Assembly (NCBI RefSeq): GCF_030285625.1 | Contig: NZ_CP127294.1 | Coordinates: 5,550,001 to 5,614,000 of the forward strand | DNA length: 64,000 nucleotides | From: Amycolatopsis sp. 2-15 | GTDB taxonomy: Bacteria > Actinomycetota > Actinomycetes > Mycobacteriales > Pseudonocardiaceae | Direction: 5' to 3' | Shown: piece after piece, positions 1 to 64,000 of the stretch | How positions within the stretch are numbered: the first letter of the stretch is position 1 | Layout: each line of letters starts with the position of its first letter | The notes under the pieces: model-generated | Databases searched by the model: none | What the model was told of the DNA's origin: nothing | What the model saw: the letters and a program-made list of their open reading frames with translations, nothing else | Translations under genes and position numbers: made by a program

Positions 1-3
1 ACT

Positions 4-28
4 GTAGAGTGGATGCGAGCATCTTTGT
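4..28 (+). other. 23S rRNA processing stem, 5' arm (pairs with 3145-3170)
   Basis: The bases just upstream of the 23S gene are complementary to those just after it (3145-3170) over about 25 nt, with a small mismatch in the middle. This is the long stem that normally brackets pre-23S rRNA and is cut by RNase III. It supports the placement of both 23S ends. Confidence 0.8.
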
Positions 29-29
29 G

Positions 30-3147
<3,118 letters not shown>

Positions 3148-3200
3148 AAGATGTTACGCATCCACTCTACGGTTCTGAAACACCACGCGTGTTTCGTAGT

Positions 3201-3319
3201 GTTTCGGTGGTTATAGCGCCAGGGAAACGCCCGGTCCCATTCCGAACCCGGAAGCTAAGCCTGGTAGCGCCGATGGTACTGCAACCGAAGGGTTGTGGGA
3301 GAGTAGGACGCCGCCGAAC
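3201..3319 (+). rRNA. rrf: 5S ribosomal RNA
   Basis: The gene is about 119 nt and lies roughly 50 nt after the 23S gene, as usual in an rrn operon. It has the universal 5S core cgcccggtcccattccgaac and the loop gaagctaagcc. The terminal helix is formed by the starting gtttcggtgg and the closing ccgccgaac. Exact ends may be off by one or two bases. Confidence 0.96.
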
Positions 3320-3332
3320 TAAAAGTAAGGGT

Positions 3333-3375
3333 TAGGCCCCGGTTGAGAACGCGCAAGCGATTCTCCCGGGGCCTA
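3333..3375 (+). terminator. rrn operon terminator hairpin
   Basis: Immediately after the 5S gene the sequence folds into a long G+C-rich hairpin. The arm taggccccgg...tgagaa pairs with ttctcc...cggggccta around a loop of about 10 nt, followed by a short pyrimidine tract. It is the expected end of rrn transcription and insulates the following gene. Confidence 0.8.
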
Positions 3376-3518
3376 TCTCTATGTGGCGTGCTGTGCGGTG
3401 CCCGTGACGGAGCGCCATGCGCGCGCGGGGTGCTCCGAGTGGCCCCGTAGGATGGTCAGTCGGCCCCCGTAGCGGGTGGCCCGTGAAAACACAAGATTTT
3501 TCTATGGCAGGAGGCCAG

Positions 3519-6500
3519 GTGTCCGAGTTCGGTCGACGTGACTCAGAGGATGATGGGTCCGGCCGGTCGGCTCGCCGCGACCAGGGCTCCCGCGGCAACC
3601 GGTCGGACGCGCCCCGGGGAGACCGGCGTGGCGCGCGGCAGGACCGTGGCGGGCGTGACGGCGGCTACCAGGGACGCCCCCGGAAGGACGACCGCGGTGC
3701 GCGCGGCGGTGGGTACCAGGGCCGGCCCTCGGGTGGCGACAGCTCCCGTGACCAGCGCAGCGGCGGATACGCCGGCAACCGCGACGGCGGCCCGCGCGCG
3801 GGTTCCGACGACCGCGGCTCGCGCGGCGGCTACGACAACCGGTCCGGCCGGCCGCAGGGCAAGTCGGCGTCCGGGCGTCGCTGGGAGGACCGCGGTTCGA
3901 GCGGCTCGACCGGTGGCTTCCGCAACGACAACCGCTCCGGCGACGGCTTCCGCGATTCCCGTGGCTCCGGCGCCCCCCGCGACAACCGCGGCGGTTTCCG
4001 TGATGACCGGGGCTCCGGCGGTTTCCGCCCCACCCGCGATTCGGGCGACGACCGCGGGTTCCGCGGCGACCGCGACAATCGGGGTGGCGGTTTCCGCAAC
4101 GACCGGGACGACCGCAATTCCGGCGGTTTCCAGAAGGACCGCGGCGGCTCGGGCTTCCGTGACGACCGTGGTGGCTCCGGTTACCGCGGTGGCAATTCCG
4201 GTGGCTCGCGCGACGATCGCGGTGGCTACCGCGGCGGCAGCGGTTCGGGCTCACGTGACGAGCGTGGCGGCTCGGGTTACCGCGGCGGCAGCGGTTCGGG
4301 CTCGCGTGACGAGCGTGGTGGCTCGGGTTACCGGGGTGGCAGCTCTGGTGGGCCGCGTGACGAGCGTGGTGGCTCGGGTTACCGGGGTGGCAGCTCGGGT
4401 GGCCCGCGTGACGAGCGTGGTGGCTCGGGTTACCGCGGCGGCAGCTCGGGTGGCCCGCGTGACGACCGTGGCGGCTCCGGCTTCCGCAGCGGCGGTAGCA
4501 CGGGTGGTTTCCGCGGTGACCGCAGTGGCGGCGGCTCGGGCGGGTACCGGAACGACCGCGGTAGCGGTGGATCCGGCTTCCGCAATGACCGCGGCGGCAG
4601 CAGCTCCGGCGGCTACCGGGGCGACCGCGATGAGCGCGGTGGCTCGGGTGGTTACCGAGGCGACCGTGATGACCGTGGCGGCTCGGGCGGCTACCGGGGC
4701 GACCGGGACAACCGCGGCACCTCGGGTGGTTACCGGGGCGACCGCGACGATCGCGGTCCGCGCACCGGTGGCTCGCGCGACGACCGCCGGCCGGGTGGGT
4801 TCCAGAAGGACCGTGACGACCGCGGCTCCCGCAGCGGTGGTTCGCGCGACGAGCGCGGTGGCTCCGGCTTCCGCAACGACCGCAGCTCGGGCAGCGGCTT
4901 CCGCAAGGACGACCGGGGCGGCTATCGGGGCGGCGCCGACCGCCGTGACGACCGGGGCGCTTCGCGCGGCTCCGACCGCCGCGACAACGGCCCGCGCGAC
5001 ACCCGCGGCTCCTTCAACCGTGACGACCGCCGCGACTCGAGTGATTCCCGCGGCTTCGACCGGGCCGACACTCGCGGCGCCGCCGCCGACGAAGACTTCG
5101 ACATCACCGACGACGGCTTCGTCGCCGGCGACACCGCCGACCGCGAGGACTTCTCGAAGCCCGCTGACAGCGGCCGCGGCGAGCGCTCGGACGTGACCGG
5201 CAATGGCGACGCCGCACGCAACCAGGCCGATGCGGACGGCGGCGCACCGCGCGCCGACCGTACAGATGACGGCGACTCCGATCGCGAGGAGTCGGCTTCG
5301 CGCGACGCCGCACGGTCGCAGGCCGACGACTCGGCCGACCGCGAAGGCGAGCGGTCCGCTCGGGACAACCGAGACGACTCGACGCCCCAGGGCGGCGACA
5401 GCGGCGACCACAGCAGTCGCGCGGACGCTCCGCGTGAAGACCGCGGCGACGACAGCAACGGTGGCGCGCAGTCCGCTCGCGAAGGCGGCGACAGTGACAA
5501 CGCGGGCGACGACCGCGACGAGCGGTCCTCTCGCGACAACCGCCCGAGCGACGACAGCCGAGACAGTGGCGACGGCACCGCGGTCTCGACGCGAGACGAC
5601 AGCAACGAGCGGTCCTCTGGCGACAACGCCTCGGGTGACAGCCGAACCGGTGGCGACCGTGGCAACGGTGGCGAGCGGTCTTCTCGCGACGACCGTGACC
5701 GTGACCGTGACCGTGACGACCGCGGAAGCAGCAGCGACCGCCCCCGTCGTGACTTCCGCGAGGGCCGGGACAGCCGTGACAGCCGTGACAACCGCCGCGA
5801 CGACCGGCCCCGTCGGGACGACCGCGACGCGCGCGGTGGCCGTGACTCGCGGCCGCGGCGGGACGACCGTCCGATGCGCGGCACGCGGGCCGGCGCCGAG
5901 GCGCTGGACGACGCGGCGCTGGCGAGGGAGCTGCTCGAAGCGCCGGAGCTGCCGGAGGGCATCGAGTACTCCGATCTGGACGAAGAGGTGCGGCGTGAGC
6001 TGCGGACGTTGCCGAAGGGGCTGGCCGAGACCGTCGGCAAGCACCTGGTCGCGGCGGGCGGGCTGATCGACGTCGACCCGGAGGCGGCGCTGGAGCACGC
6101 GAAGTACGCGAAGGTGAAGGCGTCGCGCGTGCCGATCGTGCGGGAGGCCCTGGGGCTGGCGGCCTACCACGCGGGCAACTGGCAGGAGGCGCTGTCGGAG
6201 CTGCGGGCCGTGCGGCGCATGACGCGCAGCGACGAGCACATCGCCATCATCGCCGACTCCGAGCGGGCCCTGGGCCGGCCGGAGCGGGCGCTGGACCTGG
6301 CGAAGGAGGCCGACACGGCGAAGCTCTCGAAGGCGACGCAGGTCGAGCTCGCGATCGTCGCGGCCGGGGCACGGCGGGACCTCGGGCAGGTGGACGCTTC
6401 GGTGGTCTCGCTGCAGGGGCCGGACCTGGTGCCGAGCAAGCGGGACCCGTGGAGCGCGCGCCTGTTCTACGCGTACGCCGACAACCTCGTGGCCGCCGGG

Positions 6501-6602
6501 CGCAAGGACGAGGCCGTGCGCTGGTTCCTCAACGCCGCCGAGGCCGACAACGAAGACGAGACCGACGCCGCCGAGCGGGCCGCGGAGCTCTCGAATGAGT
6601 GA
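3519..6602 (+). CDS. Rv1691-type TPR protein with a giant RG/RD-rich disordered N-terminus
   Basis: A 1027-residue protein in two unlike parts. Residues 1-780 are low complexity: first RGG/YRG/RDDRG repeats (to about 520), then an Asp/Ser/Glu-rich acidic stretch (about 523-725), then an Arg/Asp block with runs such as RDRDRDRDDRG. Residues 785-1027 form an ordinary alpha-helical TPR-like domain. By position before the HAD phosphatase and tlyA it corresponds to M. tuberculosis Rv1691, which as I recall is only the TPR part. RGG/YRG repeats are typical of RNA-binding, phase-separating tails, so a role in RNA or ribosome biology is an inference. I chose GTG 3519 because AGGAGG (3509-3514) precedes it; ATG 3504 is an alternative. 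The gene overlaps the next by 8 nt. Confidence 0.85.
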   Translation: MSEFGRRDSEDDGSGRSARRDQGSRGNRSDAPRGDRRGARQDRGGRDGGYQGRPRKDDRGARGGGYQGRPSGGDSSRDQRSGGYAGNRDGGPRAGSDDRGSRGGYDNRSGRPQGKSASGRRWEDRGSSGSTGGFRNDNRSGDGFRDSRGSGAPRDNRGGFRDDRGSGGFRPTRDSGDDRGFRGDRDNRGGGFRNDRDDRNSGGFQKDRGGSGFRDDRGGSGYRGGNSGGSRDDRGGYRGGSGSGSRDERGGSGYRGGSGSGSRDERGGSGYRGGSSGGPRDERGGSGYRGGSSGGPRDERGGSGYRGGSSGGPRDDRGGSGFRSGGSTGGFRGDRSGGGSGGYRNDRGSGGSGFRNDRGGSSSGGYRGDRDERGGSGGYRGDRDDRGGSGGYRGDRDNRGTSGGYRGDRDDRGPRTGGSRDDRRPGGFQKDRDDRGSRSGGSRDERGGSGFRNDRSSGSGFRKDDRGGYRGGADRRDDRGASRGSDRRDNGPRDTRGSFNRDDRRDSSDSRGFDRADTRGAAADEDFDITDDGFVAGDTADREDFSKPADSGRGERSDVTGNGDAARNQADADGGAPRADRTDDGDSDREESASRDAARSQADDSADREGERSARDNRDDSTPQGGDSGDHSSRADAPREDRGDDSNGGAQSAREGGDSDNAGDDRDERSSRDNRPSDDSRDSGDGTAVSTRDDSNERSSGDNASGDSRTGGDRGNGGERSSRDDRDRDRDRDDRGSSSDRPRRDFREGRDSRDSRDNRRDDRPRRDDRDARGGRDSRPRRDDRPMRGTRAGAEALDDAALARELLEAPELPEGIEYSDLDEEVRRELRTLPKGLAETVGKHLVAAGGLIDVDPEAALEHAKYAKVKASRVPIVREALGLAAYHAGNWQEALSELRAVRRMTRSDEHIAIIADSERALGRPERALDLAKEADTAKLSKATQVELAIVAAGARRDLGQVDASVVSLQGPDLVPSKRDPWSARLFYAYADNLVAAGRKDEAVRWFLNAAEADNEDETDAAERAAELSNE
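4209..4508 (+). repeat. 51-nt tandem repeats inside the RGG region
   Basis: At least four near-identical 51-nt units (starting at 4254, 4305, 4356 and 4407) encode 17-residue blocks of the form RDERGGSGYRGGSSGGP. A degenerate 45-nt copy precedes them at 4209, and an RDDRGGSGFRS variant follows from 4458. Identity at the DNA level, not just the protein level, points to recent slippage or recombination, so copy number may vary between strains. Confidence 0.85.
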
Positions 6603-7581
6603 CGCGCTCCTCGCGGGCTACGACGCGGTGCTGTTCGACCTGGACGGCACCGTGTACCACGGCTCGCAGGTGATCGAGGGCGCGCCGGAGGCGGTCGGGG
6701 CCGTGCGGGAGCAGGGCGCGGCCGTCCGGTACGTCACGAACAACGCGTCGAAGGCGCCGGCCGACGTCGTCGCGCATCTCCGATCGCTGGGTCTCGACGC
6801 GGCCGTCGACGAGGTGCACACGAGTGCCCAGGCCGCCGCCGCGGTGCTCGGCGAGCGCCTGCCAGCCGGTGCGCACGTGCTGGTCGTGGGCACGGACTCG
6901 CTGGCCGCCGAAGTGGCAGCGGCCGGGCTGGGCACCGTGCGGAAGGTCGACGACGACGTCGCGGCCGTCGTGCAGGGGCATTCGCCCGAGACCGGCTGGG
7001 CCGACCTCGCCGAGGCGGCGCTGGCGATCCGCGCGGGCGCGCTGTGGGTTGCCTGCAACGTCGACGCGACCCTGCCCACCGAGCGCGGCCTGTTGCCGGG
7101 CAACGGTTCCATGGTCGCCGCGCTGCGCACGGCCACCGACACGGAACCGGTCGTCGCGGGCAAACCGCAGCCGCTGCTGTTCGAGACGGCCGCGCGGTCG
7201 GCCGACTCGAACCGGCCGCTCGTGGTGGGCGACCGGCTCGACACCGACATCGCCGGTGCCGTCGCCGCGGGCATGGACGTGCTCGCGGTGCTCTCCGGCG
7301 TCGCGACGCCCACCGGTCTCCTGACCGCGATCCCGGCGGAACGGCCCACGCACCTGGCCGCCGACCTGACCGCGCTCACGCAGCGCGCCGAGGACCTGAA
7401 GATCGGTCCCCGGCCGGGCTGGGAGATCGTGACGGGCGACGTGCTGACCGTGCGCGGCAGCGGCGACACCCTCGACCTGCTCCGCGCGCTGTGCCACGCG
7501 GCGTGGGCGAGCGGCGTGACCGAGGTCCGGGCCGAAGGCGACGCGGCCGAGGCGGCGCTGACCGGGCTGCGCCTGGCCTGA
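6595..7581 (+). CDS. HAD-IIA family sugar/nucleotide phosphatase (NagD-like)
   Basis: A 328-residue HAD-superfamily hydrolase. Motif I is DLDGTVYHG (catalytic Asp15 and Asp17). Motif II lies in the VTNNAS segment, a motif III lysine is in AGKPQPLLF, and motif IV is VVGDRLDTDIAGA. The cap between motifs II and III is the C2 type of the NagD/p-nitrophenyl phosphatase group. Substrate cannot be read from sequence. The C-terminal 70 residues extend beyond the core. It overlaps the TPR gene by 8 nt, so the two are translationally coupled; this is the same pair as Rv1691-Rv1692. Confidence 0.9.
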   Translation: MSDALLAGYDAVLFDLDGTVYHGSQVIEGAPEAVGAVREQGAAVRYVTNNASKAPADVVAHLRSLGLDAAVDEVHTSAQAAAAVLGERLPAGAHVLVVGTDSLAAEVAAAGLGTVRKVDDDVAAVVQGHSPETGWADLAEAALAIRAGALWVACNVDATLPTERGLLPGNGSMVAALRTATDTEPVVAGKPQPLLFETAARSADSNRPLVVGDRLDTDIAGAVAAGMDVLAVLSGVATPTGLLTAIPAERPTHLAADLTALTQRAEDLKIGPRPGWEIVTGDVLTVRGSGDTLDLLRALCHAAWASGVTEVRAEGDAAEAALTGLRLA

Positions 7582-7585
7582 CTGG

Positions 7586-7591
7586 TAGTTT
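7586..7591 (+). promoter_or_regulatory. Candidate leaderless -10 element (TAGTTT)
   Basis: TAGTTT fits the actinobacterial -10 consensus TANNNT and lies 6 nt before the GTG of the next gene, so a transcript would start at or next to the start codon. No clear -35 is visible. Confidence 0.45.
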
Positions 7592-7597
7592 GACCTC

Positions 7598-7804
7598 GTG
7601 CACCCGAACGTCCCGCGGCCCGTCCCGGGCCCTCCGCCGGTACCCGGACCCGGCCCGCAGCAGATCGATCCCCGCGCGGGGATCGAGGAAGCCGTGGCGG
7701 GCCTCGACGATCTGAACTCGGTGCCGCTCTCCGAACACGTCGACCGGTTCGAAGCCGTGCACACCGAGCTCACCGTGGCCCTGTCCAGCATCGACAGGGT
7801 CTGA
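7598..7804 (+). CDS. Small conserved actinobacterial protein (Rv1693-like position)
   Basis: A 68-residue protein of unknown function. The first 20 residues are Pro/Gly-rich (PRPVPGPPPVPGPGP); the rest is a helical, acidic segment (IEEAVAGLDDLNSVPLSEHV...). Codon bias matches its neighbours, and a small gene sits at the same place, between the HAD phosphatase and tlyA, in mycobacteria, which supports it being real. The GTG start lacks a Shine-Dalgarno and fits a leaderless message. tlyA follows after 5 nt. Confidence 0.75.
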   Translation: MHPNVPRPVPGPPPVPGPGPQQIDPRAGIEEAVAGLDDLNSVPLSEHVDRFEAVHTELTVALSSIDRV

Positions 7805-7809
7805 CCGGC

Positions 7810-8655
7810 GTGCCCAAACGGGCCCGCCTCGACGCGGAGCTGGTCCGCCGCGGCCTGGCCCGCTCGCGGGAACAGGCGTCGGCACTGATCACCGGCGGCA
7901 AGGTCTCCGTGCGCGGCATGGTCGCGAGCAAACCCGCCACCGGCGTCGAGTCCGACGCGCCCATCGTGGTGAAGGACGAGGACGACCCCGGCTGGGCCTC
8001 GCGCGGCGCGCACAAACTCCTGGGCGCGCTGGAGAAGTTCGGCCCCGAAGGCCTCGCAGTCGAGGGCCGCCGCTGCCTCGACGCCGGCGCGTCCACCGGC
8101 GGGTTCACCGACGTGCTGTTGCGCAACGGCGCCGCGACCGTGATCGCCGCCGACGTGGGCCGCGGCCTGCTCGACTGGCGGCTGCGGACCGACGAACGCG
8201 TGGTCGTGCTCGACCGCACGAACGTGCGCAACCTGACGCCGGAGGCACTCGGCGGCCAGGTCGACCTCGTCGTCGGCGACCTGTCCTTCATCTCGCTCAA
8301 GCTCGTGCTGCCCGCGCTCGCCGAGTGCGCGCGCGAAGGCGCCGACCTCGTGCCCATGGTCAAGCCGCAGTTCGAGGTCGGCAAGGACCGCCTCGGCAGC
8401 GGCGGCGTGGTCCGCGATCCCGAGCTGCGCGTGCAGTCCGTGGTCGACGTCATCGCCGAAGCCGCGAAGCTGGGGCTCGCGCTGCGCGGGGTCGTCGCGA
8501 GCCCGTTGCCCGGCCCGTCCGGCAACGTCGAGTACTTCGTGTGGCTGCGGCGAGATCTTCGGCATCAAGATCCGGGCGAACTCGCGGCCGCCGATGGCAC
8601 TGTGGACGGTGTCGAGCGGCTCGTGCGGGCCGCCGTCCAGGAAGGACCCCAGTGA
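7810..8655 (+). CDS. tlyA: TlyA, 16S/23S rRNA 2'-O-cytidine methyltransferase
   Basis: A 281-residue protein with an N-terminal S4 RNA-binding domain (residues 5-65, RLDAELVRRGLARSREQ) and an RrmJ/FtsJ-type methyltransferase domain. The SAM loop is LDAGASTGGFTDVLL. Candidate catalytic residues are Lys in SRGAHKL, Asp in GDLSF, Lys in PMVKPQFE and Glu in GNVEYF. TlyA methylates 16S C1409 and 23S C1920 in mycobacteria, which sensitises ribosomes to capreomycin and viomycin. The older name, haemolysin A, does not reflect this role. The GTG start overlaps nothing; the stop overlaps nadK by 4 nt. Confidence 0.95.
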   Translation: MPKRARLDAELVRRGLARSREQASALITGGKVSVRGMVASKPATGVESDAPIVVKDEDDPGWASRGAHKLLGALEKFGPEGLAVEGRRCLDAGASTGGFTDVLLRNGAATVIAADVGRGLLDWRLRTDERVVVLDRTNVRNLTPEALGGQVDLVVGDLSFISLKLVLPALAECAREGADLVPMVKPQFEVGKDRLGSGGVVRDPELRVQSVVDVIAEAAKLGLALRGVVASPLPGPSGNVEYFVWLRRDLRHQDPGELAAADGTVDGVERLVRAAVQEGPQ

Positions 8656-9578
8656 CCAGCGAACGTGAAGTGCTTCTCGTGGCGCACCCGGACCGGGACC
8701 ACACGCGGGAGGCCGCACGCGAGGTGTCAGCGCGGTTCACGAAGGCCGGGATCCGGCTGCGCGTGACCGACGAAGAGGTGCGTCAGCTCATCGACCCCGA
8801 CGGCTGTATGGACATGCCCTGCACCGTCGTGGCGCCGCAGGACGACCCCGCGCGCGGAGCGGAGCTCGTGTTCGTGCTCGGCGGCGACGGCACGCTGCTG
8901 CGCGCGGCCGAGCTCGCGCGGCCCGCGGGCGTGCCGGTGCTCGGGGTGAACCTGGGCCGCGTCGGTTTCCTGGCCGAGGCCGACTCCGACGCGCTCGCCG
9001 ACGCCGTGCAGCGTGTGGTCGACCGCGAGTACCAGGTCGAGGACCGGATGACGATCGACGTCACCGTCACCCACGGTGGCGTCGAGCTCTACCGCACGTG
9101 GGCCCTCAACGAGGCCAGCGTGGAGAAGTTCTCGCGCGAGCGCGTGCTCGACGCGCTGATCGAGGTCGACGGCCGCCCGGTCTCGTCCTTCGGCTGCGAC
9201 GGCGTGCTGTGCGCGACGCCGACCGGCTCCACCGCGTACGCCTTCTCCGCCGGCGGCCCGATCATGTGGCCTGACGTCGAGGCGCTGCTCGTGGTGCCCA
9301 GCAACGCCCACGCCCTGTTCGCGCGTCCGCTCGTGGTCTCGCCCGACTCCGTGATCACCGTGGGCATCGACCCGTCGGGCCATAGCGCCGTCCTGACCTG
9401 CGACGGGCTGCGCAGCTTCGACATGCCGCCGGGCTCGCTCATGCGCGTCGTCTGCGGCCGCCGGCCGGTGCGGCTCGTGCGGCTGTGGGAAGGCGTGTTC
9501 ACCGACCGGCTGGTGCACAAGTTCGGCCTGCCGGTGCGCAGCTGGCGCGAACGGCGCACCGGCGGCCGCTCGGTCTGA
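8652..9578 (+). CDS. nadK: NAD kinase
   Basis: A 308-residue cytosolic enzyme that phosphorylates NAD+ to NADP+. It shows the GGDGT signature in VLGGDGTLLRAAEL, the NE/D motif (ALNEASVEK) and the glycine-rich TPTGSTAYAFSAGGP loop. The GTG start overlaps the tlyA stop (GTGA), so the two genes are translationally coupled, as in mycobacteria (Rv1694-Rv1695). An upstream in-frame extension exists but would overlap most of the tlyA C-terminus and is not real. Confidence 0.95.
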   Translation: MTSEREVLLVAHPDRDHTREAAREVSARFTKAGIRLRVTDEEVRQLIDPDGCMDMPCTVVAPQDDPARGAELVFVLGGDGTLLRAAELARPAGVPVLGVNLGRVGFLAEADSDALADAVQRVVDREYQVEDRMTIDVTVTHGGVELYRTWALNEASVEKFSRERVLDALIEVDGRPVSSFGCDGVLCATPTGSTAYAFSAGGPIMWPDVEALLVVPSNAHALFARPLVVSPDSVITVGIDPSGHSAVLTCDGLRSFDMPPGSLMRVVCGRRPVRLVRLWEGVFTDRLVHKFGLPVRSWRERRTGGRSV

Positions 9579-9730
9579 GCGGGTGCTGGCGTGCGGTGAT
9601 CGACGACGTGCGGCGCTCTCCTTCGCAACGCAGGGTGTGCGCGAGGTGACCCGTGACACGCCCGGGCCGAACCGTCCGCACAGGTGTTCGACCAGCGAAA
9701 AGAACGTTTAGCACCGGTCGAGCGCACGGA

Positions 9731-9753
9731 AGGTCGGTGGGGGCGGCTACCGT
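9731..9753 (+). promoter_or_regulatory. Candidate PafBC / RecA-NDp DNA-damage promoter of recN
   Basis: aggtcggtg (9731-9739), then 8 nt, then TACCGT (9748-9753). The mycobacterial LexA-independent DNA-damage promoter, as I recall it, is TTGTCRGTG-N8-TANNNT; this site matches the last seven bases of the first element, the exact 8-nt spacing and the TANNNT. The GTG of recN is 7 nt after the -10, so the message is probably leaderless. No LexA box was seen nearby. Confidence 0.65.
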
Positions 9754-9760
9754 AGGCGTC

Positions 9761-11542
9761 GTGCTGGCCGAGATGCGCATCCAGGGCCTCGGAGTCATCG
9801 AGGACGCCCTGCTGGAACTGCACCCGGGTTTCACCGTTGTGACCGGTGAGACGGGCGCCGGGAAGACCATGGTCGTGACCGGGCTGCACCTGCTCTCCGG
9901 TGGGCGGGCCGAAGCGTCGAAGGTCCGGAACGGAATGCTCAAGGCCTTCGTCGAGGGGCGCTTCACCCTCGACAAGGCCGATACCGCGAGCCGCATCGTC
10001 ACCGACGCGGGCGCGGACATCGACGAGGACGGCAGCGTGATCGCGCTGCGCACGGTGGCCGTCGACGGGCGGTCGAGAGCCCACCTGGGCGGCCGGTCCG
10101 TGCCGGTCGGCGTGCTGGCGGACCTGTCCGAGCAGGTGATCGCCGTGCACGGGCAGAACGACCAGCTGCGGCTGCTGCGCCCGAGCGAGCAGCGCGCGGT
10201 GATCGACCGGTTCGCGGGCCCCGCGGTCGGCGAGCCGCTCACCGCCTACCGCGAGGTGCGCGAGGAGTGGCTGGCCGTGATCGGCGAGCTCACCGAGCGC
10301 TCCACCCGTTCGCGCGAGATGGCGCAGCAGGCCGACCTGCTCAAGCACGGTCTCACCGAGATCGACGCCGTCGCGCCCGAGCCGGGCGAGGACGTGGAGC
10401 TCACCGAGCAGATCAAGCGGCTGATGGCCGTCGACGAGCTGCGCGCTTCGGCGACCGAAGCGCACGTCGCGGTCTCGGGTTCGCAGGACGGCGACCCCGA
10501 CGCGCCCGGTGCGCTCGGCCTCGTCGGCGAAGCCTTGCGACGCCTGGCCTCGGCCGAGGACGCGGCGCTGCGGGAGCTCGTGCCGCGGCTGGAAGAAGCG
10601 TCCATGTTGCTCACCGATGTCGGTGCGGAGCTGGGCGGGTACATCGAGGGGCTCGACGCCGACCCGGCGCTGCTGGAGAAGGTGCTGGCACGCCAGGCCG
10701 ATCTCAAGCGGCTCACCCGCAAGTACGCGGCCGACGTCGACGGCGTGCTGGTCTGGGCCGACGACGCGCGCCGCCGGCTCGAGTCGATGGACACCTCCGA
10801 GGAGGCGCTCGCCGAGCTGGCCCGCCGCCGCGACGAGCTCGCCGCGAAGCTGGGCGACCACGCCACCGCGGTGTCGGCGGCGCGCGGCAAGGCCGCGGCC
10901 GAGCTGGCGTCGGCGATCACCAAGGAGCTCTCCGGCCTCGCGATGGGGCAGGCGGAGCTGGAGATCACCGTCGAGCAGAAGCCGGCCGAACACGGCGACC
11001 GCCAGGCGCTCGCGATCGACGGCCACGCGGTCCACGCCGGTGCGGACGGCATCGACGAGGTCGAGCTGCTGCTGCGCGCCCACGACGGCGCGCCGCCGCT
11101 GCCGGTGCACAAGGCGGCCTCCGGTGGTGAGCTCTCGCGCGTGATGCTGGCCATCGAGGTGGTCCTCGCCCACGCCGACACCGTGCAGACGCTGGTGTTC
11201 GACGAGGTCGACGCCGGCGTCGGCGGGCGCGCGGCGGTCGAGATCGGCCGTCGGCTGTCCCGGCTCGCGCGCACGCACCAGGTCCTCGTGGTGACGCACC
11301 TGCCGCAGGTCGCCGCCTTCGCCGACCAGCACCTGGTGGTGGACAAGGGCACCAGCGGCGGCGTCACGCGAAGCGGCGTGAAGACGCTGAGGCAGCCCGA
11401 CCGCGTGAAGGAGCTGGCGCGCATGCTCGCCGGCATGGACGGCACGGAGACCGGCCGCGCCCACGCCGAGGAGCTGCTCGCGGTGGCGGAGAAGGACAAG
11501 GCCGCCGCCGAGCCGAAACGCAAGCGCGCCAAGAAGGGCTGA
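9761..11542 (+). CDS. recN: DNA repair ATPase RecN
   Basis: A 593-residue SMC-like protein for double-strand break repair. Walker A is GETGAGKT near residue 30, the ABC signature is ASGGELSRVMLA, and Walker B is VFDEVDAGVGG. The coiled-coil arms between them (about residues 150-350) are rich in Glu, Arg and Ala. The GTG start at 9761 gives the usual N-terminus MLAEMRIQGLGVIEDA; the ATG at 9773 is less likely. The C-terminus ends in a Lys/Arg tail (KRKRAKKG). The upstream promoter suggests damage induction through PafBC. Confidence 0.95.
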   Translation: MLAEMRIQGLGVIEDALLELHPGFTVVTGETGAGKTMVVTGLHLLSGGRAEASKVRNGMLKAFVEGRFTLDKADTASRIVTDAGADIDEDGSVIALRTVAVDGRSRAHLGGRSVPVGVLADLSEQVIAVHGQNDQLRLLRPSEQRAVIDRFAGPAVGEPLTAYREVREEWLAVIGELTERSTRSREMAQQADLLKHGLTEIDAVAPEPGEDVELTEQIKRLMAVDELRASATEAHVAVSGSQDGDPDAPGALGLVGEALRRLASAEDAALRELVPRLEEASMLLTDVGAELGGYIEGLDADPALLEKVLARQADLKRLTRKYAADVDGVLVWADDARRRLESMDTSEEALAELARRRDELAAKLGDHATAVSAARGKAAAELASAITKELSGLAMGQAELEITVEQKPAEHGDRQALAIDGHAVHAGADGIDEVELLLRAHDGAPPLPVHKAASGGELSRVMLAIEVVLAHADTVQTLVFDEVDAGVGGRAAVEIGRRLSRLARTHQVLVVTHLPQVAAFADQHLVVDKGTSGGVTRSGVKTLRQPDRVKELARMLAGMDGTETGRAHAEELLAVAEKDKAAAEPKRKRAKKG

Positions 11543-11551
11543 CCACACTCC

Positions 11552-12697
11552 ATGATCTGGGCCGCGGTGGCCGACGTCGAGGCGGAGCTCGCCCGCGCTC
11601 GGCGCGACGGCGATCTCGACCGGTTCCTCGGGCTGCTCGGCGATGAAGAGCTGTTCGTGCCGATGCTCCGGGAAGACGCGGAGAAACTCGCGGGCGAACA
11701 GGGTTGGTCGTCGGCCAGAGCCTGCTGCCGTGAGCGTTCGCTGCGGTTGTTCACGCGCGGCGCGCTGCCCGACCTCGGCGCCGACGTGGTGTTCCTCAGC
11801 GGCGACCTCGACTGGGCGCTGCACGGGGTCGGCGCCGACGAGCAGGTGGTGTTCAACCCCGGCACCCTCGGTGAGTGGCGCGTGCCCGGTTCGGCCGTGC
11901 TGCCGTGGCTCGACGCGAACCCGCACCGCGTCACGGCGGTCGAGCAGCAGGTCGAGCGGCTCAACACCGCGCGCTACGGGCACTTCGACGGGCCGCTGGC
12001 CCACGCGCTCGCGTGCGGCGCGCACCAGGCCGTGCTCACGGCCGAGCCGTGGAACGTGCTCGACGCGCGCTACCACGACTACGTCGCCGAGGTCCGCGGC
12101 CTGCGGGACTGGTGGGGCGTGTCCGACGCGGCCGGCTGGCGCGCCGCGATGAACGACCTCGTCGGTCCCGGCTACACGCTCACGCCGGGCAACCTGGTCC
12201 TCGTGCTGCGCGCCCGCTACGGCGCGGGGCTCGATCCGTGGTCGTGGGCCGAGCTCGTGGTGCGCTGGTGCGCGGACAACGGCGCGCAGGACCAGGCACC
12301 CGCGCTCACCGAAGTCCTGCGCCGCGTTGTGCGCTACGAACAGCGCTTCCGGGCCGACGGGTTGCTGCCACCCTCCGGCGTCGTCGGGACCACGATCGGG
12401 TGGGACGTCGCCCGTGCGGTGGCGATGGCGCGGTGGGGCCTGGCGGTGGGTCACTGCGATCCGCTCACGGCCGAGCTGATGGTGCTCGAGGCCGGCGCGG
12501 TGGCGCGTCGCTACCACCAGTCATGGGCCGAGCTGTCCGCGAGCTATGTCATGGGCCGGGCTCTCGCGCTGGACGAGGAGGAGTTCGGCGAGGAGTACAC
12601 CTCGGCCGTGCGAGTCCATCACCTGCTGCTACAAGATCCCGCCAGTCCTTGGCTGAACCTCTCGTTCGCCGCGGCGGAACCCACCATCCAACCCTGA
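11552..12697 (+). CDS. DUF1266 domain protein with SseB-like N-terminus
   Basis: A 381-residue protein of unknown function. Residues 1-130 resemble the SseB/EscB-type domain often found in such proteins (LFVPMLREDAEKL...), and the C-terminal half (WDVARAVAMARWGL through YVMGRALAL) has the DUF1266 pattern. No signal peptide or membrane segment is visible. It follows recN by 9 nt but is absent at this position in mycobacteria (recN is followed there by steA), so it looks like an insertion into the conserved block. The start ATG has only a weak Shine-Dalgarno. Confidence 0.75.
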   Translation: MIWAAVADVEAELARARRDGDLDRFLGLLGDEELFVPMLREDAEKLAGEQGWSSARACCRERSLRLFTRGALPDLGADVVFLSGDLDWALHGVGADEQVVFNPGTLGEWRVPGSAVLPWLDANPHRVTAVEQQVERLNTARYGHFDGPLAHALACGAHQAVLTAEPWNVLDARYHDYVAEVRGLRDWWGVSDAAGWRAAMNDLVGPGYTLTPGNLVLVLRARYGAGLDPWSWAELVVRWCADNGAQDQAPALTEVLRRVVRYEQRFRADGLLPPSGVVGTTIGWDVARAVAMARWGLAVGHCDPLTAELMVLEAGAVARRYHQSWAELSASYVMGRALALDEEEFGEEYTSAVRVHHLLLQDPASPWLNLSFAAAEPTIQP

Positions 12698-12793
12698 ACG
12701 GACGCGCACGGCGACACGGCTCACCACAATGAGTCACGCCCCCTTCGGCGCGTCGGCGCTCGTCCCATCCACAAATTTGTCACCATCAGCCAC

Positions 12794-13978
12794 ATGAAGC
12801 TCACCGGTCTGCTCGCGCGAAACCACGAAGCCCTCCCCGGCATCACCGGCGTCGCGCGGGTCGACCGCCGTACCCGGGAGCTGCTGCGCCGCGTCAGCGT
12901 CGGCGACGTGGCGGTGCTCGACCAGCTCGATCTCGACCGCGCGACGGCCGATGCGCTGGTGGAGGCCGAGGTCGCCGCCGTGGTGAACGCGTCGCCGTCG
13001 ATCTCCGGCCGGTTCCCGAACCTGGGCCCGGAGATCCTGCTGGCCGCGGGCATCCCGCTCGTCGACTCGGTCGGCGGCGAGCTGCTGCGCACCGTCAAGG
13101 ACGGCACGAAGCTGCGCGTGCACGAGGGGGGCGTCTACGTCGGGGAGCGGCAGATCGCCTCCGGCGACGAGCAGACGCCCGAGAGCGTCGCCGACCAGAT
13201 GATCGAGGCCAAGGCCGGGATGTCGACGCAGCTGGAGGCGTTCTCGGCCAACACCATCGAGTTCCTCCGCCGCGAGCGCACGCTGATCCTCGACGGGGTC
13301 GGCGTGCCCGACCTGCGGCTGCCGATGCGCGACCGCCACGTGCTGGTGGTCGCGGGCGGCAACGGCCACGCCGAAGACCTCAAGCGGCTCAAGAAGTACA
13401 TCGGGGAGCACCGGCCGGTGCTCGTCGGTGTCGACGCGGGCGCCGACACCCTGCGCGCGCAGGGCTACACGCCTGACGTGATCGTGGGCGACCCTACCGG
13501 CATCGGCACCGCGACCCTGCGCAGCGGCGCCGAGGTCGTGGTGCCCGCGCAGCCCGACGGCCACGCGGCCGGGGTCGAGCGCATCCAGGACCTGGGCATC
13601 GGCGCGGTCACGTTTCCCGCGTCGGGCAACTCCGAGGATCTCGCGCTGCTGCTGGCCGACGCCCATGGCGCGAGCCTCGTGGTCACCGTCGGGTTCCAGG
13701 CCACGCTGCGGGAGTTCCTCGACCACGGCCGGTCGGGCTCGAACCCGTCGACGTTCCTCACCCGGCTCAAGCTGGGCACAAAGCTGGTCGACGGCAAGGC
13801 CGTCGCGACGCTGCACCGCAGCCGGGTGTCCCTGGGCGCCGTCGCGCTGCTCGTCCTCGCCGCCGTCGTCGTGGTGGTCGCCGCGCTGCTGGTCTCCGAC
13901 GTCGGCTCCGTCTATCTGGACTGGATCCAGCACACCTGGACCACGTTCACCACCTGGGTGAAGGGGCTCTTCACGTGA
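12794..13978 (+). CDS. steA: SteA, putative cytokinetic ring / cell-envelope protein
   Basis: A 394-residue protein with the thiamin-pyrophosphokinase-like fold (VGVDAGADTLRAQGY, VGDPTGIGTATL). One C-terminal transmembrane helix lies at about residues 345-370 (LGAVALLVLAAVVVVVAALLV), with a short outer tail. It is the orthologue of Rv1697 and corynebacterial SteA, which works with SteB in septum formation and cell separation. Catalytic kinase activity is not expected. ATG is the only sensible start. The stop overlaps the GTG of steB. Confidence 0.88.
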   Translation: MKLTGLLARNHEALPGITGVARVDRRTRELLRRVSVGDVAVLDQLDLDRATADALVEAEVAAVVNASPSISGRFPNLGPEILLAAGIPLVDSVGGELLRTVKDGTKLRVHEGGVYVGERQIASGDEQTPESVADQMIEAKAGMSTQLEAFSANTIEFLRRERTLILDGVGVPDLRLPMRDRHVLVVAGGNGHAEDLKRLKKYIGEHRPVLVGVDAGADTLRAQGYTPDVIVGDPTGIGTATLRSGAEVVVPAQPDGHAAGVERIQDLGIGAVTFPASGNSEDLALLLADAHGASLVVTVGFQATLREFLDHGRSGSNPSTFLTRLKLGTKLVDGKAVATLHRSRVSLGAVALLVLAAVVVVVAALLVSDVGSVYLDWIQHTWTTFTTWVKGLFT

Positions 13979-14925
13979 TTTCCCTGCGGTACCACATCGT
14001 TTCCATCACGGCGTGCTTCCTCGCGCTGGCCGTCGGCGTGGTCCTGGGCTCCACCGCGCTCAACGGCTCGCTGCTCTCAGGCCTGTCGGACCAGAAGAAG
14101 GACCTCGGCACGCAGGTCTCCGACCTCGAGGCGCAGCGCAACGCGCTCAACGCGCGCCTGGCCGACTCCGACGCGTTCGCCGGGTCGATGGGCCCGAAGG
14201 TCGTGGCCGGCACGCTCGACAAGCGCACGGTGGTGCTCGTGACCACCGAGGACGCCCGCCCGGCCGACCGCGACGCGATCAAGCAGCTCGTGCAGCAGTC
14301 CGGCGCCTCCGTCACGGGGGAGCTGCAGCTCACCGACGCGTTCACCGACCCGGAGAAGGCCGACCAGCTGCGCGACGTCGTCACGCGCCTGCAGCCGGCC
14401 GGTTCGCAGTTCCCGACCGCGGGTGACTCCGGGACGCTCGCCGGCGCGCTGCTCGGTTCGGTGCTGCTGCTCGACAAGACCACGGCGAAGCCGCAGTCCA
14501 CAGGGGACGAACTGGCCGCGGCGCTCGGTGGCCTCACCGACGGCGGTTTCGTGAAGCCCAGCCAGGGCGTGCAGCCGGCGCAGCTGGCGATCGTGCTCAC
14601 GGGTTCCCAGCAGACGGGGGAGGGCGCGGGCGACCGTGCGGCCACGATCGCGCGGTTCGCGACGCAGCTCGACCGCTCCGGTGCGGGCACGGTGCTCACC
14701 GGCGACTCGGGTTCGGCCGACGGTTCCGGCCCGATCGGCGTGGTGCGCGCCGACACCTCCGCCACCTCGATCCTGTCCACTGTGGACAACGTCGACTCCG
14801 CCGCCGGCCGCGTCGCGACGCTGCTGGCCCTGCGCGAGCAGCTCGACGGCGGCTCCGGCCGCTACGGCACCGGCGGCAACGCCCAGGCGCCCGCACCGGG
14901 TGTCGGGTCTTCGGCCGGGAACTAG
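13975..14925 (+). CDS. steB: SteB / MctB-family envelope protein
   Basis: A 316-residue protein with one N-terminal membrane helix (residues 4-26, YHIVSITACFLALAVGVVLG), a coiled coil (about 33-62, DQKKDLGTQVSDLEAQRNAL) and a secreted C-terminal domain. The family was first described as the outer-membrane copper transporter MctB of M. tuberculosis (Rv1698) and later as SteB, the partner of SteA. Linkage and overlap with steA favour the division role; copper transport cannot be judged. The Gly/Ala/Pro-rich last 25 residues look disordered. Confidence 0.88.
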   Translation: MISLRYHIVSITACFLALAVGVVLGSTALNGSLLSGLSDQKKDLGTQVSDLEAQRNALNARLADSDAFAGSMGPKVVAGTLDKRTVVLVTTEDARPADRDAIKQLVQQSGASVTGELQLTDAFTDPEKADQLRDVVTRLQPAGSQFPTAGDSGTLAGALLGSVLLLDKTTAKPQSTGDELAAALGGLTDGGFVKPSQGVQPAQLAIVLTGSQQTGEGAGDRAATIARFATQLDRSGAGTVLTGDSGSADGSGPIGVVRADTSATSILSTVDNVDSAAGRVATLLALREQLDGGSGRYGTGGNAQAPAPGVGSSAGN

Positions 14926-14940
14926 CAGCACCACGCACGT

Positions 14941-14990
14941 CGGCGGCGGGCCGGGATCTCTTGGAGGGTGAGAGATCCGGACCCGCCGCC
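14941..14990. terminator. Bidirectional terminator between steB and chitinase
   Basis: A near-perfect inverted repeat (cggcgggccgggatctctt against gagagatccggacccgccg) with a short loop lies between two converging genes. It can end transcription from both sides. Confidence 0.75.
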
Positions 14991-14999
14991 GATTTGCGC

Positions 15000-16906
15000 T
15001 CAGCAGGAGCCGCTGTCGGTCCACACGTTCTGGCTGCCGCCGGGGGTGTCGCCCTGCGTCCACCACTTCGCGATCCACTGGTGCCCGTTGTAGGACACGG
15101 TGGCGCCGCCGCTGTAGGCCTGCGTCGCGCTCCACGCGGCCGGGCAGGTGCCACCCGGCGGCGTGGTCGTGCCGCCTTGCGAGCAGACTCCGTTGTCAGT
15201 CCACACGTTCTGGCTGCCGCCCGGGGTGTCGCCCTGCGTCCACCACTTGGCCGTCCATTGGTGCCCGTTGTACGAGACGACGGCACCGCCGGTGTACGCC
15301 TGCGTCGCGCTCCACGCCGCCGCCGAGCACGAGCCACCGCCCGGGGTGGTCGGGGTCGTGGGCGGAGACGTCGGAGTGGTCGGCGTGGTGGGGTTTGTCG
15401 GGGTGGTGGGTGTGGTCGGCGGCGTGGTGCCGCAGCCCGCCGTGGAGCCGGCCAGCCCGTTGACGACGTCGTGGAACAGCGTCGCGTTCGGGTCGAGGTC
15501 GTAGAGCGAGAACATCATCGCGCCGGCCAGGCCGGTGCAGTGGATGTAGTCGGTGCGGGCCTTGATCGACTGCGCCGACGAGCCGCCGTAGAAGTTCGTG
15601 CCGTCGTAGAACCAGGCCGATTGCGTGGTCGGGTCGTAGAAGGTATCCGCCGGGTTGTCGACGACCCCGCTCAGTTCCTTGTACATCGCGATGCCGGGCA
15701 CGTTGCCGCTCAACGTCTTCCCGGCCGAAGGCCCGGACGCCGACTGGTAGAGCCCGTGGTTCGAGCCGGCGGGCACACCCGTCCAGCCGCGGTAGTAGAA
15801 CGGGATGCCGAGTGTGAGCTTGTTCGCCGGAAAGCCGCCGGGGATGCCGTACGCGGTCGAGCCCTTGGTGTAAGCCTTGATCACCGAGTCGGTCGTGTAC
15901 TTCTCGGTGCCCGGCGGGATCGGGCCCGACGGGTCATCGGGTGAACCGTACAGGGGGTCCTGGAAGTTCGTCGGCCCGGTCGCGTCCCACGCGCCGTGCA
16001 TGTCGTACGTCATCGCGTCGGCGAAGTCGAGGTAGTTGCCGATCTTGTCGGTCTGCAGCTTCGCGATCTTGTCCTGTCCGCCCGGCAGCGCGGCGGAGAC
16101 GGAGTAGTGCTTGCCGCCCAGCGCGTCGAGCTCGGAGCGGAACTCGGCGAGCAGAGCCGTGAAGTTCGCGGTGTCGTTCGCGCCGACGTGGTTGCCGAGG
16201 TGACCCGTGTTCGAACCGGGGTACTCCCAGTCGATGTCGAAGCCGTCGAAGATGCCGGCCGCGGTGCCGGGGCCGCCGTAGCCGCCCTGCGAGGGCAGGT
16301 TGCCCTTGATGAACATGTCGATGCACGAGCTCACGAACTCTTGCGCGACGCGTCGGTGGCCGCCACGTCGGAGAAGTACTTCGAGTACGTCCAGCCGCCG
16401 AGCGAGAGCACCACCTTGAGGTTGGGGTGGCGCGCCTTGAGCTCCTGCAGCTGGTGGAAGTTGCCGACGATCGGCATGCCGAACGCGTCGGCCGTGCCGT
16501 CGACGCTGATGTCCGAGCCGAAGGACTTCTGGTAGTCGGCGAAGGCGTCTCCCGCTCCGTCGCCCGCGTTCGGGTTGTTCTCGCCGGCGGGGTCGGGGTC
16601 GCTCGCCTTCGTGGCCTCGAAGCAGGTGAGGTTCGCCGGGTCGATGTTCTCGAAGTCGTAGATCAGGTAGTCGAGGTTGCCCGCGAGCGCGTCGACGTTC
16701 TGGGGGTAGTAGGCGTTCTGGTAGATGCTCCACTGGTCGTAGTAGGCGACGCGCAGCCCGCCCGAGACGGCGGCTTGCTGGCTCGCCGCGGGCGCGACGG
16801 CCGCGCCTTCCGCGGCCGGGCCGGCCAGCGTCGTGAGACCGCCGACGACCACGGCCGCGGCGGCGGCCGAGAACCAGGCGGCTCTTCTGGATACTTTGTG
16901 CTGCAT
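15000..16906 (-). pseudogene. GH18 chitinase with two chitin-binding modules, frameshifted
   Basis: The intact product would be a secreted endochitinase of about 635 residues. It has a signal peptide (KVSRRAAWFSAAAAAVVVGG), a GH18 barrel with catalytic motif DGFDIDWE, a Thr/Pro linker (TTPTTPTNPTTPTTPTSPP) and two C-terminal CBM5/12 modules of about 46 residues. The ATG at 16906 has a good ribosome site (gggagaa). The reading frame breaks near 16331-16345: the first frame ends ...TDASRKSS-stop, while the rest continues as FVSSCIDMF in the next frame. One missing base in the string gcaagagttc (perhaps an A of an AAGAAG) explains it. It is either a genuine pseudogene or an assembly error; every other part is intact. 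Confidence 0.85.
15005..15316 (-). repeat. Duplicated CBM5/12 chitin-binding module
   Basis: Two copies of a module of about 140 nt (near 15005-15140 and 15180-15316) encode almost the same 46 residues (AWSATQAY.GGA.VSYNGHQW and then KWWTQGDTPGGSQNVWTD). They are split by a short Gly/Thr/Pro spacer. High DNA identity points to a recent internal duplication. Confidence 0.8.
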
Positions 16907-17010
16907 GGGTTCTCCCTCGCGCAGGCGAACGGTCCTCCGCACCCGGGGAGTGCGCGGAGGACCGACGCGACGTGTGGATCACTGCCTGAGCGGTACCGGC
17001 CCGTTCTGAG

Positions 17011-17039
17011 AATTTGAATCAGCGCACAGGGAGAGTCAA
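17011..17039 (-). promoter_or_regulatory. Chitinase promoter
   Basis: On the minus strand, TTGACT (17039-17034), 17 bp, then CAAATT (17016-17011). The spacing is ideal and the -35 is one base from consensus. Transcription would start about 100 nt upstream of the chitinase ATG. Confidence 0.55.
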
Positions 17040-17042
17040 TAC

Positions 17043-17058
17043 TTTGGACTAGACCAAT
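17043..17058. promoter_or_regulatory. DasR-type operator (dre-like)
   Basis: The core tggactagacca (17045-17056) differs by one base from tggtctagacca, the repeat of Streptomyces chitinase promoters bound by the GntR regulator DasR. It lies 3 nt upstream of the -35 of the chitinase promoter. This suggests induction by chitin breakdown products through N-acetylglucosamine signalling. Confidence 0.6.
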
Positions 17059-17117
17059 TTCGGGCGGTGGGTTCTATCGGGTGTTTCGTCCGGAAAAGCC
17101 CGCCGAAGGTCGGCCCG

Positions 17118-18395
17118 TCACTTGAGCGGCGGGTCGAGCGGGAAGCAGGTGACGCGCACCGGCCACGTGTCCCCGCCTGCGGGCAGCGGCATCTGCTCGA
17201 GCGCCTTCGCCGCGTCGGTGTCGTGGGCCTCCTCGGCGGCCGCGTGGAAGATGTCGGCGGCGATCGACTGGTCGAGCGGGGCGATCTGCGGAAACGGCCA
17301 CGACGGCACGCCGTGCAGCGCCGCCGGGATGAGCCGGTCGACGACCTTGCGCAGGGTCACGCCGTTGCTCGCGCGGTAGCCCCACACGTCGACGCCGAGG
17401 GTGTGCCCGACCTCGGCCATCCGGCCCCACGCCGTGAGGTTGAAGTTCACGTAGTGCCACGAGATCGTGCGCGTGAGCTCGAGCGGCTGGTTGCCGTCGG
17501 CGTCGAACTGGACCGGAAACCGCTTGTGCAGCGCGTCGGTGACGATCTTGCGCGCCTGGTCCGTCTTGCCGAGGTACGCGGCGATGGTGGCGTTCTGCAT
17601 GTCGAGGAACGTGCTGTGGTTGTTGGTCGCGGCCAGCTCCAGCTTCGCCTGCGGGCTGGTCTGCATCCAGGTCAGGTACTGCCCGAGCCACGCGCGGATC
17701 GCCGAGCGGTCGTGGCCGGTCCAGCCGGGCGCGCCGGAGTCGAGCAGCGCGAACGCGTCGAGCAGCTGGCTGAACGACTGCGTGGAGTCGATGATCCCCG
17801 TGCCGCTGATCGTGTTCTTGCACGGCACGATCTGCGAGTAGGTCATGTTCGGGTTCATCCGCGTCGCCGGGTCGAGGAACCACGTGCGGATGTCGAGGGC
17901 GGCGCGCTGGGCGTACTTCGCGTCGCCGGTGTAATACCAGGCCGTGCTGAGGTAGTAGATCGCGTCCCACGCCACCATGCGGTAGGTGTGGTCGGTGATC
18001 GCGTCGGCCTCGGGGTTGCGCTCGCCGTCTCGGTTCACGTAGGGGCAGCCCTGCGGGTTGTCCGGCGTCTTCGGCTGGCTGGCCCACTGGTAGGGCGCCT
18101 GGCTCTGGTAGTCGTGCTTGTCGCCGCTCGGCGGGGTGGTGGGCTTGTCCATGACCGACCACGGGCCGGCGGTCAGCGCCTCGTCGGCCTTGCCCAGCAA
18201 CGTCTTCAGCGCGGCTTTCTGCGCCGAGGTGGCGTGTCCGCCGCGCAGCTCGGCGCGGATCTGTGCCAGCTTCTTGCCGTCCGTCACGACCGTGTGCGGC
18301 ACCGGCTGGGCCGCCGCTGTCGTGCCGCTCAGCGGGACCACCGCGAGGACCGCGGTGAGCACGGTCGCGCCGAGAATGCGTAACTGCCTTCGCAC
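17118..18395 (-). CDS. Secreted alginate lyase (PL5 family)
   Basis: A 425-residue protein with an N-terminal signal peptide (RQLRILGATVLTAVLAVVPLSGTTAAA) and an alpha-toroid lyase domain. The motif NNHSTFLDMQ corresponds to the NNHS active-site segment of AlgL-type lyases; a conserved WY segment (DAIYYLSTAWYYTGD) and the tract SWHYVNFNLTAWGRMAE support the assignment. It probably cleaves mannuronate-containing polymers by beta-elimination outside the cell, but substrate is inferred from family only. GTG 18395 is preceded by gaaggg at good spacing. Its own promoter must lie in the 120 nt upstream; no clear one was found. Confidence 0.8.
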   Translation of the reverse strand: MRRQLRILGATVLTAVLAVVPLSGTTAAAQPVPHTVVTDGKKLAQIRAELRGGHATSAQKAALKTLLGKADEALTAGPWSVMDKPTTPPSGDKHDYQSQAPYQWASQPKTPDNPQGCPYVNRDGERNPEADAITDHTYRMVAWDAIYYLSTAWYYTGDAKYAQRAALDIRTWFLDPATRMNPNMTYSQIVPCKNTISGTGIIDSTQSFSQLLDAFALLDSGAPGWTGHDRSAIRAWLGQYLTWMQTSPQAKLELAATNNHSTFLDMQNATIAAYLGKTDQARKIVTDALHKRFPVQFDADGNQPLELTRTISWHYVNFNLTAWGRMAEVGHTLGVDVWGYRASNGVTLRKVVDRLIPAALHGVPSWPFPQIAPLDQSIAADIFHAAAEEAHDTDAAKALEQMPLPAGGDTWPVRVTCFPLDPPLK

Positions 18396-18517
18396 TGTTT
18401 CGCCCTTCGAACTACCGGGGACGCCAGGGATCCCCACGGCAACCGGGCGGCGGTGCGGCTGTGGCGACGCGAATTGTGCTGGGCGCCCGGTGCCGGTGTC
18501 AATCGGGGACCGGCGCC

Positions 18518-19135
18518 TCAGAACCCGATGGCTTCGCGGAGCAACACGATGGTGCTGCGCCCCGGGAAAGGCTCCGCGTTGAGGACCAGCAGCCGGTTGA
18601 CGGCGCTGGGCCAGCCGTAGGCCGCGAGGGCGCGCTCGCTTTCCAGGGGCAGGCAGTGGTCTTCGACGCGGCGCAGGGCGGCGTCCAGGTCGGGCACGAC
18701 TTTCTGTGCTCCGACGAACCAGATCGCGCGGGCGGCGCCGCCGGACGACGCGGGCAGCTGGCTGCCGCTGCCGGAGGCGATCACGAGCGAGCCGGTTTCG
18801 GTGACGGCGGCGGCGCTGCCCACGAGGAAGTCGGGGCTGGCGCGCAGCCGGCGGATGTCGTCGGCCGCGGTGGCGCGGTCCATGGCCAGGGTGCGGGGCT
18901 TGATCGCCTCGTACCGCCCGCTGGAGTTGAGGTCGTCGTCGATGCCGGACAAGCGCAGCGTTTCGCTGGCCGCGGTGAGTACGCTGGCGCCCTGGGGGAC
19001 CAGTTCGGTGACGCGGGTGCGGGCCGCGGCGACGTCGTCGAGGATCTCGACGGTGAAGCCGTGTGCGGCCAACGCGGTGGCCGTGCGCTGCAAGCGCTGC
19101 GCGGAAGCCGGGGCAGTGAACAGCGAGGTGGTCAT
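18518..19135 (-). CDS. LUD-domain protein (LutC/YkgG-like)
   Basis: A 205-residue protein of the lactate-utilisation LUD fold. Recognisable segments are VGSAAAVTETGSLVIASGSGSQLP and the downstream VVPDLDAALRRV and ALAAYGWPSAVNRLLVLNAEPF. It stands alone, without LutA or LutB partners, so a role in lactate oxidation is doubtful. The ATG has a strong ribosome site (aggagacacc). It is divergent from an ECF41-type sigma gene 145 nt away and may be its target. Confidence 0.75.
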   Translation of the reverse strand: MTTSLFTAPASAQRLQRTATALAAHGFTVEILDDVAAARTRVTELVPQGASVLTAASETLRLSGIDDDLNSSGRYEAIKPRTLAMDRATAADDIRRLRASPDFLVGSAAAVTETGSLVIASGSGSQLPASSGGAARAIWFVGAQKVVPDLDAALRRVEDHCLPLESERALAAYGWPSAVNRLLVLNAEPFPGRSTIVLLREAIGF

Positions 19136-19192
19136 GGTGTCTCCTGGCGGTGGTCGAGGGTCTCATCAGCTCGACAACACACGCCCCCGAAG

Positions 19193-19217
19193 TGTGAGGC
19201 GGCGCGCCGGCCTCACA
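19193..19217. promoter_or_regulatory. 25-bp palindrome between LUD gene and ECF41 sigma gene
   Basis: tgtgaggc and gcctcaca flank a self-complementary G+C core (ggcgcgccg). Each arm contains TCACA reading outward on opposite strands, which resembles the 3' part of the ECF41 -35 element (TGTCACA as recalled). It may be two divergent sigma-dependent -35 elements or a repressor operator. Confidence 0.5.
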
Positions 19218-19280
19218 TTCCGGCGCGCTGTCGTGTCGTACTGCTGAGGGCAGCACGAGACCGAGGGAGCCGCCGCCACA

Positions 19281-20198
19281 GTGTTCAACCCGACCACCCC
19301 ACCCGAGGCGGGGCTGAGCGCGATCATGAGCGAGCGCCGGCACCTGACCAACCTCGCCTACCGGCTGCTCGGCTCCCTGGCCGAGGCCGAGGACGCCGTG
19401 CAGGAGACCTACGCCCGCTGGTACGCGCTGTCGCGGGAACAGCGGGACGCCGTCGAGTCTCCCGGTGCGTGGCTGACGACGGTCGCCGGCCGCATCTGCC
19501 TCAACCTGCTCGGTTCGGCGCGCGCCCGGCGGGAGACCTACGTGGGCGAATGGATCCCCGAGCCACTGCCCGGGCCCGCGGAGTGGCCCGGCCGAGCGGG
19601 CGGCGCCGACCCGGCCGACCGCGTCACCCTCGACGAGTCGGTCGGCATGGCCTTCCTCGTGGTGCTCGAGTCGATGACCCCGGCCGAGCGCGTGGCGTTC
19701 GTCCTGCACGACGTGTTCCGCTACACGTTCAGCGAAGTGGCCGGGATCGTCGGCCGCACGCCGGCGGCCTGCCGGCAGCTGGCTTCCTCGGCACGCCGGC
19801 GGGTGCGCGCGGCCCGGGCACCCGCCAGCCCGGTGGCCCGGCACGCGAGCGTCGTGAGGGACTTCAAACAGGCGTGGGAAGCGAAGGACATCACCGCCCT
19901 GATCGGCCTGCTCGATCCCGACGCCACGGCGACCGCCGACGGCGGCGGACGCGCCCTGACCTTCCTCCACCCCATCGAAGGCGCCGAGCCGATCGCGCGG
20001 GCCTGGATCGAGCTCGCCCACCGCGCACTCGGCACCACCACGCTGGCGGAACGTACGGTCAACGGCCAGCCCGGGCTCGTGGCCGAGCGCGACGGAATCA
20101 CGCAGACGGTGTACGCGTTCGACGTCGCGGACGATCGGATCAAGCACATCTGGGTGATCCGCAACCCCGAGAAACTCCGGCCCTGGCTGACGGACTGA
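19281..20198 (+). CDS. ECF41-family RNA polymerase sigma factor with SnoaL-like C-terminal domain
   Basis: A 305-residue protein. Region sigma-2 (residues 18-85, LTNLAYRLLGSLAEAEDAVQE) and sigma-4 (about 120-180, LDESVGMAFLVVLESMTPAERVAFVLHDVF) are followed by a SnoaL-like domain (about 190-305). ECF41 hallmarks are visible: a WIPEP motif in the linker, DGGGR in the C-terminal domain and NPEKL near the end (usual NPDKL). In this family the C-terminal extension regulates activity in place of an anti-sigma factor. GTG 19281 has no clear Shine-Dalgarno. ECF41 genes usually sit next to their only target; here the divergent LUD gene is the candidate. Confidence 0.88.
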   Translation: MFNPTTPPEAGLSAIMSERRHLTNLAYRLLGSLAEAEDAVQETYARWYALSREQRDAVESPGAWLTTVAGRICLNLLGSARARRETYVGEWIPEPLPGPAEWPGRAGGADPADRVTLDESVGMAFLVVLESMTPAERVAFVLHDVFRYTFSEVAGIVGRTPAACRQLASSARRRVRAARAPASPVARHASVVRDFKQAWEAKDITALIGLLDPDATATADGGGRALTFLHPIEGAEPIARAWIELAHRALGTTTLAERTVNGQPGLVAERDGITQTVYAFDVADDRIKHIWVIRNPEKLRPWLTD

Positions 20199-20223
20199 CG
20201 CTCGGCCGGGAGCCGGGAGTACT

Positions 20224-20982
20224 TCAGCCTTTCTTCCAGACCGACACGTGCTTGGTGCTGCCGGCCGTGAGCAACGAACGATCCCAGTCCGCCCAGCGGT
20301 GCTTCGGCTTCATCCCGGCGATGCGCGCCATGAGGTCCAGCTCGGCCGGCCAGACGTACAGGACGGGGATGCGGCGAAACCGCCCCGTTCCGTCCGGTGA
20401 CACGGTGAGGTGGTTCGACGTGAACTGCTGGGTCACGCCGTCGTACTGGTCGAACCCCACGTAACCGGCACCTTCGTGGTCGAGCGTCACCGCGAACGGG
20501 ACGGTGTCCTGCCCGGGTGGCAGGCGGCGCAGATCCGGCAGGCCCACCTCGACGAGGAACAGCCCGCCCGGCCGCAGATGCGCGGCCGCGTTCCGGAGGA
20601 CCTCGACCTGCGCGTCCTGTGCGGTGACGTTGCCGATCGTGCTGAACACCAGGTAGACCAGCGAGAACTCACCGGCCACCCGTGTCGAGGTCATGTCGCC
20701 GATCGTGACGTCGACGGTGTCGCCGCCCGGCTTGCTCGCGATCCGCGCCGCCATGGCCCGGCTCAGCTCGATGCCGCTCACCGGCACGCCACGCGCGGCC
20801 AGCGGGGCGGCGATGCGTCCGGTCCCGACGGCGAATTCGAGCACGGGGCCGTCGGCCAGCTCCTCGAGGACGTCCACCGCGGGCGTCACCACCTCAGGCG
20901 CGTTCGCGCCACCCGGAGCGTCGTACCCCGCGGCCACACTCTCCGGGCACCAGCCGTCGGCCGGAACGTCTCGATCGCCCAT
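20224..20982 (-). CDS. Class I SAM-dependent methyltransferase
   Basis: A 252-residue Rossmann-fold methyltransferase. Motif I is VLEFAVGTGRIAAPLAARG, the acidic residue after strand 2 is in SGIELS, motif II is VTIGDMTSTRVAGEFSLVYLVFSTIGN, and motif III is LRPGGLFLVEVG. Substrate is unknown. The gene converges with the sigma factor gene (25 nt apart) and diverges from the membrane acyltransferase. The 239 nt upstream, to 21221, hold no other gene and no confident promoter. Confidence 0.8.
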   Translation of the reverse strand: MGDRDVPADGWCPESVAAGYDAPGGANAPEVVTPAVDVLEELADGPVLEFAVGTGRIAAPLAARGVPVSGIELSRAMAARIASKPGGDTVDVTIGDMTSTRVAGEFSLVYLVFSTIGNVTAQDAQVEVLRNAAAHLRPGGLFLVEVGLPDLRRLPPGQDTVPFAVTLDHEGAGYVGFDQYDGVTQQFTSNHLTVSPDGTGRFRRIPVLYVWPAELDLMARIAGMKPKHRWADWDRSLLTAGSTKHVSVWKKG

Positions 20983-21221
20983 GGCCGTCGGGCGCTACGC
21001 GTGCCGTCGTCCGCTCCGCACGCCCATTTCGGGACCTCGGGTGCGCACGGGTATGTACCACCGTCGTGCTGCCGTGATCCCGGTCAGTGGACGGACGTGA
21101 TCTTCGCTACGCCCGTTTTCCTGCGGTAAAGCGCGTTCTCAGCCACTTCATGGCTGCTTCACAGGCAGTGCGGCAAATGTGGTCGCATGATCCACTCCGC
21201 ACCCGGGGGCCCGGCCGCACG

Positions 21222-22373
21222 ATGACCACGACCGAGATCGCACCCGCCCCCGCGGCGGCCCCGGCGCGGGCGGCCCACCTGTACCAGCTCGACCTGTACC
21301 GCGTGATCACCTTCGCCCTGGTGATTCTCATGCACGTGCTGGGGGCTACGACCTTCCCGCAGGACGTCGTGTCCGACGCGCTCGAGACGCCGCTGCACCT
21401 CACGCGCGAAGCGTTCTTCGCGCTGACGACGTTCGTGCTCGTGTTCTCCTACCGCTCGCGCCCGCCGCGGCCGATGGCGTTCTGGCGCCGGCGGGTGCCG
21501 CTGGTCGCGGTGCCGTACGTCGTCTGGTCGGTGCTCTACTGGGGCTATTCGCTGCTCACCGCCGAGCAGCCCGTCGGCTCCGTCGCCGCGGCGCTGCGCG
21601 CGCTCGGGATCGAGATCGCGAACGGCACGGCGTGGTACCACCTGTACTTCCTGCTCGTGACGCTGCAGGTGTACCTGCTCTTCCCGGTGCTGATGAAGCT
21701 GGTGCGCACGCTGGAGCGCCGGCCGTGGCTCGTGCTGGGGATCTCCGGGGCGGTGCAGATCGCGGTCACGTGTTTCCTGAGCTACCCGCCCGAAGGCGTG
21801 GAGTACTCGACCGTCAGCCGGTTCTTCACGACGCTGCTGCCCTACCAGTTCTACTCGGTGCTCGGCGCCGTCGCGGCCGTGCACTTCGAGGCCGTGCAGG
21901 CGTGGGTGCGGCGGCACCGGTGGTTCGTCGCCGGCGGGCTGGTGGTCACCCTCGCCGTGGCCGAGACGGGCTACTTCGTGAGTGTCCACAACGGACTGTG
22001 GCCGGAGCTCGCGAGCGACGCGTTCCGGCCCTACCTCGTGCCGTGGTGCGTCGCGGCCATCGCGGGCCTTTTCCTGGTGGGCACGCGCTGGGCCGAGGCA
22101 GGCCGGCGCGGTGGCCGTGTGGTGTCGTGGGCGGTGGACCGGTCGTTCGCGATCTTCCTGACGCACCCGCTCGCCTTGGCTCTGCTGCGCCCCTTGATCG
22201 CCTTTGTCGGCGACGGAGTGGGGGCGCCGTGGACGACCGTGGTCGTCTACCCGGCCACGGTCGCGCTGACGCTGGTGATCGTCGAAGTGCTGCGGCGGCT
22301 GCCGTGGAGCAAGGCGCTGACGGGCCGGCCGCCCCTGGAGCTCAAGCGGGCGGCCGCCACCGCCGCCGCTTAG
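21222..22373 (+). CDS. Acyltransferase family 3 membrane protein
   Basis: A 383-residue integral membrane protein with about 10 helices. The first helix carries the family pattern LDLYRVITFALVILMHVLGA with the conserved His near residue 37; later helices include AFFALTTFVLVFSYRSR and the C-terminal FAIFLTHPLALALLRPL. Such proteins acylate sugars or exported small molecules. I chose ATG 21222 because the helix then starts at about residue 24; an upstream extension in the same frame lacks a ribosome site. No partner gene tells the substrate. Confidence 0.8.
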   Translation: MTTTEIAPAPAAAPARAAHLYQLDLYRVITFALVILMHVLGATTFPQDVVSDALETPLHLTREAFFALTTFVLVFSYRSRPPRPMAFWRRRVPLVAVPYVVWSVLYWGYSLLTAEQPVGSVAAALRALGIEIANGTAWYHLYFLLVTLQVYLLFPVLMKLVRTLERRPWLVLGISGAVQIAVTCFLSYPPEGVEYSTVSRFFTTLLPYQFYSVLGAVAAVHFEAVQAWVRRHRWFVAGGLVVTLAVAETGYFVSVHNGLWPELASDAFRPYLVPWCVAAIAGLFLVGTRWAEAGRRGGRVVSWAVDRSFAIFLTHPLALALLRPLIAFVGDGVGAPWTTVVVYPATVALTLVIVEVLRRLPWSKALTGRPPLELKRAAATAAA

Positions 22374-22376
22374 GCA

Positions 22377-22740
22377 ACGGGGCGGCGTAGGAACCCGCGC
22401 GGCTGGTCGTGAGACCCAGCGCCACCAGGGATTCGGCCAGCCGCACGGCCGCGGCGACGCCGTCGACCACGGGCACGTCGAGTGCGGCGGAGAGCTACGG
22501 GGCGAGGCTCGTCATGCCGGCTGTCCTCGATGAGCCCGCACGTGCGGTCGAGGGTGGTCACCACGCCGCAGCGGCGGCCCAGCAGGCACGCGAAGTGCGC
22601 GGCGGCCTCGGTGATGTCGACGACCGGCACGTCGAGCAGCTCCCGCGCTCCTTCGCGGCTGCACGCGATGGTGCCGGCCGGACCCTCCGCCGACGCGCCG
22701 ACCGCGGTCTTCGAGCCGCGCGGGAGCCGCTCGCTCGTCC
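22377..22740 (-). pseudogene. Decayed Asp/Glu/hydantoin racemase
   Basis: This gap of about 460 nt holds the remains of a racemase on the minus strand. One frame reads ARELLDVPVVDITEAAAHF and goes on through a GVVTTLDRT segment to LIEDS, the middle of the family. Another frame then reads GMTSLAP-stop-LSAALDVPVVDGV and ends with RLAESLVALGLTTSR, the family's C-terminus. The N-terminus is missing, 60-70 internal codons are deleted, the frame changes and there is an in-frame TAG. The intact family is about 240 residues. It is clearly non-functional and abuts the acyltransferase stop. Confidence 0.8.
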
Positions 22741-22790
22741 TGGGCGCTGGTGCGGCCGCGCGTGGCCGGCCGTGGCCGCAACCCACCCGC

Positions 22791-22812
22791 GAGATCGCTT
22801 GAAGGCGATCTC
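22791..22812. terminator. Hairpin downstream of aroA
   Basis: gagatcgc-ttgaag-gcgatctc is a perfect 8-bp stem with a 6-nt loop, 28 nt past the aroA stop on the minus strand. No T-run follows; it is a possible intrinsic terminator or RNA 3' end. Confidence 0.5.
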
Positions 22813-22839
22813 GCACGCCCTGCCGAAGGCGGGGCCAAA

Positions 22840-24138
22840 TTACTGGCCTGAGCCGAGCATCCCGGTCCACGTCTCGACGAACGCCGGGAACGTTTTCCCC
22901 ACCGTGGCGGGGTTTTCGACGTGGATGCCGGGCACGCGCAGGCCCAGCACGGCCGCGGCCATGACCAGGCGGTGGTCGTCGTAGGTGCGGAAGACGCCGC
23001 CGTGCAGCGGGGCCGGCGTGATGCGCAGGCCGTCGTCCGTTTCGGACACGTCGCCACCCAGCGCCGACAGCTCCGTGGCCAGCGCGGTGATCCGGTCGGT
23101 CTCGTGGCCGCGCAGGTGCGCGACGCCGCTGATCACCGACGGGCCGTCGGCGAAGCAGAGCAGCGCGGCGACCACCGGGGTCAGCTCGCCGACCTCGTGC
23201 AGGTCGAGCTCGACCCCCGGGATGCGCGAGCCGCCGGTGACGGCGAGGCCGCCGTCCTCGAGCCGGACCGACGCGCCGAGCGCGGGCAGGAAGCTCCGCA
23301 GCCAGTCGCCCGGCTGGGTCGTGGTGCTCGGCCAGCCCGCGACGCGCACGGTGCCGCCCGCGGCCACGGCGGCGGCCACGAAGGGCGCGGCCGTGGACAG
23401 GTCCGGCTCCACGACGTACTCGGGGCACGACAGCTTCGCCGGCGCGACGTGGAACTCCGCGCCTTCGCGCTCCACGGTGGCGCCGAAGCGGTGCAGCATG
23501 TCGAGCGTCATCGCGATGTGCGGCTCGCTCGGTGGCGCGTCGCCGACCAGACGCACGGTCACGCCGCGGTCGAAGGCGGGACCGGCCAGCAGCAGCGCGG
23601 AGAGGAACTGGCTCGACGCCGACGAGTCGAGGTCGACCGTGCCGCCGCGGACCCCGCCGTCGCCGTGGACGGTGAAGGGCGGGGCGCCGCGGCCGTCATC
23701 GTCGATGCGCACGCCGAGGCGGCGCAACGCGGCCAGCAGCGGGCCGATCGGGCGGCGGCGGATGGCCTCGTCGCCGTCGAAGAGCACGGGGGAGTCGCCG
23801 AGCGCGGCGAGCGCCGGCGTGAAGCGGGCGACGGTGCCGGCGTTGCCGAGGGTGACCTCCACCGGCTCGCCGTGGCTGCTGCCGGTCGTGCCGAGCGGGT
23901 AGACGAGGAAACCGTCGGCGGTCTCCTCCGACCGCGCGCCCAGCGAGGCCAGCGCGCCGAGCATGAGCCGCGTGTCGCGCGAGTCGAGCGGCACGCGCAC
24001 CCGCGTGGGTGCGCCCGCGAGCGCGGCCAGCACGTAGGCGCGGTTCGTGATCGACTTCGAGCCCGGGACGCGCACCCGCGCGTCGAGTGCCGCCGCCGCG
24101 ACCGGCGCGGCCCAGTGGTTTTCGTGCGCATCCGTCAC
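22840..24138 (-). CDS. aroA: 3-phosphoshikimate 1-carboxyvinyltransferase (EPSP synthase)
   Basis: A 432-residue shikimate-pathway enzyme joining PEP to shikimate-3-phosphate. Substrate-binding motifs are PGSKSITNRAYVLAAL, GNAGTVARF, FDGDEAIRRRPIGPLL, SASSQFLSALLLAGP, the Asp/Glu site in HEVGELTPVVAALL and RGHETDRI. The GNAGT segment is class I-like, meaning glyphosate-sensitive by family rule. GTG 24138 is chosen because TAGGCT lies 7 nt upstream, a leaderless promoter. In mycobacteria aroA is elsewhere; its placement next to pyrG is unusual, and whether it is the only copy cannot be told. Confidence 0.93.
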   Translation of the reverse strand: MTDAHENHWAAPVAAAALDARVRVPGSKSITNRAYVLAALAGAPTRVRVPLDSRDTRLMLGALASLGARSEETADGFLVYPLGTTGSSHGEPVEVTLGNAGTVARFTPALAALGDSPVLFDGDEAIRRRPIGPLLAALRRLGVRIDDDGRGAPPFTVHGDGGVRGGTVDLDSSASSQFLSALLLAGPAFDRGVTVRLVGDAPPSEPHIAMTLDMLHRFGATVEREGAEFHVAPAKLSCPEYVVEPDLSTAAPFVAAAVAAGGTVRVAGWPSTTTQPGDWLRSFLPALGASVRLEDGGLAVTGGSRIPGVELDLHEVGELTPVVAALLCFADGPSVISGVAHLRGHETDRITALATELSALGGDVSETDDGLRITPAPLHGGVFRTYDDHRLVMAAAVLGLRVPGIHVENPATVGKTFPAFVETWTGMLGSGQ

Positions 24139-24145
24139 GCACCGA

Positions 24146-24151
24146 AGCCTA
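24146..24151 (-). promoter_or_regulatory. Candidate leaderless -10 of aroA (TAGGCT)
   Basis: On the minus strand TAGGCT fits TANNNT and lies 7 nt before the aroA GTG, so the transcript would begin near the start codon. No clear -35 was seen. Confidence 0.45.
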
Positions 24152-24220
24152 GCGTGGTGGTCCCCGTGATCGACGCCGCGCCGTGAACGGGCGCGAACGC
24201 GCGGATCGGCGTGCGTGCGA

Positions 24221-24226
24221 TATGCT
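24221..24226 (+). promoter_or_regulatory. Candidate -10 of pyrG (TATGCT)
   Basis: TATGCT, 8 nt before GTG 24235, fits the -10 consensus and predicts a leaderless or nearly leaderless pyrG message. No good -35 is present. Confidence 0.5.
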
Positions 24227-24234
24227 GGCGGCCC

Positions 24235-25931
<1,697 letters not shown>

Positions 25932-25935
<4 letters not shown>

Positions 25936-26564
25936 CCGAGCCCGGCAAGCACGAGTTCTCGGTCGCCGGCAGCCAGGTCGTCCACATCGGACGCGTCGTC
26001 GGCCTGCGGGTCGACGACGTGGTGATGCCCGGCGGCGAGACGGCGAAGCGCGAGGTCGTGGAGCACCTCGGTGCCGTCGCGATCCTCACGCTCGACGCCG
26101 AGGACGCGGTCACGATGGTCCACCAGTACCGGCACCCGCTCGGGCACCGGTTGTGGGAGCTGCCGGCCGGCCTGATCGACAAGCCGGGGGAGGACCCCGT
26201 CGACGCGGCGAAGCGCGAGCTCGTGGAAGAGGTCGGGCTGGCGGCGGGCGAGTGGTCGACGCTCGTGGACGTGGCCGCCTCGCCCGGGTTCACCGACGAG
26301 GTCGTGCGCGTGTTCCTCGCGCGCGGTCTGTCCGAAGTGGACCGTGAGGTGCTCGGCGAGGAGGAGGCCGACCTCGTCGTGAAGAAGTTCCCGCTCGCCG
26401 AAGCCGTCGCCATGGCGCTCTCGGGTGAGCTGGTGAACGGCGCGACCGTCTCGGGTGTGCTGGCCGCGCACGCGGTGCTCACCGGCGCGGCGAAGGCCCG
26501 TCCGGCCGACGCGCCGTGGCGCGACCGGCCCACCCGTTTCGCCCGGCGCCGAGCGGAAGGCTGA
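25932..26564 (+). CDS. Nudix hydrolase, ADP-ribose pyrophosphatase type
   Basis: A 210-residue enzyme that probably splits ADP-ribose into AMP and ribose-5-phosphate. The Nudix box is [20 protein letters not shown] followed by EEVGL; its first segment is one residue longer than the strict GX5E rule. Family features such as [17 protein letters not shown] precede it. The GTG start overlaps the pyrG stop, so the genes are co-translated. A strong terminator follows. Confidence 0.9.
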
Positions 26565-26569
26565 TCTGC

Positions 26570-26606
26570 CCGTCCGTGCCCGCCGCGCGTCGGCGGGCAC
26601 GGACGG
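26570..26606 (+). terminator. Terminator of the pyrG-Nudix operon
   Basis: A perfect 16-bp inverted repeat (ccgtccgtgcccgccg / cggcgggcacggacgg) with a 5-nt loop starts 5 nt after the Nudix stop. It lacks a T-run, as is common in actinobacteria. Confidence 0.8.
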
Positions 26607-26616
26607 CCCGGCCGCC

Positions 26617-26622
26617 TAGAGT
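26617..26622 (+). promoter_or_regulatory. Candidate leaderless -10 of xerD (TAGAGT)
   Basis: TAGAGT, 8 nt before the xerD GTG and just after the upstream terminator, fits TANNNT. It suggests xerD has its own leaderless promoter. Confidence 0.45.
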
Positions 26623-26630
26623 GTGACCCC

Positions 26631-27566
26631 GTGACGGGCACGGGCAGGACCGCGGTGGGCGACGTGATCGCCGCGTACCTGGACCACCTCGTGGTCGAGC
26701 GCGGCACCGCCCGCAACACGCTCGACAGCTACGCCCGCGACCTGCGCCGCTACGCCGCGCACCTCGCCGCCGCGGACGTCACGCGGTTCCCGGCCGTGAC
26801 CCCGGCGCACGTCACGTCGTTCGGCGCGGCCTTGCGCGAAGGCGACGAGGAGCACCGGCCGCTCGCCGCGTCCTCGGCCGCGCGGGCGCTGGTCGCCGTG
26901 CGCGGGCTGCACAAGTTCGCCCACGCCGACGGCATCACCGAGCACGACCCCGCCCGCGAGGTCCGCCCGCCCGCGGCGGCGAAGCGGCTGCCCAAGGCGC
27001 TGCCCGTGACCGATGTCCTCAAGCTGCTCGAGACCCCGCCGCCCGACGGCGAGCGCGCGCTGCGCGACCGGGCGCTGCTCGAGCTGCTCTACTCCACCGG
27101 CGCCCGGATCTCCGAAGCCGTCGGGCTCGACGTGGACGACGTCGACGACACCGACCGCACGGTGCTGCTCGATGGCAAGGGCGGCAAACAGCGGCTCGTC
27201 CCGATCGGCCGCCCCGCGGTGGAGGCGCTCCACGCGTACCTCGTGCGGGCGCGCCCGGTGCTCGCGGCGCACGGGCGCGGCACGTCCGCGATGTTCCTCA
27301 ACGTGCGCGGCAGCAGGCTTTCCCGGCAGAGCGCGTGGCAGGTCCTCAAAGACACCGCCGAACGCGCGGGGATCACCGCCGACGTCTCGCCGCACACCCT
27401 GCGCCACTCGTTCGCCACGCACCTGCTCGAAGGCGGCGCCGACGTGCGCGTGGTGCAGGAGCTGCTGGGCCACGCCTCGGTGACGACGACGCAGGTCTAC
27501 ACGCTCGTCACGGTCAACACGCTGCGCGAGGTCTACGCCACTGCGCACCCGCGCGCACTGGGCTGA
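26631..27566 (+). CDS. xerD: Site-specific tyrosine recombinase XerD
   Basis: A 311-residue recombinase that resolves chromosome dimers at dif with XerC and FtsK. The N-terminal SAM-like core-binding domain (residues 5-110) contains [19 protein letters not shown]. The catalytic domain holds Arg in [12 protein letters not shown], Lys in LDGKGGKQR, His and Arg in [13 protein letters not shown], His in [11 protein letters not shown] and the nucleophile Tyr in QVYTLV. It is the orthologue of Rv1701. The GTG start is supported by the leaderless -10. Confidence 0.95.
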
Positions 27567-27690
27567 ACCGGCCTCAGGGCATCAGCCACCAGTGGTGACT
27601 TCGCGCGACCGGCCCGGCGCGGCGCTTTGCCGGGGCTCCGACTCCCCGCATAGGCTGCCCGGGACCGCCGAAACAAGGAGCTTTCCCGCC

Positions 27691-28692
27691 ATGTCGACAC
27701 CGAACCAGCCGGAGCGCCCGGCCGCGTCCGCCGGTTCGGCCGCGGCGAACCTCTCCCAGGCGAAGATCGCCACCCCCGCGAACCACGACGGCGACGAGTC
27801 CGAAAGCCCGCGCCTGAGCCGCGCCGAGAGAGCCCGGGCGCGCGCCAAGGAGCGCGAAGAGAGCGGCATCGGCCCCACCGGACGGCCGCTGCGCGAGATC
27901 CCCGAACCGGCGCCGCTGGACCACCACGGCCCGGCCAAGGTACTCGCCATGTGCAACCAGAAGGGCGGCGTCGGCAAGACCACGTCGACCATCAACCTGG
28001 GCGCGGCGCTCGCCGAGTGCGGGCGCCGGGTGCTGCTCGTGGACTTCGACCCGCAGGGCGCCCTGTCGGTGGGTCTCGGCATCCAGCCGCACGAGCTGGA
28101 CCAGACCGTCTACAACGTCATCATGGAGCGCTCCGTCGGCATCGAGGACGTGCTCCGCAAAACCCGCGTCGACGGCGTTGACCTGCTGCCGAGCAACATC
28201 GACCTGTCCGCGGCGGAGGTCCAGCTCGTCGCAGAGGTAGGGCGCGAACACACGTTGTTACGGGTCCTTCGTCCGGTCATGAACGACTACGACTATGTTC
28301 TTGTCGACTGCCAGCCCTCGCTCGGCCTGTTGACGGTGAACGCATTGACCGCCGCGGACGGTGTGATCATCCCCCTGGAGTGCGAGTTCTTCAGTCTGCG
28401 AGGCGTCGCGCTCCTGATCGACACGATCGAGAAGGTGCAGGAACGCCTCAACCCCAAATTGGACATCACGGGGATTCTCGCCACGATGTACGACCCGAGA
28501 ACCCTGCACTCGAAGGAGGTCATGGCTCGCGTGGTGGAGGCATTCGGCGACATCGTGTTCGACACGGTGATCAACCGCACCGTGCGGTTCCCCGAGACGA
28601 CGGTCGCGGGTGAGCCGATCACGACCTGGGCCCCCAAGTCGGCCGGCGCGGCAGCCTATCGCGCGTTGGCTCGCGAGGTGATCGCTCGGTGA
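27691..28692 (+). CDS. ParA-family ATPase of the scpAB operon
   Basis: A 333-residue ATPase. The first 85 residues are charged and disordered; the ATPase domain follows with the deviant Walker A KGGVGKTTSTINLG, motif A' VLLVDFDPQGALSVGLG and Walker B DYVLVDCQPSLGLLT. ATG 27691 has AAGGAG 11 nt upstream. It is the Rv1708-type ParA, separate from the oriC parAB pair, and starts a tight run parA-RHH-scpA-scpB-rluB. It probably helps organise or segregate the nucleoid together with the condensin subunits. Confidence 0.9.
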   Translation: MSTPNQPERPAASAGSAAANLSQAKIATPANHDGDESESPRLSRAERARARAKEREESGIGPTGRPLREIPEPAPLDHHGPAKVLAMCNQKGGVGKTTSTINLGAALAECGRRVLLVDFDPQGALSVGLGIQPHELDQTVYNVIMERSVGIEDVLRKTRVDGVDLLPSNIDLSAAEVQLVAEVGREHTLLRVLRPVMNDYDYVLVDCQPSLGLLTVNALTAADGVIIPLECEFFSLRGVALLIDTIEKVQERLNPKLDITGILATMYDPRTLHSKEVMARVVEAFGDIVFDTVINRTVRFPETTVAGEPITTWAPKSAGAAAYRALAREVIAR

Positions 28693-29090
28693 GCAGGCGC
28701 GCTTCCCTGCCCGGAGCGTCGGAACTCTTCCGCCTCACCTCCAGTCCTGCCAGCCCGGCAATCGAGCGCCCGGCGGCGCCTGCCCCGGCCGAACCGCTCC
28801 CGAAGAAGAGCGCGGACGCCGACCAGCTCAGCCGCGCCGCCGCGCGCAGCGGCTCCGGCCGCACGAAGCACGACGCGAAGATCACCGTGTACGTCTCGGG
28901 TGACGAGCTGCTCGCGATGGAGCAGACCCGACTGAACCTGCGGGCCAAGCACAACCTCGTGGTCGACCGCGGCCGCCTGGTGCGCGAGGCCGTGGCGGTG
29001 CTGATCGCGGACTTCGACCAGCGCGGCGAGGATTCGGTGCTGGTCCAGCGATTGCAGGCGATGGAAGAAGAAGGCGGAACCGAGGGCTGA
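28689..29090 (+). CDS. Small ribbon-helix-helix-like protein between parA and scpA
   Basis: A 133-residue protein. Residues 1-55 are Pro/Ala/Ser-rich and flexible. Residues 58-115 (AKITVYVSGDELLAMEQTRL, then a helix ending in VREAVAVLIADFDQRG) have the strand-helix-helix pattern of ribbon-helix-helix DNA-binding proteins. It overlaps the parA stop by 4 nt and the scpA ATG by 1 nt. A ParA followed by a small RHH protein is the layout of plasmid par systems, so it may be the DNA-binding partner. The assignment is by pattern only. Confidence 0.7.
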   Translation: MSRRASLPGASELFRLTSSPASPAIERPAAPAPAEPLPKKSADADQLSRAAARSGSGRTKHDAKITVYVSGDELLAMEQTRLNLRAKHNLVVDRGRLVREAVAVLIADFDQRGEDSVLVQRLQAMEEEGGTEG

Positions 29091-30142
29091 TGGACGAACC
29101 GGCATCGGCCGAGCAGCCGGAGCCGGACGCCGCGGCCCCGGGTACCGAGACGCCGATCCAGCACCAGACTCCGAGCCCGGACGAAACTTCGGGTCGGAGC
29201 GAGACGGCGGGTCAGGGCGAAAGTGCGGGTCAGGGCGAGAGTCCGGACCCGGAAGAGGCGCCGGGCCAGGAGGAGAAGCCGGTCGAGCACGAGACCGTGC
29301 ACGGCGGGACGATCCCGGCGGCCTACGCCGAGGAGCTCAGCACCTCGAAGTTCAAGGTGCGCCTGAAGAACTTCGAGGGGCCGTTCGACCTGCTACTGCA
29401 GCTGATCTCGCAGCACCAGCTCGACGTCACCGAGGTCGCGCTGCACACGGTCACCGACGACTTCATCGCCTACACGCGCGCCCTCGGGTCCGACTGGAAC
29501 CTCGACGAGACCACGGAGTTCCTGGTCATCGCCGCGACCCTGCTGGACCTCAAGGCCGCGCGGCTGCTGCCCTCGGCGGAGGTGGAGAACGAGGACGACC
29601 TCGCGCTCCTGGAGGCCCGCGACCTGCTCTTCGCGCGCGTGCTGCAGTACCGCGCGTACAAGCAGGTGGCGGCGCTGTTCGGCGAGCTGGAGCAGGGCGC
29701 GCTGCGGCGCTACCCGCGCTCGGTGGCGCTGGAGGAGCGCTACGTCGGGCTGCTGCCCGAGGTGATGCTCGGCGTGACGCCGGAGAAGTTCGCGGACATC
29801 GCCGTCTCGGTCTTCAAGCCGAAGCCGAAGCCGACGGTGTCGCTCGCGCACCTGCACATGGGCCGGGTGTCCGTGCGCGAGCACGCGGCGCTGCTGCGGC
29901 TCAAGCTCGCCGAGGTGGGACAGGCCACGTTCAAGGAGCTCGTGGAGGACTGCGAGCACACCGTGGAGATCGTCGCGCGGTTCCTCGCGCTGCTGGAGCT
30001 GTACCGCGAGTCGACGGTGCAGTTCGAGCAGCTCGAGGCGCTCGCCGAGCTCCACGTGCGCTGGACCGGCGGCAGCGTCGCGGAGGCCTCGGTCGCCGCG
30101 GACCACGACCGCGCGGCGGCCGACGAAGAGGAGTACGGGTGA
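29090..30142 (+). CDS. scpA: Segregation and condensation protein A
   Basis: A 350-residue kleisin subunit of the Smc-ScpA-ScpB condensin. Residues 1-75 are an acidic, Gln/Glu/Pro-rich, probably disordered extension. The kleisin N-domain follows (FKVRLKNFEGPFDLLLQLIS), then the helical middle (TEFLVIAATLLDLKAARLLP) and the C-terminal winged helix (FLALLELYRESTVQFEQLE). The extension is unusual; the core is about 260 residues as in other species. It overlaps scpB by 4 nt. Confidence 0.95.
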   Translation: MDEPASAEQPEPDAAAPGTETPIQHQTPSPDETSGRSETAGQGESAGQGESPDPEEAPGQEEKPVEHETVHGGTIPAAYAEELSTSKFKVRLKNFEGPFDLLLQLISQHQLDVTEVALHTVTDDFIAYTRALGSDWNLDETTEFLVIAATLLDLKAARLLPSAEVENEDDLALLEARDLLFARVLQYRAYKQVAALFGELEQGALRRYPRSVALEERYVGLLPEVMLGVTPEKFADIAVSVFKPKPKPTVSLAHLHMGRVSVREHAALLRLKLAEVGQATFKELVEDCEHTVEIVARFLALLELYRESTVQFEQLEALAELHVRWTGGSVAEASVAADHDRAAADEEEYG

Positions 30143-31155
30143 GCACCGAAGACGACCGCGCGCCGGCCGTGGAAGCGATCGACCTCGACGAGGTCGTGCC
30201 GACGGAGACGTCGGTGGCCGAGCCGGCCGAACCCGGTGCCGCGCCGGAGGAGTCGCAGGAAGAGTCGCCGCAGGAGGGCGTGGCCGAGGCTTCGTCCAGC
30301 GTGCTCGGCGAAGCGGCCGAAGGCGACAGCACGCCTGAGGAGGCTGAGGCGAGCGAGGTTGAGGCCGAGCCTGATGCCGTTGAGGCGATCGAGGGCGAGG
30401 CCGCCACCGGGTCTGATACCGCTGAGGCGGGTGAGGCGCTCCCAGAGCCCGAGCCGGCTGAGCTGAGCGACGGGCCGGGAACCGACTCCGACGCCGAGAC
30501 CCCCGAGAGCCCTGGAACCCCCGAGACTTCCGAGGCCAGCGAGCAGGCCGAACCCGCGCCGGCGGAGGACGAAGACCTCGTCGCCGCCGGGGACGCGAGT
30601 GACCTGCCCGATGTGACGTCCGACGAAGCGCTGGAGGCCGCGCTCGAGGCGCTGCTGCTCGTCGTCGACTCGCCGGCGGGTGAGCAAATGCTGGCCGAGA
30701 CCGTGGAGCAGCCGGTGGCGCGGGTCACCGTCGCGCTGCGGACGATGGCGCAGCGGCTCACCGAGCGGGGCAGCGGGATCGACCTGCGGCGCGTCGGTGA
30801 GGGGTGGCGGTTCTACACTAGGGACACGTACGCCCCGTTCGTGGAGAAGCTCCTGCTCGACGGCCAGCGGTCGAAGCTGACCCGGGCCGCGCTGGAGAGC
30901 CTCGCCGTGATCGCGTACCGGCAGCCGGTGACCAGGGCCAGGGTCGCCGCGGTGCGCGGGGTCAACGTCGACGGCGTGATCCGCACCCTGCTGGCCCGCG
31001 GCCTCATCGAAGAGATGGGGACCGACCCCGAGACGACGGGCACGCTGTACGTGACGACCGAGCTGTTCCTGGAGCGACTGGGGCTGTCGTCGCTGAACGA
31101 CCTGCCCCCGATCGCTCCGCTGCTACCCGAAGTGGACACCATCGATGACATCTGA
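30139..31155 (+). CDS. scpB: Segregation and condensation protein B
   Basis: A 338-residue condensin accessory subunit. The first 160 residues are very acidic and low in complexity (EEAEASEVEAEPDAVEAIEG). The tandem winged-helix domain starts near residue 162 (ALEAALEALLLVVDSPAGEQ) and contains the signature ALESLAVIAYRQPVTRARVA and RGVNVDGVIRTLLARGLIEE. The usual length is about 200-240, so the extension is the odd part. It overlaps rluB by 11 nt. Confidence 0.94.
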   Translation: MSTEDDRAPAVEAIDLDEVVPTETSVAEPAEPGAAPEESQEESPQEGVAEASSSVLGEAAEGDSTPEEAEASEVEAEPDAVEAIEGEAATGSDTAEAGEALPEPEPAELSDGPGTDSDAETPESPGTPETSEASEQAEPAPAEDEDLVAAGDASDLPDVTSDEALEAALEALLLVVDSPAGEQMLAETVEQPVARVTVALRTMAQRLTERGSGIDLRRVGEGWRFYTRDTYAPFVEKLLLDGQRSKLTRAALESLAVIAYRQPVTRARVAAVRGVNVDGVIRTLLARGLIEEMGTDPETTGTLYVTTELFLERLGLSSLNDLPPIAPLLPEVDTIDDI

Positions 31156-31897
31156 CCAGCACCCCGACGGCGTCCGGCTGCAGAAGGTCCTCTCCCAGGC
31201 CGGCATCGCCTCGCGGCGCGCGGCCGAGGACCTGATCGTGGAGGGCCGGGTGGAGGTGGACGGCCAGATCGTCACCGAGCTGGGCCGCCGCGTCGACCCG
31301 GTCGAGGCCGTGATCCACGTCGACGGCACGCGCGTGAACCTGCGCGACGACCTCGTGTACCTCGCCTTCAACAAGCCCAAGGGCGTGCACTCGACGATGT
31401 CGGACGACCGCGGCCGCCCGTGCGTCGGCGACTACCTGCGCGGCCGCTGGGAGGAGACCCCCGGCGTCGTCCACGTGGGCCGGCTCGACGAGAACACCGA
31501 AGGCCTGCTGCTGCTCACCAACGACGGCGACCTCGGCCACCGGCTGATGCACCCGTCGTACAACGTGCTCAAGACCTACTTCGCCGAGGTCGAGGGGCTC
31601 GTGCCGCGCGGGCTCGGCAAGGAGCTGCGCGCGGGCTGGGAGCTGCCCGACGGGATCGTGAAGGTCGACCAGTTCCGCGTGAAGGACATGCACTCCGGCC
31701 GGAGCATGATCGAGCTCGTGATCCACGAGGGCCGCAAGCACATCGTGCGCCGGCTCATGGCCTCGACCGGGCACCCCGTGCGCAAGCTCGTGCGCACGGC
31801 GATCGGCGACGTGCAGCTGGGCGCCCAGCGCCCCGGCACGATCCGCCGGCTCAACCGCGGTGAGGTCGGCTCCCTGTACCGCAACGTCGACCTGTAA
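31145..31897 (+). CDS. rluB: 23S rRNA pseudouridine synthase RluB-type
   Basis: A 250-residue enzyme of the RsuA/RluB family. The S4 RNA-binding domain (residues 9-65) begins RLQKVLSQAGIASRRAAEDL. The catalytic domain has Asp in HVGRLDENTEGLLLLTND and the family segment YLAFNKPKGVHSTMSD. It probably converts U2605-equivalent uridine in helix 93 of 23S rRNA, like RluB, but RsuA activity on 16S cannot be excluded. It is the orthologue of Rv1711 and ends the scpAB transcription unit. Confidence 0.9.
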   Translation: MTSDQHPDGVRLQKVLSQAGIASRRAAEDLIVEGRVEVDGQIVTELGRRVDPVEAVIHVDGTRVNLRDDLVYLAFNKPKGVHSTMSDDRGRPCVGDYLRGRWEETPGVVHVGRLDENTEGLLLLTNDGDLGHRLMHPSYNVLKTYFAEVEGLVPRGLGKELRAGWELPDGIVKVDQFRVKDMHSGRSMIELVIHEGRKHIVRRLMASTGHPVRKLVRTAIGDVQLGAQRPGTIRRLNRGEVGSLYRNVDL

Positions 31898-32004
31898 GCC
31901 GTTCGGGGGTTTCCCGCTCCGGTCCCCACTTTCCGCCCTGGCGCACCGCGTCCGCGTCCTCCTAGCTTGATCGAATTCGGCGAGACGGCTGGAGGGGACG
32001 CAGG

Positions 32005-33909
32005 ATGCGGGTGTTCAGAGGGCTGTGCGCGGCGGTGGTCGTGGCCGCGGGGCTCGTGGTTCCGGTGCAGGCGGCGTCGGCGGCGCAACGACCCGCCGTC
32101 GGCTCCGAACCCGTGTACGACTTCGCCGGCGCGATCCGCGAAACGGCGTGGGTCGACGTCGGGCGCGACGGGGACGGCGACGGCAAACCCGACCGCGTGG
32201 CCGCCGACATCGTGCGGCCGGCCGAACCCGCGGCGCAGGGCCGCAAGATCCCCGTGATCATGGACGCCAGCCCGTACTACTCCTCGCTCGGGCGTGGCAA
32301 CGAGAGCGAGTTCAAGACCTACGACCAGCAGGGCCGTCCGGTCGGGTTCCCGCTGTACTACGACAACTACTTCGTGCCGCGCGGCTACGCGGTCGTGCTC
32401 GTGGACCTGGCCGGCACCAACCGGTCCACCGGCTGCGTCGACGTCGGCGGCGCGTCCGACGTGCAGTCGGCGAAGAAGGTCGTCGACTGGCTCAACGGGC
32501 GCGCCACCGGCTACAGCGCGAAATCCGGCGGAAGCAAGGTCGCGGCGAGCTGGAGCGACGGCGGCGTCGGCATGATCGGCAAGTCCTACGACGGCACCAT
32601 CGCCAACGGCGTGGCCGCCACGGGCGTCGCCGGGCTGAAGACGATCGTCCCCATCTCCGCGATCAGCTCCTGGTACGACTACTACCGTTCCGACGGCGCG
32701 TCGTTCGGCTTCGACCCGGACGGGCTGGCCGAGACCGTCGAGACGCGCAACGGCGGCCAGGACTGCTCGGCGCAGAACGCGAAGCTCGCCAAGGGCGCCA
32801 CCGCCAACGGCGACTACGGCCCGTTCTGGGCCGAGCGCGACTACGCGGCGCAGGCGAAGAACGTGCACGCGAGCGTGTTCGTCTCGCACGGCGTGAACGA
32901 CCTGAACGTGAAGACGATCAACTTCGGCCAGTGGTGGGACGCGCTCGGGAAAGCCGGTGTGCAGCGCAAGATCTGGCTCGCGCAGACCGGCCACGTCGAC
33001 CCGTTCGACTACCGCCGCGCCGAGTGGGTGGACACGCTGCACCAGTGGTTCGACCACTACCTGATGGGCGTCGACAACGGCATCGAGACGCAGCCGATGG
33101 CGACTGTCGAGCGGCAGCCGGACCAGTGGGCCGACCAGTCCTCGTACCCGGCGGCGGGCGTGAAGGCGACCACGCTGCGCCCGCACGCCGGCGCCACCGC
33201 GGGTGTCGGCACGCTGAGCACGGCGGCGACGTCGGGCACGGCGTCGTTCACCGACAACCTCGACGGCAGCGAGAACGGCTGGGCGGCCACCCCGTCGGCG
33301 ACCTCGCCCAACCGCGTGCTCTACAGCACCGGCTCGCTTTCCACGCCGTTGCAGGTTTCGGGCACGTCGTCGATCACCGTCACGGCCACGCCGAGCACGT
33401 CGTCGGCCCGGCTCTCGGCGATGCTGGTGGACTACGGGCCCGCCAGCATCCGCAACTACTCCGCGGGCGGCGAGGGCATCAAGACCGGCACCACCGAGAC
33501 GTGCTGGGGCTCCACCGCGCCCGGCGACGACGCTTGTTACAAAGTGACCAGCGCCGACACCACGAACGTCGGCTTCACGGTGATCAGCCGCGGCTGGGCG
33601 GACCTGGCGAACTACCGGTCGCTGAGCAAGGAGTCGCCGCTCACGCCCGGCAAGCCGTACACGATGACCTTCCGGCTGGCGACCACCGACCACGTCGTGC
33701 CCGCGAGCCACACGCTGGCGCTCGTCATCGGCGGCACCGACGCCGACTTCATCACGGGCCCGGCGAAGGGCCCGAAGCTGACGATCGACCTCGCGAAGAC
33801 GTCGGTGCAGGTGCCACTGGTGGGCACCGCACCGGCCGGCCCGGGTGCGGCGTTGCCGCGCACCGCCCTGTCGTCGGTGGCGAACCGGCCGCAGCTCGAC
33901 CTGCGCTGA
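32005..33909 (+). CDS. Secreted Xaa-Pro dipeptidyl-peptidase (S15)
   Basis: A 634-residue serine peptidase removing X-Pro dipeptides. The signal peptide is residues 1-26 (cleavage probably after QAASA). The alpha/beta-hydrolase core has the nucleophile Ser in MIGKSYDGTIANG, Asp in SHGVNDLNVKT and His in AQTGHVDPFDY. The C-terminal jelly-roll domain covers about residues 390-620. A strong ribosome site (ggagggg, 8 nt) supports ATG 32005. It is absent from the mycobacterial order at this site, so it is part of an inserted block; a terminator follows. Confidence 0.88.
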   Translation: MRVFRGLCAAVVVAAGLVVPVQAASAAQRPAVGSEPVYDFAGAIRETAWVDVGRDGDGDGKPDRVAADIVRPAEPAAQGRKIPVIMDASPYYSSLGRGNESEFKTYDQQGRPVGFPLYYDNYFVPRGYAVVLVDLAGTNRSTGCVDVGGASDVQSAKKVVDWLNGRATGYSAKSGGSKVAASWSDGGVGMIGKSYDGTIANGVAATGVAGLKTIVPISAISSWYDYYRSDGASFGFDPDGLAETVETRNGGQDCSAQNAKLAKGATANGDYGPFWAERDYAAQAKNVHASVFVSHGVNDLNVKTINFGQWWDALGKAGVQRKIWLAQTGHVDPFDYRRAEWVDTLHQWFDHYLMGVDNGIETQPMATVERQPDQWADQSSYPAAGVKATTLRPHAGATAGVGTLSTAATSGTASFTDNLDGSENGWAATPSATSPNRVLYSTGSLSTPLQVSGTSSITVTATPSTSSARLSAMLVDYGPASIRNYSAGGEGIKTGTTETCWGSTAPGDDACYKVTSADTTNVGFTVISRGWADLANYRSLSKESPLTPGKPYTMTFRLATTDHVVPASHTLALVIGGTDADFITGPAKGPKLTIDLAKTSVQVPLVGTAPAGPGAALPRTALSSVANRPQLDLR

Positions 33910-33916
33910 TGGGTTG

Positions 33917-33957
33917 GTGAGCGGTGACGCCGGTTTCTCGCCGGCGCCACCGCTCAC
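33917..33957. terminator. Bidirectional terminator
   Basis: A nearly perfect stem (gtgagcggtgacgccgg / ccggcgccaccgctcac) with a short loop sits between two converging stops at 33909 and 33961. Confidence 0.85.
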
Positions 33958-33960
33958 GAG

Positions 33961-35151
33961 TCAGGCGGTGGCTTCCGTCCGCTGCTCGCGCGGTTTGCGT
34001 TGCAGCGCCCGGGCCACCGGCTCCACGATCCGCGCCGCCGTGGGGCCGAGGATCGCCATGAGCAGGACGTAGGCGGTGGCCAGGGCGGCGAGCTCGCCGT
34101 CGACCGCGCCGGCGGTGACGGCGAGGCCGGCGATCACGATGGAGAACTCGCCGCGCGCCACCAGGGCCGCGCCGGCGCGGGCGCGGCCCAGTTTGCCGAT
34201 GCCCTGTCTTCGCGCGGCCCACCAGCCCGTGCCGACCTTGGTCAGCGTGGTCACCAACGCCAGCACCACGGCCCAGCCGAGCACCGGCGGGATCGACGCC
34301 GGGTCGGTGTTCAGGCCGAACACCACGAAGAACACCGCCGCGAACAGGTCGCGCAGGGGTTCGAGCAGGCGCGTGGCGTTGTGGGCTGTCGAGCCGGACA
34401 CGGCGATGCCGAGCAGGAACGCGCCGACGGCGGCCGAGACCTGCATCGCCGACGCGAGGCCCGCGACGAGCAGTGCGGCGCCGAGGATCTTGAGCAGGAA
34501 CACCTCACGGTCGTCGCTGTCCACGATCGCGGAGACGTAGCGGCCGAACTTCAGCGCGATCACCAGCACCACGGTGATCACCAGCAACGAGATACCGACC
34601 GCTTCGAGGCCGCCGAGGAAGCTGACGCCGCCGAGGATCGCGGTGAGGATCGGCAGGTACAGCGCCATCACGAGGTCCTCGAACACGAGGATCGACAGCA
34701 CCACCGGCGTTTCGCGGTTACCGAGGCGGCCGAGGTCGCCGAGCACCTTCGCGACGATGCCGGACGAGGAGATGTAGGTGACGCCCGCCATCACGATCGC
34801 GCCGATCGGGCCCCAGCCCAGCAGCAGCGCCACGGCCGCGCCGGGCAGCGCGTTGAGCACGATGTCGAGCAGGCCCGCCGTCCACGAGCGGCGCAGGCCC
34901 GTGAACAGCTCCGCCGCCGAGTACTCCAGCCCTAGCAGCAGGAGCAGCAGCACCACGCCGATCTCGCTGGCCAGGTGCGTGAAGTCGCCGATGTCGGTGA
35001 GCGGGATGAGGCCGCCGGAGCCGAAGCACAGGCCGCCGAGCAGGTAGAGCGGGATGGGGGAGAGCCCGATCCGGCCGGCGAGCCTGCCCAGCACGCCGAG
35101 CACGAAGAAGACCCCGCCGAGTTCGATCAGGGACAGCGCGGTGTGGTCCAT
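33961..35151 (-). CDS. CPA2-family K+/H+ antiporter (KhtU-like)
   Basis: A 396-residue membrane protein with about 12 helices of the Kef/CPA2 family. Marked segments are ELGGVFFVLGVLGRLAGRIG, the long LASEIGVVLLLLLLGLEYS, SSSGIVAKVLGDLG and SAAVGAFLLGIAVSGS. It lacks a C-terminal TrkA-N domain; the regulatory part is the separate KhtT-like protein just upstream, as in Bacillus KhtTU. It probably exports K+ in exchange for H+ under high K+ or alkaline stress. Its ATG shares one base with the KhtT stop. Confidence 0.82.
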   Translation of the reverse strand: MDHTALSLIELGGVFFVLGVLGRLAGRIGLSPIPLYLLGGLCFGSGGLIPLTDIGDFTHLASEIGVVLLLLLLGLEYSAAELFTGLRRSWTAGLLDIVLNALPGAAVALLLGWGPIGAIVMAGVTYISSSGIVAKVLGDLGRLGNRETPVVLSILVFEDLVMALYLPILTAILGGVSFLGGLEAVGISLLVITVVLVIALKFGRYVSAIVDSDDREVFLLKILGAALLVAGLASAMQVSAAVGAFLLGIAVSGSTAHNATRLLEPLRDLFAAVFFVVFGLNTDPASIPPVLGWAVVLALVTTLTKVGTGWWAARRQGIGKLGRARAGAALVARGEFSIVIAGLAVTAGAVDGELAALATAYVLLMAILGPTAARIVEPVARALQRKPREQRTEATA

Positions 35152-35642
35152 CAGCCTTGCTTGAGGATTTTGGCGGCGGCGTCCAGACCTTCGGACGTCC
35201 CGACCGCGACCAGCAGGTCGCCCGCGGTGAAGGTGAAGTCGGGTGTCGGCGACGGGTGCACCTGGCCCGCGCGCGCCACCGCGACCACCGACACGCTGGT
35301 GCGGGTGCGCATCGCCGTGTCGCCGAGTGTGCGGCCGTCGAACAGCCCGTCCTCGGTGATCGGCAGCTGGCGCGTGTGGATGCCGGGCAGTTCGCGGTGC
35401 TCTTCGGTGAGCTGTGCGACGAGCTGCGGCGCGCCGAGCAGGTTGGCCAGCGCGCCGGCCTCGTCCGCGGTGAGCGGCAGCGAGGCGAGGCAGGCGTCGA
35501 CGTCGTCGGCCTTGGACACGATCAGCTCGATCTTGCCGTCCCGCTGGGTCACGACGCCGATGCGCCGTCCCGCACGCGTGGCGAAGTCCTTCCGGACACC
35601 GATTCCGGGCAGGGGAGTCACTTCCACGTTCACACCGGCCAC
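35151..35642 (-). CDS. TrkA-C (RCK_C) regulatory subunit, KhtT-like
   Basis: A 163-residue cytosolic protein. The N-terminal domain (NVEVTPLPGIGVRKDFATRA) is typical of KhtT, and the C-terminal RCK_C domain ends TFTAGDLLVAVGTSEGLDAA. In the Bacillus system this subunit binds a cyclic dinucleotide and gates the antiporter; whether that holds here is inference. GTG 35642 is used; GTG 35633 would give a start closer to Bacillus proteins. Overlap with the next gene shows coupling. Confidence 0.8.
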   Translation of the reverse strand: MAGVNVEVTPLPGIGVRKDFATRAGRRIGVVTQRDGKIELIVSKADDVDACLASLPLTADEAGALANLLGAPQLVAQLTEEHRELPGIHTRQLPITEDGLFDGRTLGDTAMRTRTSVSVVAVARAGQVHPSPTPDFTFTAGDLLVAVGTSEGLDAAAKILKQG

Positions 35643-35813
35643 GGTAGCCCACTGTCCGATTCGCGAGGCTCAGGCGAGCTCCGGCAGCCGACTGGTCACG
35701 ACCGCCGCGTGCGTCGCCGACCGTGGTGGCCCTGGTGAAATTCCCGCCCCGAACAGGTCTGGAGCACCCCGGCCGGGCTCACCTAGGGTTCCCCGTGGTG
35801 GGAGGAGGCCGCG

Positions 35814-36710
35814 ATGGCCGAGTTCGCACGCGACCGCGTCACCGCGAACGGGATCACGTTCGAGTACCTCGAGGCCGGTGAGGGCCCGCTCGCGTTGTGC
35901 ATGCACGGGTTCCCGGACACGCCCTTCACCTACCGCCACCTGCTGCCCGCGCTCGCCGCGGCCGGGTTCCACGCGGTCGCGCCCTTCGTGCGCGGGTTCG
36001 CGCCGACGGAACTGCCGCCGCTGCGCCACTTCGTGCACTCCAGCGTGATGGTCGCCGACCAGATCGCGCTGACGCGGGCGCTCGGCGGTGGTCCGGACGC
36101 GCTGCTGGTGGCGCACGACTGGGGCGCGGTCGGGGCGTGGGGCGCGCTCGGGCGCGCTCCCGAGCTGTGGGGCCGCGCGGTGATCCTCAACATCCCGCCG
36201 TTCGAGATCTTCGGCGAGAACCTGGGCACCTACGCGCAGATCAAGCGCAGCTTCTACTTCTGGTACTTCCAGATGCAGCGGGTGATCGAGGACCGGATCC
36301 GCCAGGACGACTTCGCCTTCATCCGCGACATCTGGGGAGACTGGTCTCCCGGTTACCCGGCCGACGAAGACCTGGGCTACCTCCGGGCCGCGCTCGCCGA
36401 TCCCGACCACCTGCACGCCGCACTGGGCTACTACTGGGGCCAGTTCGACCCGACGCGCTTCGGCACCCCCGAGTGGATCGCCGAGCAGGCGGCGGCGTGG
36501 GGTGGCAGCGCGCCCCAGCCGCTGCTCTACCTGCACGGCACCAACGACGGTTGCCACGGCATGACCGCGGCCCAGGTCGAGCGGGTGAAGGAGTTCGGCG
36601 GGCCGGGCTCCGAGTCGGAGCTGATCGAGGGCGTCGGCCACTTCATGCTCGTCGAGCGGCCGAAGGAGCTCAACGACCGCATCAGCGGCTGGCTGGACCG
36701 CACCCGCTGA
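35814..36710 (+). CDS. Alpha/beta hydrolase, epoxide hydrolase-like
   Basis: A 298-residue hydrolase. The oxyanion motif is MHGFPDTPFTYRH (HGFP), and the nucleophile elbow is VAHDWGAVGAWG with Asp, as in epoxide hydrolases and haloalkane dehalogenases. The late His lies in IEGVGHFMLVERP. Asp rather than Ser at the nucleophile favours an epoxide hydrolase or dehalogenase over an esterase. The ribosome site ggaggagg precedes the ATG. It is monocistronic. Confidence 0.8.
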   Translation: MAEFARDRVTANGITFEYLEAGEGPLALCMHGFPDTPFTYRHLLPALAAAGFHAVAPFVRGFAPTELPPLRHFVHSSVMVADQIALTRALGGGPDALLVAHDWGAVGAWGALGRAPELWGRAVILNIPPFEIFGENLGTYAQIKRSFYFWYFQMQRVIEDRIRQDDFAFIRDIWGDWSPGYPADEDLGYLRAALADPDHLHAALGYYWGQFDPTRFGTPEWIAEQAAAWGGSAPQPLLYLHGTNDGCHGMTAAQVERVKEFGGPGSESELIEGVGHFMLVERPKELNDRISGWLDRTR

Positions 36711-36720
36711 CCGGCCGCGG

Positions 36721-37089
36721 TCAGGCGAGTTCGAGCAGGAGTGTCGCCACGACCATCACGGCCGCCGTCGCGCCGTGGACGGAGAACGCGATCGCCCGGC
36801 TTCCCTTGTGGCGCAGGATGATCAGCATGTCGCCGGCGGGGATGAACGCCTCGGCGAGCAGGATCCAGCCGAGGACGTGCGGGCCGCCCGCGAGCATGGC
36901 CGCGCCCACCACCAGCCCGGACGCGATGTCACGCACGCCTTTGATGTGGAAGAACGCCGTCGTGCCGGTCGGGATCGTGGCGAGGCCGAAGCCGGCGGCG
37001 GTCTTCTCCGGCGCCAGCAGGTAACTCAGCCCCACGTAGACGATGCCGATCGCGACGATTCCGGCGATGACGTAGGCGGCGACGAGCAC
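36721..37089 (-). CDS. DUF4267 small membrane protein
   Basis: A 122-residue protein with four predicted helices (AAYVIAGIVAIGIVYVGLSY, GVRDIASGLVVGAAMLAG, VLGWILLAEAFIPAGDMLI, ATAAVMVVATLLLEL). The family has no known function and is often controlled by TetR or MarR regulators. GTG 37089 follows ggagg at 5 nt; the longer frame upstream would run through the promoter and operators and is rejected. Confidence 0.75.
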   Translation of the reverse strand: MLVAAYVIAGIVAIGIVYVGLSYLLAPEKTAAGFGLATIPTGTTAFFHIKGVRDIASGLVVGAAMLAGGPHVLGWILLAEAFIPAGDMLIILRHKGSRAIAFSVHGATAAVMVVATLLLELA

Positions 37090-37106
37090 GGGGCCCTCCA
37101 GTAAAT

Positions 37107-37169
37107 CTAGCGGTGCTAGGAACTGGGCCGACGCTAACTTAATGCCGCTAGATTGTCTAGCTGTGCTAG
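37107..37169 (-). promoter_or_regulatory. Promoter and twin palindromic operators of the DUF4267 gene
   Basis: On the minus strand TAGACA (37159-37154), 17 bp, TAGCGT (37136-37131) forms a good promoter. Two palindromes CTAGCNNNGCTAG lie at 37157-37169, overlapping the -35, and at 37107-37119, just after the expected start. A further half-site (gctag, 37147-37151) lies in the spacer. This is the layout for repression by a TetR- or MarR-type protein, yet no regulator gene is next to it. Confidence 0.7.
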
Positions 37170-37372
37170 TGACACTGCCCATGGCCGGTCGTGCTGGTGT
37201 CGCGCTCCGGCGGCTGAGCGGCCCGGCCTGGCGCGTTTGTCGGACGGGTTGCCCGACCCGGGCGAACACCCCGGCAGAGCCGCCTCACCGGCTGTGCCGG
37301 GCGGCGGGCAGAATGAACGCCGATCACGCAACGCCGATCGAACACGGCACGACGAACGCGAGGAGAGTTTCG
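37170..37372. other. Intergenic stretch before cmk, no gene seen
   Basis: About 200 nt between the DUF4267 operators and cmk. An open frame in phase with cmk runs through it but has no ribosome site or recognisable protein. G+C-rich short inverted repeats occur (around 37225-37255). The cmk ribosome site is at 37360-37364. Any remnant of a divergent regulator is not recognisable. Confidence 0.5.
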
Positions 37373-38110
37373 GTGACGGGAGCCCTACGTGGTGTGGTCG
37401 CGCTGGACGGCCCGTCGGGAACCGGCAAGACCACGGTCGCGCGCAAGCTCGCCGACCGGCTCGGCGCGGGCTACCTCGACACCGGCGCGATGTACCGGCT
37501 CGTGACGCTCGCCGTGCTGCGCGCGGGCACCGACCCGGCCGACACCGACGCCGTCGGTCACCTCGCCCACGACGTGCGCTTCAGCATCGGCACCAGCCCC
37601 GAGCGGCCCGAGGTGCGCCTCGGCGACGAAGACGTGGCCGCCGACATCCGCGGGCCAGAGGTCACGCAGGCCGTGTCCGCCGTCTCCGCGGTGCCGCAGG
37701 TGCGCGAGCTGCTCGTGGCCCGCCAGCGCCGGATCATCGCCGACGTGCTGGCCGACACCGGGGGCATCGTCGTGGAAGGCCGGGACATCGGCACGGTCGT
37801 GGCGCCCGAGTCGCCGCTCAAGGTCTACCTCACGGCGTCGGCAGACGTCCGCGCCGCGCGCCGCAGCGGGCAGGACAGCGCCGCCGGGCGCGTGACGAGC
37901 GTCGAGGCCGCCCGCCAGTCCGTCGAACGCCGCGATCGCCTCGACTCCACGCGCACGACGTCGCCGTTGCGCGCGGCCGCGGACGCCGTGCCGGTCGACA
38001 CCTCGGAGCTGTCCATCGACCAGGTGATCGTCGCGCTGTCCGAGCTGGCCTGCCGCCGCGGCCTGCTCGACGACTGCCCCGCCGGAGCCGAGGCCGAGGC
38101 GCGCGCATGA
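37373..38110 (+). CDS. cmk: Cytidylate kinase
   Basis: A 245-residue kinase converting (d)CMP to (d)CDP. The P-loop is LDGPSGTGKTTVARKLA, followed by YLDTGAMYRLVTLAVL, the lid segment VVEGRDIGTVVAPESPLKVYLTAS and the closing RRDRLDSTRTTSPLRAA. The GTG start has aggag 8 nt upstream. It overlaps the acyltransferase ATG by 4 nt. The order cmk-acyltransferase-der is common in actinobacteria. Confidence 0.95.
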   Translation: MTGALRGVVALDGPSGTGKTTVARKLADRLGAGYLDTGAMYRLVTLAVLRAGTDPADTDAVGHLAHDVRFSIGTSPERPEVRLGDEDVAADIRGPEVTQAVSAVSAVPQVRELLVARQRRIIADVLADTGGIVVEGRDIGTVVAPESPLKVYLTASADVRAARRSGQDSAAGRVTSVEAARQSVERRDRLDSTRTTSPLRAAADAVPVDTSELSIDQVIVALSELACRRGLLDDCPAGAEAEARA

Positions 38111-38766
38111 CCGGTGGCGCTCTCCCCGAGGGTGCGATCGGCCTCCTGCACGACGCCGGTCGGGTCTTCGGGCGGTACCATCTGCGGTCGGTCTTCCGGA
38201 TCCGCGTGCACGGGCGCGACCGGATGCCCGACGCCGGCCCGGTCGTGGTGATCGCCAACCACAGCTCCATGATCGAGCCGCAGCTGATTTTCGGAATGCT
38301 GCCGCGGCGTTCGGCGTTCCTGGTCAAGGCCGAGATGTTCAAGGGCGCGGCGGGATGGTTCCTGCGGGCGATCGGCCAGATCCCGGTCAAGCGGGGCGAG
38401 ATCGACCGCACCCCGCTGATGACGGCGGTCGGCGTGCTGAAGGCCGGCGGGGTCGTCGGCATCTTCCCCGAGGGCACCCGGGGCGCCGGAGACGTCGGCG
38501 TGGCCGAGAAGGGCGCGGCCTGGCTGGTCCGTGCCTCCGGGGCGACCGTGCTGCCGGTCGCGACGCGGGGCACGCTGAGGCCCGCGGACGGGAAGCGGCG
38601 CTGGCGCCCGCGCGTGGACATCCTCGTGGGGGAGCCGTTCACGCCGAAGGTGGGCCCGGGCCGGAGCGGCCTGGAAGAGGGCACCGAGGAGCTGCGCCTG
38701 CAGCTCGCGGGGCTCGTGAAGACTTTGGACGATTGGCGCGCCGAGAACCGAATCGGCTCGCCGTAG
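38107..38766 (+). CDS. 1-acylglycerol-3-phosphate acyltransferase family protein
   Basis: A 219-residue PlsC-type acyltransferase. Block I reads IANHSSMIEPQLIFG, so the usual H-x4-D is H-x4-E here; block III is GIFPEGTRGAG (intact). Block II includes GQIPVKRGEID. The family transfers acyl chains to lysophosphatidate in phospholipid synthesis. The Asp to Glu change keeps the acid but lengthens the side chain and could lower activity. ATG overlaps the cmk stop; der follows after 16 nt. Confidence 0.85.
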   Translation: MTGGALPEGAIGLLHDAGRVFGRYHLRSVFRIRVHGRDRMPDAGPVVVIANHSSMIEPQLIFGMLPRRSAFLVKAEMFKGAAGWFLRAIGQIPVKRGEIDRTPLMTAVGVLKAGGVVGIFPEGTRGAGDVGVAEKGAAWLVRASGATVLPVATRGTLRPADGKRRWRPRVDILVGEPFTPKVGPGRSGLEEGTEELRLQLAGLVKTLDDWRAENRIGSP

Positions 38767-38782
38767 GTGAAGTGGGAACACG

Positions 38783-40267
38783 ATGACAGGGTTTGACGGC
38801 GCCACTGACGCTGGGTTCGAAGGTGCCGGAGAGATCGACGGCACCTGGTCCGACGAGACCGAGTTCGCCGCGCTCGACGCGCAGATCGAGGCGGAGGGCG
38901 CCGCCGAGCAGGCGAACCTCGCGCAGCCGGTGCTGGCCGTGGTGGGCAGGCCCAACGTGGGCAAGTCCACGCTGGTCAACCGCATCCTCGGCCGGCGCGA
39001 GGCCGTGGTGCAGGACGTGCCGGGCGTGACCCGCGACCGCGTCGCCTACGACGCCTACTGGGGCGGCCGGCGGTTCACGCTCGTCGACACCGGCGGCTGG
39101 GAGCCCGACGCGACCGGCCTGCAGGCCTCCGTGGCCGCGCAGGCGGAGATCGCGATGCAGACGGCCGACGCCGTACTGCTCGTGCTCGACGCGTCCGTGG
39201 GCGCCACGGCCACCGACGAGGCCGTGGCCCGCGTGCTGCGGCGCTCGAAGAAGCCGGTGCTGCTGGCCGCCAACAAGGTGGACGACGACCGGCTGCTCGC
39301 CGACACGGCGTCGCTGTGGCGCCTCGGCCTGGGCGAACCGCACCCGGTCAGCGCGCTGCACGGGCGCAGCTCGGGCGACCTGCTCGACGCCATCATCGAG
39401 GCCCTGCCCACCGCGCCGCGCGAAGCCGGCACCGTGAGCACCGGCCCGCGCCGCGTCGCGCTCGTCGGCAAGCCGAACGTGGGCAAGTCGAGCCTGCTCA
39501 ACAAGCTCTCGGGCGAGCAGCGCTCGGTGGTCGACTCGGTCGCCGGCACCACCGTCGACCCGGTCGACTCGCTGGTCGACCTCGACGGCGAGACCTGGCG
39601 GTTCGTGGACACGGCGGGGCTGCGCAAGCGCGTGAACTCCGCCAACGGCGCCGAGTACTACGCCTCCCTGCGCACCAAGACGGCGATCGACGCGGCCGAG
39701 GTCGCGATCGTGATGCTCGACGCCGCCGAGCCGCTGTCCGAGCAGGACCTGCGGGTGCTCACGATGGTCGTCGAGGCGGGCCGCTCGCTCGTGCTCGCCT
39801 TCAACAAGTGGGACCTCGTGGACGAGGACCGCCGCCACGCGATGGTGCGCGAGCTCGACCGCGGCCTGGTCCGCGTGCCGTGGGCGGAGAAGGTGAACAT
39901 CTCCGCGCTCACCGGCCGGTCCGTGCGCAAGCTCGCGCCGGCACTGCGGACGGCGCTGAAGTCGTGGGACCAGCGCGTGCCCACCGGTCAGCTCAACGGG
40001 TGGCTCTCCGACCTCATCGCGGCCACGCCGCCGCCGGTGCGCAGCGGCAAGCAGCCGAAGGTGCTCTTCGCCACGCAGGCCGGCATCCGCCCGCCGACGC
40101 TCGTTCTTTTCACCACCGGGTTCCTCGAGGCCGGTTACCGGCGGTTCATCGAACGCAAGTTCCGCGAGCGCTTCGGCTTCGAGGGCAGCCCCGTGCGGGT
40201 GAACGTGCGCGTGCGCGAGAAGAAGGCGAAACCCAAGGTCGGCGGCAAGGCCGCCAAAACTCGCTGA
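38783..40267 (+). CDS. der: Ribosome assembly GTPase Der (EngA)
   Basis: A 494-residue tandem GTPase needed for 50S maturation. An acidic N-terminal extension of about 45 residues precedes domain G1 ([18 protein letters not shown]). Domain G2 has [14 protein letters not shown] and NKWD, then the KH-like domain ending in a basic tail ([17 protein letters not shown]). The extension occurs in other actinobacterial Der proteins as I recall. A classic terminator follows. Confidence 0.96.
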
Positions 40268-40300
40268 CGTCGCCGGACGCTGATCGGGACGCGGTTCGGA

Positions 40301-40334
40301 CGCGCCGGGGGAGTTCGCTTCCCCGGCGCGTTTT
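40301..40334 (+). terminator. Rho-independent terminator after der
   Basis: A perfect 10-bp stem (cgcgccgggg / ccccggcgcg) with a 10-nt loop is followed by TTTT. It separates the conserved operon from the pls locus. Confidence 0.92.
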
Positions 40335-40485
40335 CGCGCTCTGTCACCGAGTCTGGAACCGGTGACGTCCGACACTCGACCGTGACCCTTGCGCTATCTG
40401 ACGTTCACCTCCGCGTATCGTGGATGGCTGCACCGGGCGCCTCATTCGGAGAGCCAGCCCGAATGACGCTCGCGGAAGGTGAGTG

Positions 40486-40569
40486 ATGGGCTTGCGCCCC
40501 CTCAGTACGACTTCTTACGGCCTTTTTTCGACACCCGCGGCTACGCGGCGTGACGGGGTGGCCCGGTGA
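40486..40569 (+). CDS. 27-residue leader peptide overlapping pls
   Basis: An open frame ATG 40486 to TGA 40567-40569. It is preceded by ggaagg (40474-40479) at 6 nt, a better ribosome site than that of pls itself. Its stop overlaps the pls GTG by 4 nt (GTGA), the usual sign of translational coupling. The peptide begins MGLRPLSTTSYGLF and ends RRDGVAR. It contains no run of Lys codons, so it is not an obvious lysine attenuator. It could feed ribosomes to pls or act in regulation. No homologue is known to me. Confidence 0.5.
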   Translation: MGLRPLSTTSYGLFSTPAATRRDGVAR

Positions 40570-43500
40570 CTCTCACCGCCGACCACGCCCCCACCACCGA
40601 CCTCGTCCCTGTCCCCGACGACGCGAGCGCCGCTCTGACGTGCGTCGCCGAGGTGACCCACGCTCCCTCCGACGCGCCGGTCACCGACCGCGCCCTGTTC
40701 TGGTCCGGCCTCGGCGCCAGCGAGCGCACGCTGCTCCAGATCCTCACGGAGACGGCCGAGCAGCACCCCAACGCCGCCGCCATCGACGACGGCACCACCA
40801 CCCTGACCTACCGCCGGCTGCTCGAGGAGATCGAGACCTACGGCCGCCGCCTGCGGGCCCACGGCATCGGCCTCGGCGACCGCGTCGGCGTCCGCGTCTC
40901 GTCCGGCACGGCCGAGCTCTACGTCGCGATCCTCGCCACCCTGTCCGTCGGCGCCGCCTATGTGCCGGTCGACGCGGACGACCCCGAAGAGCGTGCGGAG
41001 CTCGTGTTCGGCGAAGCCGGTGTGGCCGCGATCGTCACCGACGGCACCATCACCGTCGCCGGCACCCCGGGCGACCGCGACGGCCGCCCCGGCCCGGCCG
41101 ACGACGCGTGGATCATCTTCACCTCCGGCTCCACCGGCAAGCCCAAGGGCGTTGCCGTCACGCACGCCTCGGCCGCGGCCTTCGTGGACGCCGAGGCGCA
41201 GCTGTTCCTCACCGAGGAACCCGTCGGCCCCGGCGACCGCGTGCTCGCGGGCCTGAGCGTCGCGTTCGACGCCTCCTGCGAGGAGATGTGGCTCGCGTGG
41301 CGCCACGGCGCCTGCCTGGTGCCCGCGCCGCGCGCCCTGGTGCGCACCGGCGTCGACCTCGGCCCCTGGCTGGTCGCGCAGCGCATCAGCGTCGTCTCCA
41401 CCGTGCCGACGCTGGCCGCGCTGTGGCCCGCCGACGCGCTCGAGGACGTGCGCCTGCTCATCTTCGGCGGCGAAGCGTGCCCGCCGGAGCTGGCCGAGCG
41501 CGTGGCCGTGGAAGGCCGCGAAGTCTGGAACACCTACGGCCCCACCGAGGCCACCGTCGTCGCCTGTGCCGCGCAGATGACCGGTGAAGGCCCGGTGCGC
41601 ATCGGCCTGCCGCTCGCGGGCTGGCAGCTGGCCGTGGTCAACGAGGCGGGTGACCCGGTCGCCATGGGCGAGACCGGTGAGCTCGTGATCGGCGGCGTCG
41701 GTCTCGCGCGCTACCTCGACGCGGAGAAGGACGCGCAGAAGTTCGCGCCGCTGCCCTCGCTGGGCTGGCAGCGCGCCTACCGCAGCGGCGACATGGTCCG
41801 CGCCGAGCACGAGGGCCTGCTGTTCCTCGGCCGGCTCGACGAGCAGGTGAAGCTCGGCGGCCGCCGCATCGAGCTGGGCGAGGTCGACGCCGCGCTGCAG
41901 TCGCTGCCCGGCGTGCAGGGCGCGGCCGCCGCGGTCCGCCGCACCAAGGCCGGCAACCAGGTCCTCGTGGGTTACGTCGTGCCGAGCGCCGGCGCCACCT
42001 TCGACTCGGACGACGCCGCCACCCGGCTGCGCGAGCAGCTCCCGGCCGCGCTCGTGCCGCTGCTCGCGGTGATCGACGACCTGCCCACGCGCACCTCGGG
42101 CAAGGTCGACCGTGCCGCACTGCCGTGGCCGCTGTCCACTGTGGACGCCGGAGCCGCCGGCCTGTCCGCCACCGAGGCGTGGCTGGCCGAAGGCTGGTCG
42201 GAGATCCTCGGCGTGTCCGTGACGGACCCGAAGGCCGACTTCTTCACCCACGGCGGCGGCAGCCTCACGGCCGCGCAGCTCATCGCGCGCATCCGCACCC
42301 GCCACCCCGAGGTGTCGGTCAACGACATCTACCAGTACCCGAAGCTCGGGTCGCTGGCCACGATGCTCGACAAGCTCAGCGGCCAGGAGACCGAACGCCG
42401 CGACATCGCGCCGACGCCGCGCCGCGCGGGCGTGATCCAGACGCTGCTGATGCTCCCGCTCATGGGCCTCGTCGGCCTGCGCTGGGCGACGCTCGCCGCG
42501 GTGGCCTCGAACGTGCTGTCGCTGCTCGGGGTCACCTGGGCGCCGACGCTGAACTGGGCGTGGCTCGTGCTCGCGTGGCTGGTGCTGTTCAGCCCGGCCG
42601 GCCGCATCGCGATCGCCGCGGGCGGTGCGCGCGTGCTGCTGTCGGGCGTGCGCCCGGGCAGCTACCCGCGTGGCGGCAGTGTGCACCTGCGCCTGTGGAC
42701 GGCCGAGAAGCTCGCGGAGTTCAGCGGCGCGGACAGCGTCGCCGGTGCTTCGTGGATGACCACGTATGCCAAGGCGCTCGGTGCCCGGGTCGCCAACGAC
42801 GTGGACCTGCACTCGCCGCCGCCGGTCACCGGCTTCCTGAAGCTGGGTCGCGGTGCCGCCGTGGAACCCGAGGTGGACCTGACCGGACACTGGGTCGACG
42901 GCGACCTCGTGCACATCGGCAAGATCCGGATCGGCGCGGAGGCCCGCATCGGTTCGCGCAGCACCCTGTTCCCGGGCGCCCGCGTCGGCAAGGGCGCGGA
43001 AATCGCCGCCGGGTCGACCGTGCGCGGCGCCGTGCCCGCCGGGCAGCGCTGGGCGGGTTCGCCCGCGGCCCACTCGGGCAAGGACGCCAAGGACGCGCTG
43101 AAGTGGCCGGCCAGCCGCCCGCCGCGGTCGCGGTTCTGGGCGACCGTGTACGGCCTGACATCGGTCGTGCTCGGCTACCTGCCGGGCATCGCGGCACTGC
43201 CGGGCGTGGCCGTGCTGGGCGCCGCGCTCTGGGGTGCGCCGACGCTGGGCGCCGCCGTGACGCAGGCCCTGATCTTCACCCCGGTCGCGACCGTCGCCTA
43301 CTTCCTCACCTACGCGCTGCTCGTGCTGGCCGGCGTACGGCTGCTAGGCGTCGGCATGGTCGAGGGTTACCACCCGGTCCACGGCCGCGTCGCGTGGCAG
43401 GTGTGGGCCACCGAGCGCCTCATGGGCATGGCCCGCGAAGGTCTGTTCCCCTTGTACGCCAGCCTGTTCACGCCGGTGTGGCTGCGCCTGCTCGGCGCGA

Positions 43501-44516
43501 AGGTCGGCCGCAACGTCGAGGCGTCGACCGTGCTCGCGCTGCCGAAGATGACGAAGGTCGACAGCGGCGCGTTCCTCGCCGACGACACGATGGTCGCGAC
43601 CTACGAGCTGGGCCACGGCTGGCTGCACGTCGCCCCGGCGCGCATCGGCAAGCAGGCGTTCCTGGGCAACTCGGGCATGACCGCGCCGGGCCGTTCGGTG
43701 CCCAAGCGCGGCCTCGTGGGCGTGCTGTCCTCGACGCCGCTGAAGGCCAAGAAGGGCTCGTCCTACCTCGGCATGCCGCCGCTCCCGGTCCGCCGGGCGA
43801 TCGGCGACGCCGACACCAGCCGCACCTACACCCCGGCGCTGCACCTCAAGGCCGCGCGGGCGTTCGTGGAGCTGCTCCGGATCGTGCCGGTGATGTGCGG
43901 GGTCGCCCTCACCGTGGGCGTCGCGTTCTCGCTGCTGGCGATCGCTTCGCTCTACGGCTTCGGCATCGCCGCGCTGCTGGCCGGGCCGGTGCTGCTGGCC
44001 GCCGGTGTCGTCGCCGCGCTCACCGCGACCGTGGTGAAGTGGCTGCTGGTCGGGAAGTTCCGCGCGATCGAGCACCCGTTGTGGAGCTCCTTCGTGTGGC
44101 GCAATGAGCTGGCCGACACCTTCGTCGAGACGCTCGCCGTGCCGTGGCTGATCGGTTCGGTCGGCGGCACGCCGCTGCTCACTGCCTGGCTGCGCACCAT
44201 GGGTGTGAAGATCGGGCGCGGCGTGTGGCTGGAGACGTACTGGCTGCCGGAGTCGGACCTCGTCCGCCTCGGCGACGGCGCGACGATCAACCGCGGCTGC
44301 GTGGTGCAGACGCACCTGTTCCACGACCGGATCATGAGCATGTCCCGGGTGGAGCTCGACGAGGGCGCCACGCTCGGCCCGCACGGCATCGTGCTGCCGG
44401 GCGCGAGCATCGGCGCGCGCACCACCGTGGGCCCGGGTTCGCTCGTCACGCGTGGCGACGCGGTACCGGCCGACACGCGCTGGCTCGGCAACCCGATCTC
44501 GACCTGGCGTCGGTGA
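40566..44516 (+). CDS. pls: Pls-type membrane NRPS, probable cationic homopoly(amino acid) synthetase
   Basis: A 1316-residue protein with the unusual layout of Streptomyces epsilon-poly-L-lysine synthetase (about 1319 residues). Adenylation domain: A3 TSGSTGKPKG near 186-195, A4 FDASCEEMW near 234, A5 NTYGPTEAT near 321. Thiolation domain: GGGSL with Ser566 for phosphopantetheine. Then six membrane helices in three pairs (about 619-690, 856-940, 1100-1165) separate three soluble domains with hexapeptide-like repeats. There is no ordinary condensation or thioesterase domain. The specificity code read by alignment to GrsA is D-A-E-S-I-G-T-V-V-K, close to the lysine code I recall (DAESIGSVAK). 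The product should be an exported iso-peptide homopolymer of lysine or a related diamino acid. Confidence 0.88.
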   Translation: MTLTADHAPTTDLVPVPDDASAALTCVAEVTHAPSDAPVTDRALFWSGLGASERTLLQILTETAEQHPNAAAIDDGTTTLTYRRLLEEIETYGRRLRAHGIGLGDRVGVRVSSGTAELYVAILATLSVGAAYVPVDADDPEERAELVFGEAGVAAIVTDGTITVAGTPGDRDGRPGPADDAWIIFTSGSTGKPKGVAVTHASAAAFVDAEAQLFLTEEPVGPGDRVLAGLSVAFDASCEEMWLAWRHGACLVPAPRALVRTGVDLGPWLVAQRISVVSTVPTLAALWPADALEDVRLLIFGGEACPPELAERVAVEGREVWNTYGPTEATVVACAAQMTGEGPVRIGLPLAGWQLAVVNEAGDPVAMGETGELVIGGVGLARYLDAEKDAQKFAPLPSLGWQRAYRSGDMVRAEHEGLLFLGRLDEQVKLGGRRIELGEVDAALQSLPGVQGAAAAVRRTKAGNQVLVGYVVPSAGATFDSDDAATRLREQLPAALVPLLAVIDDLPTRTSGKVDRAALPWPLSTVDAGAAGLSATEAWLAEGWSEILGVSVTDPKADFFTHGGGSLTAAQLIARIRTRHPEVSVNDIYQYPKLGSLATMLDKLSGQETERRDIAPTPRRAGVIQTLLMLPLMGLVGLRWATLAAVASNVLSLLGVTWAPTLNWAWLVLAWLVLFSPAGRIAIAAGGARVLLSGVRPGSYPRGGSVHLRLWTAEKLAEFSGADSVAGASWMTTYAKALGARVANDVDLHSPPPVTGFLKLGRGAAVEPEVDLTGHWVDGDLVHIGKIRIGAEARIGSRSTLFPGARVGKGAEIAAGSTVRGAVPAGQRWAGSPAAHSGKDAKDALKWPASRPPRSRFWATVYGLTSVVLGYLPGIAALPGVAVLGAALWGAPTLGAAVTQALIFTPVATVAYFLTYALLVLAGVRLLGVGMVEGYHPVHGRVAWQVWATERLMGMAREGLFPLYASLFTPVWLRLLGAKVGRNVEASTVLALPKMTKVDSGAFLADDTMVATYELGHGWLHVAPARIGKQAFLGNSGMTAPGRSVPKRGLVGVLSSTPLKAKKGSSYLGMPPLPVRRAIGDADTSRTYTPALHLKAARAFVELLRIVPVMCGVALTVGVAFSLLAIASLYGFGIAALLAGPVLLAAGVVAALTATVVKWLLVGKFRAIEHPLWSSFVWRNELADTFVETLAVPWLIGSVGGTPLLTAWLRTMGVKIGRGVWLETYWLPESDLVRLGDGATINRGCVVQTHLFHDRIMSMSRVELDEGATLGPHGIVLPGASIGARTTVGPGSLVTRGDAVPADTRWLGNPISTWRR

Positions 44517-44598
44517 GCCCGGAACCGTTGCGGCGTGTCAAGATCCGCGCGATCCTGCTGGAACAAGACCACCTCACGGAAAGCGGGGTTCTGCTCGG

Positions 44599-46017
44599 GT
44601 GACCTCGAAGGCTGCCGCGCCGGCACCGGGCGCGGAAACCTCCGCAGATTCGTACCTCCCCGGTCACGGCAACGGCGGCTACCACGTCCGCCACTACGAC
44701 CTGGACCTCGACTACCGCGTCGGGCCCAACCGGCTCAGCGGTACCGCGGGGCTCACCTGCGTGGCGACGCAGGCTCTGTCGCGGCTGACGCTCGACCTCG
44801 GCGAGTTCCGCGTCTCGCGGGTGCTCGTCGACGGCCGGCCGGCGAAGTTCGTCCGGCATGGGCTGAAGCTCCAGGTGAAGCCCGCCAGGTCGATGGCGGC
44901 CGGCACGGAGTTCCGTGTCGAGGTCCGCTACGTCGGCAACCCGCGGCCGGTGCCGAGCCGCTGGGGCGACATCGGGTGGGACGAACTCACCGACGGCGCG
45001 CTCGTCGCGAGTCAGCCGATCGGCGCTCCGTCGTGGTTCCCGTGCAACGACCACCCGGCGGACAAGGCGACCTACCGCGTCACGGTGACGACCTCGTCGT
45101 CGTACCTGGTCGCGGTGACGGGGAACCTCGTGTCGCGCTACCAGTCGGCGAGCACCGCGACCTGGGTGTTCGAGCGGCCGGAGCCGACGGCGACCTACCT
45201 GATGAGCGTGCAGGTCGGGCGCTACGACGACGTCGAGCTCGTGGCCGGTCCCGGCGCGGGCTGGTTCTCGCACCCCGAGGCGCGATCGTTCCGGCTGCGC
45301 CTCGGGTTCGGACGCGCCAGCGCCGTCGAGTCCGTGGTGTCGACCGTGCCGCAGCGGGCCGCGGTGCCGCCGCGGCTGCGCAGGGCGTTCGCGCGCGACT
45401 TCGGCCGCCAGGGCCGGATGATGGACGTGCTGCAGCGCCTGTTCGGGCCGTACCCGTTCGGTGAGTACGTGGTGGTCGTGACCGACGACGCGCTGGACGA
45501 CCCGATCGAGGCGCAGGGGATGTCCATCTTCGGCGCCAACCACGTCGACGGTCGGCGCACCTACGAGCGCCTGGTGGCGCACGAGCTCGCGCACCAGTGG
45601 TTCGGCAACAGCCTCACCGTCGCCGACTGGCGCCACATCTGGCTCAACGAGGGCTTCGCGACGTACGCGGAGTGGCTGTGGTCGGAGGAGTCCGGCGGCC
45701 AGTCGGCCGACTCGCTGGCGCGGATGTGGCACACGCGCATGCGGGCCAAGCCGGCCGACGTCCGCATCAGCGATCCGGGTGTGGGGCGGATGTTCGACGA
45801 GCGCGTGTACAAACGCGGCGCGCTCACGCTGCACGCCCTGCGCGGCGAGATCGGCGACCCCGCGTTCTTCGCGCTTGTCAAGGCGTGGACCGCCGAGCAC
45901 CGCCACGCCACGGTGAGCACCGAGGAGTTCGTCGCCTCCGCCGAGGCCTACGCGGCTCGCTCGCTGCGGCCGTTCTTCACGGCCTGGCTGGAGACACCCG
46001 CGTTGCCGGAGCTGTAA
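44599..46017 (+). CDS. M1-family zinc metallo-aminopeptidase, possible polymer-degrading enzyme
   Basis: A 472-residue peptidase. The zinc site is HELAHQW (His328, His332, Glu329 as base) with the third ligand Glu351 in LNEGFATYAEW, 18 residues on as expected. The exopeptidase GAMEN motif is replaced by QGMSIFG. A Tyr that could stabilise the intermediate lies in ERVYKRGALTLHALR. No signal peptide or membrane segment is seen. It follows pls by 82 nt on the same strand. In Streptomyces an M1-type epsilon-poly-lysine-degrading enzyme is reported with pls and gives self-protection (recalled). By context this enzyme may trim or detoxify the polymer. Confidence 0.85.
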   Translation: MTSKAAAPAPGAETSADSYLPGHGNGGYHVRHYDLDLDYRVGPNRLSGTAGLTCVATQALSRLTLDLGEFRVSRVLVDGRPAKFVRHGLKLQVKPARSMAAGTEFRVEVRYVGNPRPVPSRWGDIGWDELTDGALVASQPIGAPSWFPCNDHPADKATYRVTVTTSSSYLVAVTGNLVSRYQSASTATWVFERPEPTATYLMSVQVGRYDDVELVAGPGAGWFSHPEARSFRLRLGFGRASAVESVVSTVPQRAAVPPRLRRAFARDFGRQGRMMDVLQRLFGPYPFGEYVVVVTDDALDDPIEAQGMSIFGANHVDGRRTYERLVAHELAHQWFGNSLTVADWRHIWLNEGFATYAEWLWSEESGGQSADSLARMWHTRMRAKPADVRISDPGVGRMFDERVYKRGALTLHALRGEIGDPAFFALVKAWTAEHRHATVSTEEFVASAEAYAARSLRPFFTAWLETPALPEL

Positions 46018-46075
46018 CCGGTTCCCCCGCGCGAGCCGGGGCGGGCAGAATGGCGGCCTGATGAAGGGGGCGTCC

Positions 46076-46951
46076 ATGACGTGGCCGCAGCAGCCCGGTC
46101 CGCCACGGCGAAGTGGCGCCGGCGCGTGGGTGGCGTTCGGCGCGGTGGTGGTGGTCGTGGTCGCCTTCGGGGTGACCGCGTTCGTCGCGCCGGGGTTCCT
46201 CCGCCCGACGCGCACGGTGGCGGGCGTGGGGCAGGTCGTGCCGGGCGCTTCCGTAGCGGCTCCGCCGTCTTCGGACGCTGCTCCGCCCTCGGCGGGCGAC
46301 GGGCCGCCCGTCTCCATCCCGGCCGCGCGTACGCCGGAGCCGCACCGCCCGCAGCCGCTGGCTGACCCGTCAAGCTGCAGCTACCCGGCCGACCCGAACG
46401 GGCCCGCCGCCAAGCCCGCGACGCCGCCCGCCGACGGGCCGCAACCCGCGAGCGGCACCGTGGGCGCGACCTTGGCCACCACGGCCGGGGACATCGGGCT
46501 GACGCTGGACCGCGCGCTCGCGCCGTGCACGGTGGCGAGTTTCGTGACGCTGGCCAGGGAGGGCTTCTACACCGGGACCAGCTGCCACCGGCTCGGCACG
46601 ACCGACCTGCAGATGCTGCAGTGCGGCGACCCGGCCGGCGACGGCACGGGTGGGCCCGGGTACACGGTGCCCGACGAGTTCTTCCCGCAGCTGACCTACG
46701 GCCGCGGCCTGGTCGCGCTGGCCAACACGGGCCAGCCCACATCCGGCGGCAGCCAGTTCTTCCTGATGTTCGGCGACACGCCCATCCCGCCGACGTACAC
46801 GGTGTTCGGCACCGTCTCCGACGCGGGGCTCGGCGTGCTCGACAAGGTCGCGCGCGGCGGGGTGGACACGTCGTCGGCCAGTGCGTACGGCGACGGCACG
46901 GGCCGGCCGCGGATCCCGGTCACCTTCACAGCGGTGACGGTCCAGGGCTGA
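46076..46951 (+). CDS. Membrane-anchored cyclophilin-type peptidyl-prolyl isomerase
   Basis: A 291-residue protein with one N-terminal membrane helix (about residues 17-40, GAWVAFGAVVVVVVAFGVTAF) and a Pro/Ala/Ser-rich linker (to about 125). The cyclophilin domain shows FVTLAREGFYTGTSCHRL, the DEFFPQLTYGRGLVALANTG segment and GSQFFLMFGDTPIPP. It folds or acts on secreted proteins outside the membrane. ATG 46076 is preferred over 46061 because aagggggcg precedes it. Several catalytic positions of classical cyclophilins are changed (CHRL for FHRV). Confidence 0.85.
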   Translation: MTWPQQPGPPRRSGAGAWVAFGAVVVVVVAFGVTAFVAPGFLRPTRTVAGVGQVVPGASVAAPPSSDAAPPSAGDGPPVSIPAARTPEPHRPQPLADPSSCSYPADPNGPAAKPATPPADGPQPASGTVGATLATTAGDIGLTLDRALAPCTVASFVTLAREGFYTGTSCHRLGTTDLQMLQCGDPAGDGTGGPGYTVPDEFFPQLTYGRGLVALANTGQPTSGGSQFFLMFGDTPIPPTYTVFGTVSDAGLGVLDKVARGGVDTSSASAYGDGTGRPRIPVTFTAVTVQG

Positions 46952-47018
46952 CCAAGCCGCAGGAGTATCGGGCGTCGCGATCAACGTCGCGCACGAAGCG
47001 GTGGCCCCGTAACGCGGT

Positions 47019-47054
47019 CCGCCCGCGGAGCCACCGAAGTGACCCCGCGGGCGG
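47019..47054. terminator. Hairpin terminator between converging genes
   Basis: ccgcccgcgg and ccgcgggcgg form a perfect 10-bp stem with a 16-nt loop between stops at 46951 and 47073. Confidence 0.75.
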
Positions 47055-47072
47055 GTACCGGGCATCGAGCGC

Positions 47073-48833
47073 TCAGGCGCGGGACAGCACCGTCTTCAGC
47101 GCGGCCAGCAGCGCCGTCGTCGCTTCGGGTTCCGTGGCGCCGGTCGACTGGCGCCAGGCCACGTAGCCGTCCGGGCGGACCAGCAGCGCGCCGGCTTCGT
47201 CGATCTCGCTCGCGCGGGTCCAGTCGCCGTAGGAGTCGCGGGCGCCCTCGGCTCCCACGGTCACCACGCGCAGGTCGAGGCCGAGCTCAGCGGCCGCCTT
47301 TTCGGCGGCCATGCGCCAGGACTCGCCCGACAGGCCGGTGACAACGCTCCAGCGGCCGGCGCCCACGAGGTCCAAAGTGGACACCCGGCGCCCGTGCGAA
47401 CCGACGAGCCACACGTGCGGGATCTTCGCGCCCGGTGTGGTCGTGGCCTGGTGGAACAGCTCCGGGTCCCGGCCGGACACCGGAGCTGTGCCGCTCGAGC
47501 CGTCCGGGATCACCGCGGTCGACGCGTAACGCTGGTCCAGCTCCACGCCGTGGGCGTTGAACTCGTAGTGCTTGAGCTCGATGGCCTTCTCCAGCTGGCG
47601 GCGCTTGCGGGCCCCGTCCTCGGTCGGCGCCTCGCACGCGGCCAGGCCGGCGGCGATGGCGTCGGCGTCGGTGTCGCCGGTGATGCCGAGCGTTTCGAAG
47701 ATCGGGCCGAACTGGTCGCGTGACAGGTTCGCGCGGTCCACGATCTGCTTGCCCACCGGCGCGCGCTCGGCCGAGTAGGTCTCCAGCAGGTCCTCGCCCG
47801 CCTCGCCGCGTACCACCATCGCGAGCTTCCACGCGAGGTTGTACGAGTCCTGGATCGACGTGTTCGAGCCGAGGCCGTTGGACGGCGGGTGCCGGTGCAC
47901 GGCGTCGCCCGCGCAGAACACGCGGCCGCTGGAGTACTGCGTGGCGTAGCTGTGGTTGACCGTCCACAGTGAAGTCGAGGTGATCTCGACTTCCAGCTCC
48001 GGGTCGCCGATGAGGTCGCGCACGATCCGCGTCGCCTCTTCCGCGTCGACCTCGGGCGGCGCCTGCGCGATGTCGTAACCCCACACGAGCAGCCACTTGT
48101 TCCACGGCCGCACCATGCGGACCAGGCCCATGCCGATGCCGCCAAGGTGGGCGCCGGGCCGCATGACCCAGTAGAGCACGCTCGGGCGGTGCGCCACGTA
48201 CTTGCCGAGGTCGGCGGTGAACGTGATGTTCATGCTGCCGGCCTTGCCCGTCTCGCCGGCGATCGGCAGCCCGGCCTGCTCGGCGACGCGGCTGCGCGCA
48301 CCGTCGGCTCCGACGAGGTAGCGCGCCCGCAGCGTGAACTCGTCGCCGCGGACGCGGTCGAGGAAGCGGGCCGTGACGCCGTCGGCGTCCTGGGTGAAGT
48401 CGAGGAACTCCGTGTCCAGGCGCAGTTTCGCGCCGCGCTCGGCGGCGTTGGTCGCGAGGATCGGCTCCAGGTAGGTCTGGGGCAGGTCGATCATGTGGCA
48501 CGGGCTCGCGGCGCCGTACTCGGTTGCGGAGCGGTCGCCGGTGCCCCAGCTCGCGATGCGTCCGATCTCGTTGCCGGCCAGCGACGTGCACAGCACGGTG
48601 TCGCCCATCAGCTCCGGCGGCGTGCCCTGCGTCAGGGCCTGTTCCTCGATGCCGAGATCGCGCAGGACCTCCATGGCGCGCTGGTTGGTGATGTGGGCGC
48701 GCGGGGTGTTCGCCGTCCAGCCGTACTTGGTGGCCAGCACCGTGCGCACGCCGTAGGTGGCGAGCAGCAGGGCCGCGGTTCCCCCGGCCGGCCCGCTGCC
48801 GACCACGATGACATCGGTGTCGTATTCGCTCAT
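47073..48833 (-). CDS. FAD-dependent aromatic hydroxylase (TfdB/resorcinol hydroxylase type)
   Basis: A 586-residue class A flavin monooxygenase. The FAD fold starts VIVVGSGPAGGTAALLLA, the DG motif is in YLVGADGARSRVAEQAG, and the GD motif is RVFCAGDAVHRHPPSNGLGS. The long C-terminal thioredoxin-like domain is typical of phenol hydroxylases. It probably hydroxylates resorcinol or a chlorinated phenol to hydroxyquinol, since the gene 14 nt upstream handles hydroxyquinol. The exact substrate is inferred. Start ATG 48833 has a ggtggga site upstream. Confidence 0.85.
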   Translation of the reverse strand: MSEYDTDVIVVGSGPAGGTAALLLATYGVRTVLATKYGWTANTPRAHITNQRAMEVLRDLGIEEQALTQGTPPELMGDTVLCTSLAGNEIGRIASWGTGDRSATEYGAASPCHMIDLPQTYLEPILATNAAERGAKLRLDTEFLDFTQDADGVTARFLDRVRGDEFTLRARYLVGADGARSRVAEQAGLPIAGETGKAGSMNITFTADLGKYVAHRPSVLYWVMRPGAHLGGIGMGLVRMVRPWNKWLLVWGYDIAQAPPEVDAEEATRIVRDLIGDPELEVEITSTSLWTVNHSYATQYSSGRVFCAGDAVHRHPPSNGLGSNTSIQDSYNLAWKLAMVVRGEAGEDLLETYSAERAPVGKQIVDRANLSRDQFGPIFETLGITGDTDADAIAAGLAACEAPTEDGARKRRQLEKAIELKHYEFNAHGVELDQRYASTAVIPDGSSGTAPVSGRDPELFHQATTTPGAKIPHVWLVGSHGRRVSTLDLVGAGRWSVVTGLSGESWRMAAEKAAAELGLDLRVVTVGAEGARDSYGDWTRASEIDEAGALLVRPDGYVAWRQSTGATEPEATTALLAALKTVLSRA

Positions 48834-48847
48834 GGTGGGAGTCCTCG

Positions 48848-50773
48848 TCAGTGCGCGGGGGCGGGGGAGATGCGGAACGTGAAGTCGAGGCGGCGCCAGC
48901 CGTTCGCGGGCTCGCGGCCGTCGGGCGCGGCACCGGACTGCTCGGCGAAGTCGACGATCAGCCCGTCCTTGACGCCGAACACCGTGTCGGAGTCGAGGTA
49001 GTCGCCGCCCTGGACGAACAGCTGCGTCACCAGCGTGCGGAAGCCGGGCTTGGCAATCATGAAGTGCACGTGCGGTGCGCGGAACGGGTGGCGCCCGACC
49101 GAGTCGAGCATCTGCCCGACGGGACCGTCGGCCGGGATCGGGTAGGCCGAGGGCACGATGGTCCAGAACCTCAGCCGGCCCTCGGCGTCGGTGCGGAAGC
49201 GGGCGCGCAGCACCGGGCCGTCGACGTCGGGCAGCTGGACGTCGTAGAAACCGTCCTCATTGGACTGCCAGACGTCCACGACGGCGTCGGCGACGGGAGA
49301 GCCGTCGGTGTCGGTGACACTGACGTCCGTCCACAGGGGAGTGCCGGGCAGGCCTTCGGCGAGGTCGGCGCCCTGCGCGGTCTCGGGCGGGCCCTGCACG
49401 TAGAACGGGCCGAGCACGGCCGACGGGGTGGTGTCGGGGGTGCGCGAGTTGGTGAGCACGTCGACGACGCTGGACACACCGAGCGTGTCCGAGAGCAGGA
49501 TGAACTCCTGCCGCTTGTCGTCGGTGATGTGCCCGGCACGGGTGAGGAACCCGATCGCGTACTCCCACTCCTCCTGTGTGAGGTCGGTGCGCAGCACGTA
49601 GGCGTGCAGGGTGCGGACCAGGTCCTGCAGCAGCTCGCGCAGGCGCGAGTCCGGGGCGGTCGCGAAGCTCTCCACGACTTCGGTCGTCAGGCCGCGCACG
49701 TCCGGCTTGCTTCCTTCGGCCGGGGCGGGGCGAGTGCCCGCGTGAGCCTGGCGCAGCAAGTCCTCGATGCCCTCGCGGGTTACCTCGCGCGGGTTCGGGT
49801 AGGGCTTGGCGGTGGCGATCTCGGCGGCCTTCGCGATGTCGTCCTCGGTGAACCCGAGCTCGCCCAGCGAATGCGGCACCGGCAGGCTCGCGATGAGGTC
49901 GTACACACCGGTCGCGGCGTCGGGTGCGCCCAGCGCTTCGGCGATGCGGCGCATGGCGTCGGGGGCGCCGGTGGTGTTGTAGGCCATCGCGTAGGGCAGG
50001 ACGACGGTGTGGGTTTCGGAGTGGGGCAGGTTGAAGCTGCCGCCGAGGGTGTGGCAGAGCTTGTGGTGCAGGGCCATGCCGACCGAGCCGAGGCAGGTGC
50101 CGGCGAGCCAGGCGGCGCGCAGGGCTTCGCTGCGGGCGTCCACATCGGAGGGGTCGGTGGCGATGCGGGGGAGGGCGGTGGCGAGCAGGCGGATCGCTTC
50201 GAGGGCGAATTGGTCGACGACGGGGTTGGCGTCGGGTGAGTAGAGGGCTTCGACGGCGTGGGCCATGGCGTTGATGCCGCTGGTGAGGGATACCTGCACC
50301 GGCAGTTTCAGGGTGAGGTCCACGTCGTAGACGACGACCTCGGGCTGCACCTTGGGTGTGGTCTGGGTGGACTTGCGTCCGCCGGCGGTCTCGCCGAGGA
50401 CCGGCGTCATCTCGGAGCCGGCGTAGGTCGTGGGCACGATGATCTGCGGCAGGTCCGTGCGCAACGCGATCGCCTTGGCCAGGCCGGTCGTCGAGCCGCC
50501 GCCGATGGCGAGGACGCAGTCGACGTCGTTCTCGGTCACGACCTTGAGCGCGCGCTCGGTCACGTCCACGGGGGTGTGCATCGCGGCCTCGTCGAAGCGG
50601 GCGGCGAGCAGCGGGCCGAGCGAGCCGGCGACGCGGTCCGCAGGCCCGGCCAGCGGCGGGCTGCCCAGCAGCAGGACGCGGGTGGCACCGAGGCGGCGCA
50701 CCTCGTCGGGCAGCGACGCGAGGGTGCCGCTGCCGAAGACGACCCGGGCCGGGTTCGCGGTGTAGCTGAACAT
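48848..50773 (-). CDS. Fusion of maleylacetate reductase and hydroxyquinol 1,2-dioxygenase
   Basis: A 641-residue bifunctional protein. Residues 1-355 are an iron-type alcohol dehydrogenase of the maleylacetate reductase group (LAIGGGSTTGLAKAIALRT, TYAGSEMTPVLGET, metal-site segments AMAHAVEALY, ALHHKLCHTLGG, LPHSETHT). Residues 375-641 are an intradiol dioxygenase with Tyr in EDGFYDVQLP and VPSAYPIP and the His pair in FRAPHVHFMI. The second half opens hydroxyquinol to maleylacetate, and the first reduces it to 3-oxoadipate. A Pro/Glu linker joins them. ATG 50773 has aagga 6 nt upstream; the longer frame is rejected. Confidence 0.9.
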   Translation of the reverse strand: MFSYTANPARVVFGSGTLASLPDEVRRLGATRVLLLGSPPLAGPADRVAGSLGPLLAARFDEAAMHTPVDVTERALKVVTENDVDCVLAIGGGSTTGLAKAIALRTDLPQIIVPTTYAGSEMTPVLGETAGGRKSTQTTPKVQPEVVVYDVDLTLKLPVQVSLTSGINAMAHAVEALYSPDANPVVDQFALEAIRLLATALPRIATDPSDVDARSEALRAAWLAGTCLGSVGMALHHKLCHTLGGSFNLPHSETHTVVLPYAMAYNTTGAPDAMRRIAEALGAPDAATGVYDLIASLPVPHSLGELGFTEDDIAKAAEIATAKPYPNPREVTREGIEDLLRQAHAGTRPAPAEGSKPDVRGLTTEVVESFATAPDSRLRELLQDLVRTLHAYVLRTDLTQEEWEYAIGFLTRAGHITDDKRQEFILLSDTLGVSSVVDVLTNSRTPDTTPSAVLGPFYVQGPPETAQGADLAEGLPGTPLWTDVSVTDTDGSPVADAVVDVWQSNEDGFYDVQLPDVDGPVLRARFRTDAEGRLRFWTIVPSAYPIPADGPVGQMLDSVGRHPFRAPHVHFMIAKPGFRTLVTQLFVQGGDYLDSDTVFGVKDGLIVDFAEQSGAAPDGREPANGWRRLDFTFRISPAPAH

Positions 50774-50870
50774 CGTTGGTCCTTCCACGCGGGTGCTTCG
50801 AGTATCCGGATGTCGCCGCCCGGTTTCCTGCACGAACCTGTCGTGCCGGCAGCACGAAACGCGCGCGCGA

Positions 50871-51755
50871 TTATCCCTCGCGCCGCAGGGCGGCCGGAGT
50901 GGTGCCGAGCTGCGTGCGCAGCACCCGCGTCAGGTGCTCCTGGTGCGAGAAGCCGCAGCCGGCCGCGATGTCGGCGATCGGGTCGCTGGACGTGCGCAGC
51001 AACAGCCGGGCCTGCTCGACGCGCAGCTTCAGCAGGTACTGGTGCGGGGGCAGGCCGGTGCGGGCCTTGAAGCGGCGGGCGAACCGGCTCACGCTCAGCC
51101 CGGTCACCGCCGCGAGCTCGGGCAGACCCAGCGGTTCGGCGAGCCGCTCGGCCATTAGGTCGCGCACGCGGTCGAACTGCCGGTCCGACAGCGCGGCGGG
51201 CGCCGCCGGGACCGGTTCGGCGGCGGTGCGCCCGGCCCGGTGGCGGCGGGCGAGGTGGGTGGCCACGAGGGCGCACAGCTGGTCGGCGTACGTGCGGGCG
51301 CTCGGCTCCCAGTCGCGGACCACACCGTCGAGCGAGAGCAGGAGCTGCTCCAGCAGCGGGTCGACGGTGCCGAGCTCCTCCGAGAGCCGGATCGGCGTGT
51401 CGGTGCCCGCGGCCTCCTGCACGGCGGAGTCGGCGACGTAGACGTGCAGCGTGTCGAGCTCCCCGCCCAGCTCCACGGACAGGTCCGCGTGCGAGGGCTG
51501 CAGGAACAGGCCACCGGCCGGCACCCGCCGGCTCTGCTCTCCCGGCGTGCCGACCCGGCGGCGGACCGTCACGGGCCCGGCGAGGTGCAGGATGAGCTGG
51601 TGCGTCGGCGCGGCGCCGAACAGGCCGCGGTGGGGCCGTTCGTGCTGCTTCGACAGGTAAAGGTGCTCCCAGCCGAGACCGGCGCTGGTGCGTTCGGGCC
51701 GGATCCACGGCAGCGCGAGGATGCCGTTGGTGTCGGCGGCCGAAAGCTCACCCAC
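50871..51755 (-). CDS. AraC-family transcriptional regulator of the hydroxyquinol genes
   Basis: A 294-residue regulator. The N-terminal part (HLYLSKQHERPHRGLFGAAP to about 130) is a sensory domain, and the C-terminal two helix-turn-helix motifs include LGLPELAAVTGLSVSRFARR and DPIADIAAGCGFSHQEHLTR. GTG 51755 is preceded by gaggagga at 5 nt, which decides the start against the longer frame. It lies 97 nt upstream of the fusion gene on the same strand and is the likely activator in response to an aromatic. Confidence 0.88.
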   Translation of the reverse strand: MGELSAADTNGILALPWIRPERTSAGLGWEHLYLSKQHERPHRGLFGAAPTHQLILHLAGPVTVRRRVGTPGEQSRRVPAGGLFLQPSHADLSVELGGELDTLHVYVADSAVQEAAGTDTPIRLSEELGTVDPLLEQLLLSLDGVVRDWEPSARTYADQLCALVATHLARRHRAGRTAAEPVPAAPAALSDRQFDRVRDLMAERLAEPLGLPELAAVTGLSVSRFARRFKARTGLPPHQYLLKLRVEQARLLLRTSSDPIADIAAGCGFSHQEHLTRVLRTQLGTTPAALRREG

Positions 51756-51873
51756 CCGCGTCCTCCTCGTCGCGCTGCCGGGAACACCACGAGTGTAGGC
51801 GCTGGGGCGGTTCCCCCGACGCGTGAAGGCCCGCCGGGCAGGTCGGCGAGTCTTCACGGCAAGCGGGGACGGC

Positions 51874-52698
51874 TCAGAGCGGGTTGAACTGCCCGAGCGG
51901 CGCCGTGCAGAACGGTCCGCCCACGAACTCGGCGGCCGCACCCGTCGGGGCGGGCTTGTCGGCGAGCTGGTCGGCGTAGACCTCGGCGTTGTCGAGGGAC
52001 TTGTAGCCCAGCGCTTCGGCCTCGGTGAGCGAGTAGACGCGCCGGGTGTTGTCCGAGACGCCCCAGACCAGCCGGTAGCCGGGCGAGGGTGCGTTCAGGC
52101 AGGCCTCGAACAGGCGCGCGCCGTCGTCGGGGGAGAGCCAGGTGGTCAGGCCGCGCGGGCCGAGTGGCAGTGGCGTCTCGAAGCACGAGCCGATGCGGAT
52201 CACGATCACGTCCATGGCGAACCGCGACGCGTACAGGCTGCCCAGCGACTCGATGGCTGCCTTGCTCACGCCGTAGTAGGTGTCCGGGCGCGGGCTCGAG
52301 TCCGCGGGCAGGCCGGCGGCACCGGCGTCGGCGTTGCGGCGGAAGCCCACGGCGTGGTTGCTCGACGCGAGGATCACGCGTTTGATCCCGGCTTCGCGGG
52401 CGGCTTCGAGCACGGTGTGGGTGCCGTTGATGTTGACGTCGAGCGTGGCTTCCCACGTGTTCTCGCGGCTGTGGCCGCCGAGGTGGATCAGGGCGTCGGC
52501 ACCGGCGCAGGCCGCCGCCATCGCCTCGCGGTCGGTGACCGAGCCGGTCACGATCTCGACGGCCTCGCCGGCCTCGGCCGGGGCCTGCTCGGCCAGGTCG
52601 AGCAGCCGCAGCACCCGGCCGGGCTTGCGCAGCCGCGGGCGCATCAGGGTGCCGACGATGCCTGCCGATCCGGTGATCAGCACGCGCTGGTCTGCCAT
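51874..52698 (-). CDS. udh: Uronate dehydrogenase
   Basis: A 274-residue short-chain dehydrogenase. The NAD loop is VLITGSAGIVGTLM, the catalytic Tyr and Lys are in DTYYGVSKAAIESLG, and the family-specific stretches are VILASSNHAVGF, VIRIGSCFETPL and LTTWLSPDDGARLFEA. It oxidises glucuronate or galacturonate to the aldarate lactone. The genes for aldarate dehydration, kdgD and gudD, are 1.1 kb away across the iclR gene, so the set forms the oxidative uronate route to 2-oxoglutarate. Confidence 0.85.
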   Translation of the reverse strand: MADQRVLITGSAGIVGTLMRPRLRKPGRVLRLLDLAEQAPAEAGEAVEIVTGSVTDREAMAAACAGADALIHLGGHSRENTWEATLDVNINGTHTVLEAAREAGIKRVILASSNHAVGFRRNADAGAAGLPADSSPRPDTYYGVSKAAIESLGSLYASRFAMDVIVIRIGSCFETPLPLGPRGLTTWLSPDDGARLFEACLNAPSPGYRLVWGVSDNTRRVYSLTEAEALGYKSLDNAEVYADQLADKPAPTGAAAEFVGGPFCTAPLGQFNPL

Positions 52699-52741
52699 GG
52701 GGTTCCTCTCGAAACGCTTCGCAACAGGGGAATGGCGGCGG

Positions 52742-53551
52742 TCAGCGGATGCCGGCCCGGCGCAGCTGCTGCCCGAGCTCGGCGGTCGTCTCGGCCAGGA
52801 GCTCGCCGACGCGCTGGACGTCGGCGTCGGTGACCTGGCCGACCGGCATCGAGCAGCTCATCGCGTCGGTGCCGGGGATGCGGTAGGGGATCACGGCGGC
52901 GACGCAGCGGACGCCGAGCGTGCCTTCCTCGATCTCGGCGGCGTAACCGACCTCGCGGGTGCGCGCGAGGTCGGCGTGCAGCTGCTCGCGAGTGGTGATG
53001 GTGTGCGGGGTGAGCGGCGGGAGCTTCGCCGGCATCAGCTCTTCGATCTCGTCGTGCGTCAGCTCGGCGAGCAGCGCCTTGCCCAGCGCCGTGGCGTGGG
53101 TGGGCAGCGTGCGGCCGACGCGCGAGACGAGGTGCGTCGAGTGCTGCGACTCGCGGGTCTCGAGGTACACGACTTCGGTGCCGTTGCGGCGCGCGAAGTG
53201 CGCGGTGAACCCGGTCTTCTCGCGGATACGCTCCAGCGCTTCGGTGGCGAACGGGACGATCGCGTCGCGGTCGAGGTAGGCGGTGCCGCAGATCAGGGCG
53301 CGCACGCCGAGGCGGTAGCGCGCGGTGTTCGCGTCGGCTTCGAGCCAGCCGGCTTCCAGCAGCGTGCGCAGCAGGCCGTGGAGGCTGGAACGCGGGAAGC
53401 CGGTGCGCGCGTGCAGGTCGGACAGCGACAGCCAGACGTCGTTGGCCGCGAACGTCTCGATGAGGTCGATGGCGCGCCGCGCGGACTTCACGCCCGCGTT
53501 CTCCGCGGCGGGCGTCGCGATCCGCTCCGCGGTGACCGGCTTCTGCGCCAT
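52742..53551 (-). CDS. IclR-family regulator of the uronate genes
   Basis: A 269-residue regulator. The N-terminal winged helix (residues 20-85) includes LSLSDLHARTGFPRSSLHGL. The C-terminal effector domain contains RVGRTLPTHATALGKALLAE and the closing GVRCVAAVIPYRIP and SMPVGQVTDADVQRVGELLA. ATG 53551 has ggagga 5 nt upstream. It is divergent from kdgD and codirectional with udh, and probably represses both sides until an aldarate or uronate is present. Confidence 0.88.
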   Translation of the reverse strand: MAQKPVTAERIATPAAENAGVKSARRAIDLIETFAANDVWLSLSDLHARTGFPRSSLHGLLRTLLEAGWLEADANTARYRLGVRALICGTAYLDRDAIVPFATEALERIREKTGFTAHFARRNGTEVVYLETRESQHSTHLVSRVGRTLPTHATALGKALLAELTHDEIEELMPAKLPPLTPHTITTREQLHADLARTREVGYAAEIEEGTLGVRCVAAVIPYRIPGTDAMSCSMPVGQVTDADVQRVGELLAETTAELGQQLRRAGIR

Positions 53552-53591
53552 GTGCGTCCTCCAACCGGGCCGTTGACTTGTGACTCCGGCC

Positions 53592-53660
53592 ATATTAGCG
53601 TCCCGAACAGCATTCTTATGGATGAACATAATCAGCATAACAGACTCCATTCAAGAATGT
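53592..53660. promoter_or_regulatory. A+T-rich iclR-kdgD control region with palindromes
   Basis: This stretch is far richer in A+T than the rest of the window. TTATG-gatgaa-CATAA (53616-53631) is an inverted repeat, and cattctta (53611-53618) has a partner aagaatg at 53653-53659. A minus-strand -10 (TAATAT, 53597-53592) for iclR lies beside it. These are likely operators of the IclR protein. Confidence 0.6.
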
Positions 53661-53779
53661 GAACACTGGGATGGTGTCGAGCGCGGAGGCAGCGCCGAGA
53701 CGATGCCGGTGGGATCGTCGAACCCGTGGCCGGGCACGCCACCCGGACGCCCCGACGAGGACGGAAAGAGCAGAAACTG

Positions 53780-54721
53780 ATGGCACAGCCCAAGATCGAG
53801 CTGGACGGCCTGCTGGCGTTCCCGCTGACGCCGTTCACCGAGGACCTCGAGGTGAACCTCGACGGGTTCGCGGAGAACGTGGAGAGCCACGTGGCCGCCG
53901 GCGCGGGGGCGTTGTTCGTCGCGTGCGGCACGGGTGAGTTCTCCTCGCTGTCGCCCGACGAGGTCGCGGCGCTGCTGGCGCGGGCGCGCGAAGTCGTGGC
54001 CGGGCGCGTGCCGGTGTGGATCGGGGCCGGTGGCGGCGCGGCGGCCGCGCGCGCGGGCGTGGCCGCGGCTCAGGCCGGCGGCGCCGACGGCGTGCTGCTG
54101 CTGCCGCCGTACCTCGTCACGGGTCCGCAGCCGGGGCTGGTCGATTTCGTGCGGTTCGCCGTGGGCGACACGTCGGTGCCCGTGATCGTGTACCACCGCA
54201 GCACCGGGGTGTTCACGGCTCCGTCGGCCGCGCGGCTGCTCGACATCCCGTCGATCGTCGGGCTCAAGGACGGGTACGGCGACGCGGAGGTGATGACCCG
54301 CATCGTCACCATGATCCGGTCACTGGGCACGCGGCGATCCGAGGATTTCCTGTTCTTCAACGGGTTGCCGACGGCGGAGGTCTCCGCGAAGGCGTACGCG
54401 GCGATCGGCGTGGCCCGGTATTCCTCGGCGGTGCACTGTTTCGCGCCGGAGATCGCGCACCGGTTCCACCGCGCGCTGGCCGAGGGCGACACCGGGGTGA
54501 TGGACACGTTGCTGGCCGGGTTCTACCTGCCGCTGGTGGCGTTGCGCGACGAGACGCCCGGGTTCGCGGTGTCGCTGGTCAAGGCGGCCGCCCGGTTGCG
54601 GGGCGACGAGGTCGGCCCGGTCCGGCCGCCGCTGGTGGAGCCGACGACCGAGCAGATCGACCGGCTCGGCGGGATCGTGGAGCGCGGGTTCGAGGTGCTC
54701 AAGGAGATCGAGGGCCGATGA
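53780..54721 (+). CDS. kdgD: 5-dehydro-4-deoxyglucarate dehydratase
   Basis: A 313-residue class I aldolase-type enzyme of the DapA family. It dehydrates and decarboxylates 5-keto-4-deoxyglucarate to 2,5-dioxopentanoate. The Schiff-base Lys163 lies in IVGLKDGYGD, the Tyr is in VIVYHRSTGVFT, and the substrate loop is ACGTGEFSSLS (TGEF in place of the TGE of DapA). ATG 53780 has ggaaagag upstream. It overlaps the next gene by 4 nt. Confidence 0.92.
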   Translation: MAQPKIELDGLLAFPLTPFTEDLEVNLDGFAENVESHVAAGAGALFVACGTGEFSSLSPDEVAALLARAREVVAGRVPVWIGAGGGAAAARAGVAAAQAGGADGVLLLPPYLVTGPQPGLVDFVRFAVGDTSVPVIVYHRSTGVFTAPSAARLLDIPSIVGLKDGYGDAEVMTRIVTMIRSLGTRRSEDFLFFNGLPTAEVSAKAYAAIGVARYSSAVHCFAPEIAHRFHRALAEGDTGVMDTLLAGFYLPLVALRDETPGFAVSLVKAAARLRGDEVGPVRPPLVEPTTEQIDRLGGIVERGFEVLKEIEGR

Positions 54722-55974
54722 AGATCCGGGATGTGGTGCTCACGCCCGTCGCGTTCGCGGATCCGCCGCTGCTGAACGTGATGGGGGTGCACGAGCCGTT
54801 CGCGTTGCGCAGTGTCGTGCAGGTGGTGTGCGACGACGGTGTCGTCGGCCTGGGCGAGTCCTACGGTGACGCGGCGTTTCTGGGTGAGGTACGCAAGGTC
54901 GTGCCGGAGCTGGCCGGGCACGACGTGTTCGATCTGCCGGGGTTGAAGCGGATCGTGACGCGGGTGCTGGCCGGGACGGTGCTGACGGACGAGCACGGGT
55001 TGATCGGCGGGTTCTCGATCCGCAAGACGATCGCGTCGGTGTACTCGTTGTTCGAAGTCGCGTGCCTGGACGCGCAGGGTCAGGTGCTGGGGCGTCCGGT
55101 GGTCGATCTGCTGGGTGGCAAGGCCCGCGACGCCGTGGATTTCTCCGCGTACCTGTTCTACAAGTACGGCGCGCACATCGGGGCCGAGGCGGATTCCTGG
55201 GGTGAGGTGATCACGCCGGACGCGCTCGTGGGCGAGGCCCGGCGGATGGTCGAGCAGTACGGGTTCCGCTCGATCAAGCTCAAGGGCGGCGTGTTCGAGC
55301 CCGAGCAGGAGATCGAGGGCATCCGGGCGCTCGCGGAGGCGTTTCCCGGGCATCCGTTGCGGATCGACCCGAACGCCGCGTGGACCGTCGACACGAGCAT
55401 CCGCGTCGCCGCCGAGCTGGACGGTGTGCTGGAGTACCTCGAAGACCCGACGCCGGGCATCGAGGGCATGGCCCGGGTCGCGGCCGAGGCGAGCATGCCA
55501 CTGGCGACCAACATGTGCGTGGTCAACTTCGGCGACATCGAGCCCGCGTTCCGTGCTCGCGCGATCGGCGTGCTGCTGTCGGATCACCACTTCTGGGGCG
55601 GGATGCGCGACACCCAGGCGCTGTCGGTCCTGTGCGAGACCTTCGGGGTCGGGCTCTCGATGCACTCCAACAGTCACCTCGGCATCAGCCTGGCCGCGAT
55701 GGTCCACGTGGCCGCCGCGACGCCGCACCTGACGTACGCGTGTGACACGCACTGGCCGTGGAAGACCACGGACGTGATCGTGCCCGGGGTGCTGGAGTTC
55801 GTCGAGGGTGCGGTGGCGGTGCCGGACAAACCGGGGCTGGGCGTCGAGCTCGACCAGGACGCGCTGGCCCGCGCGCACGAGGACTACGTCCGTTGTGGAC
55901 TGACGAAACGGGACGACGTGACCTACATGCGCTCCTACGTACCGGACTTCGCACCCAACACGGCTCGGTGGTGA
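54718..55974 (+). CDS. gudD: Glucarate dehydratase (enolase superfamily)
   Basis: A 418-residue enzyme removing water from D-glucarate. The KxK base is Lys187 and Lys189 in SIKLKGG. Metal ligands are Asp in LRIDPNAAW, Glu in EYLEDPTP and Asn in LATNMCVVNF. The His base is in LLSDHHFWGG, with a further conserved SMHSNSHLGIS. The shape and spacing fit the glucarate dehydratase subgroup rather than mandelate racemase. ATG overlaps the kdgD stop, so their levels are coupled. The product is the substrate of KdgD. Confidence 0.92.
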   Translation: MKIRDVVLTPVAFADPPLLNVMGVHEPFALRSVVQVVCDDGVVGLGESYGDAAFLGEVRKVVPELAGHDVFDLPGLKRIVTRVLAGTVLTDEHGLIGGFSIRKTIASVYSLFEVACLDAQGQVLGRPVVDLLGGKARDAVDFSAYLFYKYGAHIGAEADSWGEVITPDALVGEARRMVEQYGFRSIKLKGGVFEPEQEIEGIRALAEAFPGHPLRIDPNAAWTVDTSIRVAAELDGVLEYLEDPTPGIEGMARVAAEASMPLATNMCVVNFGDIEPAFRARAIGVLLSDHHFWGGMRDTQALSVLCETFGVGLSMHSNSHLGISLAAMVHVAAATPHLTYACDTHWPWKTTDVIVPGVLEFVEGAVAVPDKPGLGVELDQDALARAHEDYVRCGLTKRDDVTYMRSYVPDFAPNTARW

Positions 55975-55978
55975 CTCC

Positions 55979-57127
55979 GTGAAGGTGACCGGATACGCCT
56001 ACTCCTGGGACGTCCTCGGCGATCCCGGCTTCGTGGAGCGCGCGCAGGACCTGGAAGTGGACGAGGTCGCCGTGGCGCTGACCTACCACAGCGCCCGGGC
56101 CGCGACGCCGTACTCCGCCGAGCGCACCTCGGTGATCGCGCGCACGGCGGCGAGCTACCGGCCCGTGCGCGAAGAAGCGTGGCAGGGCCGGGAACTGCGT
56201 CCGTCCACTCCGGACTGGGTTGCGCAGCCCGACAGCGGCGGCGACGCCGTGCGCCTGCTCAACGCCGCCGGGATTCCCGCAGCCGCGTGGCTCGTGCTCA
56301 CGCACAACTCGCAGCTGGGCACGGCTTTCCCGCAGTACACCGTGCAGAACTGCTTCGGCGAGTCCTACCCGTGGGCGCTGTGCCCGGCTCAGCCCGCCGT
56401 GCGCGAGTACGCGGCGACCCTGACGGCCGAGGCCGTGGCGGGGCTGGAGCTCTCGTCGGTGATCCTCGAGGCGTGCGGCCCGCTCGGCGCGGTGCACCAG
56501 CACCAGCACGAGAAGACCGACGGCGTGTGGGCGCCCGCCGTGGCGCGGCTGCTGTCGATATGCTGCTGCGACGCGTGCGCCGAAGGCCGGCCCGGTCTCG
56601 ACGCCGCCGAGGTGCGCGAGACGCTGCGCGCGGAGGTCCGCCGGCTGCTCGGCACGGCCGACCTCACCGTTACCGAGGACCGGCTGCCGGCCGCGCTCAA
56701 GGACGCCGTGCTCGCCGGGCGTCAGCACGCCACCGACGCGTTGCGCGCCGCGGTGCTCGCCGAGCTGGAACCGGGCACACGGATCGTGCTGCACGGCGCG
56801 CTCGACCCGTGGGTCACCGGCGCGCTGCCGGGCCTCACGCCGACCGCGGCCGGCGACGCGGCCGTGGTCGTGCTGCAGAACTGGGCGCCGGGCCAGGGCA
56901 GCGTCGACGCCGTGGCCGCGGCCCGCCGGGCGCTGCCCGAGGACGTGGCGGTGGGCAGCTACCTCACCGCCGTCGCCGCGAGCCCCGTGCCCGACATGGA
57001 GGCGTACGTGAGCGAGCTCGGCAAGGCCGGCGCGGCCGAGCTGCACCTCTACCATCTGGGCTTGGCGGGTCCCGGCCGGTGGCCGGACCTGCACGCGGCC
57101 ACGGCGGCCGCACGCAGCCTGCCCTGA
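55979..57127 (+). CDS. Unknown protein in the uronate operon, possible TIM-barrel enzyme
   Basis: A 382-residue cytosolic protein with no family I can name. Visible traits: EVAVALTYHSARAATPY near the N-terminus, then AGIPAAAWLVLTHNSQLG, FGESYPWALCPAQPAVREYA and a central ILEACGPLGAVHQHQHEK with a His-rich stretch. A Cys cluster follows (LLSICCCDACAEG) that could bind a metal. Alternating strand and helix segments suggest a (beta/alpha)8 barrel, like many sugar-acid or glycoside enzymes. It starts 4 nt after gudD, which argues for a role in uronate or oligo-uronide breakdown. Function is open. Confidence 0.7.
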   Translation: MKVTGYAYSWDVLGDPGFVERAQDLEVDEVAVALTYHSARAATPYSAERTSVIARTAASYRPVREEAWQGRELRPSTPDWVAQPDSGGDAVRLLNAAGIPAAAWLVLTHNSQLGTAFPQYTVQNCFGESYPWALCPAQPAVREYAATLTAEAVAGLELSSVILEACGPLGAVHQHQHEKTDGVWAPAVARLLSICCCDACAEGRPGLDAAEVRETLRAEVRRLLGTADLTVTEDRLPAALKDAVLAGRQHATDALRAAVLAELEPGTRIVLHGALDPWVTGALPGLTPTAAGDAAVVVLQNWAPGQGSVDAVAAARRALPEDVAVGSYLTAVAASPVPDMEAYVSELGKAGAAELHLYHLGLAGPGRWPDLHAATAAARSLP

Positions 57128-57172
57128 ACCGTGCCTGAACCTGAGCGATCCACCGAGGAGACACGTTCCACC

Positions 57173-58627
57173 ATGAGCCGAGAAACCTCCGCACCGGAGC
57201 TCGAGCGCACCCTCGCCGCCGCGGCCGCGGCCGCCCGCCCGTTCGCGGCGAGCACGCCCGCCGAGCGCGCGGGCTGGCTCGAAGCCGCCGCCGCCGCTCT
57301 TGACGCCGAGGCCGAGGAGCTGATCGCCCTCGCCCACACCGAGACCCACCTGCCGGCCGCGCCGCGCCTGAAGGGCGAGCTGGCGCGCACCACGTTCCAG
57401 CTGCGCCTGTTCGGCCAGGTCCTGCGCGACGGCGCGTTCCTGGGGGCCACCGTCGACCACGCCGACGCCGAGTGGCCCATGGGCCCGCGCCCCGACATCC
57501 GCCGCGTGCTGGTGCCGATCGGCCCCACGCTGGTGTTCGCGGCCAGTAACTTCCCGTTCGCGTTCAGCGTCGCGGGTGGCGACACCGCGTCCGCGCTGGC
57601 CGCGGGCTGCCCGGTGGTCCTCAAGGCGCACCCGGGCCACGAGGGGCTGTCCACCCGCACGGGCGAGATCGTCGTCGGGGCGCTCGCCGCCGCCGGCGCG
57701 CCCGCGGGTGTGTTCGCCGTGATCCACGGGTTCGAGCAGGGCGTGACCGCGCTCAAGGATCCGCGCATCCAGGCCGCGTCGTTCACCGGCTCCGTGCCGG
57801 GCGGGCGCGCGCTGTTCGACATCGCCGTCTCGCGGCCCACGCCGATCCCGTTCTACGGCGAGCTCGGCAGCGTCAACCCCGTCGTCGTGACGCCGGGCGC
57901 GGTCGCCCAGCGCGGTGAGGCCGTGGCGAAGGCGTACGCGGGGTCGTTCAGCCTCGGCGCCGGGCAGTTCTGCACGAAGCCGGGCCTGCTGTTCCTGCCC
58001 GAAGGCCATGGTCTCGACGACGTGCTGCGTGAGGCCGTCGGCGCCGTCACGGGCCAGCCGATGCTCAACGAGCGCATCGCGCAGGGCTTCGCGCACAAGC
58101 TGTCCGAGCTGCGCCAGGCGCCGGGCGTTACCACGGTCGTCGACGGCACGCACCAGGGCGAGTCGTTCACCCCGAGCCTGCTCTCGACCACGGCCAAGGA
58201 GTTCCTGGCCGGCGGCGAAGCGGTGCGGGAGGAGCACTTCGGCCCCGCGTCGCTGATCGTCACCTACAGCGACGCCGACGAGCTCATCGGCGTGCTCGAC
58301 ACGCTGGAGCCGGGCCTGACCGCCACGGTGCAGGGCGAGGCCGACGAGGCCGACTACGTCCGCCCGCTGCTGCCTTCGCTGACCCGCCTCGCCGGGCGGC
58401 TGCTGTGGAACGACTGGCCCACCGGCGTCACGGTGAGCTGGGCGCAGCAGCACGGCGGCCCGTACCCGGCAACCACCGCGCCCACCACCACGTCGGTCGG
58501 CACCGCCGCCATCGAGCGGTTCCTGCGCCCGGTCGCGTGGCAGGGCTTCCCCGACGAGCTGCTGCCCGAGCCGCTGCAGGAGGGCAACCCGTGGCAGCTG
58601 CCGCGGCGCACGGACGGAGCCCGCTGA
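57173..58627 (+). CDS. 2,5-dioxopentanoate (alpha-ketoglutaric semialdehyde) dehydrogenase
   Basis: A 484-residue aldehyde dehydrogenase. The catalytic Cys is in GAGQFCTKPGL, the Glu is in FYGELGSVNPVVV, and the cofactor segments are FAASNFPFAFSVAGGDTASA and ASFTGSVPGGRALFD. The NFPFAFSVAGGDTA pattern is that of the NADP-dependent alpha-ketoglutaric semialdehyde dehydrogenases found in sugar-acid operons. It makes 2-oxoglutarate, the end of the pathway. ATG 57173 is chosen; a GTG at 57131 in frame is possible. Confidence 0.88.
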   Translation: MSRETSAPELERTLAAAAAAARPFAASTPAERAGWLEAAAAALDAEAEELIALAHTETHLPAAPRLKGELARTTFQLRLFGQVLRDGAFLGATVDHADAEWPMGPRPDIRRVLVPIGPTLVFAASNFPFAFSVAGGDTASALAAGCPVVLKAHPGHEGLSTRTGEIVVGALAAAGAPAGVFAVIHGFEQGVTALKDPRIQAASFTGSVPGGRALFDIAVSRPTPIPFYGELGSVNPVVVTPGAVAQRGEAVAKAYAGSFSLGAGQFCTKPGLLFLPEGHGLDDVLREAVGAVTGQPMLNERIAQGFAHKLSELRQAPGVTTVVDGTHQGESFTPSLLSTTAKEFLAGGEAVREEHFGPASLIVTYSDADELIGVLDTLEPGLTATVQGEADEADYVRPLLPSLTRLAGRLLWNDWPTGVTVSWAQQHGGPYPATTAPTTTSVGTAAIERFLRPVAWQGFPDELLPEPLQEGNPWQLPRRTDGAR

Positions 58628-58720
58628 CCTCTTCTCCGCCGAGTGACCACAACTGAATTCTCCTTTTCGGTCCCCGAAATCCCGCAAGCCAAGGACGTCT
58701 TGATCCTGGGAGGCATTGTC

Positions 58721-61123
58721 ATGCCCGTAAACCGGAGAACTGCCCTGCGCGGCGGCGCCGTCGCGGCCGCCTCGGTGGCCCTGGCCGCCGCCGCGCACCC
58801 GGCTCTCGCATCGGACACAGTCGCGGCGGGTTCCGCGCCCGCGGTGCCCGCCTCGAAGGTCGCGGCCACCGACCCGCTGAAGGCCATCGTGGTGGGCTAC
58901 CGCGAGCTGCAGACCGGGATCAACCGGCCGTCGGCCGAGCGCACGGCCGCGCTGAAGAACCTCGGCCGCGTCGCGAAGTCCTACAACGACACGATGACCG
59001 TCACCGGCGGTCCACTGTGGACTGACCTGCCGCTCGGGCCGGGCAGCGACTACACCACGTCGATGTACGCGCGGCTGCGGGCGATCGCGGTCGACTGGGG
59101 CACGCCGGGCGGCACGCTCTCTGGTGATCCGCAGGTGCTCGACCGCATCAAGAAGGCGCTCGAATTGATCTACGCCAGCCAGTACAACCCGCAGGTCGGT
59201 GAGATCGGCAACTGGTACACCTACGAGATCGGCGTGCCGTACTACGTGCTGCACACGCTCGTCACGGTCGCCGACGAGCTGACGGCCGACGAGCTCGCGC
59301 GCTACGTCAGCCCGATCAAGCGGTTCGTGGGCAACCCCAACGTGCGGGCCAACAGCCCGAGCACCGTCGAGACCGGCGCCAACCGGGCCGACAAGGCCCT
59401 GATCTCCATCGTCTCCGGCGCCCTCGTCGGTGACACCGCATGGGTCAAGACGGGCATCGACGCGCTCACCGACGTCGCCGGCGGCGGTGCGGCGAGCCTC
59501 GTGGCCAAGCTGGACAAGGCCGGCAGCGACGGCTTCCACGTGGACGGCTCGTTCATCCAGCACGACACCATCCCGTACCCCGGGCACTACGGCATCGTGC
59601 TGCTGACCGCGCTCTCCGGCGCGATCCACGTGACCGAGGGCACCGAGTACGCGCTGCCCGAGGAGCTCAAGCAGAAGATCTACGCGCTGGTGCCCGACAC
59701 GTTCGCCCCGTTCGTCTACGCGGGTGCGCTGATGGAGCCGGTGCGCGGGCGGATGCTCTCGCGCCAGGGCGAGACCGGCCACGACATCGGCCACCAGCTC
59801 ACCGTCGCCACGCTCGTGCTGGCGCGCGCGGCCACCGGTGCGGCCAAGGCCGAGCTGTCGGGCCTCGCGGCGAAGTGGATCTCCGAAGGCACGTACGCGC
59901 CGTTCCTGGAGATCCCGGACCCGGAGCGGTTCGCGCCGGGCCCGGACCTCGTGGCGACGCCGGGCATCGAGTTCGCGCAGGAGATGCTCGCGACCCACGT
60001 GCGGCCGACGCCGATCACGGCCACGCACCGGATTTTCGGCCAGCAGGACCGGATGCTGCACGTGACCGAAGGCTGGTCGAGCTCGCTCGCCGTGGGGTCC
60101 ACGCGGATCTCGCGCTACGAGTCGATCAACGGCATGAACCAGCACGGCTGGTACGTCGGCGACGGCGTGGTGTACCTCTTCCTGCCCAACGCCAAGGGGC
60201 ACTACTCCGACGCCTACTGGCCGACCGTCGACCCGATGCTGTTGCCGGGGGCCACCACGAAAACCGGGCCGACCGGTGCGCTGCAATCCACGCCGATGTC
60301 GACGAAGGCCCACGTCGGCGGTGTTCGCTGGGACGCGCGTCACGGCGCGTACGCCATGGACTTCGTGTCGCTCGACGGCACGCTCACCGCGAAGAAGTCG
60401 TGGTTCTTCACGCCGGCGGGCGTCGTGTGCCTCGGTGCGGGGATCACCGACACGTCGGGACAGCAGGTGCGGACCACGATCGAAAACCGCAACCTGGGGG
60501 AGAACGGCCGGGGCACCCTGCTGGCCGACGCGCGGCTCGTGTCGTCCGCGCTGGGCCGGGTGACGTCGCTGCGCAACCCGCATTGGCTGCACCTCGACGG
60601 TGCCGCCGGGAACGTCGCCGGCTACGTGCTGCTCGACAAGGCCGACGTGACCGCGCTGCGCGAGGACCGCACCGGCGCGTGGCGCGACATCGACACCGGC
60701 GCGAACACCAAGGGCACGACCGATCCGTACACACGGCGTTACCAGAAGCTCGTGATCGAGCACGGAGTGAAGCCGACGGACGCGAAGTACGCGTACGCGG
60801 TTTTGCCCGCGGCTTCGGTGGTGAGCACCGTCGCTTCGGTGCTCGCGTGGCGAGTGCGGGCGAACACAGCCGCAGTTCAGGCGATTCGGCTGTGGGACAA
60901 CACACTCCTCGCAAACTTCTACAGGGCGGATACTGTGGATGAGGTGACTGTCTCAGGTCCGGCTTCGGTGGCCCTGGGACGCAGCGGCTCGGGCTGGCAG
61001 CTCGCCGTCTCGGATCCGACGCAGTCGCAGGACAGCGTCCGGGTGACGGTGCGGCGCCAGAGCGTGGAGGTCCCGCTGAAGGGCACCTTCGGCGCGACAC
61101 AGGTGGTCCACCTGCCGCGCTGA
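58721..61123 (+). CDS. Secreted polysaccharide lyase family 8
   Basis: An 800-residue lyase with a Tat-type signal (NRRTALRGGAVAAASVALAA, cut near residue 31). It has an alpha-toroid catalytic domain (to about 420) and a beta-sandwich domain. Catalytic residues of PL8 fit Asn in ETGANRADKALIS and the His and Tyr in GSFIQHDTIPYPGHYGIVLL. PL8 enzymes cut hyaluronate, chondroitin or xanthan; which one is unclear. The ATG has gggagg 7 nt upstream. It is codirectional with the uronate genes, so it probably supplies them. Confidence 0.87.
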   Translation: MPVNRRTALRGGAVAAASVALAAAAHPALASDTVAAGSAPAVPASKVAATDPLKAIVVGYRELQTGINRPSAERTAALKNLGRVAKSYNDTMTVTGGPLWTDLPLGPGSDYTTSMYARLRAIAVDWGTPGGTLSGDPQVLDRIKKALELIYASQYNPQVGEIGNWYTYEIGVPYYVLHTLVTVADELTADELARYVSPIKRFVGNPNVRANSPSTVETGANRADKALISIVSGALVGDTAWVKTGIDALTDVAGGGAASLVAKLDKAGSDGFHVDGSFIQHDTIPYPGHYGIVLLTALSGAIHVTEGTEYALPEELKQKIYALVPDTFAPFVYAGALMEPVRGRMLSRQGETGHDIGHQLTVATLVLARAATGAAKAELSGLAAKWISEGTYAPFLEIPDPERFAPGPDLVATPGIEFAQEMLATHVRPTPITATHRIFGQQDRMLHVTEGWSSSLAVGSTRISRYESINGMNQHGWYVGDGVVYLFLPNAKGHYSDAYWPTVDPMLLPGATTKTGPTGALQSTPMSTKAHVGGVRWDARHGAYAMDFVSLDGTLTAKKSWFFTPAGVVCLGAGITDTSGQQVRTTIENRNLGENGRGTLLADARLVSSALGRVTSLRNPHWLHLDGAAGNVAGYVLLDKADVTALREDRTGAWRDIDTGANTKGTTDPYTRRYQKLVIEHGVKPTDAKYAYAVLPAASVVSTVASVLAWRVRANTAAVQAIRLWDNTLLANFYRADTVDEVTVSGPASVALGRSGSGWQLAVSDPTQSQDSVRVTVRRQSVEVPLKGTFGATQVVHLPR

Positions 61124-61133
61124 CCCCAGGTTT

Positions 61134-61172
61134 CCCTGCCGGGCCGGTGATTCCCCGCCCGGCCCGGCAGGG
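61134..61172 (+). terminator. Terminator after the PL8 lyase
   Basis: A perfect 14-bp stem (ccctgccgggccgg / ccggcccggcaggg) with an 11-nt loop starts 10 nt after the stop. No T-run follows. Confidence 0.75.
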
Positions 61173-61259
61173 CCCCACTTCCGAATCTCGTTCTGCCCGG
61201 ACCCGGCCGGCGGAGCATTCCGACGGTACGATCTCGGGAGCACGCTCGAGCCGGGGAGA

Positions 61260-62744
<1,485 letters not shown>

Positions 62745-62760
62745 GCGCACGGTTGAGCCG

Positions 62761-62797
62761 AAAAAAGGGCGCCACCCACCTTAGGTGGATGGCGCCC
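62761..62797 (-). terminator. Terminator of the L36 gene, facing the monooxygenase
   Basis: On the minus strand gggcgccatccacc pairs with ggtgggtggcgccc (one mismatch) and is followed by TTTTTT. It is a textbook rho-independent terminator for the gene at 62811-62933, and the stem may also stop the converging monooxygenase message. Confidence 0.9.
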
Positions 62798-62810
62798 GAC
62801 GCTGTGCAGC

Positions 62811-62933
62811 TCAGCCCTGGCGAGCCTTGTTCCGCGGGTTGTCGCGGTTGATCACGAGGATCTTGCCGTGCCTGCGGATGACCTGCGCCCCCTGCTGGCG
62901 AGCCAGCGACCTGACCGACGCGCGAACCTTCAT
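62811..62933 (-). CDS. ykgO: Ribosomal protein bL36, zinc-free paralogue (YkgO type)
   Basis: A 40-residue basic protein read by hand from the minus strand: it begins [20 protein letters not shown], continues with a basic [15 protein letters not shown] segment and ends KARQG. The pattern is that of L36, but the four zinc ligands (three Cys, one His) of the standard form are absent. Such copies stand in for the zinc-binding form when zinc is short, often under Zur control. A ribosome site (agagga) precedes the ATG. No clear Zur box is visible in the 60 nt upstream. Confidence 0.9.
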
Positions 62934-62993
62934 GGTTACCCGTCCTCTCTTCGAAGTCTCGTTCTGTCTTCTTCAACCAGATGACCGGTCGGT

Positions 62994-64000
62994 TTAATCC
63001 CCGGTCGCAGTGGCGGCGCTCACCCACCGGCCGAGGTCCTCGCGGCGCAGGGCCGCGGCCATCAGCTCGGGGAACAGGTCCGGGGTGCACGCGAAGGCCG
63101 GCACACCGAGCTCGGCCAGCGCGGCGGCGTTCTCGTGGTCGTAGAACGGCGCGCCGGAGTCCGACAGCGCCAGCAGGGTCACGACCTGCACGCCCGAGCC
63201 CACCAGCTCGCCGACGCGGCGCAGCAGCTCGTCGCGCACGCCGCCCTCGTAGAGGTCGCTGATGAGCACCAGCAGCGTCTGCTCGGGGCGTTCGACCAGG
63301 CCCTGGCAGTAGGTGATGGCGCGGTTGATGTCGGTGCCGCCGCCGAGCTGAGTGCCGAAGAGGAGCTCGACGGGGTCGTCGAGGTGCTCGGTGAGGTCCA
63401 CCACCGCCGTGTCGAACGCGACGAACTTCGTGCTCAGCGCCCGAATGGACGCGAGCACGGCACCGAACAGGCCCGAGTACACCACCGACTCGGCCATCGA
63501 CCCCGACTGGTCCACGGCCAGGATCACCTCTCGCTGCACGCTGAGCTGACGCCGGCCGAAGCCGACCAGCCGCTCGGGCACGATGGTCTTCAGCTCGGGG
63601 GAGTAGTGCTTCAGGTTCGTGCGCACGGTGCGGGCCCAGTCGATGTCCGCGGCGCGCGGGCGCTGCGTGCGGGCGGCCCGGTCGAGCGCGCCGCGGATCG
63701 CCGCGCGCGTGGGCTCGGCCAGCCGCTCCTCGAGCTCGGCCACGACGGTGCGCACGACCGAGCGCGCCGTCTCCTTCGTCTCCTCGGGCAGCACGCCGTT
63801 GAGCGACAGCAGCGTGCCGACCAGGTGCACGTCGGGCTCGACCGCGCTGAGCAGCTCCGGCTCCATGAGCATGCGGGTGAGCCCGAGCCGGTCGACGGCG
63901 TCGCGCTGCATCACCTGCACGACCGAACCCGGGAAGTACCGCCGGATGTCGCCGAGCCAGCGGGCGACGCGTGGTGCCGACGAGCTCAGGGTCGCGCCGC
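62994..64000 (-). CDS. VWA-domain (CoxE-like) protein, N-terminus beyond the window
   Basis: At least 335 residues, truncated by the window end; the frame is open to 64000. The MIDAS motif is LAVDQSGSMAESV (DxSGS), with the later Thr in GGGTDINRA and Asp in LVLISDLYEGG. The upstream helical part (VARWLGDIRRYFPGSVVQVM, PERLVGFGRRQLS) is typical of the large VWA proteins paired with MoxR AAA+ ATPases. It is likely a chaperone-like partner of such an ATPase encoded further on. The stop is TAA at 62994-62996. Confidence 0.85.
   Translation of the reverse strand, partial: GATLSSSAPRVARWLGDIRRYFPGSVVQVMQRDAVDRLGLTRMLMEPELLSAVEPDVHLVGTLLSLNGVLPEETKETARSVVRTVVAELEERLAEPTRAAIRGALDRAARTQRPRAADIDWARTVRTNLKHYSPELKTIVPERLVGFGRRQLSVQREVILAVDQSGSMAESVVYSGLFGAVLASIRALSTKFVAFDTAVVDLTEHLDDPVELLFGTQLGGGTDINRAITYCQGLVERPEQTLLVLISDLYEGGVRDELLRRVGELVGSGVQVVTLLALSDSGAPFYDHENAAALAELGVPAFACTPDLFPELMAAALRREDLGRWVSAATATGD

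Follow-up and report, generated by a model that had tools for sequence, protein, structure and literature searches.

The pls gene in the window, a stretch of 64,000 nucleotides from Amycolatopsis sp. 2-15, very probably encodes an epsilon-poly-L-lysine synthetase (Pls) that is probably co-transcribed with a PldII-type peptidase gene and follows the lysine-polymerising cycle set out below. It would then be one more epsilon-poly-L-lysine synthetase, the maker of a known antimicrobial polymer, with a counterpart in every sampled Amycolatopsis genome. The features of the locus are collected in Table 1.

Table 1. Features of the pls locus and its flanks, numbered from the first nucleotide of the window.
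Feature	Position	Strand	Details
cmk, (d)CMP kinase	37142..38110	+	Housekeeping neighbour upstream, outside the system
der (EngA) GTPase	38783..40267	+	Housekeeping neighbour upstream, outside the system
Conserved pls-leader element	40434..40505	+	CGGGCGCC...GCCCG...AAGGTGAGTGATGGGC; candidate cis-regulatory RNA
Leader ORF	40486..40569	+	MGLRPLSTTSYGLFSTPAATRRDGVAR, 27 codons; TGA overlaps the pls GTG start (GTGA)
pls, predicted epsilon-poly-L-lysine synthetase	40566..44516	+	1316 aa, GTG start; A, T and predicted six-TM terminal domain
Adenylation (A) domain	40746..42140	+	About aa 61–525; lysine code inside; Pfam and 7WEW comparison
Carrier (T) domain	42180..42368	+	aa 539–601; GGGS motif at aa 563–566
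Pls/PosA terminal domain	42432..44498	+	aa 623–1311; predicted membrane helices, C1–C3 segments, hexapeptide repeats
PldII-type M1 metallopeptidase	44599..46017	+	472 aa, with a GTG start picked by eye; zinc motif HELAH...NE

Domain architecture and substrate code of the synthetase

The 1316-codon reading frame recognised by the sequence-only reading is real, and it has a strong coding bias with a third-position G+C of 0.95. Pfam matched an AMP-binding domain at residues 61–382 (PF00501) as well as PF13193 and PF00550, and the terminal domain scored 708 bits with the NCBIfam model TIGR02353, whose cut-off is 423. This Pls/PosA domain lies where a condensation or thioesterase domain would stand, and no family of either kind was found in the enzyme (Pfam, E≤1). 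The best solved relative was the Streptomyces albulus epsilon-poly-L-lysine synthase 7WEW (667 bits); together with the TIGR02353 score and the placement in the tree, this bears out the earlier assignment to the Pls type rather than to normal NRPSs. The A, T and terminal domains of the layout then proposed were confirmed by Pfam and TIGR02353, while its six membrane helices come from hydropathy only. The hydrophobic stretches at approximately 627–648, 665–688, 864–896, 896–936 and 1097–1166 would fit three pairs of helices, with the last pair forming one stretch of 70 residues. Q1248, H1250 and D1254 of the terminal domain are invariant. A motif scan found A3, A5, A7, A8 and the carrier GGGS to be intact, Ser 566 of the latter being the expected phosphopantetheine serine. 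The A10 pattern that was used gave no match; TSGKVDR, which includes K513, is present.

The code DAESIGTVVK had been read correctly (D235, A236, E239, S278, I299, G301, T323, V331, V332 and K513). The further statement that it departs from the lysine code at two positions (322 and 331) was wrong: all 10 residues are identical to those of 7WEW, with which the A domain shares 65.5% identity over 493 residues. The ideas of another diamino acid as substrate (ornithine or diaminobutyrate) and of an undescribed antimicrobial polycation as product had rested on this mistaken lysine code and are not supported. The same code occurs in all 79 readable orthologs among 80 loci (the other, L060, is frameshifted). 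The loci had been collected by means of peptide patterns drawn from the query, and one of these patterns overlaps the region of the code. L-lysine is by far the likeliest substrate and epsilon-poly-L-lysine by far the likeliest product.

Phylogeny, peptidase partner and proposed function

A tree, the check that had been suggested, groups the window enzyme with 7WEW, apart from PosA and the enzymes with DF codes. In this quick tree, the window enzyme lies within a clade of 30 M1-linked enzymes (SH-aLRT 99), made up of itself and 29 chosen from the 79 orthologs. 7WEW is sister to the clade and outside it (SH-aLRT 89), and PosA and the DF-code paralogs are separated from the window enzyme by a branch 2.94 long; 7WEW and a 180-residue fragment of PosA are the only characterised references in the tree. 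Orthologs with 75–100% identity were present in 60/60 sampled Amycolatopsis genomes, and predicted clusters in the genus are already in print (PMC11004387).

A same-strand M1 peptidase gene follows pls in 80/80 of the nearest relatives and in 0/18 paralogs. The spacing is at most 235 bases in 78 of the 80 loci, and 637 and 688 bases in the other two. The gene is also found at 26/26 ortholog loci of the genus and at the seven loci from outside the genus where Pls is full-length. Epsilon-poly-lysine loci have been published with this arrangement, pls standing beside a peptidase gene named pldII (PMC8117764), and PldII itself probably belongs to the M1 family. Some paralogs of the genus (L137–L142) have the lysine code but lack the peptidase, and code and peptidase are therefore separable. 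The sequence-only reading had included neither the downstream M1 peptidase gene nor the conserved upstream leader. No tRNA was found in 37000–47000.

In the proposed cycle, the A domain would adenylate L-lysine and then load the carrier domain, and the membrane-embedded terminal domain would repeatedly couple the lysyl group on the carrier to free lysine or a free oligomer, at the epsilon-amine. The product would be a polydisperse cationic polymer that is at no time covalently held. The peptidase would break down the polymer and so protect the producer, and the coupled leader ORF and the conserved upstream element would set the level of pls translation. The reaction cycle is known from relatives (PMC9205021), as is the role of the peptidase (PMC8117764; PMC9205021). 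Co-transcription of pls with the peptidase gene is likely, the window copy is probably expressed and making epsilon-poly-L-lysine, and the leader ORF and element may control pls translation.

Two other accounts of the enzyme were weighed. It is very improbable that its substrate is a different diamino acid (ornithine, Dab, Dap or beta-lysine) and its product a different polycation. A-domain codes are imperfect predictors and the family member PosA makes poly-ornithine (PMC10522769), but the complete agreement of the code with 7WEW extends to Ala at position 2, the tree places the two enzymes together, an M1 peptidase gene lies beside pls, and a scan of 12 neighbouring ORFs found no enzyme that would supply Dap, Dab or beta-lysine. 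Position 2 is where the PosA authors propose that chain length is set, with Met in PosA and Phe in poly-Dap/Dab enzymes (PMC10522769). The window enzyme has Ala there, not the Phe that marks poly-Dap/poly-Dab synthetases, and its Ala and Val replace the Met at position 2 and Ser at position 9 of the PosA code. It is somewhat unlikely, though to be taken seriously, that the enzyme is a Pls by descent which is silent, or is used otherwise than as the source of a secreted antimicrobial. Corynebacterium variabile has the gene pair yet gave no polymer in culture, and therefore the window pls may be silent too; the C. variabile Pls protein was likewise undetected in its own host (PMC8117764). The presence of an ortholog in every sampled genome of the genus also fits a general role more readily than a weapon peculiar to one strain. 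Against silence or another use, the motifs of the window enzyme are intact, and the reading frame, leader and peptidase partner are all conserved. An epsilon-poly-L-lysine synthetase, probably active, is the reading that we retain.

A leader ORF and conserved element upstream of pls

A leader ORF precedes pls in 57/60 Amycolatopsis genomes. It is missing from the other three (L208, L209 and L212) and also from the more distant L020, L026 and L027. A universal coupled leader was rejected: a lenient test was positive in 29/80 ortholog loci, some probably by chance, and in 3/17 paralogs (the remaining one of the 18 having no anchor). The element and the leader ORF look unreported, with no relevant account of a pls leader peptide, riboswitch or untranslated region in the poly-L-lysine literature searched; PMC8994273 likewise contains none of the terms sought.

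A known riboswitch was rejected as the leader, since Rfam gave nothing at or above the gathering score in 37000–47000, and no more than weak matches, far below it, in 40268–40700. A repeated or regulon-wide motif was also rejected, the element having a single whole-genome copy at E≤1, at pls. No sigma-70-type promoter or intrinsic terminator was found by a consensus scan of 40240–40620. Across 80 sources (the window plus every one of the 80 named loci but L059), the covariance model matched eight Amycolatopsis pls leaders, including that of the window, one from Prauserella (L027, E 0.018) and, weakly, two sites away from pls starts (L073 and L076). Among 100 family genomes, a total that includes any lacking pls, it matched eight. 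Four of these belong to Amycolatopsis, a fifth comes from a different GTDB genus and was matched at its pls (L220), and three were matched weakly with no pls within 3 kb.

Support for an RNA structure in the element is modest, and several results, the genomes without a leader ORF among them, speak against it. Helix H2 has two parts, paired in 77% and 81% of cells respectively; RNAalifold favoured a different pairing, of CGCCU with AGGUG, over the named helices. Neither pairs with two-sided changes (three, against a shuffle mean of 3.6) nor pair types (12, against 13.6) exceeded the shuffles. In a direct test of the arms, all five positions pair in 43/62 sequences (L212 being without arms), and arms match fully in 7/21 distinct arm pairs compared with 33/324 mismatched combinations.

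It may be, at somewhat less than even odds, that an undescribed Amycolatopsis 5′ leader governs pls: a conserved, partly paired RNA of ∼70 nt in which the CGCCU, which is nearly invariant, could pair with the ribosome-binding site of the leader ORF, translation being coupled to pls by the stop–start overlap. If true, the making of an antimicrobial polycation would be switched at the level of translation, and the signal might be acid pH, lysine or the polymer. It may instead be, and the chance again falls short of even, that the conserved element acts as operator and promoter DNA with no RNA role and the leader ORF a mere by-product. The CGGGC...GCCCG dyad is nearly invariant and so gives no evidence of covariation, and the covariation in the other helix, from the matched arms above, is modest; both suit an operator. 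Against an operator, the conserved block takes in the start of the leader ORF along with its ribosome-binding site, and an overlap of the leader stop with the start of pls, in the pls frame, is seen in 57/57 genomes having the leader, despite a leader length varying from 15 to 33 codons.

Comparison with known systems

The poly-Dap/poly-Dab synthetases belong to the family of the window enzyme and differ by the Phe at code position 2 (PMC10522769). Phe is also found at this position in the Amycolatopsis paralogs L143–L150 and L152–L154 (codes DFEYxGTVTK and DFECLSxV). Paralogs of this class in the genus are 31–38% identical to the window enzyme; no M1 peptidase was found near the 11 examined. 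PosA, the delta-poly-L-ornithine synthetase of Acinetobacter baumannii (PDB 8G95–8G98), shares the three-part family. Unlike the window enzyme, it has the code DMEHNGTVSK (DMEHNGTVS at the nine aligned positions) and a single-gene operon (PMC10522769), and its 180-residue fragment falls on the opposite side of the tree.

The more distant C. variabile Pls has, by its description, the family and the pls–peptidase operon in common with the window. It is 51% identical to the Streptomyces enzyme and produced epsilon-poly-lysine when expressed in S. coelicolor (PMC8117764). The overlapping leader ORF and conserved element before pls are seen in Amycolatopsis, the upstream DNA of S. albulus being outside the comparison. 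The S. albulus Pls differs from the window enzyme by sequence divergence. It has been described with A, T and six-TM terminal domains and an adjoining pldII (PMC8117764); the window has the same domains and a peptidase gene, its six helices being predicted from hydropathy, and the two A domains have all ten code residues in common.

Substrate code and domains of the Pls-type enzyme

The pls product contains AMP-binding, AMP-binding_C and carrier domains and hexapeptide repeats (Pfam), together with a full-length Pls/PosA terminal domain (708 bits, cut-off 423; NCBIfam). Its closest solved relative is 7WEW, the adenylation domain of Streptomyces albulus epsilon-poly-L-lysine synthase. The ten code positions were located through the conserved A-domain motifs. 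The code columns were then verified on the code printed in PMC10522769 for PosA, the delta-poly-L-ornithine synthetase of Acinetobacter baumannii, where 9 of 9 aligned positions were reproduced.

Aligned with 7WEW (65.5% identity over 493 residues), the pocket of the window enzyme reads D235, A236, E239, S278, I299, G301, T323, V331, V332 and K513, and all ten residues are equal in the two enzymes. The sequence-only reading had held that two code positions deviate from the lysine code; the ten equal residues refute this, and the two differences therefore do not exist. Code position 2 is Ala in the window enzyme. PMC10522769 proposes that this position governs how long the substrate is, with Phe suiting Dap/Dab, Met suiting ornithine and Ala suiting lysine. 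Among the 80 best loci of the matches listed, every enzyme that could be read (79 of 79) carries the identical lysine code, and the one that could not be read is a frameshifted Pls from a MAG (L060).

Features in the window and at compared loci (L-numbers, coordinates within the locus)
Feature	Position	Strand	Description
Conserved element	40434-40505		upstream of pls
Leader ORF	40486-40569		upstream of pls, stop overlapping pls start
pls	40566-44516	+	1316 codons, GTG start, strong coding bias
M1 metallopeptidase	44599-46017		472 aa, HELAH...NE, downstream of pls
FAD hydroxylase gene	47073-48833		adjoins 661-aa ORF
661-aa ORF	48848-50833	-	iron-type alcohol dehydrogenase (aa 28-363) + intradiol dioxygenase (aa 395-640)
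A-less protein, L014	10478-13330	-	window's own genome, G000:C1 ~7.70 Mb
A-less protein, L015	10142-13042	-	window's own genome, G000:C1 ~7.27 Mb
Paralog and aspartokinase-like gene, L152	3978-8042 and 8039-9352	-	4-base overlap; aspartokinase-like as judged by eye

A 22-row alignment of terminal domains, covering enzymes of several codes and two proteins lacking an adenylation domain (A-less), showed invariant residues that include Q1248, H1250, D1254, N1035, D1006, R974 and R1210 (window protein numbers). The Q-x-H-x-x-x-D cluster at residues 1248-1254 is the same in 22 of 22 rows, the A-less ones included, and is a candidate condensing or catalytic site.

The A-less proteins L014 and L015, encoded outside the window, each combine one or two carrier domains with the Pls/PosA terminal domain, and each gene has one TauD-family and one AMP-binding neighbour. 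The L014 locus further carries OCD and PLP-dependent (SbnB/SbnA-like) genes, which suggest Dap supply. In another species, locus L156 combines an A-less protein with genes of the OCD and PLP types and with a match to an A domain. These proteins possibly represent a split Pls system, of which no description turned up in the literature searched.

Distribution, peptidase linkage and paralogs

The genus is taken to be Amycolatopsis, to which the nearest named loci belong. The terminal-domain family scored above cut-off in every sampled genome of the genus (60 of 60) and in 8 of 149 genomes from across the phylum; the 8 include the genome of the window. All 60 genus genomes have an ortholog of the window Pls (75-100% identity), split or broken in two of them (G045, G046).

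Each of the 80 best loci among the matches listed in the GTDB species collection, a biased sample of matches to query-derived peptide patterns, has an M1 peptidase gene 3′ of pls and co-directional with it (80 of 80); the gap is at most 235 bases in 78, and 637 and 688 bases in the other two. All 26 genus ortholog loci identified by their terminal domain carry the gene as well, as do 7 of 12 loci from other genomes (L125-L136). Full-length Pls occurs in these seven; the remaining five have fragments or proteins without an A domain and no M1 gene. From the gene pair, we infer that PldII, the peptidase encoded beside pls in known epsilon-poly-lysine loci (PMC8117764), belongs to the M1 family. 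The pls of Corynebacterium variabile yields epsilon-poly-lysine when in S. coelicolor (PMC8117764). Elsewhere in the window, the 661-aa ORF is perhaps a fused aromatic-degradation enzyme.

As a control set, 18 Pls-family paralogs were picked from the genus-genome listing; within flanks of ~4 kb, none of the 18 had an M1 gene. Six (L137-L142) read as the lysine code with at most one residue changed; the remaining codes are DFEYxGTVTK (eight), DFECLSxV (three) and DSECYGGVTK (one). Each of the six is a second Pls copy with 53-57% identity to the window enzyme, and the changed residue is an I to V substitution. DSECYGGVTK belongs to L151 (G059); according to PMC10522769, a Bdellovibrionales enzyme with these ten residues has modest activity on L-arginine. 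The L152 paralog (DFECLSVVTK) overlaps an aspartokinase-like gene, and an aspartate kinase gene is listed for a related locus in a legend of PMC8117764.

An A-domain tree of 50 rows (window, 29 of 79 orthologs, 18 paralogs, 7WEW and one PosA fragment) grouped the window enzyme with the M1-linked enzymes (support 99, starred), with 7WEW as sister (89). The lysine-code paralogs lie next outward, and the DF-code paralogs and PosA beyond a branch of length 2.94; in this quick tree with long rows, the positions of PosA and L151 are unsure.

A coupled leader ORF upstream of pls

The part meriting a second look is the pls leader. In an alignment of six upstream regions, one block was better conserved than its flanks. 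The survey was extended to upstream DNA from 59 genus genomes and the window. A scripted search for the block's 5′ portion (GGGCGCCTCA, at most two substitutions) located it in 58 of the 60, window counted, and inspection by eye added L188 and, in part, L212; the most diverged rows (L209, L211, L213, L214) retain the remainder only partly. A leader ORF of 15-33 codons follows the block in 57 of 60. ORFs were selected by their Met-Gly start and not by stop-start overlap, and in 57 of 57 the stop codon shares bases with a start codon that is in frame with pls (ATGA or GTGA in 53, TGATG in four). A coupled leader ORF before pls is well supported. Short coupled ORFs also precede pls in some further genera, among them Pseudonocardia (L023, L025), Streptomyces (L034, L045) and Actinacidiphila (L044), though not generally among other genera. 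A covariance model of the element found one copy in the whole genome. Beyond that genome, the model gave weak matches next to the pls genes of Prauserella endophytica (L027, E 0.018) and A. pithecellobii (L020, E 0.0008), and also of one genome from another GTDB genus (L220); the leaders of L220 and L020 are closely alike.

We hypothesize that the leader acts as an RNA switch. The helix UCAxx/xxUGA has two pairs with two-sided changes (columns 12-32: UA 17, AU 9, UG 4, GC 1, unpaired 9; columns 13-31: UA 23, UG 7, CG 6, unpaired 4). For helices H1 and H2 taken together, covariation scored higher than in 500 of 500 shuffles, which ignore relatedness, and than in six slid versions. The window leader RNA also gives a better fold than most shuffled sequences do (z -2.6; 3 of 200 equally good). 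However, CGGGC/GCCCG shows almost no variation, H2 is weak, two of five covariation measures were not above shuffles, RNAalifold favours CGCCU paired with the ribosome-binding site, and a direct arm test of the leader helix gave only a modest outcome.

Relation to known Pls systems

According to PMC9205021, Pls adenylates and then thioesterifies lysine, and its tandem C-terminal domains couple this to free lysine or free oligomer; the chain, of ~25-35 residues, is never covalently held. The window enzyme shows only the parts that this mechanism requires. The proposal of an undescribed polycation fails. The enzyme is a new representative of a family already known, and its product is predictable; AntiSMASH-predicted epsilon-poly-L-lysine clusters of Amycolatopsis have been published before (PMC11004387).
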